From: Mansonella perstans
Taxonomy: Eukaryota > Nematoda > Chromadorea > Rhabditida > Onchocercidae
Direction: 5' to 3'
Assembly (NCBI GenBank): GCA_037074765.1
Contig: JBAMDO010000031.1
Span: forward strand, 248,001-312,000
Length of the DNA: 64,000 nt
Below are positions 1-64,000 of this stretch, one piece after another (within the stretch, counting starts at the first letter, position 1; every line of letters begins with the position of its first letter). The notes beneath the pieces were generated by a model. The model saw only the letters and a list, made by a program, of their open reading frames with translations, made no database searches and was not told the origin of the DNA. A program made the position numbers and the translations under genes.

Positions 1-160
1 CCTCGCAGGGTGGATTTATCTGCTCTGCGGGTTGTTTTTTTTGGACCGCGTCCCCGGGGTTATCCGGGAGCGCAATAGTGAGAAGTATCACTACAAGACA
101 TATGAAGGATCCATACGTACGCTTGGTGATTGAAGTGTTTAGATGGCTTAACTGGTGAGA
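1..160. other. GC-richer patch at the left edge, unidentified
   Basis: The first 80 bases are clearly richer in G and C than the rest of the window and hold a CCCCGGGG palindrome near 52-59. No open frame, RNA gene or known element could be recognised. It may be the edge of a repeat or gene lying outside the window. Confidence 0.3.
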
Positions 161-218
161 GATTCTTAGAAAATATTTGATATCAAATGAAGCAGTGAGA
201 ATGTGAGATGCGATTTTC

Positions 219-423
219 TTGAACATCGAATTCGAAAATTCTATTTCTTGGACATCGGATTCAAGGATTCTATTTTTTGAACATCGGATTCAAGAATTCT
301 ATTTCTTGGACATGCGGATTCGAAAATTCTATTTCTTGGACATGCGAATTCGAAAATTCTATTTCTTGGACATCGGATTCAAGAATTCTATTTCTTGGAC
401 ATAGGATTCAAAAATTTTATTAT
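219..423. repeat. 29/30-bp tandem repeat, about seven copies
   Basis: Seven head-to-tail copies of a unit of the form TTGGACATcGGATTCaAgAA followed by TTCTATTTC. Copies are 29 or 30 bp, the 30-bp form carrying an extra G in ACATGCGG. Copies differ by a few substitutions and decay at the right end. Two overlapping frames stay open through the array (repeating NSISWT and FENSISWT words), but this follows from the repeat and I do not call a protein. Confidence 0.85.
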
Positions 424-638
424 TTACAAATATATTTGATTAAAGATCGAAAAGGGATTTTTTTGTCTGCTGACTTTTTTGATTCTCACTTGAAACTTTA
501 AAATCACTTTAAAAACAAGAGACATTCATTTCGATTTTAAATAATTTCGACAATTCAAAATCTGACGAGGTTACACAGCATTAAACACATGACAAACTCA
601 ACAAATACATCACCGCATAAATTATATTAACATCCGGT

Positions 639-2625
639 TCAGTACCAAAATGACTGACGAGATGATGATAGACTAATAGGCCGTGGGTACAGTCCAGCAC
701 CTTTTGTAGGATATGGTGTCGTTTTAGAATTCGAACTTGGCTGCTGCAAATACTGTTGCTGCTGCAAAATTGCTAATAGCTTGTCGGATTTGATTTTTCT
801 GTAAAAGGAACAAATATGAACCTTTCGGCAACATCCTGAGTGAATCGATAATCAAAAACAGTTTAACTAATCATTTTGTGAGTCGTTAAATCATATGTCT
901 AAAATTTCGCTTAAAGAATAAGATGATATATCAAAAACTCTTCATAAGAAGTTAAAAAGATTTTAATAATGCTTACTTTGAGGATATAAAATTACTTAAG
1001 CAATCACAAAGTATAAAAATTGCACAAAGTGAACCTCATATGGGCAAGAGTCTTCTTTTCAATGAATTCTTTTAAGAACTGATCAACTTCTATCTCACTG
1101 CTTAAATATCGATCAGCGATCGCCTGAAATAAAGATCCTGAAGATTGTAACACCATCGGTGCTTATAGTTGGAAATACATTATGTTTATGCACTATCACT
1201 TTCCAATCATTTTTCTGCTCATCAGTTGTTCAAGAAAAAATATTTTACTATCGCTCATAGTTCCTTTTAAAAACATTTAATAAATCGAAATCATCTAACA
1301 ATAATATGAATCTTGGATCTTTCTTGTGTTTTGTTTACAAAATAGCATTTTGAGATTGTAAAGTTATCTACAAAAGTTTCAAGCTGTGAATTGAAACATT
1401 TCAGAATTAAGACTTTCTTGCACACATGAAATGCTCTTGTGCAAAAAAAAATAGTTTGTTTCAAATGAATTAACGATCTGTACATATAAAATTGTCTTAC
1501 TTATATAGTAGAGCAAAAAAATAAAACATGCATTTTTATACTAAATCATAGGCAGCTTCAACTCAACGTCACCGTTAAATTATGAATGAACTATCACTAA
1601 GATTCAAAAGAAGAGCCAATTCCAACGATCCATTCCCATGCCTTTGCACAAATAATTTAGTCTGCATTTTTTATGCCTAGTTATTAAAATTTTACACAAA
1701 TCGCTTAATTTACTTCGCTTTCGTCATCAGCAGATTGTGCAGCAGCTTGTAGCAATGCACTCAATGTGTCCAACGATCTTTCTTCCGATAGCGAATCTGT
1801 AAATAAAAAGTAAATTCATTCTGCATTATTTCTATGATAGTCCTCTCTGATAGGTACCGTAACTATCAAGTGGGATAAAAAAATTGAAAAAATTCACTGT
1901 TTTAAATATGGTATTTCTTAAGCATGTAGCATTGTGGAATGAAGTTCATTACTTCAGCCTGTGTCTTTCTGATCAAATAATAGTTACATGGCTAATAAGA
2001 AATAAGCAACACATGAACACATGAGAGTTAACAATTTTAAAAAAAATTGAAAACTGCTTAGAACCTACTCAGTTTTTCTTTAAGCTCCAATACTTCATCT
2101 TTAACTTTAACGGCTTCTTCATAGGTGTCTCGTAAGCTCCTTTTAGCTTCTTCAATCTTTGGTTCTTGTGACAAATTCCATTCTGCAAGCGATTTATTCT
2201 GCACAAGGCCCATTTCACGTTCCGTAGGTAAAGTTCGGACCTAAAAAATTGGAAGTGGATTAGAGCAAGTGGTTACTGACATCGATTTAAATAAAACTTC
2301 TGAAATAAAATAAAAGCCAAAATATTATAGAAGAAAATTTAAGTTGCATTCTTATAAAATATCATACGCGTCACATCAACCGCAGCAGAAAAAATTAAGT
2401 ATTCATTGTGTTGTACATTAATTTTTCTCAATAAAAGAAAATAAATAAATTTTCAAATAATAGAAAACAAACTTGCGATATATTATCAATAATATCATCA
2501 ATTTTTTTTTCAGCATCATTATTCAACAATTTTCCAATCTCTTCGTAATTCATATTTCTAATTGAAGTCATTGCAGCTGACACGCAGACATCTAGGAGTG
2601 ATTCGTAAGAAACGTCAACCATCAC
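639..2625 (-). CDS. vps37: ESCRT-I subunit VPS37 (Mod(r) domain)
   Basis: ESCRT-I component that helps sort ubiquitinated membrane cargo into multivesicular endosomes. Five exons join in frame on the minus strand: 2625-2473, 2240-2069, 1796-1714, 1123-1035 and 798-639, giving 218 codons before TGA. The protein starts MMVDVSYESLLDVC. The middle part (NKSLAEWNLSQEPKIEEAKR, followed by a coiled-coil DTYEEAVKVKDEVLELKEKL) is the Mod(r)/VPS37 signature. The fourth exon gives EIEVDQFLKEFIEKKTLAHM and the last begins RKIKSDKLLAIL, the conserved VPS37 end. A Q-rich and S/P-rich tail follows. The family assignment rests on these motifs; which vertebrate paralogue (A-D) is closest was not resolved. All splice sites are GT-AG. 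Confidence 0.85.
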
Positions 2626-3479
2626 GTTTCACCTGCAACTTGATGCGAAACATTAACAATTGATCTGTTCAACTTCTGAGATTTTTAGAAGTTGTTGTAT
2701 ATCCTAAATGTCATATTGAATTAATACTTTTGCAGTATTTTCAAGCTAATTATTAAATTTTGTTTATTAGAATTTCTAATTTTTTCAGCAGAATTTTACT
2801 AATTTCATCATTAATTACAGGCAGTTGGATTTGACTATTTCATGTTTATTTTTTGTTAAAACTTCTATTCAAATATTCTGGATATTCTCCAGCTTTGAAA
2901 ATTTCAGCAATTTATGTCAAATATACTAATATACATATCAAAATTAATCAATGACAAGCTATACTTTAACATGCCAGAGCAAAAATATCAAGAAAGCATA
3001 GAAGAGAGATATCGGTTTTCTTATATTCATATATGAAAATGAATTAAAGTCATGAAAACGAAATTTGGTCCAAATTAAACAATATTAAAGAATATTTTGA
3101 AGAATGTAGATTAAAGGTAGAAAGTTGGCTAAGCTTAATGGTTTATTTAAGGTAGAAAACTAACTAAGCTTATAGACTTATTTAAGCTAGAAAGCTAACT
3201 AAGCTTATAGATTTATTTAAGGCAGAAAGTTTTTGAAGAAAAAAGTATTCAAATAAATGCAACAAAAGGAATGAAGCGTAATGAAGTTTTGAACAAAGTT
3301 TCAGAATGAAGTTCCAACAAAACTTTTTAGTTTTACTATTAAACGCAATTGCACTTAGCTGCCTATGCAATAATTATGTCTCAAAGACATTTGAATTTGT
3401 GATTGCTTGGTTTTATCAATTTTGATTTCCAGATTTTTTTTTTTTTTTTTTGGGATTAATATTTTATGTTTTTACAGAG
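2626..3479. other. Intergenic region between divergent vps37 and elp1
   Basis: AT-rich spacer with no convincing coding frame. Near 3114-3232 a short phrase of the form AAGCTTA-tagayTTATTTAAGgtAGAAAG recurs about three times, a decayed tandem repeat. A T-run lies at 3436-3451, shortly before the elp1 start. Promoters for both genes presumably lie here, but no motif stands out. Confidence 0.5.
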
Positions 3480-6400
3480 ATGCGAAATCTCAAAATTCGA
3501 TCAGCTATTGTACGTGATTCATTACTGTCAACTAAAGGTCACGTGTCAACTAAAGGAAGTGAAGGTCACGAAGTTCATCAGAATGAACCTTTTCTCGTAT
3601 CCAGTGGTATGTTTTGAAGTGTAATTTTAAAAAATTAGCAATGGAACTAACTGGCTGGCCCGTTTTGTTCCACCTAATTATAGAGCATTTAAATTGAGAC
3701 GTGTAAACTGTAAACTAGCAGGGCGTCCTAAAAATTTGACTCTTCTAATAAATTTTATTTTTCAAAAATAGCATTTTTTTTAATTTCAGAAATTGAAGCA
3801 GTATGTGTTAGTGCTGAAAACAGGATCTTTTGCGCATGTTGTACTGGAATATATGAACTATTATCCGAAGACTTTGTAAGCTTGCTATATCTATTCCAGC
3901 TTTGTTAGCTATCTACTGTTTACTTTATGTTGTAAAAAAAAAAATGACAAAGATTGAGCTATTCATAATTTTAGTATGCTAAATAAACCAGTATCATGCA
4001 TACTGCTAATAGATGATTTATTTATTTATTTGATTACTGTTAAACACTTAATGTAGGTTCGAAAAGACTGTATCATCAAATCAGGAATGGGATAGGCTTC
4101 CTATCAAATACTGATATGACTCAGAAAGTTGTTGTATTGAGCATATTTCGGAATTATAAGTTTCTTTCAATAACTCAATGCACTGTGATATCTAAAATAG
4201 TTAGAACATGCAGCAATGAAATTATTGAGGGCAAGACCTGGATTGATTAGGAGTTACTGAAATGAAATTATAGTTTTTTTTTAGAAGCTCGTCAAATGGA
4301 CCGAACAGCGTAATGGTGCTAAAATCGTTTCATTTGATCATCTGAATGATGAATATCTCTTATGCGCTGTACTTTCGTCAGGTGTAGTGTTGACTGTGGA
4401 TTACGAGAGTGGAACTGTTGGTTATTTTGACAGTTATTTCTTTTCTTGTCATGTTTATTTAAAAAAAAAAATGATTTATCTTTTTATTATTTTAAATATT
4501 TTGCTTTTAATTCCCGAAAATACAATGGATTTCAACAAATGTACCATGTCGATACGTCATATTTTTGCTGTTTCAATAAAAAATAAGTTTGATCCTTTTA
4601 AATATCGAAGGCTGTTTATTTGACTGTTACTTAGAAAATTAATCGTCATTTAAGGTTGAGCGATGTGACATAGTACCAGTTGAAATCTGCTCCGCAAGAT
4701 GGGCTCCCGACTTTCATGTTTTGTTACTTGCTTCGTCGGAGATGCTGTATTTCGTTACACGTCAGTTTGACATTATGAATGAACAATTGCTGAATTCGTC
4801 AAAGTCTGGTCGAGGTAGTTTCATTGTTGTATTTTTTCCTAAAATTTCAATGTCTTTTGTAATAACTTAAATTGAAAGTTAGTTAGCGATTATAAAATAT
4901 TCAAATTTCAAATAGAAAAAATATTTAACCTTACTTATGGTATGTCCATTTATGCATATGTAAAATAAAATCATATGTTCCATGCATATGTATTTATAAT
5001 ACAATTTATAAGTAGTTATTACTAATAATATTGTTGCCATTATATTTTTATAATGTAATATTACGAGTCGCACGCAGTGATTAATTGTAGAGGAATTGAT
5101 GACAGTTGGATGGGGTTCTAAAGAAACACAGTTTAAAGGCATCGCAGAAAGGAAACAATCCAGGAAGGTATGATTCTCATCAAGGATACATATTATTTGT
5201 TAAATTTCTAACCCAGAGCTGTATTAATTTAAATTGGTAAAATGTAAATTAACAGGAAATTTTAAGGTTGACAATGAGCAGCCTACTACTTTGAGTGAAT
5301 CTGATCAGGGTAGGATATTGATAGCATGGAACGGTGATGCGAACTACGTGGCTATTAGTTATGTAGATAAAGCAACCAATTTCCGGCGATTTTGTGTTTT
5401 CGACCACGAAGGTGAACTTATTAGTCATCTACAACAAGTTAGTAATGTTGAAGAAACGTTGGCTTATAGGTAATTCCCATTTTCAATATTGTGTTGATAT
5501 CTTTTTGTACCTTATTCTATTTTTCTCCAAATTTTTCATATTATAAACTAAATATTTTGATGATTTATTTTACTCTTTTATCGAATATTGTTAGTAGCAG
5601 TGAGTAAGAAATTCGGAACAATAACATATGTGAGTGAATGCAATAGTTGTTTTATAGTTTTTGTTTATTTCCTAGTGATCTGACTTGATGTTTAATAGAT
5701 ATTGATAGTAAAAATGATGTTTGGCAAATGTTTATAATTTTATGTATTCTTTTTAGTTTAGTTATCTACGATTTTTTTCTCTTTAAATTTTATGTGTTAT
5801 ATGTTTATGATACAAGGCAGTTTTTTTATTTAGACCCACAGGAAACCTTATTGCAACAAGTCGGTGTGATGGTGATAATCGTGAAATAATTTTTTATGAA
5901 CGTAATGGACAAAAACGATCGAAATTTGAATGTGGCCCACATCAGGGAACAGTGATTGATTGGATGGGTTGGAACACTGATGGGAATATTTTTTGCATAC
6001 ATTCTAAGAATTTAGCGGGAAATGCTGAAAAAGGTATAACTTTGTATTTAAAAATTGAAGTGTCCAAGGTCCTCAATTTTGTTTATGAACATTTTTGGAT
6101 AAAATTTTTATTCAGTGAGTTTTTGGTGCGTCAGTAATTATGACTGGATGCTCAAATATCGCATATTGGTTAATGATGGATTTTTATTGACATGTTGGCA
6201 GGAAAATAATCCTAATCAGTTTTGTTATGTTACGCGGAATGGTCGTGCTGCTTTTATTGATTTCGATTTCACTTACAGTTTTTGCGACGATATTGTTTTG
6301 TCAATAGCCGGTTGTAAGTTTTTATTTCAAGATTTGTTAATCGGAAATAATGTCATTTTTAAAGCTACAGGTTGGGATAGAGGACGATATGATGAGGATG

Positions 6401-9400
6401 TCACTCATTAATCCATAATTGCTTTTGTTGATGCAATCTTAAATCTTTATTCATTGTGTCAAGTTGAAGCTGTTATTTAGTATTAAAACATGTTTGGATT
6501 CACTTTCCATGCATGGATAGTGGAGATAACTCATAAAACAGGGATTGGAAATGTGTATTTTTTCAACAATTAGTCTTGCATCATAGGTATTCCTGCCAGT
6601 CTTTTACTTATATACAGTGCAATTATAATAAAACAAATAATTGCTTTGCCAAATTTTTTCAGTATGCTTTATGAATTAGTTTTCAGGTAATGTACGTGTA
6701 ACTCATTTAAAAGAAGCACCAATCCCACCACCAATGTCCCATTACGAACTCACTTTTCCGAACACTGTTTGTGAAATTGCACAATGTAATGGTACTGCAG
6801 CTTTTCTACTTGCGGACCACTCACTTCTTGCATGTACGATTATATTTCCAATTTTTGCATGTAATTAACGTCCAGTTTCAACTCATTATAATTATATTTA
6901 GGCTGACGCTGACATCCGATGCTGCACGTAAAATGCATGGTTGGATTTATAAAGCGATTTTGTTATATTTGATTGGTATTAGCAAAATGCGTATTTTTTT
7001 AAAACAATTTACCAAAGTAGAATTTGATGTCGGCACTGTTATAGAATCGTCAGTGGGAAGTAGAAGTTCGATTTAGTTCCCAATCTGCAGTGCCTGGTCT
7101 TATGAATCATTGCTTTTACAGACAAGTTGCGAGAAAGAAAGCTTGAAAAATATGCTGAATACGATACCACCGATTTACCGAAGGACTGCATATGTTACAA
7201 TCTTTGTTTGAATGATTTTGGCCGGCTTTCTGCTATTGTTGCGTCTTCGCGTTGCAGTTTATACAGCTTAAGTTTAAAAAATGTGAATCATGAAGGAAGG
7301 TAATTGTTTCACCAGTAATATGCAAATCTAATATATCAAATCGAAATTTGTGGGGGCATATTCTGTAATAATAGAATAGGTTAACATTTTTGGATTTCCC
7401 ATGATCTTAGTATTATTAAAATATGGTTTTGTATTGAATGCAGTTGGTTTTTTTTTTTAGTCGTTTTATCATTTTATTCAGTGTACAACAGCCACCAAGT
7501 ATTTCTTTCTTACGCTTATTGAAGTTTTTTTTTTTCAAATTTTTCAGACATAGAGATACTGGCTTACCCGTCACGAAGTTTTATGAATATTTTAACTGCA
7601 GACTTTCTAAATACTAACAGTGCATTCCACTTCCGCTTCAATATCTTGTGATTATATTTTGTTCTTTCAGTATGTGTCTGTATTCTACGGAGAAGCCATT
7701 CATATGGCACAGTCAAACCAAGGATGGTTTTGTAGTGCAAGGAATTGATGGAGAATGGTTTTCAATAAAGAAAGAGAAAGATAACGAAATATATCGTTCA
7801 GAAACAGGAAAACTTCCCGGAACAAGATTAGCATTACATTCTTGTCGTTACTCACCGGCTGAAGTATATTACTTTAAAAAATTTATTAAGTATTAGCATA
7901 TGTTTATATTTTTTTCAAATATTTTTGTTTCGTGCTTCTTTGAATCATAACTTAAATCTCTCGTAGTCTTCATTCTCAAGTAATTTATAAGTTGTAAATG
8001 TTGTACTGGTACTGATTTGTATTGTACCTCTTTAGTAACTTTCATGCAACTTTGCGACCGATGTTTAAATTTAATCCAGAAGAAAAATACTTAGTTTTAG
8101 GACATCATTTTTGGTATCAACAGAACAAATGATTTAATTGTAAATGGCCAGTCTCTTTTGAAACATGTTGGGTCATATACAGTGGATGAAAACTATTTGT
8201 TGACTGTAACATTCGTTCCGCATTCGAACTCTTCGAGGTTGCAAATTATTGCACTAAAAGAAATTTTAACAGTTAACAAAGAGATAAGCTGTAAAACTAG
8301 TCGAGCTATTGAGAAAGGTGCAATGTTGATTGGACATGAAGCAGGTGGTACTCGGGTTTGGCTACAAATGCCTCGGGGTCAGAACTTACTTCATTTCATT
8401 TTTATAATCTGTAAGAGAAAAACATTTTTTTCTGTTTATACATTTTTATCATCCACATTTGCTCGAAAACTTTCTGACTAAATTTCTTTTGTTAGAAATA
8501 CTTTTTTTTGCGTTCATTTTGAATATTTCAGGTAATTTGGAAACGATACATTTGAAAAAATTGCTGTTGAATAAATTGAAAGAATTATTAAACGGCTTGC
8601 ATTTCAATGATGCAACTGTTATCATGAAGAAGCATCGTATTGATATGAATCTCTTTTACGATCATAATCCAGAGGTTAGTTATTATGGGAAACCATTAGT
8701 TATGAGCTGAGATATTTTGTTGAAAGCCTTGATCCGTTGTTTATGAATACTATTCGAAATAACTCACGCTTGAATATTGTACTGCCTTATGAAGTTAGAA
8801 GTTGAAGGTTTGTTTATATCATAGTAGAATTTGAAAGTGCTGAGTAGAAATCTTGTACTGTCTTCGTCTATTATGTTTCATGAATTTTGCTTGATTTACT
8901 TTTTATTTTTAGCTTTTCATGAAGCACATCAGTCATTTTGTCGAAGACGTAGGTTCTGCTGAATCACTGAACTTGTTTGTAGCAAGTCTAAATAATGATG
9001 ATGTCACAATGGGTATTTATTCGGAAAATTACAGCAATTGCAACCGCACAGGGCTTGAGCAAAGAGCATCGAAAAACGGCAAAACTAAGGTTGAGATACC
9101 AAATCTTTCTGCTTTTGGAAAAGTTTTAGAAGTAGTGTTTGCTTTTACATATACAAGGTAACATTATTAGATGTGACCTTTTCATCTGCAACGATTATCT
9201 TACTAACTTATCTCACTTGTATTGAACGGAAATTATGCTCAATTAACTGTTAGGATAAATAACTCAAGTATAGAATACAGGTTAATAAAAATGAAATAGT
9301 TCTAACTGCTGCTTACAAATCTAAATGCTTACCTATACTATTTTTAAGGTTGAAAAAATTTGCACTGCCATTCGAGAGTATATTTTGAGTCGGGATGATA

Positions 9401-12400
9401 CTGTTATTTCTGATTTATACACCACTGTTATATCGACATATTTGAAAGAAAAACCTCCGCAGATTGCGAAAGCTCTGGCGGGATTGCGGGAACAATCTTT
9501 AAAATGTAATAAACAAAGCGTTTTTAATACGTTGGCGAGAGGCTTTTTTAAGAAAACTCTTAAAATGATTTAGAAAAACTGATTATCGTAGTTACCACTG
9601 AGATGTATGACGGTTTCTTAAGAAATCTCTCTATTTCTTCTGTTTGCATTGATAGAAAAGAGTTGTCTTGCTTCATTGTTTTGTTATTTTCAAATTCATT
9701 ATTTTATGCAAATTAGAAACTGTTTGAATCTTTTCGTTTCATTTTCATGATATTTCATTCAAGCTGAGATTTCTGGATTCTTCATATATTCATTTTTTTT
9801 CAGTACATGATGGAATGAAATTGGAAAAAAAGTGGATTGATTTTGTATCTTTGCTTTCTCCCGGTGAAAATCTGTTCAATGTAGCATTATCAACTTATGA
9901 TTTAAGTTTAGCACTTGCCGTTGCAGAAAATTCTCAGATGGTAAAGTTTTATATCTAAATCTTGTTATCAAATAAAGCTCTTGTTGCAGATTATAGCGTT
10001 AATAATTACGTTATTTTATTTAAAGTTATTTTTTAATTCGTTGTTACTATGCACCGGTACGTGGAATATATGCCATCACATGTTAGTTCTATCCAGTGTT
10101 TAATTCTATATGTTGACTTTATTCATGAAGTCTATATATATATATATATATATATATACTTTTTATTTTTATTCATAATATTTCATTTTTCAGGATCCAA
10201 AGGAATATTTACCATTGCTAGCAGATTTTCAAGCTTTTTCTCCTACTGCATATCAAAAATCTAAAATCGACATATATTTGGGGATGTTCAAGAGAGCCAT
10301 CCGAAATCTGTCAGAGTTGGACGATCGTTGGAATGAAGCAGTGGAAATTATAAAATGCCAAAATTTATATACAGAAGCTCTGGTAGTGTATCGCGGAAAG
10401 AAAACCTATCTGGCATGTATTCTCCAATTCTATTTTTTTTCTTGTCAGTAGTCGGGATGTCAGCGAAAAGACAGTCGGATAGTTTGCTGAAAGTTCGTAA
10501 CTGTATTTTGGAATAACTTGCTGTCTGCTTTCCTGTCATTTTTAAACTCGAGTAAATTCATAAATCAATTTTGATGCGACCTGAACTATTATTTCGATTT
10601 ATAATTTTGGCTCTTTTACTATAATGATCATCTAATGAGAGATAGCCTAGCTATTTCATGATAATATCATTAATTAATAAGAGAGATATAGTAATAATTA
10701 AATGGTTATTTAGAAAGCGTGCGAGCTATGCGCTAGTAACTTGATGAATAAGCGACGTTTTGAAGAAGCTGCATTATTATTTAAACGCGCAAATAATACA
10801 GCTCAAGCACTGCAATGTTATCAGAGTGCTCAAAACTGGAAAGGAATTATTGAGTGTGGACAAATCATGGATATGGAGAAGAAAGCATTAAACGATTTAC
10901 TACAAAAGATGATTCCACATTTCGAGAGCAAAGGAAAATTTACAGATATTGCTGAAATATTATCATACATTGATGAAAAGGTACGGAAAAACGATTTTTT
11001 AGCATTTTTGCATAATGATCATTATTCTTGTAAAAATTATAATCTGGCAAAGAATAATATAGTTTGCGATGTTTTGAAATTTCGACAAGATTAGAAATGT
11101 AGAAGGAAGAAGGAAATATCATTTTAAAAGTAAGGCTGGAAGTGTCGTGAAAGTTGTGGTGAGTGACGTTGAGAGAACGGGTTGAATTGAATGTTGTACG
11201 GTCTCAATCTCAAACTTGGGTAATTAAACCTTTATTAAAATTATTAACGAACGCGAACATAATTAAAAGCATTAACAAACGCGAACATAGCAAACGCGAA
11301 CGTAATTATTTAATGTTGAAAGAATTGGATACGTGAATGAAGAGACAGATGAGTGCCGTTATGAAGGAACAGTTAAGATGGAAATTTGACAGTCTATATA
11401 TAGTAGTAGAAGGGGGGTCAATGACGTGATAGGACGATCATAAGGTCAAATGATAAAGGATGGAATAATGATGTGATGGAGAGATCATAAGATCCTTATT
11501 ACTTATCTACGGCTTGAATTATTGGATGAAAGATTAGACTACAACAAAAAATAGGGAATTAATCTTAACATCATAAAATTAATTAGATTTATTGACCTAT
11601 TGGAATTTTCGCTTTATGGATTTCGCGACAGGAAGTTCTTTTTTCAGTCCAATAGGGTGCAGATAGTGGAATATTACTGTAAGGCGGACGCTTGGGATTT
11701 TGCCATGAACCATGCTTTCGGAAATGAAGGTAAATTTTTTTCAACATTCCAGAAAAACGATTACTGTATGTGATATTTGGCTTTTATCTGTCTCTTCGTC
11801 TTTCTCTGTATGTATATAGATATAGGCAGGGTAATATGTTTAATGATAACTTTGTGATTCTTTTGCAGAGTTGACAAAAATGGTCGCTAAAGCGGCTTCT
11901 GTTCGTTGCAAACAAATTTTAGAAAGTGTAGAAAATTGGCAGAACTTAATGGAACAATATTGCAGTCGTTTGGAAATAGTACGACAGAATAAAAAGAATT
12001 CGCTGAAAGTAGCTATGGAGCGATTTGAAGGTCAAGATCTGTCAATGTCAGAAGTAGGTCTTTTTGTTTCTTTCAAATTTATTTTGAGAACAATATTGTT
12101 TGATAGAATAGCTCATATTACAGCTGAAATCATTTCGATTTACAGTACTACTATTCATCTTTAACTTTTTTAGTGTATTTTTTAATGAAGTTTAATGTTA
12201 TAATTTAAAAATTCTAGAAAACTCAGATAGTAAATTTTTAAATATAAAATTTTATTTAGGTTTTTAGCGAAGCATCCAGTGCAATGAGTGGTATATCAAA
12301 GATTTCAGCAGCTTCTACAGCTTCAGCTCGTCATCGAAAACATATTGAAAAGTGAGCGATTCTGTTGTTTGAAGCTGAGTAAGAGTTCATACTTCGCGTA

Positions 12401-13622
12401 ATTTTTCGTATAAAAATGAGGTGTAGTAAAATCACTCACTGCAAGAAAAAAAATTGATATGCACATTCTTTATCGTTTTCGCGCTAAGATCCAGCAAGCA
12501 ACTTAATCTTTCAAATTTTCACCGAGCACAAGTCGATGTCTTCCTTTAATTTGACGAACTAATTAAGTTGGGGCGTCGACATTTCATTAACTTGTTAAGA
12601 GAAATTTCCTATATTCCTTATGATTCATAAATTATCACAGATGTCCAAACCATGATTGATTAATAAGAGATCTTCATATCATTTCGGTTTGTAATTCGAC
12701 TAGCTGTTTATGGAATGGATATGTTATATATGATATCCATTATTATTTACTAAGTTTTTTCAATGATGTTTAAGAAAGAAAAAGGTGCTGAAAGAAGGTG
12801 CGCAATACGAAGATGCTGCGCTTTTGAATGCTTTGAAAGATATTGTTTCACTTATCGATTCTCAGCAAGGTATTACTATTTTGCTGTTCATAGTCAGTTT
12901 ATAAAAAAATTGGACAACCACTCTCAAGTGTACTAGTTATTCCAGTGGGCTTCTGGATAACATTTCATCTAGTACCAAAATCTGCAGAATTTCGAACAAT
13001 TACTGCTTATTTTTGTTTCAGACGAATTAACCCGTCTTTTGCCTACTCTAGTGGCTGTTGATGCTGTTGAAGAAGCACGAAACTTGCAAATCCAGTTTCG
13101 TACCTTGATAAAGCTTGCTTGTAAAGTAATTGGAATAGCTTGGCCGACTCACCTTTCTCCACATATGATACCAGGACCCTTAAGGGAAATTGTGCGTTAA
13201 ATTCAGTTTTTCCTAAGAATTTTCAGTTTTTCTTCGAATACCTCATGAATTTATGAAATGCTATAAATATCGTATTGTCACGATAAATGAGTAACTTTTT
13301 TCAGTATCGTAACGAAAATGGTATTATCAAGCTTCCGGAACAAAACAATATGCCAGACAGGATATCGCTTGGTAAATTAAGAAATTATTTCTCTAAATAT
13401 TTTATTTATACACATTTCTTCTTTCTCTGCGAAAAGAAGCTCTTCAAAATATTTTGAAGTTAATTGATTGGCGGTGCCAAAACTATGATAGATGGTTTAC
13501 ATAGTTTAAATTAAAGATAAAGCGTTCAAAAGCAGAGACGAGCATGATTTTCATTTTCAGATTCAGAACTGATCCGACCGCTAATCAGGAACGTTTCATG
13601 GCAGCTTGAAATTTGTTCTTGA
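3480..13622 (+). CDS. elp1: Elongator complex protein 1 (ELP1/IKAP)
   Basis: Scaffold subunit of Elongator, which starts modification of wobble uridines in cytoplasmic tRNAs. The start at 3480 gives MRNLKIRSAIVRDS, matching the MRNLK start typical of ELP1, two bases after a TTTACAG acceptor. Many small exons follow. The N-terminal WD40 part is seen at 4288-4420 (KLVKWTEQRNGAKIVSFD), 5090-5166 (TVGWGSKETQFKG), 5831-6020 (RPTGNLIATSRCDGDNREII) and 6685-6840 (PIPPPMSHYELTFPNTV). The TPR-like C-terminal half is seen at 10195-10400 (DPKEYLPLLADFQAFSP and NLYTEALVVYRGKK), 10741-10980 (RRFEEAALLFKRANNTAQAL), 11649-11730 (VQIVEYYCKADAWDFA) and 13021-13195. The last exon (13561-13622) ends SWQLEICS. 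Inner exon borders are approximate and the total is about 1,200 residues by eye. One intron (about 10981-11648) holds the LTR-like block. Confidence 0.88.
10130..10159. repeat. (AT)n microsatellite in an elp1 intron
   Basis: About 13 uninterrupted TA dinucleotides inside an intron of elp1, shortly before the acceptor of the DPKEYLP exon. Confidence 0.9.
11143..11546 (-). mobile_element. Candidate solo LTR in an elp1 intron
   Basis: The block starts TGTCGTGAAAG and ends CTACAACA on the plus strand, so it has the TGT...ACA inverted ends typical of LTRs. It is less AT-biased than the surrounding intron. Read on the minus strand it has a TATA box (TATATATA, 11402-11395), then an AATAAA signal (11236-11231), an order that fits U3-R-U5. 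Three copies of an AACGCGAAC word lie at 11245-11306. No gag or pol sequence is present, and I see no clear target-site duplication (flanks ctggaag and aaaaata), so this remains a candidate. It lies antisense to elp1. Confidence 0.35.
11209..11230 (-). other. Perfect 22-nt nematode SL1 leader copy
   Basis: Read on the minus strand, these 22 bases are identical to the SL1 leader that is trans-spliced to nematode mRNAs (GGTTTAATTACCC... through ...CAAGTTTGAG), as I recall it. It is not an SL RNA gene: the base after the final GAG is A (ATTGAGACC), not the GT donor that an SL RNA needs, and no Sm-site structure is evident. It directly follows an AATAAA at 11236-11231 on the same strand. Confidence 0.85.
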
Positions 13623-13947
13623 ATTCAATTTATTGTTTATATCCGTAATTTCATATTCCACAAAAAAACAATAAATTACATAAAACACAAAATAATTCGT
13701 CGAGCCAAAAACGAGATCCAGTCAAGACAGAAAAGATTCTGTAAAATACAAATACTCGTTTATGGCTTACGCTAGATTGTCACATCCTTTATATTTAATA
13801 CAGTTCCCATAGAAGGGAACTATGTATGGTTCCAGGAAGTTGGTAGAATGCGATGCAGTTAGTTTATATGAACAATGAGAGCTTGACTTGACACAACCAA
13901 TTTTGGCAGTTGCAAATTTTGGCAGTCCCACTTTCAAATGATAAAAG
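13623..13947. other. Convergent spacer between elp1 and WDR74
   Basis: 325 bp between two stop codons facing each other. It should hold both 3' UTRs. AATAAA words occur on the plus strand near 13668. No coding frame. Confidence 0.5.
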
Positions 13948-16900
13948 CTAAACGATCTGAATGAATTTTTTTGACGGAATGGCTATTGTTTCATCGGCAC
14001 TTTCGCTTTTTCTTTTTGGCCGTATTACCAACTTCTTTCGTTTTAAAGTGTCTAATTTCGAAATGTCATGTTTTCGTTTTCTTTTTTCCGAAGGCTTTGA
14101 TTTTTTGGTCATTCCCTCGAGATCGTCTTCCTTCAACATGAAATTAAAACTAGAGACGGACTGCGATGGAGGGGGAAAGAACCAGACTTTAGATTCTGAT
14201 ATATGAACTTTTGAAATTTTTCTTCTGATTCGATAAAATCTTTGGTTTTTAAAATTGTTCCACTACGGCAAATCCGGTCTATGTTCAAAATCTACGAATT
14301 GATCCAAAAAGACATACCCTTAATTTTCTCTTCATCTGGCTTTCCTCCTGCTTCATGTCATTCCACAAAGCTTCCTCCTCACTACTTTCATTGTTATCGC
14401 TTTCCTAAAAATTGATTTAATTCCCAAAACAGTCTTAAATCATTGAAAATGAGCTAACAGATTTCTGCACACAAGCTTTCGATTAGATCTACGTAATACT
14501 ATTGACTTTGCTAAGCTTTCGGTAGAAATCAATACATCAAGAATTGACAGTATTACAAATTTTCATAGAGTAAATCCATGACTAGAAACCAATAGATATA
14601 TCGCAATTTTTCACCTCCAATTTTTGCCAATCATCATTTTCCATTTCTTGCTTACATTCATCTTCATTATTAAGGATGGAAAGTTTATTACGCAGCAAAA
14701 TTCGGTTCAAACGAGCCTTGCAGTAAATCTAAAACACGCAGATTAATTTAAACATACGGATCAGAGGGAAATAATACTTCCCTAAATTACAAATAAATGA
14801 ACGATTTAGCAAACAATCTTAGCATTGAAAAGCAAAGATCAGTTTTTCATGTATGCATTGTTTTAAAATACGTAAATTTAATGCGAATTTAGCCTAAACC
14901 TGACCTCCATATAAGACAAAAAAACTCGATGCAACACAATTTTCAAACTCAAATTGTATTAATAATTTTATGACGTTGCAATACTAAGTAATTATTATGA
15001 CACTAAAAAACCGTTCTAAAAAAGATGTGGGGAATAAATCTTTACAAAAATTAGTGATTAAACTTGCAATTAACCTTCTTGATAAGCTTTTTTGAATTCA
15101 ATTCATGCAGTCTTACAAATCGATCAAGGGAGCAAGAAGCAATATATTCAGCTGATTGATGCGCATCAATTCCACTGATAGAACCAGCAAAACCCTTATA
15201 TTTACATACCATGTGCACTGAAAAAGCAACACCTGAATAAATAATTAAAAATAGGAGTTTTGCAGGAACACTAGCAAAGACAAAGAAAATTGAATGAGAT
15301 TTCTTTCCGTCTTACATCCCTTTATGGAGTCTATTTGCAATAACGTTGCTCTCATCACTACAATATCTGATTGGAATTTTTACTCCTAAGTCCACGTCTT
15401 TCACGGGATAATTAGAAAATTGCGAGTGAAAAAGAGAGATAATCCTACTCTTGTTTCGCAAATCAAATAATCCCATATCACCACGAGTATTGCCAGCAAC
15501 TATTTGCATTTCGTTTCGACACAAAGACATTGCGGTTAGCGGCTCTTCTGCCCACATCATTTCTTTCACCGGTCTCCGCTGGGTGCGAGGATCATAAAGT
15601 CTTATCTGCAATTCGAGATTTCAATTAATAACTTACAAACGATCAAACTATTACATACTATTGCATGTAACTCTGTTCTTTTTCAATTTGATTTATTTAA
15701 TTTGATTACAGTAAAAAATCAATTGCATCCCAGACACCATGATGATAGTCCATTTCTCGGTCATAACAACTATACGGTAGGCACACAAAATGAAAAGCGT
15801 CCAGGAAGCAACCACCAAATTACATCTCACTTATAGTCTGACGGTTCTTAAAATGAACCTTTTCTTTTTTCACTCGTGTGTTTAAATCATTAAGGTTTGA
15901 ATCGTCCGATTTTTTATCTTTCAGGAAACTTCAGAGATAAATATCCCACTCATACTGCAATGAAACCTATGTAAATAAGAAAAATATTTCAATTTTTGTA
16001 ACTAAAATTTGAAAAATTTTCCTAAGAATTCAAAAAGAAGGCAAATTGAGCAATTACCTGATGCTTACCAGTGACTGTCACGATGTTTTGCGACTTCGGT
16101 ATAAATCGTATATCATTTACCCATATCGGTACCCTAAGCTGCAGTTCATCTGGTCGTACGTTCTTGGCAATAAAAATTTTTTCGCCTTTTTCGATATCCC
16201 ATATTTTTAAAGGATTCTCTTTACCACCAGTTGCATAACGTTCTTCTTGCTCACAATTGGACACCATCACACTTAGATTATTTCCTGCGTTTAACTCTTT
16301 AATTATTTCTCCAGACGGTGAAGAGACAGAAAGCTCACCAGACTCAACCGCTGTTATATATGTACCTCTGAAAAAATGATTTTCAAATTTAGTTTTCTCG
16401 GAAATTACTAAAAACTAGAGTGGAAATTAGGATTATTAATTTTTTCGCAACAATTTAAAATGTTAAGTAGAAGAGATTTTTTTCATGTGAAAAAACAATC
16501 GTAAAATAAGCCTTTTCAAGAGCACTACTTCCTGCAAATAATTTATTAAAAAGTGATCTTTTTATATCTTCTAAGATGTGTCACTAACATTTACTTGATT
16601 TCTCTTAAACTAATTAACAATTATAAACAACATACACTGCAGTCCTTTTGATTCCCTTAACTGCACCACTACCATTCGCCAAAGTAAACAATGTTATGTA
16701 TTCATTTGAAGTTGTATCAAACAATCTCAGCTGCTTATCCATTTGGGCTGTTAGCAATTCCGTCTAAAAGCAACTGTTTGCAACATTATAATATACAAAT
16801 CTTCTTTCAAACTTACGTAGAGATTTTATAAAATTGAAATAATGTTTTATAAAAATAATCCCTCACTTGATCCTCACTCGTCCAGCTCATACAAGTTATT

Positions 16901-17295
16901 TCATCTTGTTTCGGTTTCAATGAAGTAATCTGGTTTACATTACTGAAAGCGCTGTCCTTGAAAGATATACCTGAAATTAGTTTCAGTGCACTACATTAAA
17001 TACACGACCTTTCTATTATCTCATTTTAAATGTTACTTTAGGAAATTCAGAAAAAAAAGTACTGCTCTTAGTCAACCGACATGTCCAATTACGTTAAGAT
17101 CAACAAAACAATGATAAACACCGGTTAAATTATAACACAATCCTAGAGCTGTTTTTAACACCTATTGTAGATCCTCTATCTTTGGCAACAATTTATTCAG
17201 CAGTTCCAAATAAACAACATAAATGGCTACTTGTAATTTGCACGTTGTGACCAACCTTTCAGAGCACCCGTCGATGCACCAACAAAACAATCCAT
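13948..17295 (-). CDS. wdr74: WD repeat protein WDR74 (ribosome assembly factor, yeast Nsa1)
   Basis: Nucleolar seven-bladed WD40 protein needed for 60S pre-ribosome maturation. Ten or so minus-strand exons join in frame. The start at 17295 gives MDCFVGASTGALKG, ten bases after a TTTTTAG acceptor. Next come KDSAFSNVNQITSLKPKQDE, TELLTAQMDKQLRLFDTTSN, then TGGKENPLKIWDIEKGEKIF and RVPIWVNDIRFIPKSQNIVT, running into IRLYDPRTQRRPVKEM and EPLTAMSLCRNEMQIVAGNT. The last blade has YKGFAGSISGIDAHQSAEYI and LDRFVRLHELN. This order matches WDR74/Nsa1. An acidic stretch and a Lys/Arg-rich tail (KPSEKRKRKHD, LKRKKLVIRPKRK) form a likely nucleolar signal. The exon carrying GLFDLRNK probably ends at the GTAGGA donor near 15443 rather than reading on to 15312. 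Confidence 0.88.
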
Positions 17296-17708
17296 CCACC
17301 AAAACCTAAAAATACAATTTTAAGAATGCACTAAGCAATAAGCAGTACTGCGAAGACATGCATCCTGCATGATTTGTATTTGAACTCCAAACCACTGATG
17401 AAAACCGCCAATTTTCCTGCCAGTATCTAGAAAACTAAACCTCCAACAACACTGAAATTCTGTCTCTAACGACCCAATTATTCCACTTTCATTTTAGAAA
17501 AAAGAATCATTACCACATTGCCCAGATAAATACCCTTCGAGACATACTTTGCAATACTTCAACATAAATCATTCCATAACGTCACTAATCCAGTGAAGCT
17601 ATGAAAAAAGATATACAACAGATATATTCTGAAAATTTTATTCCAACTATTCCAGCATTTATTAAATTTAAACTCCTTTATTCTTATAACAGTAACAAAA
17701 CAACACAT
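17296..17708 (-). other. Short intercistronic spacer, eL20 to WDR74
   Basis: 413 bp separate the eL20 stop from the WDR74 start on the same strand. An AATAAA lies at 17682-17677 on the minus strand, about 30 bases after the eL20 stop. The WDR74 ATG follows a TTTTTAG acceptor at about 17306. No other coding exon was seen. Confidence 0.5.
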
Positions 17709-19006
17709 TTATGAGAAATATGTTCTTGGACGACGAGTAGTAAACATGGCAACATTTCTTCTTTTTGCAATGCGATGTGGCAAAGGGAAACAAATCTTTG
17801 AATTGTGAAACTGCTTAATAGCTGGTCGTTTACAATCAGATGCTTTAATCGCCTGTACTTTGATAATCTGCAAATAAATATTCACATTTATTTCTTAAAT
17901 TCAGGACATAATTGCATAACTTAGCGAAAATACATCAATATGAGTGAAAAGCCAAACTTTGCTATTTTATCGTCGCATTTGTCATGCATTATTAAAAGTT
18001 TATTTGTGAAACTTTGTAAAAAAATTGAATGATTTTTTGATTGAATCATTTTTGAATTATGCTAAATAAAAACCTGGATCCGATCAGCCTGTGCTCGATG
18101 ACGCGCACCCATATCTCGATAACACTGTGTTACAGCTCCAGCAACAGTATTGTCTCGGTACTCACGATACATATTATGATGATTAGTGCGCGAATCATAC
18201 CGAAGCCAAATGCCATAATTCTTGATGTAGCCGGGTTTCTTTTCAAAAACCTATAAAGGATACCGACATAGTAATATGGCCGCTCTTTATGAAAGCACTG
18301 CTCTGATAATATCATTTTGGCTTATGAGCGTTATGAGCGCATTTCAGACTATGCTATACCCAAAAATAAACTTGCACAAATCCTGTTGTTTAGCAGGCAA
18401 TGAAGATAAGTCATCCCTCGGGTAGAATATGTTTCACGGATTTAAATATTAATTTACACAAAATATGCCTCCAATTTAAAAAACAAAAATGAAATCAGAA
18501 GACAAAGTGTTAAAACGAAAAAATCTTGGAAGAAAACTGAAAAGCTATGCAAAATTATACATTTTAGAAAAAAGTTAACCATCATATCATTGCACTTACT
18601 TCTTTACATTCAAGAATTTCTCCATTTGCCTTTTTGACTCGTCGTAGCATACTGGTAAAATACCAAAATCGGGACTTAGCAATCACATGATTTGATGCAA
18701 AGATTTGCATTTTATAAATTGGTGGATTATGTTCTTTCGCGGACGGTAACTTACGTCCAACCACTATGAATTCCCTCAGCTGCAATGAAAAATTGTTTCA
18801 AAACAATAAATGAAAAAAAATGATTTAGAAAATAAACAAGTCAGAAAAAAAGGGAGAAAGAACAAGGCAAATAATTTTCTCAGTAGTCAACTATCTCTAA
18901 ATTAAACTCAGTAAAAATTAAAACTTTCATAACGAAAAAAAAAAACCGTACATATCACAGTTCTATTAAAAGCACTTACCGTTTCTCCTTTGGCTTTGGT
19001 CGGCAT
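17709..19006 (-). CDS. rpl-20: 60S ribosomal protein L18a (eL20; nematode RPL-20)
   Basis: Structural protein of the large ribosomal subunit. Four exons on the minus strand. The first is only nine codons (MPTKAKGET, 19006-18980). The second (about 18781-18600) encodes [20 protein letters not shown] and [20 protein letters not shown]. The third (about 18248-18075) encodes [20 protein letters not shown] and [20 protein letters not shown]. The fourth (about 17870-17709) ends [18 protein letters not shown]. The total of about 180 residues is the usual eL20 length and the sequence is highly conserved throughout. Introns are GT-AG. It lies directly upstream of WDR74 on the same strand. Confidence 0.95.
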
Positions 19007-19556
19007 CTTACACAATTCCTTAATTTTTTTAGTATTATTTGATTTTATATCAAAGTATTTTAGACACGCAAATACGTAAACAATTGCGATTAGGAATTTT
19101 GTAATCCCATTATTTCGATGATAATAATAATACAAACAATCAAAAAGATAAAAGATACTCCCTTATTAACTCAATTTTTTTCTACTCCTAAGTCAATATC
19201 GAATAACAGAAATCATGACCAGAATCCACGAATGTCTCATATTTATTGTAATGACATTACATTTATTGGTATTAATACAAGTTATTTACTAAATGAGAAC
19301 ACTTAGCGTAATCAAAATGTTTTTCAATTTCCTCGCCAGAATAAAGTGTTTTAATTCAAATTGAATTTTAATTCGAATTTTTAATTCAAATTGAATTGTG
19401 CCTATCTAATCATATCACTAATTTATGTTCAAGCTTTTTCTGGTTGAATGGAATTACACTGCGACTAAAGTGAACAATAATGTCTAGGTTCACACGATAA
19501 ATGATAACCTGATAACAAGATGGCAAGCTGATGAAAAAAATAAGCATAGGCCTAAG

Positions 19557-19599
19557 AGAGAACTACGTCCGTTATGTTACGTAATGGACGTAGTTCTCT
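19557..19599. repeat. Near-perfect inverted repeat (hairpin)
   Basis: AGAGAACTACGTCC pairs with GGACGTAGTTCTCT as a perfect 14-bp stem. The stem extends about six more bases with two mismatches, leaving a tiny loop. In the divergent promoter region it could be a protein site, the relic of a small MITE-like element, or chance from the repeats beside it. Confidence 0.8.
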
Positions 19600-19603
19600 A
19601 AAA

Positions 19604-19660
19604 TAAGTCCATTATAGTCCATTATGTCCATTACGTCCATTACGTAAGTCCATTATGCTA
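19604..19660. repeat. TCCATTA-type short tandem repeat
   Basis: Six imperfect copies of an 8-12 bp phrase (aGTCCATTAt / cGTCCATTAcg) follow the hairpin and share the CGTCCATTACG word with its arm. Confidence 0.75.
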
Positions 19661-19966
19661 CACGGTGCCCATTCCACTATATTGAACACACAGACGTGCC
19701 AGTCCCAGTAGGCTACACGTACAAGAGACCAGCTCCCTAAACGTTTTAACCGATCCATTGCACAACCGAATCTCGATAGACATCAAACCAGAAATCAAAG
19801 TGCTGCAATGAAATTTCTCTTATATCGCTCTTTTCTCCTTCCTCAATGAAATTTCTATGGTCTCTACCTTCTCTTTTTTTTCTGTTATATCCAATCAGTT
19901 GATTCTTTTCTGGGAGTGATACACTAAGCGCATTCACGGATATATTGTGTGATTTGCGCTAAATCA

Positions 19967-22098
19967 ATGGGTATTACAGAAAAGTTGACGGATTGTAAGT
20001 TCCTTTCCTTTTTTTCCCATTATTTAATTTAGGGACGAATCAATGGGCAGAATTTCAGTATGGCCTAACTGTCACGTTATGCTATAAGTGCATAATTTAA
20101 AATTTAAATTTAAAAAATTTAAACCAAATTTTTATAAAGTTATATTATTGCTTAAATTTTAAGTGAGGATAACGCCAAATTTGAATAGAATGATTGATAG
20201 AATCATATCACACGACGATATCTTCTACCGATCAGAGCAACGTGATACACCCGATTTAACGATACAAGAGAAAAGGTTTTGTATTAGGGAACATCCTTTT
20301 TTTGAAATTTCAAAATTTAATTCTTGATATATGCAAATGTAATTCGCATTAAATAGGATGAATATTGCATGTAACATTTACAGGAATGAAACTGAGTAAG
20401 GAAGTAAATTGCATACTGAATTGATAATTTGATTTTACATTGCAACATTATTTATCGCTCTTTTTAATTGATTAACTTAAATAATGGGAAAATTTGCAGA
20501 GAATTGTTGGAAAATTTGTTTATGAAAGATTCACACTTGTTCATGAGACGTCATCATAAATACCTAACAGTGGAAGATTGCGAATGTTTTGATCAGAATG
20601 ACTATGAAATTCAATTTTATATAAAAGCAATAACAGAAAGATGTAAAGATATAAACACCAAAAGGCACGAGGTACATTCATTTCAACTTTATACTTTCAG
20701 AGAATTCAGTATTCTTTCAATAAGCTTTATTAAGTTTCATTTCAGGTCCTTTTTTTTTGGTAGTTTTTCCTAAAATGAGAGTATTATCGTTGCTATGAAG
20801 CTTTTACGCTGTCATTTATAAGCAAAAAATAATATAGCACCTACTTTGTCTATCTTTTACATCCTTTACACATTTATAGAATATAAGACTTCGAAATCAA
20901 CGTTACGCCGAATTGCTACGTTTGAAAAGGGAAACAGATTATTTTTCGGATAAGAAAATGCGAGAACGTGAGCCGTTATTATTTGATAAAATGATTGGGA
21001 GATTTTTACCGGAAGAAGAACAAATCTATCTCAGACCAACCATTGAAAATGATTCTCTTTCTGGTGTTTTTATGCAATTTGAAGATTCTCAAATCATTTC
21101 AAATCGAAGAACTGCAGATCTAAATGAATGGAATAACTTTTTAAAGGTAATAATAAACTATGGTTTCTATCAGTTTTTTATGTATTTTTTAATGAATTTG
21201 TCTATTGAATACATCGGTCTGCTTATATGATAAGTTGATGAAAAAGAATTTCAGCAAGTCCAGGAATTGAGAAGAAGTGATTGATAAAGAGAATTTTAGC
21301 AGTAGTTAATGAATACGAATAAAAATTAAATATAATCCAAATTCGTTAATAAAAGAGAAATGGAAGATATTGATTAGAATAAGAGCATATAAAAAGAGTT
21401 ATTCTACATTTGATTTTTTACATACAATAAAAAGTTGGAAATTGATTTCTCAATTGCAATAGGAGATTCGAAATTAATTGTATAATCACCAAACTGCAAA
21501 ATAAAACAAATCTTCCTCGAATGTTGTATGCTATTGTAATTTTTTAGCATGACCGGAAGAATGTATCGAAGTTCGGTGACTTAGTACAACATGCAACAAA
21601 TCGGTTTTGTGAAGATGTGGAAAGCGTTAACGATAAAATTAAATCTGAAGATGGCTGTGAAGAAATTAATGATGACTTGAAACCGACTTCCAGCCGTGAA
21701 ATTGAAGAAGAAATGGTTTCGGAATCTTCAGATGAAGACTATAATAAGGAACAGTTGAGAGCAGATTTCATTGACCATATGGAACAACGATTTTTAAGAG
21801 GTTTTATTTTTTAACTCTTAATTTCAGAAGCAATTCAGCTATGACTGAAGTACGACTTCTTGGAAGACTCATTCCAAATTTGATCATTTTAATTTCTAAT
21901 AAATTTTAAGAATTCATTTTAATTTTAAGCATTTGCAACGTTAATTTTTGCCAGAACTAGAAAGACATTATTCATAACTAAGTTACAGGTGACGATACAG
22001 AATTTTACGATTATTCTGTTATTGATAACATGATGACAAAAGAATACGAACGAATGTGCGATCAAGATTTGGAAGATGCATACTTCGAAAATGACTAG
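19967..22098 (+). CDS. ccdc97: CCDC97-like protein
   Basis: Conserved eukaryotic protein, reported in metazoans as associated with the SF3B part of the spliceosome; its molecular role is not settled. Exon 1 starts at 19967 (MGITEKLTD). Exon 2 (about 20163-20273) gives RITPNLNRMIDRIISHDDIF and ends RSEQRDTPDLTIQEKR. Exon 3 (20502 on) gives ELLENLFMKDSHLFMRRHHK. Exon 4 (about 20880-21146) carries the family core IRLRNQRYAELLRLKRETDY then FSDKKMREREPLLFDKMIG and RFLPEEEQIYLRP. Exon 5 (about 21550-21800) is acidic (EEMVSESSDEDYNKEQLRAD then FIDHMEQRFLRG). The last exon ends LEDAYFEND at TAG 22096. The acceptor of exon 2 is TTTTAAG rather than TTTCAG, so the first exon is less certain; an alternative start is the MIDR methionine. 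Confidence 0.8.
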
Positions 22099-22590
22099 TC
22101 GTTATAGAATCCTTCAAAATTTTCATCTAACGATTACATCCTTATATGTACATGTTGCATTGAACATTTATTCATTGTACAGCAGTGGGTTATCTTTCCA
22201 ATATAATTACAAAAAAATTGTTTTAAACTTCATTCCCTGTTACAATTGTAAAAAAATTCTGCATGGAAAAGTAAATTTAACGAGTTAAATTTAAATTATG
22301 AGGCAGGGGCGCTAGTACCGAATATAAGTGCTATTGGGATTTGGATGATTATCGATCCAAGTACGTAGCACAGTTGAGCTTCTCCAACTCCGTATGACTG
22401 ATTTTTCATTGTGTGCAGCACGACCTGTAAATTTATGTTTGGACGTAATAGATGAAGAACATTTTCTTCGTGCCCCTAAAACTGCTCGCATGATCAGGAA
22501 TATAGTCAGTCTGGATCTTCCTGATGTATTAAGTTTTCAATTTGATGGAACGGTTCCTTCAAATGAATATATCTTGCACTATAATGTTGT
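22099..22590. other. Spacer with an unassigned open frame
   Basis: Between convergent genes. A plus-strand frame stays open from about 22330 to 22612 (MTDFSLCAARPVNLCLDVID and on) and is less AT-rich than the flanks. On the minus strand part of the same stretch is also open (GHEENVLHLLRPNINLQ after a TTTTAG), so an extra 3' exon of the TMBIM6-like gene cannot be excluded. No family was recognised in either reading. Confidence 0.35.
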
Positions 22591-24652
22591 TTACACGTTA
22601 CGGTCTAGTTGATTTTCTGGAAAATTTGAATAATACATTGATAAATATACCTGCAAATGACTGGCGAGAAATGCAGCTTGTGCAGCAATTGACAAAACAA
22701 TACAGAACGTCGGGCCGAAAATCATGGCAAGAAAAATAGCCGCGGCGGCACCTATACCTGTACCTGCGACTAGCAAGTTTTTTCGTTGCGAAAATATGAT
22801 TGCTGGCGAAAGTTCTGGATCTACCTGCCAAGAAAACAACGTGACGTAAATTCCTACGTAAATTCATAGGTAATCTTATTTCACATTAATTTACATTCGT
22901 TTTTTATTGTGCATGTTTTCGATTAATTCACATTTCGGAAAATTATCAAACAATTCAAAATTTGAGATTTGGAATTTGTCAGATTTACCGTTAGCGCTAG
23001 GATGAGTGGCTGAATAAAAGTAACTGATGGAAGGGTTGAAATCAATCGATAGTCCATCATGTGCCCCAAATATGAGCCCAATGCAAGGCCTAGTCCGAAC
23101 AAGTTGACACGTCTTTCAGTTTCGTCCAATGCTTCAGGATAAAACCGTTGTTAACAGGAAGTTTATTGGTATTAAGTATGTGAAGTTTGGTTTTCAATCT
23201 TTTTCCAATCATTCAGTGCAACCTATTCATTTTTTGAATCTAATTTAAATGCTTCCATTTTACTTTTTTATTTTTTTTTGGATTCAGTTAAATATTTGCT
23301 TTTTTAAAATTGCACGTTTAATTCTGAGTTTGAATTCCGAAAAATTACCTGCGTTTTTTCTAAATGAAAGATAAACGTGATATGGCAACAAGATTACCAG
23401 CAGTAGCTCCCACCACCAGTCAAATATTTTGCTATACAGCATTCCTAACAGAAGTGCACCGGAAATTTCTCCTGAAATTGTGATATCGTAGCCAGATTAA
23501 AATCTAGATATTCAAATCAGATAAAAAAAATCATTAAACACATTCTTACTTCCAGAATATTTAGTATTTTAATAAATACCTGCACTGATTCCAATTGAAA
23601 GGACAGAGCAGCTCAGGTACAGTTCCAACAAGCTGTTGCGGAAGTCCCTATCGCTTGCATCCAGTGGACTAAAATCCTGCACTGCAGTTTGTACCTGCAG
23701 AAACATTTGTAACTAATAGATTTTTAGTTGAAAAATTTTCTTAGACATCAACTCAAGACATTTTGAGAATTCTTGTAGAGTTTGCATATTTAAATTAAAT
23801 AGTATTTCAAAAAATTTTGGTTTAGTATTTCATTTTGAAGTAAACATAAAGCAATTTCAAAAAGTAGCTCTAAAAAATTATTGAAATTTAAATCTAAGAA
23901 GATAACTTTGGTTACTTGAATCATTTAAAAAAAACATACGTTCTCGGAAATGTCATAAATAATCGGTTCAACAAATTCGCGTAGCTTTTCTGTAGCTTGT
24001 ATTGTTTTCTGTCCCAGAGCAATTGTCCCATCATAAATCTAGGAATATTTTAAAACTCAGCTTCAGATTTTCCATGATATTTGAAAATTGAATTTTTGGC
24101 AAGTGAAATATAGTGCAGTGTACAAAAAAAACGTAAACATCCATTGGAAATGTTTGTACAGAAAAAAGTTGTCAATTAATTTCGATGTAAAGAAAGAAAA
24201 ATTTGATCCAAGAAAATAATAAATCATACAAATTAAAACACTTGTGAAACAAATGCTTCATTACACTAAAGAACAAATTAAACATTTCAAGAACCAAAAT
24301 GATGATACATTTATTTATTTGCAATTTTTAACCAAGACTGTGCGTCATTTAAATTGTGCAATTTAGTTGTCAGACCAAAAGTTACATGAAATGTTAGACC
24401 AAAAGTTACATGAAAGTGTGAATGTAGAATAAATATTGTAAACCATACTCATTTATCTACAACATAAGGAAACTATGATCTATTATCCTGAACACTTTTA
24501 CACCAACAGTTTCTATTAAACTGATCAATACTTCATTTTTCCGCAAAATCAATAATTTATTATTTTCCATATCAATTCACTCTTACCATTTCTATATTTG
24601 CATATACCATGGTGGAAGAATAAATCGTTATGAAAAGATTTCTCAATATCAT
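22591..24652 (-). CDS. Divergent Bax inhibitor-1 (TMBIM6)-like membrane protein
   Basis: Likely ER multi-pass protein of the BI-1 family, which modulates ER calcium and cell death. Joined exons give about 260 residues; human BI-1 has 237. The start at 24652 (MILRNLFITIYSS) is one base after a TATGTAG acceptor. The soluble N-part runs IYDGTIALGQKTIQATEKLR, then VQDFSPLDASDRDFRNSLLE, which lines up with the HITPSTQQHLKKVYASF region of BI-1. Hydrophobic segments follow: LYLSCSVLSIGISAGEI, WWELLLVILLPYHVYLSF, RVNLFGLGLALGSYLGHMMD, VTFIQPLILALT, NLLVAGTGIGAAAAIFLAMI and FCIVLSIAAQAAFLASHL. The loop ALDETERR mirrors HETEQKR of BI-1. The C-terminal FDTQ and LFLDF motifs of BI-1 are not seen. An upstream open exon (24892-24840, MEVAYRYAEQIETTVETMRR) does not join in frame. 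Confidence 0.55.
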
Positions 24653-25845
24653 CCTACATATAATTCAACAAAAAAAACCTTGTTCACAATTCACAAGGAA
24701 ACGACAATAACAATAACATTTCATGACAACAATTAAGTACAAAAACAGTATGTTACAATAAAACTATAGGAAATGTTTACAAGAAATTAATGTAATTTAT
24801 GAATTAATTTCAAAAAAAAAGAGGCATGAAAACCGCAAGACATCGGCGTCGCATTGTTTCAACAGTAGTTTCAATTTGTTCAGCATAACGATATGCCACT
24901 TCCATTCCTATCAAATAGTAAATTTTTTTTAATCGTTTCATTTTAAAATTTTCTTCATGCGATGATTTAAATATTGAAATGTAATTCATAAATTTGATCT
25001 AAACTAATCTAGAAATTCCAAAAGAAAATTCACTGTTAATTACATTACTTAATGTTAATTAGGAGTATTTTGAACTACAATGAAAGTAATATTTTGGTTG
25101 TAATAAATGAACAGATAATGTTATAAAATAAATTAAGCATAGATTGAATGAACCTTTTCAAAATGAAAAAATCTACCAGTTGATGTGAATTTACCGAACA
25201 ATGAATTGTAAATTCAAATATTTCTAATTTTTATTACATTTCGAACAGAGAATGATGTAATAATGCAAATATGACCTTGACATTTTTGAATAATTTCTTT
25301 CTTTTATCATTTATCGATTGATGAATGATAGCAATTAAAGGAAACTTTGCTGTAAGGACGATGAATGTTTTACTGATAAAACCTGTTATCATTTTAAACA
25401 TAAAGATAATAAAAATTTGTTCATCGTATTACAGTTTAGTAAATTTGAACTTTTTTTTTACAATTTCACTGATTTATTTTAATAGTAAAATTGTTTGAAA
25501 AGAATTTTTCCACAACAGAATGCAGTTATTTCGTTAGAATTCAATAAAATATTATGTTCCTCGTATAATATACGAATGAATGAATGGCAGATGAAGTATT
25601 GTTATTGCTCAGGTATATATACTAGCCTGTAATCAATGTGGAGATAACAAAGAGAGCCGCCCATTCTGCCCTTTTAATTGAGGTCCATATATTACCTGTA
25701 ATCAATGCCGTAATACAAAAAAAACCCCGCTCGTTCAGTCTTTTAAATTAATTGATTTTTTCTTCCATTCTACAATAGTTCGTCAGTTAATCCATTCTCT
25801 TTTTTTATTTCACAAATGCGCCTTTTTTTTTTTACGTTTATTAAG

Positions 25846-26060
25846 TACGACATAATAACAATAATAGTTGATATTAATAATAATAACAATAATAGTTGAT
25901 ATTAATTCTAGTAATAATAATTCTAATAATAACGATAATAATAATAATAATAATCAATATTAATAATAGTAATTAATATTAATAGTAATAATTAACATTA
26001 ATAATAATAATTAATATTAATAATAATAATAATAATGACAATAATAATAGTAATGATAGT
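25846..26060. repeat. (AAT)n / AATAATATT simple repeat
   Basis: About 215 bp of interrupted AAT trinucleotides with TAATATTAAT interruptions, some of which are small palindromes. Confidence 0.9.
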
Positions 26061-26806
26061 ATTTGGTGCAAGGAAATATCATTCTTTTAGTTTAGATTAA
26101 TTGCATGGATGAATTGCTCAGTTACAAATTAAATAAAAATTGTATTAGTTAAATTATATAATAATGGCAATAAATAATAATAATAATTTGAAAAAATAGT
26201 AATAATTTGAAATATAATATAATAATTTTGAAAATTATCTAAATTAAAAGACGATAGTTTTGTAACAAATTTCATACTGTTTAATTTCCTATAACATTTA
26301 TTGAATCAATGATAGAAGTTGATAGCTTTAAAGATTCAAATGAATGATAATAGTATCAAAGTGATATGAAGATAAACCATATGAATGATAATAGTATCAT
26401 AGTGATGTAATTGAGGAAAAGAAAAATATTTTTTTAGCAAACCTGTTTATTGTTTGTTTATATTTGATCATAGCATTTTTTCCTCGTTTTGTTGATGTTT
26501 CCTCTAAATAATAATGAAATGTGATTCAACAGCTTCACGGAATGTAAGTCATTATTCATTTCCTGCATAGATTGCACCATTGAAATAATTCTACGGGATG
26601 AAATCACTTCCTGCATAAATTGCACTGTTGAAATATTTTACTTGTTACTCATGCTTGCATTAATTTCTGTCTGTGATATTTTCCATTATTTACATTCGTA
26701 AATATTTTTCTAATTTCTATGCATGCAGGAATATTCAATCTAGGTTTTTTGACTTCTGATAAAAGCAATGAATTCCAAAAAGCAAAGCGCAACATTAACT
26801 ATTGGT

Positions 26807-26810
<4 letters not shown>

Positions 26811-26840
<30 letters not shown>
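26811..26840. repeat. Poly(T), 30 bases
   Basis: Thirty uninterrupted T residues 17 bases before the UMP synthase ATG at 26858. Could be a poly(A) tail of an insertion on the minus strand or a slippage product. Confidence 0.95.
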
Positions 26841-26841
<1 letters not shown>

Positions 26842-26857
26842 AAATCGATTTTGCTTC

Positions 26858-29800
26858 ATGAAAGCGTCTATCAGAAGCAAAATATCAGGTACTGACGGAA
26901 TGACGAACGATTGGTTACTGTTGAAAGAGTTGAAAGGTGCAGGAGTATTCAAACTAGGCACTTTTGTATTGCAAAGTGGCCAAAATACGCCGATCTACGT
27001 GGATCTACGTTTACTTTTCACGTCACCCAGAGTGTTTGTGAGTTTTTCTTTAATTTTTTGCTCTTTTCTACATTATAGGTTTACTCTTTAACATAGTTTA
27101 AACTAGTCATTATCATCATTTCAATGTGTAATTTTTGATTGCTGGAAAAGAAACTTATCCACTACAATCATATCAAGTTGCTTGCTTCACTTCATAGGAA
27201 AAACAGATTCACGTATTAAGTGCAGATTAATGAACAACTGTAAGTTAAGTAGTTAACATAAATGTTGAATTTCAATTACTTTGAAAAAGTGATACATCCG
27301 AATTCTCTGGAATTTAAAACATCAAGACTTGTAAAAATTCAACGAAAATTGCTTGAATTTTAGAGCCTAACAGCTGATTGTGCATGCAATTTGATGAAAG
27401 AGAAGAATTTGAAATTCGATTATATCGTCGGTGTACCATATGCAGCAATACCACTTTCGACGGTATGTTCTATTGGAAAAATATCTTTCTATCAATTTCT
27501 ATTATGTCCGTATCGGATATAACAATTGATGTGATGACGAATGAATTTCTTTCACTATCATACTTTTTAAATGTATAACGCTGTTATTTTCATTAGATTA
27601 TTGCTGATCGATTGGAAAAACCAATGTTGTTGAGGCGTAAGGAAGTAAAATCGTATGGGACAAAAATAAAATTAGAGGGCAACTATCAAATTGGGAAACG
27701 AGCTGTGATCATTGAAGATGTTGTAACTTCAGGTCATCTTTCATGTTCATTTATTTCAGAAATTTAAGAAAAAAAAAGTATTGATATTCATTAGCTAATT
27801 TTGATTAACTTAAACAATAATGAGTGGAAGAAGTAGAAAAAAAAAATGTTTTTTAAAATTATAAATCTTATTTATTTCAGGTAAAAGTATTTTGGAAACT
27901 GTTGTTACATTACGTAATGAAGGTTTGATCTGTGAAGATGCTATATGTGTATTTGATCGTGAACAAGGTGGTCCACAAAATTTGCGGGATGAAGGAATTA
28001 CTCTACATAGGTTATCATTTGAAATTTTGAAGAATGCAATTACATCTTCATTTAACTTTAAATTTTTAATACAGTTTCATCTTTCGTCCTCTTCTTCTTA
28101 GACACAATAAATTGACCATTTGTAATATTTCCATTAAGTAACATTCAGTGAATTGATTTTCTACAATTGCAGCTTATTGGGAATGAACAAAGCGCTTGAT
28201 TTTTTAATCGATATCGGCACCATTACTAAAAAAATTAAAGAAGATATACTATATCAATTAACACTTCCTCCACCACCAACCACTGGGAAAGTGTATCATA
28301 CCATTGATTGGTCATTAATATCGCGAAGAAACTCTACACCAAATCCTTTCAATAAAAGATTATTAGAAATAATGAATAAGGTTAGTACTTTTTTAGTAAG
28401 CTCATTTTTTTAAATTTTGAATTTCAACAAATAATATTGAAAATTAGCTGGTTAGTTGTTTACGAAGATTATATTTGATATTTTTAAAAATGCAGCTCTT
28501 TTCGGATGCTTTTCAACATTAATAAATATGCAAGAAAATATTTCCTTTTACGAAATGGTGGTAGAGAAGGTGGAAGATCCACTTGATTAGGATTTCCAGG
28601 AAGAATTTATATCGATGCATCTTTGGAAGTAGATCTTTATTTCCAGAAAAAAACATGCTTGTGCATAGCAATTGACAACACTAAATGTGAGGAGATCATG
28701 CAAATTGTTGCAATGACTGCCGGTTATATCTGCGCCGTGAAGTTACATGCTGATGTAATTGAGGATTTCAATGATGCTTTCGTGCGTGAACTTACATCAT
28801 TGGCTGATAATCTTGATTTCATCATTTTTGAAGATAGGTTTGATAATGTTCTTAATTTTTTATAATAAAATTATTGGAACATAATAAATATACACTTAGA
28901 AGACATTTTGCTCCATTATTAGCATCGTAAATGTTGCAATATAAGAATAAATTTATGAATAAAGTTTTAAGATGTTTGTTTATATTTAATTGATAACAGA
29001 GATGTATTTAACTGATCAAATTTTCTTGTTTTTAGAAAGTTTGCTGATACTGGCTACACGACAAGTTTGCAGCTTACAAAAGGACCGTTCAAAATAGCAT
29101 CTTGGGCACAAATTGTCTCTGTGCATGCTCTTTCTGGAGAATCCGTTTTAGATGTCATCAGAAAAGTTTGCATTTATTGCATTTTACTAAAAAGCAATAT
29201 TTGTGTGGTTTATTTTTAAAAATGGGAACATTCCTAGTTTAATATTCGAAAAAAGTCTTGTCTCTTTTATCTAAGCCAAAGCTAAACTTCTTTCTCATCC
29301 TAATATCACGTTCAGAATTCAGACATAATTCATTTTTTACTATCCACTTAGCGTCATCGTGGTAGCATGAATAGTTTTGTAATCAAATTTTTTTGACAGT
29401 ATGTGCGTATTTACTTAATGCGTATTTCTGTTTTACGTATTTAAGCTAAATTTAATAGCTTTTTTACCTCTGAGATATTGTAGAATTAGTTAAACTTTAG
29501 TATAAAATCACTTTCTTCAGATCGTTAATCAACCCAAGACAAGACTTGCTGGTTGTTTGTTGGTTGTGGAAATGAGTTCTAAAACTCTCATTAATTCGAA
29601 ACAGTATTTGAACGGTAGGCAATTAACATAATAACTGTAGTCGGAAAAATGAAGTTATTCGATCATTTTCGCCCTTAGCGAAATATGCCTGCTTATTTGG
29701 GTAGTGTGCTTGAAGCACTATAAAATAGACAGCACCTTTGTTAAAAGAATTTACTTTTTGTAAAATCTGTAATGAATAAAATAATGATATATTTAAAATA

Positions 29801-30461
29801 ATATTGTTTTATAACTATTATGAAAAATTGCTACTCCATTGTAATAGAATCGTCTTTGTAATAGATTGGCTAAAGTGAGTTGTAGAATTCCAATTTGTAT
29901 CAAAATTTCAAAAAATTTATTTGTTTTTCAGATGCATTGGAGTTAGCAAAAAATAATCGTGATATTGTTAGCGGGTTCATTTGTCAAAAACGTTGCGCCA
30001 ATATACCTGATTTTCTCTACTGGACTGCAGGTATTGAATAAGAACTATTTTTATCGTAGCCACTTTTGGATTACGTTTATTAAGGCCCGTTTGTGCTTGT
30101 TCCTTTGTTTATTAAATATTTAGTTAAAAAATGAGCCTGTTCAAATTGTTTTTAAGCATAAAAATATATGGATAAAAGAAAGAACTTTAACTTCTGATTA
30201 AAAAACTTTTTTTAAAAATATTTGTTGGTGAAAATTATAACGTCTGATAAAGTAAATGCTGTTACAGGTGTTCATATGGACGCAATGAACGATGGAATTG
30301 GTCAGAACTGGCGTACAATCGCGAATGCAATAACTGTAGATGGAAACGATATAGTAATAGTGGGACGAGCAATTACTCGTGCATCTGATATCAATACTCA
30401 AATCCGTCGATATCGTGATGCTTCATGGGAATCATATATTAACAGACAGCAGAATCATTGA
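26858..30461 (+). CDS. umps: Bifunctional UMP synthase (orotate phosphoribosyltransferase + OMP decarboxylase)
   Basis: Carries out the last two steps of de novo UMP synthesis: orotate plus PRPP to OMP, then decarboxylation. The N-terminal OPRT half shows [52 protein letters not shown] and the PRPP-binding [13 protein letters not shown] (split by an intron at about 27733-27880). The linker has a PPPPTTGK stretch. The C-terminal ODC half shows [13 protein letters not shown], the catalytic Lys in [12 protein letters not shown], and the Asp-Lys-Asp triad in IFEDRKFADTG (the family more often has FADIG). Then come [28 protein letters not shown] and a final [17 protein letters not shown]. The last residues are INRQQNH. 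About 480-490 residues, close to the human 480. The start at 26858 gives [18 protein letters not shown]. The ATG at 26900, just after ATATCAG, is an equally good start if trans-splicing uses that site. Confidence 0.93.
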
Positions 30462-31659
30462 AAAAAATTTTGCGAATATTTTGCACTATTCTATGATTTA
30501 TTAAATAGGAACAACAATTAGTTTAGTTAAAGAAGCAGAAATATGTATTGGAGCGAATAAAAAGTGCAAAGAATATTTTTAAAACAGTTGTCTCTGTAAT
30601 TATACAAAGGAAGTGTTTTTATGAGCTAATGAATTATCGTACGATATTACGAACTTTCTGAATATTTTGTTTTATGTAAAACTTGTTTATTTTTCTGTTA
30701 GATTAGAAATTTTCGATCAAATCCAGCATTTTTTTGAGCAATGAAATTGAATTCAGGCTTACGTACTTTGCAGCTGGATTGTTGTTGCATCTTTTACTCT
30801 TCTACATATCATATATTCTTTCTTATCAAGCATTTGTGGCTATTTCATTTGTTTGACTACATTAGTTGTCCAATGTCCAAAACATATTTTTTAAATCTAG
30901 CAAAGTATTTCATAAAGATTCTAAATGCTTGCAGTGACATTTTTGTTTTACCTCACACTTTTATATCATAGGATAATTTGCAGATGCAGAATTAATTCAA
31001 GATTTCTGCCATTCTGACAAGATCTGAATATTTTTCTTTGATTAGTGTTATCTAGTCCAAAAAAAAAAAGCACTACTCAGGTGAGATAGAGCAATTAAAT
31101 AATTCGAAGTGGACAAAGTAAAATTGTGCCTATTGAGGATGTGGTATTCTATATATGTGAAATTAAGTTTTTAACTAACTAGTATAGTTGGATATAGTTG
31201 GATTCTGCTCAGATTCACACTTTTTTGCGAACAAATGGATAATTTTGGTTTATAAAAAGATTTATAAACAGGTTGGTATCGTCTTTATAGATAGCGAGAC
31301 TTATTGGTTATTTTTTTCAGTAGTATAGTTTGAAAGTTTTCCTCTCAGCTGTATCATTGTTTAAGTTAAATTTTTCATGATAATTTTATTTTACAGTACT
31401 TTTTAAAGTATATGTATTCATACTATGTAAAGCGGTCAAACAAAAGTGAAAATGAAAGGACGTTTATTATTTGTTTAATTTTTATTTTCAGGTTTTTCGA
31501 AAAAATTACACAACCGATCACTTTAATTTGTGTATCAGTGAATGTAAATTCTTGAATAAAAGACTGCCGATTTTAACAAAACTCATTGTTAGCAGTTAAG
31601 GTCATTGCTATATCGGTCACTTTTCGTGCTGCTCATTAATGGATTAATGAAAATTGGTT
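30462..31659. other. Intergenic region after umps
   Basis: 1.2 kb, AT-rich. An AATAAA (30557) lies about 100 bases after the umps stop, in AGCGAATAAAAAG. No coding frame was supported. Confidence 0.5.
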
Positions 31660-32060
31660 ATGCGTGGACTAATGAATTTTGCTAATGAATCTAGCGCTAT
31701 TGAGGAAGCTTCAGATCAGGAAATAATAAGCGTAACAGGAACTGTTATCAGTAGTGAGCTAAATCCTAGCTTGGTAAATTTCAACTGAAATATGAAATAA
31801 GTTTCCTGTTTCACGGAAAAAAATAAAAATTTTTTGAAAAATGAAATAATTATTAAAAAAGATTGCGTAATTCTTCCAGTCAACATAATCATGTGACAGT
31901 GTTTCAATGAAAAATTAAAAAAGAAGGCGGCATTTTGATGATTGCATATGATTACTTACATCAAAAAAGCCGTGTTATATTGCGGAACATTTTTTTTGCA
32001 GAGAGATAAAAGCAAAGAGGAATTGCAGAAAGAATCATTTACAAGCCTAGGTATATTGAG
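31660..32060 (+). other. Possible 5' exons upstream of the ABHD17-like gene
   Basis: An open stretch with an ATG at 31660 (MRGLMNFANESSAIEEASDQ and on to LNPSL) ends at a GTAAAT donor at 31773. It joins in phase to a second piece after TTTTTTGCAG at 31998 (RDKSKEELQKESFTSL), which ends at a GTATAT donor. The second donor leaves a phase that does not fit the next coding exon directly, so an unseen small exon or a separate transcript is needed. Confidence 0.3.
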
Positions 32061-32395
32061 GCTTTTTAAATCCACGTTATCTAAAACCTCAGCAATTCTT
32101 TTTTTCACTTACCTCATTTTAACCAAATATGAGAAAAAAATAAATCGATGCAATGAAAATTGTCGACTGAAAAAGATTTTGATTTTTCCTCGACGAAGAA
32201 AATTAGTAAGACTTTTTTTTCACTCTGTACTAAAATGTACGGTATTTTTTCTCCTATGGAAACTAATGAAAGCGAAAAGCAATCATAGCAAATTATAACT
32301 CTGTTTTAATGTCAGATTAAAATTTTAAGAATTTTAAAGAAGATAATAATAAAGACGAAAAATGCGTGCAGAATCACGACCACAATCTCGATCAC

Positions 32396-34920
32396 ATGAA
32401 ATCACAGTCAAAGAGTCATGAAAAATCAGAAAGGATTCCGCATAAAGCAAGAAAGCCTAATTGTTGTTGGTGCTGCAAATTTTGCATGCTACTTTTGAAG
32501 GTTCAATTTTATAATTCTTCTTGCAAAATCATTTACATACGACGACGTTTGTTTACATCATTAATTTCAATTAAATTATTTTCATTTCGCAGTGTACTGG
32601 TATAATTTGTTACGTGCTTTGTTGTCCACCAATACCAGAAATGATTACTCGGAAGTTAGCATTTCATCCATTAAAAAAAGGAAAAACATATGTCATATGC
32701 GGAAAAGATACGGATAATAATCTGGTACGAACCAATAATGCCAAAAAGGTAATTGTATTCAAATCGAAAGCATCGAAAAAAAACCACTGCTTTTGAAAAA
32801 TATATGAAAAATTAAAATATTTCTTAATCATAGCATAATGGAGTATTTTTCCAGAAGTTTTTAACTAGAACATTTCGAAATTTTTTCCAGGCATCTAAAT
32901 TGACATCGTTGAAGCTTGAAGTACATCATGTCGTTGAAGAGACACCCATTTCAGTAGAAAATGTTGCAACGTCAGTGATTAAAACAACTCGTGGCTCATA
33001 TCTACCAATTTTGAGGATTAGTCGTAGTTTTTCAAGTGACCAATCAATCAAAGATTTGGTAGGATGCTATGGCAGAATCTTTGAAATTTCTAAATCCTAT
33101 TGACTTAAAAAGACTTCTGAAACGGCTAAACTAACAGAAACTAGCACGAAAATTCTTCTTTACATGATTTTTGATGTTACTTTTTTTTTCCTTATTTTGC
33201 TTATGAACTAGTTGGATCAATGATCATCTGCCGTTCGTCCGTCCGCTAATATTAAATTAACAATGTTCATTCTAATTCAAACTTCAATCCCTTCATTCAG
33301 TCAAGACGAATTTCTAATGAAATTTTCGGCAAAAGTTTCCATTCTTTTTTTAAGCAGACATCTTTTAGGTTATACTATTTTCGCAACCAAACAGCTCTGA
33401 TTTGGGATGTTATTTTCAATCACATGGATTAACTTTTAGGTATGCAAATCTTCATTAATTAGAAGTTAGCATAGCAATTACGCTTTTGAAATATCCGCAT
33501 TCTTGAGTTGCAATAGGAAATCTAATATCTTGCTGATTCGAAATATAGTAACTCTATAAAATAGAATGCACATAATAATGGATTTGCAATTTTGGCCTAA
33601 TTTTGCAAGTTCCATGGAAGCTAATTAGCAGAAAATAAAATTAATGACAAAACACTGCCACATCGAATTTCATCTCCATGCTCATTACTCAACCATGTAA
33701 GAAAGTATTGTTGTGCTGAATATCCATGTCTGAAGAAGCTGAAGAAATTTTAATCACATTACAGGAAAATTTCTAAATTATTGAAAGCTGACTTGTATGC
33801 TTATGATTATTCCGGATACGGTATTAGTACTGGTAGCCCATCGGAAAAAAATATTTATGCTGATATTGAAGCTGCTTACAAATATATTTCTGAATCTCAA
33901 GGACCACATGTTCGAGTATGTCCTGAATTTATAGATAATCATCACTTATCAGTAGAGTTAGCAGATAGTGAAGCTTATCAGAATTCAATGGAAATTACGG
34001 AGTGAAAAAGTGCTAATATTATTTTCATCGATTAATGAAATGAAATAGTAGATAAATAGGCATAGCACGAATTAAAAACAGATAAAAAAGAAGTTGGAAA
34101 GATAAATGAAAATACTTTTAGGACTTCGTAATGAACTTATTTATAACCTGAAAAATATAGATGAATCAGCAAACTATTTTGAAATAATTATCTAAGAATT
34201 AATTGGTAAAAATAGGTAAATAAATTGTAGTCAAGGGTTAATGGGTAATCAGCTAAGTAGTTTCCAGATTGTATTACTTGGTTACAGCATTGGTACAGTA
34301 GCAACAATTTATATGGCTTCAAAGCATCCACCGAATCTTTGTGGAGTAGTACTTCTTGCGCCACTTGCATCTGCCCTTAGATTGTATATAAAAACTAATC
34401 GAAGTTGTTGCATGGATCGATTTTTAAGGTGTCTTTTCGATTTTCAACTAGAAAATTTGAAATTAGCATTATTAAGTTGTATAAGAATTTCAAAAGACTG
34501 TAAGAAGTTTTAGGTTCTATTTTCTTTTCAAATTAAATTTTATTTCGGAAGTTTCTACAAACTAGTTCTTTTTTTTGAACTAAATTTGATTTTAAATATT
34601 CATATTATATTATTAAAAAAAATATTCAAGTTTTTATTGTATTCATTGACTTATTCCATTTCAACTCATTTTATTTTATTATTTCAAGTTACGACAGAGC
34701 TCCGGAAATAAATGTTCCTGTATTAATTTGTCACGGTTGTATGGATAATGTTATACCGAAAAGTCATAGTGAAATACTGGTGGAACGATTCCCGCGTGCT
34801 GTAAAACCATTCTATGTAGAACACGCCAACCATTTGACCATATTTTCTAAGCGGAATCTCTCTGTATTCTTTCGAATTCATTATTTTTTATTCCATGAAA
34901 CTGATGCATTGGAAGTTTAG
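32396..34920 (+). CDS. ABHD17-like alpha/beta hydrolase (candidate protein depalmitoylase)
   Basis: ABHD17 proteins are membrane-bound serine hydrolases that remove palmitate from proteins such as Ras. Exons: to 32500, 32593-32748, 32891-33058, 33369-33439, 33765-33915, 34268-34428 and 34689-34920. A Cys-rich N-terminus (NCCWCCKFCMLLLK, then CTGIICYVLCCPP) resembles the palmitoylated ABHD17 start but has two Cys clusters. The core shows LKADLYAYDYSGYGISTGSP with SEKNIYADIEAAYKYI, the nucleophile elbow LLGYSIGTVATIY, the acid in VLICHGCMDNVIPK and the His in VEHANHLTIFS, so the Ser-Asp-His triad is present. The motif LLFSHGNAVDLG of the family is changed to VILFSQPNSSDLG. The first ATG in this frame is at 32396, but the frame is open back to about 32335 and the true start may lie in the upstream exons. 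Confidence 0.75.
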
Positions 34921-36005
34921 GTTTTGTGTAATTAATTCCATTTAATAATGTTTAAATTTCTTTTAGAAATTTGTGAGAGAGGCAAATTTCCTTCATTGAT
35001 AAAATGTATTGATTTAGCATATTGTAAGGACAAACTTAGTGAAATGATTTGATGTAATGGTAAGACGAATCAGGAATTAGGCTAAACTTTTCTAGATATA
35101 ACTTGAATAGAGGATGGTATGATAATTCTATTCAAATTTACCGCTATTTTTCCACTTCCAGCATGAATATCAAATCATTGTGATTGAAATTTCAGACTAA
35201 AGGAGAACTTTTTTTCATAAAATTCCCTAATTATAATTACTTACATGTTGTTTTACCTATGATCTAATGATGTGATTGTCTAAATGAGTGAAATATTGAC
35301 TGTGATCAAATGTGCGACAAACAGTGACTATAAATTTTGAAATGAGTCAAAATTAAACAAAATTTATAAAATTGCGTTTACATTTGCATCATGTTATGAC
35401 AAGGTCAATAAGAAGTTTTAAAATGCAAAAGACTGATGAAAAGTTTTTAACCTTGAATCAATATAAAATGAATCTATGGAAGCGAACAAGCTGGCATACT
35501 CATTTTAAACCTTTCTGACCAATTATTACTATTGAATTGCCAACTTAACAATCAAAATTCAATTACTATTCTGAGCGATTTAAAAAAAAGATCCTCACTT
35601 CTTTTTTTTTGATTTTCAAAAAATTCAATTTTTGTTGGATTAACAGAGTGAATGGAGACAATAAAGTAGCTAATACCTGATATGGAAGTGTTTTGACGGA
35701 TTCAGGAAATCTCGATGATTTCTTTCAATTTTTTAAAATTGAAATTTGTGCAAGAAATTTTCATGCAAACCAATTTCAAGAAAACCTTGAAAATTCCAGT
35801 TTTTTTTACAATGAAATGCTTTTTGACCTAAATTTTTCCAATAAGCCTTTTGTCAAATGTTCATTTATGGATAAATGCATTTAAAAGTTCTTCACTATGC
35901 CTAAATCGGTTGTTTGCAAATCGTTTCTTCCTCATTTCCTCAACTCTAATAATTTTGGTTATTTTTTAAAATATTTTTCAATTGTTACATCCTTCAGAAA
36001 CTTCA
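34921..36005. other. Intergenic region
   Basis: 1.1 kb, AT-rich, between two plus-strand genes. A 63-codon open frame at 35693-35884 shows no family features and lacks splice or trans-splice context. Nothing else was seen. Confidence 0.5.
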
Positions 36006-37407
36006 ATGCACACAAAAAAGCTTTTAATTATTATTGTCATTAAATTAGCAGCAGTTATTACTGGACAAGTTTGGCCTTCTTACGAAACATACAATCCTTT
36101 TCATAATTCAAATCCATATCAAGGTTCATGTTTAAAAATTTCTTTCTACAAATTAATTCATTTAATTCTCTTTTTTTAGGAAATTCAAAACACACATTTA
36201 GAAATCTTGCGAACATTGCATTGACATCATGTACATTAAGTTATTTTCAATGAAATCATTTTTTGTAAAAGTAAAATTTGAAAAACTCTTCGAAAATTTT
36301 TCAGATTATAATAAAATTACTCCTATAGCTTTTTAAATAATTTAAATCAAAAATACATTGTGAATGAATCTCACTGTTTAAATTTATGCTTATATGAACA
36401 AATATGCAAATATTGGATTAATAACATTTTAGCTGGGATTTAAAAATTTTTGATAATAGGATTAGAATATGGTGGAGGATGCAAGAGCTTTGTAATGACC
36501 CAAATACCGTGTCGACAGCGCCTTGGTCAGTGGAATCTGTATCCGGACTATCAATGGCAAAATTACAATACAAGACCGTATAGCGGTATTAAACTTTGAT
36601 TCGTAGTTTTTTGATGAATTTCGAAAAAAATAAAAGTTGTTTTGAACTAGCTCAAGATACTTTTGAAATTCAAGATTGCTAAAAATTTCCAATAACACTA
36701 TGGCTTGAATAATTCCAAAAAATTTATTTTTATTGCAGGGATAATGCCACAAACTTTCGTACCATATGATAGTGGTATTACAATACCGCGAAGCACCGGG
36801 CTAAATTTAATGGATTTACTGAACGGTGGTGTTATCCTAAACAGTCCAGAAGCAATACCATTAGGTAACACAGCTCTAACTCCAAGATTACAAGGAGCCA
36901 ATATTCTAAATGACAAGAATAGATTCACGGTACAATAATTTAAATTATAAATTAATGCCAACTATCAAATATTTTTCCCGTTATTGTGTCAGTGTTTCAG
37001 TAAAATTATCACTTAAGACAGGAGCTTGATTTCTCTAGTGGTGGGCTAAACCGATCTTTCCGAGATATTTCTAATTCTTTTCGTACATCGTCCAATCATT
37101 AACAACTAGCTAGAGTCGAAATTAGAGTCGAGATTTTACAATAACATTCAAAGTTAATTCATTTCGTAATTTTTTGCCGTGCGAAAATCGATTTGAAATT
37201 TTTGAAATCGAAATGAAAAAATTGTGAGCTGCTGTAAAATTTCAGGCCAATGGTTGTTCCTATGATACAAATAGTAGTAAGTGTGTCGACAATTTTAATC
37301 TTTGCAAAGGAAAATGCAAAAATTTTGGTGATGGCTTAACAAATGACTGCAGATGTGTGCCGGATGACCTACTAACCATTTTAGGATTACCTCAGATTTG
37401 GAAATAA
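36006..37407 (+). CDS. Secreted cysteine-containing nematode protein, unknown function
   Basis: Four exons: 36006-36121, 36462-36585, about 36740-36929 and 37245-37407. The ATG follows a CCTTCAG acceptor by seven bases. The N-terminus MHTKKLLIIIVIKLAAVITG looks like a signal peptide. The mature part opens QVWPSYETYNPFHNSNPYQG, then EYGGGCKSFVMTQIPCRQRL with a Trp/Tyr/Gln-rich stretch. The middle is a Gly/Leu/Pro segment (VPYDSGITIPRSTGLNLMDL). The C-terminal exon is Cys-rich: ANGCSYDTNSSKCVDNFNLC then KGKCKNFGDG and NDCRC, six cysteines in a compact module. About 195 residues. Reading frames join cleanly at all three introns, so the gene is likely real. No known family was recognised. It sits near a Kunitz protein gene, and both look secreted. 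Confidence 0.7.
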
Positions 37408-38613
37408 TTGCAAAATTAATTGCACTTTATTAATTTTTTGCACAAAAAAAAATTAATTGCACAAAATTAATTGCAATTTATTGCTATCTGACCAAAGTGA
37501 CATAAATGACATCAAGAGACACATGTATCATTATCATCGTGATATAATTTGAATTTTAGAAAGATGCCTTTGTTTATTTACAGTAAGAAAAAAAGTAGAA
37601 TTTCAAACTCAATGGTCATTTATGGAAAGAGGAGCAAAAGAAATGTACTACGTTCGATTTTTAAATTTTTCATGGGAATATTTAAAATTTATAATTTTTT
37701 TTTATTTGATTGCTTTCTTTGGCTCATTAAAAGTGAGATTTATGAATTTCATTTTTTAATTTATCAATTTTAAAACACTAAGCATTTTATTGAATACTAT
37801 CCCTCAAATCATTCTTCAAGATTTTATTTCAAAATAACTGCATATTTTCAAGCGTTTCAAAAAAAAGAAAAAAATTCAAAGGATTAAATTTAATGAGGTA
37901 AAATATTTTGCCATGGAATGAGACAGTATTGAATTTTGTTCTTTTGGTGTCTTCATAATATCTTCCTGTTAAAGATTTCAAATATATTTAATGTGATAAA
38001 TTCATTCTCGAATCGATTATAATACAACGAATTCATTCGTGCTTTGATTTTTTAAAAATTTTACTGTCTATTTTCAATTATTAATAAAAGGACTTTTAAA
38101 TTTTGTTTACGATTGCTTCTATTTGCTTAGATCTATCAGTTGGAAAAACAGAAGTAGAGAAAAAATACCTGAAATATCTGAGCTGAACCAAAATTTTTTA
38201 AATCTCTTCAAAGCTATGCAATTGTTTTTTAAGTCGCTTAAAATTAGCATAATTTATATTTCAGCCAAAAGTATTCTTCAGCTAAAGTGAAAACAATTTG
38301 AAATGAAATTTAAAACAAAAAATAAAATTTGTAATAATCAATAATCAATCGAAGCAGTCGTTAAAATAAAGAATTAATAAGCAGTTAAATGTTATTATTG
38401 TTACATTCTCAATCCAGAAATCAGATCAAGATTTACCATTTGAGTTGTGAAATGAACGAACGAACAAATCGGAGCAATTACAGAAAAAATGTAACTAACA
38501 TTACTGATCATGTTAGCACTTCGTTTTAAATGAATTTTTTTTTTCTTCCGAGCATTTTTTTTTTACAAAATAAAAATAGAAAGCATAAAATTTTTAATTC
38601 ATTGCATTGATTA
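37408..38613. other. Intergenic region
   Basis: 1.2 kb, AT-rich. A 74-codon plus-strand open frame (37549-37773) is rich in Phe, Lys and Ile, as expected of AT-rich noncoding DNA. Nothing was supported. Confidence 0.5.
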
Positions 38614-38853
38614 TTAGATTTTGATTCGAAAAAGTACTACAGAAAAAGGTTCGACGGTAAAAAACAGGAAATGGTTCGGTGAATGTGTTATGTAACAACC
38701 GAAACTATTGCCAACAATACATTGCCAACCGCTTCCGTATTTACTGTCAAATGTTTCTTTCAGTAATTTAGCTACTGCTTGTAAGTTATAATTTTTCATT
38801 TCAATTTGTTCCTTCACCAATTTTTGCGCAAAATCCGCTTCCTCTTGATTCAT
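38614..38853 (-). CDS. Dynein light chain, LC8/DLC1 family (divergent)
   Basis: LC8 proteins are small dimeric hubs that bind short linear motifs in the dynein intermediate chain and many other partners. The exon encodes MNQEEADFAQKLVKEQIEMK and then NYNLQAVAKLLKETFDSKYG. The family core is WQCIVGNSFGCYITHSPNHF followed by LFFTVEPFSVVLFRIKI, compared with WHCIVGRNFGSYVTHE and FYLGQVAILLF in canonical LC8. The piece has 80 residues against the usual 89, so about ten N-terminal residues may come from another exon: a minus-strand ATG at 39205 (MNR followed by a GTAAGC donor) would join in phase to the TTGCAG acceptor at 38864. It is clearly more diverged than the near-invariant DLC-1, so probably a paralogue. 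Confidence 0.8.
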   Translation of the reverse strand: MNQEEADFAQKLVKEQIEMKNYNLQAVAKLLKETFDSKYGSGWQCIVGNSFGCYITHSPNHFLFFTVEPFSVVLFRIKI

Positions 38854-39094
38854 TTCAACACTCTGCAAGCTTATAAGGCTATTTTGCAGCTTTTAAAAAT
38901 TCATTAGAAGTGACAGTTAGGCATTAGCTACGTATTTTTGAATATCTGCGATCAATTGATTGATTACCAGATAGGAAATTGTAGTTGAAAATATTTAAGT
39001 GACTAGTGATATAAATTTTCAATGAATTTTTTTTTTTTTATTGACCCGAAAACTTCGCAAATGATCAAAAAATGCTACAAATAATAGGTGGGAA

Positions 39095-39142
39095 CAAAGA
39101 GAGAGAAAGAGAGAGGAAGAGAGAGGGAGAGAGAGAGAGGGA
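39095..39142. repeat. (GA)n purine tract
   Basis: Interrupted GAGAGA repeat, purine-only for about 45 bases. Confidence 0.9.
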
Positions 39143-39698
39143 ATAAAATAAATATTACAAATTTAATTAATTAAATATATAGATAAAAGTGCTTACGCGA
39201 TTCATTTCTCGTTCTTTTGCGTTATTTTCTTTTTACACTTTGTTGCGTCTATTCAACCATTCACAAAAACAACAATATGAGAAATGAAATTAAAAATACA
39301 CATTGAATTCATTTCTTAATTTAATCAAAGTATTAAATAGAAATGATTTACTTCTTACTTTACTTTTCATTTGCATTTCCTTCTTTTTACTTAGAATAAT
39401 TTCACCATTTCATTTTAATTTTGATTTTGAGATATTTCATTTTGATCAATGATATATGCCATACAATAGTTAAATATGCCAACTTTTCAACATCGAGATT
39501 CCCGTGTGATATCACTTATGATAATTGGCAAATTTCATGCTTATACAAATGCAGTATTTGACATTTATTCCAATGCATTATTACATCAAATGGATCCGAA
39601 AAAAAAATATTATGTGAAAAGGAAATGGCAGTAAGAAAAACTGAGGATAAATTTACAAAGCAGAAGTCATCGTATGGCAATTAATTTCTCACTCATTC

Positions 39699-39741
39699 AG
39701 TCTCTTTCTCTCTCTCGCTTCTTCTCTCTTTTTCTCTCTGT
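39699..39741. repeat. (CT)n pyrimidine tract
   Basis: Interrupted CTCTCT tract, complementary in character to the GA tract at 39095-39142. Confidence 0.85.
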
Positions 39742-40023
39742 TTGAATATTTCAATAATTTTAACGAAACCGATCAATCATTTCTAAATTTGAATTTAATC
39801 CTTGAAAAATTTGTAAACTTTCATTAGGATTTTAATCATTTTGAATTTTATTTTATTTATTCTATTTCTTTATTTAATCATCAAATTGGAGGAAATTTTT
39901 GATCTAGAAAAAAACTTCCAGGAAAATCAAATACAAAAATGGTATAAAGAGAAAATTAGATCTATCGATGAAAAATTTTTAAATTGCAAAAGAAATTTCA
40001 AATTTTCTCTTTTCATGATCAAA

Positions 40024-41489
40024 CTAAACATGATAAGTTTGATTATTTTCTGATTCAGGAATAGATCGATGAAAGGTCATTTTAGTATCGGAAGCACGAC
40101 TCTCTGCGTAAATCCCACAAACTAACATACAATGCGTATAGGAGTAAAACAAATTTGAATTTCCACCGCATCCTGACCACCAGCTGAAATTTTTAACGAA
40201 TTTTCAAACTTATCTATAATATTTGAAATTTGATATTCTTGAGCTTCTCAAGGAAATTTTAGAAATTTTTTTTTTCAAATATATTTCATGCTGTCATAAT
40301 ATTTCAGTTTTTCCAGTCCTCATTATATCATGAAATTTATAAACTGTGTAAATCATTTAAATCTAACTATTCGTTTAGTAAGTTATTGATGTGCCAATAA
40401 AGACCACTGAATTCCTAGCATTGCTTAAGCAATAAATAGATGAGGGAAAACATTCCAAGGTATAAAAAGATAAAATATTGAATTTGCAAAAATTTTATAA
40501 ATACCTGCAGATACACTGCCGTATTTGTGAATCAAAATGCCAGCGTTCAAATTTACCATCACAAGTCCCAGGATCATATGGCTGAACACATCGTCTTCCG
40601 GGGTCATCTAGAGATTCATATCTGCATGTCCGTCTGCATTCTGCAATATAGTATCAATCAAGCAAAATCATTAATGAGTTTTTGAGATCCAAAAATGCAC
40701 AAACCGATCCATATTTTATCGTTTATGATTTTACATATATTGCCAACAAATAATTATTTTTTTCCAAAACAGAGAAAAATTTCTAGAAACCGAAATCTTT
40801 CGATTAATTTCACTAAACTTAAAAAGAATTTTAAATTCAAATGGTGACAATGATAAATAAAATGAAGTGAATTTTATTGGAATCTCTGACAAAATTAAGA
40901 TAATTGAACATTTTTTTTTAATACTTCAACCGCTGGCAACATACATTTTCTGTAAAAAAAACTTTAAAACAAAAAATTATTAAAGAGAAATTGAGATAAT
41001 TAATTTTCATATTATTTTCATGGCCAATTAATAAATTTAAGTGACGGTGATTTTGTTACAATTTCCAGAAGTTCGGATGAATCAGAAAAAAAGCTACTAC
41101 AAACTAATAATCGATCATAGATCAGTGCCATATGATTCTGTCATGTGGAAAATTTTCTGCATCATCAAAGATTGCAACTATTTACAATCTGCAGCAGCAT
41201 TCGTTGGTTCTGTGGATTATTCCATATTGAAGCTTAAAAAGATACCTTCAAATGAATCAAAACGATTTCCATTTCCATCACAACCACCATAATGGAACTC
41301 TCGACATCGATGTGAGTATCGATCATAGTACCATTTTATTGTGAATCCACGGTCTTCACAAATACCTCTATCAGGATATTCATTGCATCGAGCATTTTCC
41401 AACATCTCCTGACCATTGATATATTTTATCAGTATTACTACCACAATACTTTTGAGTATTATTTCCTGCTTGCTGTTATAAATAGGCAT
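40024..41489 (-). CDS. Secreted two-domain Kunitz protein
   Basis: Kunitz domains are disulphide-rich folds that often inhibit serine proteases. Three exons: 41489-41247, about 40641-40505 and about 40187-40024. The ATG is three bases after TTTCAG. The N-terminus (IILKSIVVVILIKYINGQ) is a likely signal peptide. Domain 1 runs from RCNEYPDRGICEDRGFTIKW through CREFHYGGCDGNGNRFDSFE to CRRTC, with Cys spacing 8-17-7-12-3. Domain 2 runs from CVQPYDPGTCDGKFERWHFD to WWSGCGGNSNLFYSYTHC and then MLVC, spacing 8-15-7-12-3, exactly the Kunitz pattern, with one extra Cys (QCICS). The residue after the second Cys (P1) is Glu in domain 1 and Asp in domain 2, unlike the Lys/Arg of trypsin inhibitors. A tail of about 28 polar residues ends NQTYHV. 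Confidence 0.85.
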
Positions 41490-43968
41490 TTCCTGAAATA
41501 CAACACTTTAATTTAGATTTTAAAACAAATTTTCAGCCTGACATTAAAAATTTAAGAAGAGAAAAAAATTAAAGATCAAGCGTAAATGATGCATCTGTCC
41601 ATCTGTCTATCGGACATAAATGAACAAGTGTACCATCGCAATCTTAAAGCAATTCATTAAGTGCTTTCAATCTCAAACTTTTATAAAGAAAATCCTAGAA
41701 TTTTAAAGGGCATAGAAGTGAAATACCTAAGTTTTAAGATGAAAGCAGAAGAAGGGACAAAATGATAGTAAGGAACAGAAACAAAAAAACTTTGGGACCA
41801 GATGTGTATAAAATTATAATTCAATTTATATTTTCAATTTTTTTCTGTTCAGAACAAGATAAAAGGGAAACCAAGAAGAATTCTGAAAGTCCTTTTTAAT
41901 TTTATAAGTTCAAGTACAAATAATACCAATCAACTACCGTAATCTGCTTTAAATTATCATTACTGTTGTCAGACAAACTGAAAAATTGCGACAACTCATC
42001 TTTCCTTCTTTTCGATCGGTAAATCTAGCATTGAATTGATATATATCCTACTTTTTGCAAGCTTAAAATTTAAATGAGATATATAAATGATTTTTAAGTA
42101 AAATGATTTTTTCACTGATAAAAATTGTCGTCAAGTTCATAAAGTTTTTTTGCAGGTAATTAAGCTAACATTTGATTTGCCATCTAAAACTTCATAAAGT
42201 CTAAATTGCCATAAATAATCTTTAATTAATTTATTTTTTAAATTAATTTTTTCATTAATATGTTGGATGAAAATACAACTTCCGTGAACGCTGATGAGGG
42301 ATTCCTGAAAAAACAAAAAAAAAAAAAACGAATATTCAGACAATTCTATGATCAAAACTAAATTGAGAAATTTAGAAAAGAAGCACTTTTTCAATTTTAT
42401 TCAACAAACGATATATTGCTGTCCGAAATGAAATAATCAAATTTAGTACAGCATACAGTCTTGAAAAAGAAGAGCAAAACATACTTATGCGGAATGTTAT
42501 GCGGAATGTTATGCGGAAAGTTATGCGGAAAGTTCGCTACAAAAATTCAGATTATTCACAAGCAAAATTCGGACAAAGAAAATTAGAAATTATTTGGAGA
42601 CTTTTTGAATCTTCCAAGAGTTATTTAGCACAGAAGATTGTACTAATTGTAACAAATTTCAGTAAAAGAAAATCAATGTCTGAAAAAAATAAAAATTCTG
42701 CAAAAGAAAAAAGAAAGAAAGGAGTTAGGAAAAAAATGAAGAAATTTGTATTTCTGAAAAATGGCTCTGCCCGATATGTTGCGGTTTACAATTACAGAAC
42801 AGCTGCTGATTTTTCGTCCATCTTAGATCTTATCAGTACTTATCAGTGCTTTTGGTCCACTATTATTTGCAAAGTGATAAATACATCACTGCTTTCTGCA
42901 AATTTTTAAATTAAATGCTGCAAATGTCACATGACATTTAAAGTATGAAAAGAGCACCAAAAAATTCTTCTACCAATTAATGTTTAATTAATTAATTAAA
43001 TTTAATTAATTAATACGACACAATGATAATCCTAATTCGATAAATGTATCACACAGAATTCTTATCAACACAGAAACTTTTAAGCCATAACTTCTTTCAT
43101 AAGTTTAGAAATAAAAATCAAAATATATTTTGTTATATGGAATAATGACAAAAGCATTGTTACATTTAGATAGTTTGTAAATCATTTTTCACATCTAAAA
43201 TCTTGTTACTTCAAAATTGATGAAAATAAGATATTCAAAGATGCTTTGAAATTCCAACTTTGTTAGGTACACAAGATGAAACGAAGCCGCATATCAGTAA
43301 TCGTAAATTTTAAATACCTTCCATTAATTTTTGCTTACAGTAATGCAACCTATCATTTAACACTAATGTAATATTAACATTTTGCATTTGCAAAGTTCGC
43401 AACTATGAAAAACATTAAATACTCTCATCTTTTTGTTTGTTCGATTATACTTGGTTGAATACAAAAAATTATAGATAAGTCATTCAATGTTCAGTAATGT
43501 TTTAAGTTTTCATTTTTTTACAAATTTTAGGTTTAAATTTTTGACGTAAAACTTGCTCTCTTTTCGTTATAGGTTGAACCCAGAACTACTCAATTCAAAA
43601 AGAGCACCAATGCAGTTTAGACCTTCGTTCCGATGCTGTCAACATTATTCAGATTCAATCATAATCAACAGCGATATTAATGCTCCCCGCTCCTCAAACT
43701 CTGACCGCCTTTTAGGACATATAAATGTGCCTACTGAATTACTTTCCCTGTAGATACTACAGGAAAATATTAGGTGTCCGCCTTTGCTGACGAAAAAAAA
43801 AATTCTGGTCATTTAACTTTCTGGTATTCCGAAATTTTGGAGTCAATAGGCTATGCCAGAACATTTAATAATGAGATTTTTATTCTTCTACTGCTCCTGA
43901 TATATTATAACACAATAAGCCTGAGGGAATTTATAAAATATAAACAGAATTACTCAATAACGGATATT
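41490..43968. other. Intergenic region, 2.5 kb
   Basis: AT-rich, no supported gene. It contains four copies of a 12-bp unit heading a 140-codon open frame (42487-42909), an AATTAATTAATT palindromic cluster at 42977-43014, and a less AT-rich stretch at 43560-43760 that reads as an open frame without recognisable family. Confidence 0.5.
42487..42534. repeat. 12-bp tandem repeat, four copies
   Basis: Four copies of ATGCGGAAtGTT (two with t, two with a), reading as MRNV MRNV MRKV MRKV in one frame. Confidence 0.9.
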
Positions 43969-45911
43969 TTACGTTGAAATTGGGAGTACAATAACATGAA
44001 TGAAGTTATCAAGATATGAAAGATTCTGAACCATCCAAATAAGAGGGGTTGTTGGGGGTATTTTAATACCATGAGAGATTACAGGTGATTGAGCCGCAAT
44101 ATTTACAGCTTTCAATGCATCAGCAATAGTACGTGCTCGATCTGATTCGTCAAAAGGCGTAATTAGCGGTTGTTGAAAAGAATAATCGATCTAAAAAAAT
44201 GAAATTTGTGGTCAAATAATCAAATTCAAAAAGTGATAAGAAAACATTTTATTAAACTGTAGGGCATCAAAAAATAAACACAGCTAACTCGATTTTCTTA
44301 TCAGTAATACTAACAAACTAGAATTGTAAATTTTAAGATGCTCTCCACAATTTTATGCTCTCTATAATTCAATAAACTTCCAGCTTAGCTGAACGCTTTT
44401 CAGTCTTCACTTACAGATAAACTAGCAAGCAAATTGCCATTGGAAAAGTAAGCTAGTTCAAAATATGTAAAAAAAAAATCAATACTACCTGATAAATGCG
44501 AATAGGAACATGCAACATAGGTTCATTTTCACTAGCTTCCATTAGTTTCTTATTTACAGCCCAAAATTCATCAAATTTGTCTGCAATGAAGCAATATATT
44601 CCAGTAAATGACTCTGATGAACACGCCATAAAGTAATCAAACAATCAATCTCACAATCCAAATCACTCCCTGATTCCACTAACATATTTCTAGCTTTCTT
44701 TCATTATTCGTAAGCATTAAACGTTTAAGAAGAAAAGCAAACAGTAAAACAAAGTTTATATACTAAGAACAACAAACCATGCAGTATACTACTCCATAAC
44801 AGCCGATGTTCATCAACTTTCATTGAATTGACCACTCTACCTTTGTGCTTCAGTTGATCAGCTTCCTTAACTGACTGAATGTACGAGCTTTCTAAGTCAT
44901 TGCCTCTGAATCGCATCACTTCTTTCGGGGAGTCCTGACGTAAGCCCAAGAAGTGATTATCAACAATACATTTTCTTTCGCTAATTAATATGAATTTTAT
45001 GTTTTTAGTACAAAGAATTTAATTATTACAGAGATCGAAATATGGAGATATTAGTAAGAGCTAGGATTACCATAAAAAGAATCTCCTAGAAGTGCAAAGA
45101 AGGTTACGAACTTTGGTTTTCAGCACAACAGTCCACGGTAAGAGATCATCCGTTTTTAATAAATCAAATAAAACACCGACTGGATAATGCCTAAAATGAT
45201 AAACATGAATTGCAATCTTTAAAGTCTCCGAAATTTGTATTTTGTTCTAAATAGCTTTAAAGTAAACCTTACCGAAATGAATGAATTATGATTTAAAAAT
45301 TAAAAAAGAGAAGAGGAAAATGAGCAAGCACCATTTCAATGGCTTAGTGTTGTATCGTAACCATACTGAATCTGCATCAAAATGATCAACAACAGCCACA
45401 AAATACTGTAACACCCGTGGTAAAATAACAGGAAAATAACTCATACTTGGAACCATAATCTGAAAAGAACTTTGGAAAATTCTCTAATCCTGAATAAGAA
45501 AATAAAAATAATAAGATTGTATTAATAGTAAAAATGATAACTGCTTGATCTAGTGTGTGGTACCATACATAAAATTGAATAATTATGCAATTTTCTAGCT
45601 ACTCTTTTATTACTTTTCTATCGCATGTACTGTAGCTATAACAAAAAAAGAAAACTATTCGCTGTAATGGAGTATAATTACATCTTAAAATATGAAATGT
45701 ACTATAAATATACAGTTATAAGAAAAAGAGTAGATAATGTCAATAAGGCAAGAAATGTTTGTTCTATTTCAAATGAAATTTTGAAATCCAAAAGAAAACT
45801 AACACAGAATGGTTTAGCTGAACATTGAATGAAATCCAGCTTATCAAGAACAAATTGCACCGGAATACGTCCATCCCATAATTTCCGGGTAACTTCGTAA
45901 TCCTGTATCAT
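43969..45911 (-). CDS. atg5: Autophagy protein ATG5
   Basis: ATG5 is conjugated to ATG12 and, with ATG16, directs lipidation of ATG8 on autophagosome membranes. The start at 45911 gives MIQDYEVTRKLWDGRIPVQF. Next exons give ILPRVLQYFVAVVDHFDADS with VWLRYNTKPLKW (about 45455-45340) and HYPVGVLFDLLKTDDLLPWT (about 45180-45115). Then come DSPKEVMRFRGNDLESSYIQ followed by SVKEADQLKHKGRVVN (about 44938-44790), and FDEFWAVNKKLMEASENEPM with LHVPIRIYQ (about 44580-44490). The final exon is IDYSFQQPLITPFDESDRA and LIWMVQNLSYLDNFIHVIVL, ending PIST. The ATG12-acceptor Lys lies in SVKEAD (human MKEAD, Lys130). Order and length, about 260-270 residues, match the family. Exon borders are approximate. 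Confidence 0.92.
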
Positions 45912-46229
45912 TTGTCTTGCGGTAATGATATATCAAACGATCGATGAAATTAGATAAAGAAAGTAACTGAACCAATTAAGTTTTTCCAGTTAATCTTTGT
46001 ACATATCCGGAATCAGTATACTTTTCTTTTTTCCTAAATCTACGACATCCATATATTGATTAATTCAATCGATTTAACCTGAAACAAATCTTTTTAAGTT
46101 ATGCATTTAAAGTAAAAACAAATAGCTCGCTAAGAATTCCCAAGTGTAGAACAACACAATATAGAATACAACCATTATAACACAACCTCAAGGTTAGTTT
46201 ATAGTTAAGCCAACAGATGTCACATACTA

Positions 46230-46297
46230 CAGGTCATGCAACATTCATGCAACACATGCCAAATAGGTCACGCAAAATTCACGTAACATATACCAAA
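46230..46297. repeat. 34-bp tandem duplication, diverged
   Basis: Two adjacent copies of yAGGTCAyGCAAmATTCAyG followed by yAACAyATrCCAAA. They differ at about eight positions. Confidence 0.7.
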
Positions 46298-46781
46298 GAC
46301 TAAATGAGAACACATTTGCTAGTGTATTATGTCACCATGAATGGGGTTATGATGCAAATGTTTATCCGGCTAATTTCTTACTGCAACATGAAATTCCATG
46401 AATCTATGGCAGCTTTTTTTTTTTGACGAAATTAAAAATTTTAATAAATTTCAAATTAAACTTAATTAAAGTTAATCAGAAAATGATAACAATCAGGTAA
46501 ATTTTACATGTCATTTTCATATTTAATTATCCAGATACAAACCTCTTGTATGACAGCAAACAAAATACAAATTGAATTTTGCTTAAAAAAAAAAACTAGC
46601 CAAGTTGTTAGAACAATTTGATCATTTCATTCAGTTATTTTAATCTTTTTATTTTTCAATTTTCTCATAACAAATTTCTTAATAATCACTCTTACTTTTC
46701 ATTCATAATTCACAATGTTGAAATTTATTTAAATCTTAATTTCTATTGATTTGTTACCCTTTATGTAAGAAATTCAAAAGA

Positions 46782-46806
46782 AAAAAAAAAAAAAAAAAAA
46801 AAAAAA
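46782..46806. repeat. Poly(A) run, about 25 bases
   Basis: Uninterrupted A run in intergenic DNA, about 70 bases before the GT microsatellite. Confidence 0.9.
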
Positions 46807-46871
46807 CTAAAATGCTGCCTAAAACTTTTACTTCTTTATCCTACAGTTGTGTATATGTGTGTCTGTATATT

Positions 46872-46873
<2 letters not shown>

Positions 46874-46912
<39 letters not shown>
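46874..46912. repeat. (GT)n microsatellite
   Basis: About 19 uninterrupted GT dinucleotides flanked by GTATGT variants. Confidence 0.95.
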
Positions 46913-46927
<15 letters not shown>

Positions 46928-49804
46928 CATGTCTAGATGAAATGAATGTGAAAGAAGCATTTGGTGGAATAACGAGATTGTGGCTATGTTTTTAGAGGTT
47001 TCTAAGTGAATAACAGGCTATAATACAAATGTTTGGAAATATTACAGCATAGCAAAACATTGAAATGTACAACGCATAAATTTGCCACAAATTGATTCAA
47101 CTTTCTTACATATATTTTTAATCAATTAAAAAAAGAAAAAGAGTGAATTAATTAAAATAAGCCAAATTTATTCTTCAAATTTGATCTTTTTATTTTTTAG
47201 TAATGAATAAAGAAATAGACAAGTATCCTGAAATTTTCAATGTATATATTATGCTTTAGGATGAAAAATTTTCTAGAAAGCAAAAATTAAAGCTTATTTT
47301 ACATTAAATTGCTTGATTAATAATTTCGATGAATAAAATTTCAATTAAAAGAAAATTTTTGCATTGTAAATTTTTAAAACATTTTAAAACACTTTAAATT
47401 TTGTAATTTAAACTTTGTCTGCGCTAATTTTGTCAACAATATTTTCATTCGTTTTTTTCTCTCAAATCAACACCATTCGCTGAATCTTTTTTTCCAAATC
47501 TATTCTCTACGCTTTTTAGCATTCATCGTTGAATAATTTAGCAGCGATTATTTTACAAATTATTCTTGTTTTAATTTCTTTTTAATTGACCAGTATATTT
47601 AGGAAAAATATTATTGCAGCTATCAAAGTTAGTTTTGTTGTTTTTCAAAATTTGTTTTTATCATTCATAAAATTTCCAGAGTGATATCGATTAATGGATG
47701 AATGGTTTGTGGCAATAAAATTTATTGACTAGTGATCGAAATGAACTTCGTGAAGCATAAAATGTTTTAAGATAGTTTGCTGATATTATTGATATTTTGT
47801 TACAACAAAAATACACACTTCTCTTTCTCTCTTTTTCTCATTTTCTCCGGAATAGCTACTAATTGTTTCAACATTAAAATCAGCATTTCCTTTTTCAGAA
47901 TTTTATCCGATTTAATTTCTGATTCATAATTCCACCTTTCGTCTTACTTGAAATAAAAATTTCATTCATATTTACTTCTGTATTTCATTTCTGTGACAAA
48001 AAATCGGATGATTTTTTCAGTGCATATTAACACTTAATCAAATCACTATTTTTTTATCAAAATTTGAAATTTATTGAAAAAAGAAACTGAGAAGACGAAA
48101 GTTAACAGAAATCATTCATTTGAATTAATATTTCGATCCATGCTTCAGTATTTCCTTTTCTTTCTATCATATCTTTTCTTCACCATTTACATATTTCCTT
48201 TATTTACTAAATCATTTCACTTTTAGGTGCGCTTTTTATAAATTTTATTTGAATATTGATTTGCAACATTTTTCGTTTCATATTTAGTCTATTAGTCTAG
48301 ATAATTTATGAAATTATTGTTGATTAACTAACAACAATAAGCCAAGTAATTAAGCAACAACTAATTGCTACTTTAATTGTTCGCTAATAAGTAACTTATA
48401 GAATGAAAATTAATGACACATTTGTTTTAACACATTGCACACATCCATTAATTTCTTCATTGGCTGAAATTATTACGAATTTCAATAAATTTCAATGAAT
48501 AATTTCTAATCAAAAACATCTGTTCTTTTTTTTATCAGTTCTTTCTTTTATCCGAAAAAATTGAAATGTTTTGAAGATGAAACAAAAATTTCATTTCAGT
48601 TCTTTTTTTAAAATTTCGATGTATAAATATAAGTTCAGGAAAATTTTGTTAAGTTGGAATTTTATAAAATTACACAGCGAAATATTTCAAAAAGCAACGA
48701 CGCTTTAAGTAAATCCCTTTCTTCTTTCAATTTTCATATTTTTACATTTTATAGCACACTCAGAATTGCGAACAGCTGGCAAATTAACTTATTTCATGTT
48801 CTTTTATTGCTATCTTTGCCGACTTACTTACAATGTGTTCAGAAATTTTCATGTTAAAATATTCTTTTACTTAATTTATCTTTAAATAATTCAAATCAGT
48901 TAGTGAAATGAAATGAAAATTTATTTTTTAATTGCAACATTTTCTCTTTTTTTTGCTTTTAAAATGGACACTGTGTAATGAAGAAAATTGAGCATCTGCT
49001 ACGACAGTTTATTCATTGATCATTTCTTGCCATCTGATAAATCGAGAATAGACTCGAGGAATTTAATGTGAATTGAATCTTACCGGAAATATCAATTAAA
49101 AAAATGTGTAAACACTTAGAAAAAAAGTTTGCAAGGTTGAAATTTCAAAATATCTTTTCATCATTTTATAAAAAAAGTAAATTGATGGATTTTAATATTT
49201 AGAAAATTTCATGTACCTAATTTTTTATGGTTAATCATTTAGGTTTTCTTAAGATTTCTTTTTCGCTTCAATACAACCTAACTCCATTTCAACTACTCAT
49301 TCATCAAAATTCCGGAAAAATGTCGAAATTTTTTGTTCCACTATCATATACACTTTCCATTGTTCAATTAAAAACTATTGCAAGCTTTTCTTTAAATTTC
49401 AACTCATCATCAATTATTAATTTTCATTTTGTACATTAAAGAATATTTAGGGATAGTATACTTTACTTCAAAATGTCTTAAATTTGACCTTTCCGAACTT
49501 TGCATAAGTTTAATGTACGGAAGGATATATAGGAAGCAGAATTGTTTTATGTTCTGGAATTTAAAAAGAATATTTTGTATAGAAGAAAGAATGCTGTGGG
49601 TAGCATGTATGTTAGAGATATAAATAAAGTTCGATTTTCAGCTCAAACTTCCGCTGCTTTTATTTGTGACGATAAGTGATAATGGTGATAGGATAGTGAT
49701 TAGGGAGAAGGATGATATCGATATTATTACTGATCAAAGTTCTCTAACTTCAAGCTAATACACTTCAGGTGTACATATATCTCCATCAATTAGCCACAAC
49801 ATTT

Positions 49805-49863
49805 AAGACACATACACAAGTATACACATACGTACATACATACATATATACATACATACATAT
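49805..49863. repeat. (CATA)n / (ACAC) microsatellite upstream of unc-87
   Basis: Interrupted ATACATAC and ACACAT repeats about 145 bp before the unc-87 start codon, probably in its promoter or 5' UTR region. Confidence 0.85.
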
Positions 49864-50005
49864 AGCTGTACGGAAATTTTTAAATTTCAAACAAAACAGC
49901 TTCAAAGGTTAAGAAGTGGCAAGCAGTGGCATAACAACATCCAACCGAAGGATCAGTTAAAAGAAATTTAGAAAAGCGGAGCCAAGTAAAAAAAAAGAAC
50001 CAAGC

Positions 50006-53000
50006 ATGCCTGATGATGAAGATATCGTAGATGAAGGCGAGGAATCTCAGGAGGACGAGGATGAAGAAGAAGGCTCGGAAAATGCAGAAGATGCGGAAGA
50101 AAATGACGAAAAATTAGTAAGTTTACTAATTCTTTATTTATTTATTATTATTATTTGACTTTCCAATTTCATCTCTATCGTAATGTCTGAAAAATTAAAG
50201 AAATTATTTACTGCTACTGTCAAATGTCACAATCGGTGACAATCATTTTTCTATCAATCATCCCAATTTCCTATGAATGCTATCGTAATTAATTTCAGTT
50301 TGAAAGCGCATTTCTGTGAATTTTCTGCTTCTTATTAAAACTTAAATTTATTTAATTTAAAAACAATTTCATCTTTCACATTTACTTTTAATGTCATAGT
50401 AATATGTTGAAATATAAGCGCTTAGTTTCAAACGTCTAAAAACTTTTGGAAGACCGATAATATTGCTAGTTTTTGAAAAATAAATTCGAAAACATAGTTT
50501 TGGAACAAAACAGCATGCTTATCTCGGATAAGTTCTATTTTTCAGGAAGATAATGAGGCAAATGAAGAACGGGCACCAATTCAAAAAGTCAAAGAAGCTA
50601 GTCTTAAAAGTCCACTTGGTCTTAAAAGTCCAACTGTACCAGATATACCAAAGAGCCTTCAACGACGTACGGCAAATTACTCAAGTGGCAAACCATCAAA
50701 GCTTGGTAAAGAGAAGCTGATGCGCTCCGAAGGCATCATTCCCATTCAAGCTGGATCCAATAAATACGCATCACAACGGGGAATGACCGGTCAGTTTAAG
50801 ACAAAAAAAAAAAAAACTCAATTAAAAATTTATACCTTTAAAGAAAAGTAAAAATTTTTATTGTTCGACCATATGTGCATTTTAAAAATTGGAAAATTTG
50901 CAATTTCCAACTTTTCATTTACTAATCAATTTTTGCTGTAATTTAAAATTGATAATATTTTCGCAGTTTTTGCAAAATATATCTTAAAATACTTCTTTTT
51001 TCAATTCTTCATTTTGGAAAATTTCCAAAATCATATCCAGACTTGTGAATTGAGTTTAAGCTTACAATCAAAATTTAAAATCTATCCTAGAAATCAATGA
51101 TGAGTGTACCGATTTCTTTCAGTACTTTTACATTTCCTTTCAAAATTTTAGTTGAAGTCATACATAAATCATAATGTTACTCAGTAAGATTCATCAAGTG
51201 ATTCAACGATGATAGTAATAGAATAATTTGAAATATTGCCATGTGACATTGCATGTGACATTGATTCGATTCAATTAAATTATTAATCCTTCGAGTTTTT
51301 GTGATAATGTTTTTATTGTAACTGAAAATATTGTGTTTATTTTTACGGAACTTCAAAATTAATTTTAGAAAAGAGCTAGTTTAAAAAGAAAGTGTTTAAA
51401 ATGCTAAGAGCAACTGTTACTTCGCGATAAATCTAGGATATTCATTCTTTATCGTTGAAAGATGCAGTAGTAACAAGAGAATAACTAATTATTTCAATTA
51501 TTCCACCTCTAATTTCTACCTTAGATTCTTTATATCTACTAAATAATATTTAAGGTTATTTTATATCAGAAAATAGATTACTTAATTAAAAATAACTTTA
51601 TCTCAATTATCATTCATTGTGATCTTATTCATAGAACATACAAAAAGGCTTAGCAGTTAACATACTTAGAAGAATGTGACCAGGATGGAATGTTGTGATA
51701 AAAGATAAAAGATTACCAGTTATGGGGTGGATTTATGATATCGAATATAATGCTAGATTCTGTAAGAAAATAATAACTGATAAAAAATGTGAATAGTGAA
51801 TGAAAGTATGACATAGAAGAATGAGTGGAAGTGAACGAAATAAGAAAATTGATTGAAATTACTGGAGAAATTGTTCTGAACTCTCTTTAAAAATTTCTCC
51901 CATTAACTTGACATTTGAAGAGTGGAAAACTTGACATTGTTAAAACTGGATTAAAATTCCAGGTTTTGGTGTTCCCAGAGATGTAATCGATAAAATTAAA
52001 GCGGATAACTTGGCAGAAATTACGGATGCTGAAAAAATAAAGAACCTGAAGCAGTCAACTTGGTTGCAATCTGGTACCAACAAATTTGCGTCACAGAAAG
52101 GATTAACCGGTATAATTTCTGTAATTTTATAGGCTATGCAAAAGCGGAAATTTTTGAATCTCAATTCGTTTTAATAATTTCATCATTAATATGTTATGCA
52201 ATTTGAAATTAGTTACCACTTTCATGAGATTTAATGAAAATTTGTAGGATTTGGTGCACCTCGCGATGTAAATTACAAACCAAAAGGCACCGGAGGTACA
52301 GGTGAGGTACCAGAGGAAAAAGCACGAGCAACTGATGGTATTGTACCATTACAATCCGGTACAAATAAATTAGCTTCACAAGCTGGTATGACTGGTATGG
52401 GTATGCCAAGGATTGTCGATGGTATGTTTTCAAAGCATCATAATATTTATTTGTAACTGATGAATTAAATCGTTTTCAGTTTACTCTAAAAATTAAGCTA
52501 TCTTAATTTAACCAAAGATTTCCCAGTAAACATCTCGAGCTTCCCTTTTCTTCAGCTTCTTTATTTATACTAGAAAGCAATAATTTTTTTGCTTTGAAGT
52601 TGTAAATTTTAGTGAGGAAAACCGATGAGCAAGATAGAAACAGCCAAGGATTCATTCATCTTCAAATGGGTACCAATCGTTTTGCCAATCAATCCGGTAT
52701 GACTGGTTTCGGCATGCCTCGACATAATATTACAAAATATAAGGATGAAGTCAGAGGTGAAATGCCGAATGATGATTCGACAATGTCACGACAGACTAGC
52801 GGGTGGAAGGATGGTAAACATTTCTGTATTTTATACCTGTCTTAAATCAGAATTACTGTTTAATTTTTCATATGCATTCGCGAAGAAATTTTCATTATTT
52901 ATTTTCCAGTTATGTCGCCATAATTTAAGTATACTTTATTCTACTTTAATTCTGTCTCTTTGCAGGTGCATCACAAGCGGGAATGTCAGGCTTTGGTGCA

Positions 53001-53616
53001 TTTCGAAATAATACCGTGGCAAATATGCAAGCACAAGAACAAAGGTCACAGGGCATGATACCGTACCAGATGGGTATCAATTTTCTTGATTCTCAAGCTG
53101 GTAAAACTGGCTTTGGCATGCCACGACAGGTATAAATGATTGAATTACATTTTATGTTCAATTAAAAATGTTCATTTTGGAAGCAATAACGTTTATCATT
53201 AAGTAATCTGTTCGTACCGTATTAATATATCCAATTTCCGATCAATCTTCCGTTTCATAAGCTTGAGTACACGGATCGTATTTGACGAACCAACTAGCTA
53301 GCTGCTAAATGATTCCTTTCAGGTTTATACACCATTCGTGGATGATTCACACGATGAATTACCAATGGATATGGCTCGACGGCCAGAAGTGCCCTTCTGG
53401 TCAGGACAGGAATCCGAATTTGCAAACCAGGTAAAATTTTTTTATCTAATCTTCGTGCTTAAATCCTTTATAAATTTTATTTTAGTGTCATTTTTTTTTT
53501 ACTGTCACCAAGTAAGATGAGTAATAGAAAAAAAAATTCACATATTACAGACAGGAATGTCAGCTTTTGGAACTCCACGTGATGTACGAGGTGAATATGT
53601 ACGACGTTTGTGGTAA
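50006..53616 (+). CDS. unc-87: UNC-87, calponin-like-repeat actin-bundling protein
   Basis: UNC-87 binds and bundles actin filaments in nematode body-wall muscle; filarial homologues are known as calponin-like (OV9M-type) antigens. Eight exons, all GT-AG and in phase: 50006-50116, 50546-50789, 51963-52109, 52248-52421, 52613-52813, 52966-53129, 53323-53430 and 53551-53616. The N-terminus is very acidic (MPDDEDIVDEGEESQEDEDE). Seven calponin-like repeats follow: QAGSNKYASQRGMTGFGVPR, QSGTNKFASQKGLTGFGAPR, QSGTNKLASQAGMTGMGMPR, QMGTNRFANQSGMTGFGMPR, DGASQAGMSGFGAFR, QMGINFLDSQAGKTGFGMPR and ESEFANQTGMSAFGTPRD. Seven repeats is also the count in C. elegans UNC-87. The end is GEYVRRLW. Total about 405 codons. 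Repeats 5-7 are the most degenerate. Confidence 0.95.
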
Positions 53617-55666
53617 AAAAAATTCGATATACTGAATATTTATCGAACACTATCGTAGCTGCCTATAAAGGGTAATTCGAATAGAATAATTATTTCATTT
53701 GAGCTACAAAAGTTCAAATGACTGTACCATTACAATACCAATTTTTCAGATTAATAAATTGTGGCTAGTTTAACCTTCTTTCATTGTAGTTTTTTTTTTC
53801 TTTTTGTTTTCTCCTTCTTAACTGCTTAAAACTAATAAAATGTTTTTTTAAGATGTTCTTTTTTTCACTGTCATCTTAATTTTAAGCACATATTTTTGAA
53901 CAATGAAATTTTTTAAATGAACCGAAATCTTGAATGTTTTTTTCTCGCCACTCAATGTTTTGATGATGTGCAGAGATCTGCTCCAAGACAATTACGAATG
54001 GATGAAAAAAGTTTATTTCGATTGTGACTAATGATAAATCTAATTTTTAAATAAAATGAACTAATTATTAGAATTTGGATGAAAACAAACTCACTGATAA
54101 CTTTTTGTCAAAATTATTTTAGTGATTCAAAAATTTTCATTTTACTTACGAAATTTGATTTATGTTCTTGACAGGAGAAAAAAAACATTGAGCTCATAAA
54201 CACAATGATTCATTTATTTGTCTTCATTTTTTTTCATTGAAAATCTGCCAAAATTTTTTGCTATTTATAAATTTTATTATATTTTTGATAATAAATTGGT
54301 CATCCATAAAATTTGCTTTAATTAAATGTTTTATGACGATATTTTCTAAGTGAGAATTCAGATAAATTTTTCTTTGGCTTTTCAACAATAAACAAATAAT
54401 AATTTGAATGGTGATTCCTGCATAATAATTTTAATCGCCTAACTAATGTCGGCATACATCTTGAAGAGTCAGGAATACAGGATCGTTCATAATAGCACGT
54501 GTATTCAGAAATCTGAAAATTTGCAAAATATTTGCAAGTTTTTTTTGCAATATGCCAATAAAAAATATGCATGTGATAAATAAAAAATATTTCGGATAAA
54601 AGAAAGCAAGAGCTAATGTCGAAAACTATTTATGTAATGCTAAATAAGAAGCTCATTTCCAAACCAGTCTTATGAAAAATTTGAAAAGACACTTGACAAT
54701 TATTTTTAACTTGCATTTAAATGAATCCATTTTTCAACGAAATGAAGATTGATACAGTGAAGAAGAGAAAAGCCGTAATATGATGTTTTCAGAAACGAAT
54801 ATTCAATATTCGAAATTTTAATATTATTGCCATAAAGTAAATAAATTATAACAGGTGATTTTATAATTTCTTATTTTGTGTCAAATACTTTTTTGAATTA
54901 TGAAAATCAAATTTTCAAGAAATATTTGTGCCACAAATTATTTATTTACATTTTAAGAACTCGTTTACAATAGTAGCAAATCCATCAGCATATTTTTTAA
55001 TCAACTGCACACTTGGCATATCCAATTTATACATCAGACTTTAGCCTCATTTAATTATCAAAGCAATTAGTAAATGTCAGCTTTAATTTATGATAATTAC
55101 ATCATTTGTTATTTAAATTTTTATTTTTTGAAATAATTTGAAATACATTCCCAACTACTGATTAATTTCTAGCAAGCTTAGTTGAAGCTGAAGCTGGCAA
55201 TGGTGTTTGAAAATAAAATCAGCTGATAAATACATTCTCAGGTTATATGATTCATTAATCTTCTACAGGTGGCTTATTTTTGTCCGTTCTCAGCAATGAC
55301 TCGTAGCAATATCAAATATGCACTGTATCATTTGTTGTAATATACATGCTAAAAAGTACGGAACAGAAATCATTTCAATCTCAGTTTTCCTCAAAAAATT
55401 TAAATTTAAATTTGGAAGGATAATCTTTATTAGTTAAAAACAAATAATACCAAAAACAGACAAATAATAACATAAGCTTCAGGTGGCCAAAACAAAAGAA
55501 CATCAAAAAAACCGCGCTAAAAAAAATAAAGGAAAATATAAATTCAAAATAAAAATTTTTAAAAATTCGAAATGACTTTGGAATGAAAATCAATACTACG
55601 ATTATGAAATGGTTGCTACTGGAAACAAAATTTGAGATGAAAGAAATTTGATGAAGAGCACTGAGC
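53617..55666. other. Intergenic region between unc-87 and TTC8
   Basis: 2 kb, AT-rich. An ATTAATAAATT near 53750 may serve as the unc-87 poly(A) signal. Minus-strand open frames (54318-54572 and 55381-55680) are low-complexity and hydrophobic, without family features. The right end runs into the 19-bp array. Confidence 0.5.
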
Positions 55667-55818
55667 TGTGTTAATGACATTCAGGTGTGTTGATGATATT
55701 CAGGTATGTTGATGATATTCAGGTGTGTTGATGGCACTCAGGTATGTTGATGACATCTAGGTGTATTGATGACATTCAGGTTTGTTGATGACATCTAGGT
55801 GTATTGATGACATTCAGG
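55667..55818 (+). repeat. 19-bp tandem array, eight units, each ending in AGG
   Basis: 152 bp made of exactly eight 19-bp units of the form TrTrTTGATGAyATTCAGG, followed by a partial ninth. Units vary at several positions (ATTCAGG, CACTCAGG or ATCTAGG), but every unit keeps the AG before G. The array ends 16 bases before the TTC8 ATG at 55835, and its ATTCAG-G ends look like nematode 3' splice or trans-splice acceptors. Confidence 0.9.
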
Positions 55819-55834
55819 TTTGTTGAGAACAATA

Positions 55835-58800
55835 ATGGAGGTTAATCCTCTTCCCATGGCTTTACTTCATTTCAAGCACAATGATATTGAAAAAGCAATT
55901 ACAATTTGCGATGATCTGCTGGAGAAGAATGCCAATGATCAGGCATGCAATTTTTCATTCCTGTCTTAATCAATGAAGTATTCTACCATATCTTTGTTAT
56001 TTTTTATTCTGCTTAGTTATTAAAATAATTCGCAAAATGATAAAAATTCTTTTTTTTGAATATTCGATTTTTTGATTTTTCATAAAAAAACTTGTTGCTC
56101 TTTCATTTACAACAGGCAGCTTGGAGTTTAAAATTGAGTTGTTTGACGGAAGAGTTCTATGTTGATGAACTGGAAAATGATGAACGCGGCGTTGCGGAGC
56201 TATTCCTGAATGATACGGTACTGGCATCAAAAACAAAACCTGGCACTTCATTTTCTAGGCCAATTACCTCAGATCAACCGTCCAAACAAAGCATTAGGTT
56301 CTTTCTCCATAATATGTTTCATCATATACATAGGAGTGTATAAAATGTTCGAGTTTGGACATTGTCCTAAAGAGTGATATTCCTATTCACACATAAATTA
56401 TCCCAAAAAAATTTCATCTTTTGAATAGAACGAAAAAAAGCTTTTTATAGACCAATTTCAAATAGTGGAAGACTTCTAAGCGGCATTTTACGGCCTGAAA
56501 CTCATGTTCGACCAGGTACTATGGCACAAACCTTACGTACATCAAGAACTTCAAGAGCTACTCGAATAACTTCATCTAGCTCTGCAAGATTTGCTCATTT
56601 AAACACAGTAAGAAATTATTTTAAATAACAAATAAAATTTTGCAATTTACGAACGAATTTCATGAATTTCATTGTTGTTATCCAATTTCATCACTTTTGA
56701 AAATATTTTACATAAATAAAAAAAGAAGAATGAGAAGGATGAAGTAGTAGAAGACTAGTGTGAGTAAATGGAGATTTTACAGATTTATAAAATCATTGAA
56801 ATCTGCTAGGAAAAAACAAATGATTGAAAATAGTAGGAGTAAGAAAATTAATTATGACTGTAATTATTTTATAACATACAGCAGGGAAATAATTTTGTAG
56901 ACAATAACCGAACAGAATTTATTTTTATTTACAATCATTTTATTCATTTATCAAGCAATAAATAAATAGTTAGATAATTAAAATAATAACTTATTCCTTA
57001 TTCTTACTATTATCAAATTTCAAATGATTTTGATAAATGTGCAGATTTTTAATTGAATGTAAAATAAACCAAATAGTTTTTTCATAAATTTATTATATTT
57101 TTATCATAGGCATCAATGATAAGCGAACCTAATGGACCATTTGTAAATCTATCACGACTTAACATTGATAAATATGCTGCTGATTCACAAATCAATCGTA
57201 ATCTCTTCGAATATGTCTTCTATCATGAAGGTGACATGAAATTAGCCCATCAGGTTAGCCATCAAATTAACCTATCTTTTACAGTGTCAAATTTTCAGCA
57301 AAAAAAAGGTTGCGTTGCTCTTTTTTTCTACAGATTGCAATCATTGCAACAAATAATGCCAGTGACAAAGATTGGTATTGGAAGAATCAAATTGGTAAAA
57401 GTTGTTATCGATTGGGAATGTTTAACGATGCATTGAAACAATTTCATTCATCATTAAAAAATCAACAAATGGCCGAAACATATGCTTACTTAGCTAAAGT
57501 TCTTACTTATTTTTCATATTTCATTTAAAAATTCATTTCATTCAAATTTACGTATAATTTACGTTTTCATTGAGTAATTATTATGATTCCGACTTTTTTT
57601 CTTTTTTTACATTAATTAATAAATACAACAATTGCAGACATATTGTCGAATTGATCAGCCATTAATGGCGATTGATCAATATAATTCTGGCTTGCGAAGA
57701 TTCCAAAATGATATTACTTTGTTAACTGGTTTAGCACGAGTTCAAGAGGTTGAAATTAATAAAAACTTCATTGATTCATTTCCTTTTTTTGAATTAAATT
57801 ATGAACGAATGAAGTTTGATATGTTTCTTTTTGGGTATGATCGAAACAGTCTTTAAAATGATCTGTTTTTTTAAATCTTATTAGAAAAAAATCAGCTGTA
57901 GTAAGCAATCATTGAGTCCTTCGATTACTTAAATTTCATTACTTGAAAGAGTCTTATTAATTTTGATTAATTATTTTGATCTTAGTCTATCCTGTATGTT
58001 AAACTCTCATTAATAATTAGTGCTATTCATTCATTAATTCTCTCTTCAGTACCTTGGAGATGTTGAAAATTGCACAGAAACATACAAATTAGTGTTAGAG
58101 CAAGATCCAACTAATATTGAAGCAATTGCATGCATTGCAACAAATTATTTTTACAATGATCAACCGGAAGTTGCCCTACGCTACTACAGGTTAATTAATT
58201 AATAAATGATCGTTATTTGAAACATTATTCGAGCTAAACTGTAGGCTATAAAATGAAATGTCAGTAATATTGTAAAAAAAAATAATTGAAGTTGGATGGA
58301 TAGATCAGCAAAATGGTGAGATAGTTTTTCATAGGACAATTAATTAATGAATATGTAATAGAGTATTTTTCAAGATCCTTTTTTGAGTGAAGTAAGAAAG
58401 GATTTGCAAATAATTTTATTCATTAAGGCGTATCTTGCAAATGGGTGTCAAAAGTGCGGAGCTATTTATGAATCTTGGCCTATGTTGTTTTTTCTGTCAA
58501 CAATTTGATCTTGCATTATCATGTATTGAGCGAGCACAAGCATCAGCTAATGATGATGTTATTGCTGATATCTGGTATAATACCGGGAATATTTTTTTAG
58601 TATGTTTTAAGTGCTATAAATCATAGTTAGGTAAATTTGCAAGCCTTAACAATTATAAGAAAATGAGAAGCTTAGGGATTTGTTGGAAAAAAATTGAACT
58701 TTATACAACGGTGACATATTCTAGTCATCTGGTGATGTTAAAATGGCATCACGATGTTATCGATTAGCAATAGCAGCAGATCCAAATCATGCAGAAAGTA

Positions 58801-59165
58801 TATGTAATTTTGCTGTACTACAAATGCGGGATGGTAAAATTGATCAGAGTCGTTCATTGTTTCGTTCCGCAATCGAAAAAGGACCATGCTTATTTGAACC
58901 TTGTTATAATTTGGCTCTACTTACTTATCAAGTAAGCATTTTACTAAAATATAATTATCTTCAATATTCGATTTTCCTCAGTCGCATTGAAAAATAACAA
59001 TTTCATCAAGCTGTTTTTTTTTTTTTTTTTTTTCAATATTTATTTCAGATTGGACAATTTGATGAAAGTCGAAAAATGGTACTGAAAGCATTGGAGCTTT
59101 ATCCGGAACATGTCCACTCGAAGACTATTCTTGACCACATCGAACAAATGTTGCGTATGTTGTGA
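55835..59165 (+). CDS. bbs-8: TTC8/BBS8, BBSome subunit (TPR protein)
   Basis: BBS8 is a TPR subunit of the BBSome, which moves membrane proteins in cilia; in nematodes this means sensory neurons. The start at 55835 gives MEVNPLPMALLHFKHNDIEK. Exons then give AWSLKLSCLTEEFYVDELEN, RPISNSGRLLSGILRPETHV with RPGTMAQTLRTSRTSRATR (about 56450-56610), FVNLSRLNIDKYAADSQINR, DWYWKNQIGKSCYRLGMFND, TYCRIDQPLMAIDQYNSGLR, YLGDVENCTETYKLVLEQDP with TNIEAIACIATNYF, RILQMGVKSAELFMNLGLCC, GDVKMASRCYRLAIAADPNH and IGQFDESRKMVLKALELYPE. These are the consecutive TPRs of BBS8, including the NLG and DPNHAE signatures. The protein ends MLRML at TGA 59163. About 500 residues, near the usual family length. Inner exon borders are approximate but the phases agree where checked. 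Confidence 0.93.
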
Positions 59166-62100
59166 AGTTAATGGTGCCAGAAGAAATTAGTACCGATACA
59201 ACAATATCTGTCATGCACAAGTGATGATATTAGTAGCAAAAAACTTTTTAAAGTGTAAAAAATAGATTTCAAACTATAATTTGATTGTAAGCCTTATCAA
59301 TTCTATACTTTTTCATGAGGCTCTTTTTTTACTCATACTCTTTTTTTTTCTTATTAAAATTATGATTAAACTTAATCTTATACTTAAGATAGAAAGTAAA
59401 AAAACGGATGAAAAGGAAAATATTCATTTGTGGTCAGTTTAATCAGTTTAATTCAATAAACAATCTTATCGTTTCAACATTGTCTATTAATATAATTGCA
59501 ATAAAACATATCCGTATTGTATTTTATAATATTATTTATATGCGAGTGCAAGTAATTAAATTACTTTGCTAAACTTACATTTTTTGCCTGCATCATTATC
59601 ATATACATCGTCAAATTTACATCTGTCAACTATATTTCAGATATTAGACTGCAAATTTTTCACTGCTCCAACAATTATCCAGAAATTTTAACAATGATTA
59701 ATTATTCTGGGATACATCAAGTCTTAAGATTGATTTAAATATGGAAGGAATTTTCATGCAAATCAAGCAGAGCAACTGAATGGATAAACAAATGAATTAA
59801 TGGACCACAAATTTTTATACTTGGAAGCAAAAAAAAAAATCTCTCCTAGTTCAGTTTAAAATCTCAAAATTCCTCAATTCCAAAAATTCAATATTAACGA
59901 ACAAAAGTGAGGATGGAGAATGATTTCTAATCCGTTCGCTTTTCTTTTCCTGATGTGAAATATTAGCGTGATTTTTAACCATAACTGGCTTGGAACTTTT
60001 TATTTATCCGATGAATACGTTGTAAAATTTCCCTATATCTGGTCAAGAGTTTTTCAAAAAAAAAACTAAAAGTATCGCAATGATTCAACAATTACATTAT
60101 TTCAAGAGAAATCTCTAATTTTAACATGGAGTATTAATTAACTAATTAATTCATTGCATAGATATAACTTAGGGCTAAATCATATACTGCAATCAGTAAT
60201 TATTATCCTATAATGTAATATTTTTTATGAAGTTAGCCATAACATTTTTAAAAATTCAGGAATGACAGTAATGAAAGCAACAGAGATACTCATTTTTTTT
60301 TCCAACAATTCTATCCATGAATAATGGAAAATATCGAATTTTATGAATACGCATCGGAAATCCAACATTGCACCAATCGAATGGTTTTCATCGATGAGCC
60401 TATTAAGCATAGTATCATTGGTAATCATTTTATGTCGCTTTTATCATCACAAAACACAGCACTAAATTCTTTTCAATTTTATGATTCATATTAGAAAATG
60501 AAATAAGCATTAAAAAAGCATGATGTATCCAAGCATTTAATTTCATCACTATAAATTATTCAACTAAACATAGCGAAATACGAGCTACAAGCTAACATTT
60601 TAAAATTACTGACAGAAAATAAATATTCATTCATATAGTACAACATATAAGCCTTTTTTTTTTTAAAACCTGTGTAAGCCTAAAAAAATCATTTCACAAG
60701 TCTCTTCCTATCTTCATGCTTCCCATTTTGGAATAAGCTGCTGTTGTATCTGTATTTGCATCATTATTTATTTATTTAATTTTAAATAAAACAAATATAT
60801 ACTTTCAGTACAGTCTTAGAGATACTTTCCTGTGAAGCATTACTATCTCAGAGTAAATTAACTAAATTTTAAAATGAAAAAGATTTACTTCTACAGCTAA
60901 CTCCAATGTATTTCAAAAAAAAAAAAAAATTATACTTTTTCAAATGCCGTAAAGAACAAATATTGAAAGTAAACAAATATTTAAGTAAGAAAAGGGATTA
61001 ATACAAAAGATCAGAGAGCTACTTTTTTATTTTGTAACTACAATTTAAAAAATTGACGAGAAATCTGAAAAGACAGGACAAAATACAATAATACAAAAAG
61101 TGAATATATTAGCATGAAGTGAAGACTCTTAAGAATGTTTTCCTGAATTTCCGAGTACTTCAGTTCAAGATTACTAGAAGTAAAAGCATAAAGTATTAAA
61201 AGTACAACATTTTTTCAAATCATTCAAAGTCGAAATCACAAATTAAAAAATATAATAAGCAAATCTTAAGTTTGAATTGCCAATCTTCTCAAAACACATT
61301 CACTAACTGTTTTGCACTGTCAATTCCTCATTAAACACCCATCAAAAAATCTCCTTGTCAATATCAAAAAAATCATTGAAAGTTTTCAGCGCAGCATTCA
61401 AACCATCTGACGTCAAAAATGAAAGTACGAAGACTAAAATGAAAGAAAGTTATCATTAAAAAAGAATTGGGGGAAAATCAAAGATAGAAGGAAAATCAGG
61501 AAATAACGTCCATCGAACATCCTTGAAGAAAATATGCAATTTGTTTATCGGATCAAAAATAGCAACTTTAAACACTCGAAAGTTAACATAAGCTCCACAT
61601 AATGCCATTTATTCGACTTTCAATTACTGAAATATTGAATTATAATAATCTCAAAAAAAAAAAGTTTTCACAAAAGAAACAATTAAAAATACGAAGTATT
61701 ACTGAAAATTGTATTTAAATACGATTTTAACACAATATTATCGATACTGGAATTAAGATATTATAATATGACAAGAGTACTTTCAGATACCCATGGCAAA
61801 TTACTGCCAGGGCCAATTTAAACCTCTTAGCACATATCTTAACATCTTTCCAAAGATATGATATGAGCTTCCTTTAAATTCATGATATCACTAATTTAAA
61901 AACTTTCATATGTCATATGTGAACATTTATCAGACTAAACAAATCCGGTATTTGCTTAAAATTTAAAATATTAGCTATACAGATAACCAAATTCAGAAAC
62001 GGTTTTGAAAAAAGATAATTTGCACAAAAAAATGATCGATTCGAATGATCGATATCTGTATAATCCTTATAATAGCTTACTTTGTTCATTTTCATTCCCT

Positions 62101-62979
62101 GAAATAACATTCCAAGTTGAATTTTAATGTGAAAAGTTAGAAATTTTGTAAACTTCAAGGAAAATTGTGGTAAAAAATTTGAACTGAGCGTAAGCAATAT
62201 AAGAAGCACACTGTCGCACAGAATACAATTACATGTAACATTGATTTTATGTAAAACGAAACGATGGCTAGTCGACGATACGTGCAACCTACTCAAACTA
62301 TTTTTTCGAATCTTTAATGAACAAAATTCAAAACGTTTTCCAAATCTCAGGTAATCACATCTTTCCATATAGTTCTTAACATTCTTAATGCAACCATCTT
62401 ATCACATGTAAATGTACATTGATCATGAAATTACTAATGTGTCATTACAACGTGAACCATTATTTAGGTTTATATGTCTGAACATCTACCGCTCATCTTA
62501 AAGTCAAACTGAAAAAGTAAAAGCTTGAATCGAAACTTTAATGACATCAACAGCCTCGATATATGAAAGAATACTACAATTTTTCTAGACCATATTTTCA
62601 TGAATAAACTATTTAAAGTTAATATATCTCTCTTTTTCATTATTACCAACATTTCTCGAAAAGAAACTTGAAAGGATCGGTCCATACGTTCTGCAAGCTT
62701 TTGCAAAAAAAGAAATAATGAAAGATTAATTCTCAAGCATTAGAATGACAAAGATGTATTTAGGATGACAGAGAGAGAAAGGGTGAGGGAGAATTCTCTC
62801 ATCCTGCATTGACCAACAAATCTTCTACATATAAAGAACACTTTCCAATTCATTATCAAAATTTCAACATTCGAATGACTTATCCAACTTACCATTATGC
62901 TACAGGTGAGTCATAAAAAATAAGAAATTCAAATCACACAATAATGAATCATGCATGTGGATGTATAATCCGCAAAAAT
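59166..62979. other. Large intergenic region, 3.8 kb
   Basis: AT-rich between convergent genes (TTC8 plus, Lifeguard minus). Poly(A)/(T) runs occur at 59010-59033 (just inside the last TTC8 intron), 59828-59840 and 60918-60930. The longest minus-strand open frame of the window (61913-62368, 151 codons) lies here, but it shows no family features, is followed by no good splice context, and may belong to a long 3' UTR of the Lifeguard gene. Confidence 0.5.
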
Positions 62980-64000
62980 TCACCTATTTGAATCGAATAG
63001 AGTAAGTAACATCCAAAAGATGTAGACAATATCTAGGAAAACTTGAATTGCTGCTAACACATAATCCTCAGGAGAAATTTCGTGCCTTCGTCCTCCCATT
63101 ATTGTCTGCAATATTTATACGTCCAAAGTGCATGAAAAACTATACAGCTGTTTTAAAAAATTAAAAAAAAAATGGATCCAACTTCCATGATTTACGTGCT
63201 CTAAACTAACTCGTAAGTCTACACATTATTTCTGATCCCATTCCATTAGAGAAACAGTACCGCTAAAAATGGTGCAAACGAATTTCGAAAAAAAACTTTG
63301 TCAGTATCCTTAAAATTCTTTCAGAGAATTTTTGCTTTCATCAAGTTTTCCAAAAGTCACCTGTACGTCAATAGCCAAGTAAACCATGAAAAGCAGTGCA
63401 GCGAGGCCGGCATAAATAGTGTACAACCATGTAACATGAAATGCGATAGCGGCAATGACTGCGACCAAACCGAAAACCATAATGACCATTGAAACGATGA
63501 AAATCATGCCATACATGCTGAAAAAATATTTTATTTCCAGAATATTATTTTTACCGAAATCATAACCAATCATATCATACAATCCATCATGTACAAATAA
63601 AAATCCACCTGAGGTTAACAACGAGAAACCATCATCAGATTAGATTCTCGTCGTACACTTTGCATAAATATATAGGATAAATAACATAAATCTAAATCTA
63701 CTCGGCACTATCCTCAATATATTTACTTTTGATAAGCCAAACTCTACCAGAACAGGCACTGATCAACTATCACACCTGATATATAAAGACTGCGAACATA
63801 ATAAAATGACTATTTTTTTGTCATCAAAGCTCCTCAAATAAAATTCTTACTGATGATTAACCAGTCTAAATATTTTCAACATTAGGCATATTACTTGAGT
63901 ATCTCGCAATAAGCACCTTTGAACTTAAAATTTTAATCTAAATTTCAAAAAGTTTGTTACGAACCTTGTGAGGTCGTACTTTGTTTGTGACGAAAAAATA
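62980..64000 (-). CDS. Lifeguard-type TMBIM protein (Bax-inhibitor superfamily), 5' part beyond the window
   Basis: TMBIM/LFG proteins are seven-helix membrane proteins of Golgi, ER or plasma membrane, linked to calcium leak and cell-death control. Three exons are visible: 64000-63965 (running off the edge), 63517-63361 and 63105-62980. The first encodes IFSSQTKYDLT, the conserved QTKYDFT motif of LFG proteins, and ends at a GTTCGT donor with two leftover bases that join in phase to SMYGMIFIVSMVIMVFGLVA in the next exon. Next are HVTWLYTIYAGLAALLFMVY with LAIDVQ (family AYDTQ) and TIMGGRRHEISPEDYVLAAI followed by QVFLDIVYIFWMLLTLFDSN. The SPEDYV...FLDI...IF end is diagnostic. Only the last 100 or so residues are in the window. 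The 435-bp intron is longer than most here and contains an open stretch that I do not call coding. Confidence 0.88.

Follow-up and report, generated by a model that had tools for sequence, protein, structure and literature searches.

SL1 spliced leader as the putative R region of BEL/Pao LTR retrotransposons in Mansonella perstans

The Ascaris element Tas may have been linked with the spliced leader (SL) sequence. In Brugia malayi, SL1 has already been described beside Pao elements: in the passages compared, 120 SL1 22-mers stand outside the SL RNA arrays, and for 60 a PAO element lies no more than 1 kb away; SL1 occasionally flanks PAO elements on the same strand, and integration of trans-spliced RNAs was inferred (Foster et al. 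2020, PMC7181701). The M. perstans case described here is similar in that SL1 lies outside the SL RNA arrays and beside Pao elements; the same passages of the B. malayi account (PMC7181701) contain no SL1 acting as R within the LTR, no AATAAA-SL1 arrangement, no renewal, no U3/U5 exchange and no host mRNA capture. Cer1 of Caenorhabditis elegans likewise provides an LTR-element RNA bearing SL1, as its 2.4 kb RNA occurs with and without the leader; in the part of the source consulted the 8-kb full-length RNA is reported not to be trans-spliced at that SL1 site, and SL1 would therefore not be R in Cer1, which differs from the present case (PMC3315495). In dinoflagellates, the portion consulted describes DinoSL-tagged retrogenes in which the leader is fixed in DNA and relics are stacked, older ones being more decayed (PMC6050394). 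The DNA-fixed leader and stacked relics are shared with the present LTRs, but the DinoSL carriers are retrogenes, not LTRs, and the leader is a passenger tag there. In the literature searched, mostly papers available without subscription, no prior report was found of SL1 acting as R, of SL1 renewal or of host mRNA capture through SL1.

We analysed 64,000 nucleotides of M. perstans DNA (contig JBAMDO010000031.1, positions 248,001–312,000), hereafter the window. Its minus strand carries a perfect SL1 22-mer at 11209–11230 (0 mismatches), proposed as an R region from this exact match and a comparison of copies, and an AATAAA poly(A) signal that abuts it (11231–11236, minus strand); both had been pointed out in a first-pass annotation and were confirmed in the sequence. 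The match is beyond chance, with 0 of 100 shuffled controls giving any match, and no second SL1 was found in the window even when up to three mismatches were allowed. No GT donor stands directly 3′ of the leader, and an Rfam search of the window returned no family at gathering score and no SL RNA fold, in agreement with the earlier view that the 22-mer is not an SL RNA gene.

The block around the leader is a solo LTR of a BEL/Pao retrotransposon (11143–11630, minus strand, 488 bp, TGTCGCG...CACGACA), as judged from its boundaries, its flanks and the ends that it shares with the LTRs of three related elements (L041, L052 and L058). The earlier description of an LTR-like block at 11143–11546 was right as to the LTR, but the true extent is longer. 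Comparison of the flanks identified target-site duplications (TSDs), CTTCC on the minus strand, at 11631–11635 on the U3 side, seen again in L009 and L053 (same place), and at 11138–11142 on the U5 side. U3 comprises 400 nt (11231–11630), with SL1 starting at LTR position 401, and U5, delimited by its sequence and by copy comparison, comprises 66 nt (11143–11208) and begins ATTGAG, both on the minus strand. A TATA-like motif on the same strand (11397–11402), 172 nt 5′ of SL1, is a weak promoter candidate because the distance of such motifs to SL1 varies among copies (45–160 nt in the others); the stretch from this motif to SL1 would be the outron. The window copy has no coding part, its Pao assignment coming via related elements, and was presumably left by LTR–LTR recombination. 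On one side of the LTR, an open frame on the plus strand (10741–11094), opposite to the LTR strand, resembles the ELP1 TPR domain over its first 78 residues (E 3.1e-07, above the curated cut-off); compared by sequence with solved chains, this frame gave no match. The LTR therefore likely lies inside an intron of an ELP1-like gene, as first annotated, but this placement is not proved because the open frame on the far side (11871–12164) gave no useful match.

A genome search with the originally annotated block, in which 40 of 157 candidates were scored, revealed at least 66 related pieces, the window's own included, and 30 loci were cut out, 29 besides the window's own. For a set of 25 LTRs, two loci were removed as duplicates (L017, L029) and two were excluded (L015, with the last SL1 letter changed, and L020, which ends before SL1). 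All 25 distinct loci aligning through the SL1 end have SL1 there, intact or with few changes. In the 75.7-Mb genome, SL1 occurs as an exact copy 266 times, and the reversed pattern not at all. An SL RNA intron start follows SL1 in 68 copies (67 on contig C518, one on C191), and AATAAA stands 0–2 nt upstream in 149, with no such case in reversed controls; by subtraction 49 remain, and the part of these that was seen consists mostly of later SL1 units within U5 or belongs to LTRs whose AATAAA is altered. That the 68 and the 149 do not overlap follows from this subtraction and from one SL RNA gene that was read, and places were considered for 100 sites each out of 266, 149, 183 and 482. The C518 copies (7301–28030, spacing mostly about 307 bp) are probable SL RNA genes, as is a lone copy at C191:69446; with the Rfam SL1 model, all 50 scored candidates (out of 29150) matched, all on C518. 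A scan of viral contigs for AATAAA-SL1 gave 0 matches.

Several Pao elements have SL1 in both LTRs, with pairs in L041, L052, L054 and L058. These four carry the domains known from BEL/Pao (Belpaoviridae), namely DUF1759, DUF1758, Peptidase_A17, Integrase_H2C2, rve (here below its cut-off) and DUF5641; the 5-bp TSD and the LTR ends TG...CA are also shared, and the difference is that R here is apparently a host leader, not an element-encoded repeat. The L058 LTR pair is 97.8% identical over 494 aligned columns and flanked by the TSD ATTAC, and L041 has the TSD AGCGC; no matching TSD was found for the L052 pair, whose outer LTRs are only 90.7% alike. A second SL1-bearing LTR-like piece is nested in L052 at about 3080, between the gag and protease parts. 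Directly after the LTR we found TGGTGCCCGAGG or TGGTGCAGCGAGG, with a primer-site-like TGGTGC 3′ of the LTR. The ten best protein relatives, under filarial worm names, with one entry under a Wolbachia of Mansonella, show 47–64% identity over 70–92% of the query. A Pao Gag fragment, P0002, is filed under the Wolbachia endosymbiont of Mansonella perstans, the assembly of which probably includes worm DNA here. In L046, L051 and L056, the letters past SL1 found no assignment. Two repeat arrays were also observed: a tandem array repeating every 53 bp or so in L056 (3698–4318), downstream of a U3-SL1 that has no normal U5 after SL1, and a long low-complexity array in L054 (about 500–2600), beside the C35 element, that translates as repeats such as DNEEEKDDNEEE.

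Proximity was examined for 24 of 106 Peptidase_A17 matches (those that scored highest among contigs as far as C429) against 100 of the 149 AATAAA-SL1 places. A same-strand AATAAA-SL1 lies within 8 kb of 16 of the 24, and on the opposite strand the count is 0 of 24. Seven matches are flanked on both sides (C346:34502, C114, C31, C131, C35, C384 and C40), and the match at C309:16346 has AATAAA-SL1 at 6.5 and 7.3 kb, one each side. Among these 100 places, an exact AATAAA-SL1 within 8 kb is absent for the other 8 matches; an altered SL1 lies close to two of these (C45, which is L015, and C36, with the first 16 letters), and six, including those on C61 and C333, have not even a changed SL1 among the places listed. 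The two longest open Pao frames, at C61:14717 (2452 aa) and C333:28881 (2413 aa), have no exact AATAAA-SL1 within 8 kb among the same places, and some Pao elements, such as these two, may work without SL1, using another R region.

SL1 also marks the point at which the two parts of the LTR come together. In 16 of the 66 related pieces, homology to the window LTR ends at query positions 338–344, which is 0–6 letters past the SL1 3′ end. Across 15 copies, hand-chosen out of 60, U3 and U5 families assort independently with SL1 as the exchange point: C40 and C35 are 93% alike in U5 and 58% in U3, and C116 and C111 are 79% alike in U3 and 46% in U5, where a control with shuffled U5 90-mers, which covers U5 alone and not U3, had a mean of 50 and a maximum of 59. 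Sequence context was gathered for 79 sites, made up of 60 of the 75 in one set plus 19 more, a mix of sites in listing order, loci found through homology of their LTRs, and six stretches chosen for the TTTGAG hexamer or as partner LTRs. A purine directly follows SL1 in 71 of the 79, as expected past a 3′ splice site.

Among these 79 sites, only two captures of host mRNA were found. In one LTR of L054 (contig C35), U3-AATAAA-SL1 is followed, in place of U5, by GTGCAAAACAATG plus the beginning of ribosomal protein L6 (RPL6), and then by pol; eL6 chains support the RPL6 identity (best E 1.3e-09). The real RPL6 gene on C539 reads TTTTTGTAG and then, past the splice site, GTGCAAAACAATG, and it has an intron where the chimera fuses RPL6 exon 1 to 18 letters of exon 2. 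The whole chimera of 3966 bp bears a clean TSD, ACCAC, and therefore most likely formed before integration. On C535, U3-SL1 is joined to an exon similar to NAP1 exactly at the TTTCAG/AGAAAGG acceptor of the real gene, and this exon runs on directly into 25 letters of the next one, the intron that the real gene keeps having been removed; the piece matches a solved NAP weakly (E 0.01) and is 99% identical to the gene on C181. The C535 copy is a palindrome, in which U3-SL1 and the NAP1 piece are followed by inverted PBS-U5-SL1-U3, so that U3 is at both ends; it is probably flanked by the TSD TAAGC, one LTR end being changed. An intron-less NAP1-like copy at C529:225600-225900 (L069) is probably a processed pseudogene and suggests that host mRNAs were reverse-transcribed in this lineage; further NAP1-like copies are on C190, C521 and C218, the intron-less state having been seen in sequence for C529 alone. 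Judged by the C529 copy, the NAP1-like exon is normally cis-spliced, and SL1 was therefore added at an internal acceptor in C535. In both captures the joint lies exactly at the host 3′ splice site and the cis-introns are gone. Together with the U3/U5 exchange, these two joints support the idea that strand transfer takes place at SL1.

SL1 itself is better kept than its surroundings. In the 25 LTRs found by homology, changes affect 17 of 555 SL1 sites, compared with 207 of 1566 in the stretch of up to 80 nt preceding SL1, U3 being more diverged than SL1 in 23 of the 25. Further SL1-like units occur within 135 nt 3′ of the U3-adjacent SL1 at 28 of the 79 sites, against 1 match in 1580 in a shuffled-context control. 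At these 28 loci the U3-adjacent unit is perfect in 26, and 8 of the 33 later units are perfect. The best of the later ones falls short of the U3-adjacent unit in 20 loci, surpasses it in two (C65 and C90) and equals it in six. The copies are non-independent events, four of the 28 loci belonging to one family, and the site rule was widened post hoc to admit C65 (GGTAAG before SL1), which counts against the renewal reading.

From the comparison of DNA copies, we consider it highly probable that SL1 serves these BEL/Pao LTRs as their R region, added by trans-splicing, kept before poly(A) and used in first-strand transfer. The transcript would start at a U3 promoter, for which the TATA-like motif is a weak indication. 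The host would then trans-splice SL1 at the start of U5, giving an RNA that begins SL1-U5, in line with the joints to trans-spliced host mRNAs, and the U3-derived outron including AATAAA would be removed. As AATAAA lies within the outron in the 5′ LTR, it would be spliced away there and used solely in the 3′ LTR, where an RNA end of AATAAA-SL1-poly(A) would agree with the constant AATAAA-SL1 order. Strong-stop cDNA of SL1-U5 would pair with the 3′ SL1 and copy U3, a step supported by the U3/U5 reassortment and by the joints of U3 to host mRNAs at SL1. The host SL RNA would re-supply the U3-adjacent SL1, whole or in part, in each cycle, as the mostly perfect first SL1 and the decayed later relics suggest. 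It is likely that these elements represent a class of LTR retrotransposon with a host-supplied R, in which SL RNA renews R each cycle and enables end exchange and the pickup of spliced host mRNAs via ordinary first-strand transfer; under renewal, both would arise because every SL1-bearing host mRNA offers a compatible 5′ end. At this locus, as in many related LTRs, SL1 and the R region seem to be one and the same, and SL1 is probably renewed in each cycle. This seems to go beyond the second guess of the first-pass annotation, that the block is an LTR whose transcript was trans-spliced and the leader copied into R, which is itself well supported by the copy comparison.

The conservation of SL1 could also come from selection. 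An unlikely alternative account has SL1 captured once, long ago, when a trans-spliced Pao RNA was reverse-transcribed, and now inherited as an ordinary motif of the LTR (R or poly(A) region) under selection, with no host renewal. In the related LTRs seen, SL1 does adjoin U3 at one and the same position, and selection would also account for an SL1 less diverged than its flank and a first SL1 better kept than later ones; yet a single capture alone leaves unexplained the U3-SL1 joints to RPL6 and NAP1-like mRNAs at host 3′ splice sites and the U3/U5 reassortment at SL1, unless SL1 doubles as the site of strand transfer. The first guess of the earlier annotation, that a trans-spliced host mRNA was simply retrocopied into this site, has in its favour that the leader is encoded in DNA here, as in the part consulted on dinoflagellate retrogenes (PMC6050394). 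This account is very improbable and was rejected for the window copy, because the leader is followed not by host mRNA but by an LTR U5 that ends in CACGACA with a target duplication and is common to other LTR copies. Most improbable of all is a degenerate SL RNA gene at 11209–11230: the 22 letters alone would fit, but the missing GT donor and the lack of an Rfam match in the window led to its rejection, and the SL RNA genes form the array on C518 with about 307-bp spacing, one copy of which (L061) was read and has GT after the leader and a likely Sm site.

A separate choice concerns short additions beside SL1. Exact SL1-TTTGAG copies number eight, at eight places, and the six with context fall in two U5 families; the aligned LTRs of L041 are identical save for a TTTGAG hexamer, L065 reads SL1-TTTGAG-TCTGAG-ATTGAG, an order that would fit hexamers being gained next to SL1 and growing older with distance from it, and L072 and L074 have stacked SL1 of 22+21+21 nt. 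It is suggestive that TTTGAG is what would remain after splicing to CCCAAG within SL1, and that, if the AG that AATAAA makes with the first G of SL1 were the acceptor, 21 nt would be left. For these features alone, polymerase slippage or DNA tandem duplication instead of alternative trans-splicing is a real but lesser possibility. The hexamers and 21-nt units are direct repeats of adjoining letters, the two LTRs of L041 differ solely by the hexamer, and the commoner spaced SL1 repeats start after no AG; against this stand the eight places and two U5 families, and the fact that the 6- and 21-nt extras both start just past an AG (CCCAAG^TTTGAG in SL1 and, where U3 meets it, TAAAG^GTTTAATT), which for these two lengths is no more than suggestive. 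Spacers separate the units in 26 of the 28 loci with several SL1. Later units (for example on C4, C26 and C73) stand behind spacers of 27–51 nt that end in CAAC where the unit is exact, and CAAC, not AG, precedes the later exact unit in all seven spaced loci looked at. SL1 acting as R, as stated above, leaves these spaced repeats unexplained; as a conjecture, they could have grown by misaligned SL1–SL1 transfer.

If SL1 is indeed the R region of these elements, trans-splicing would be a working part of element replication, beyond its role in RNA processing. The host would re-make the repeat that the element needs, and the poly(A) signal would be hidden in the spliced-off outron. Such an arrangement would provide a built-in route for the swapping of element ends and the capture of host genes, and would leave a DNA record of trans-spliced host mRNAs and of the acceptors used.
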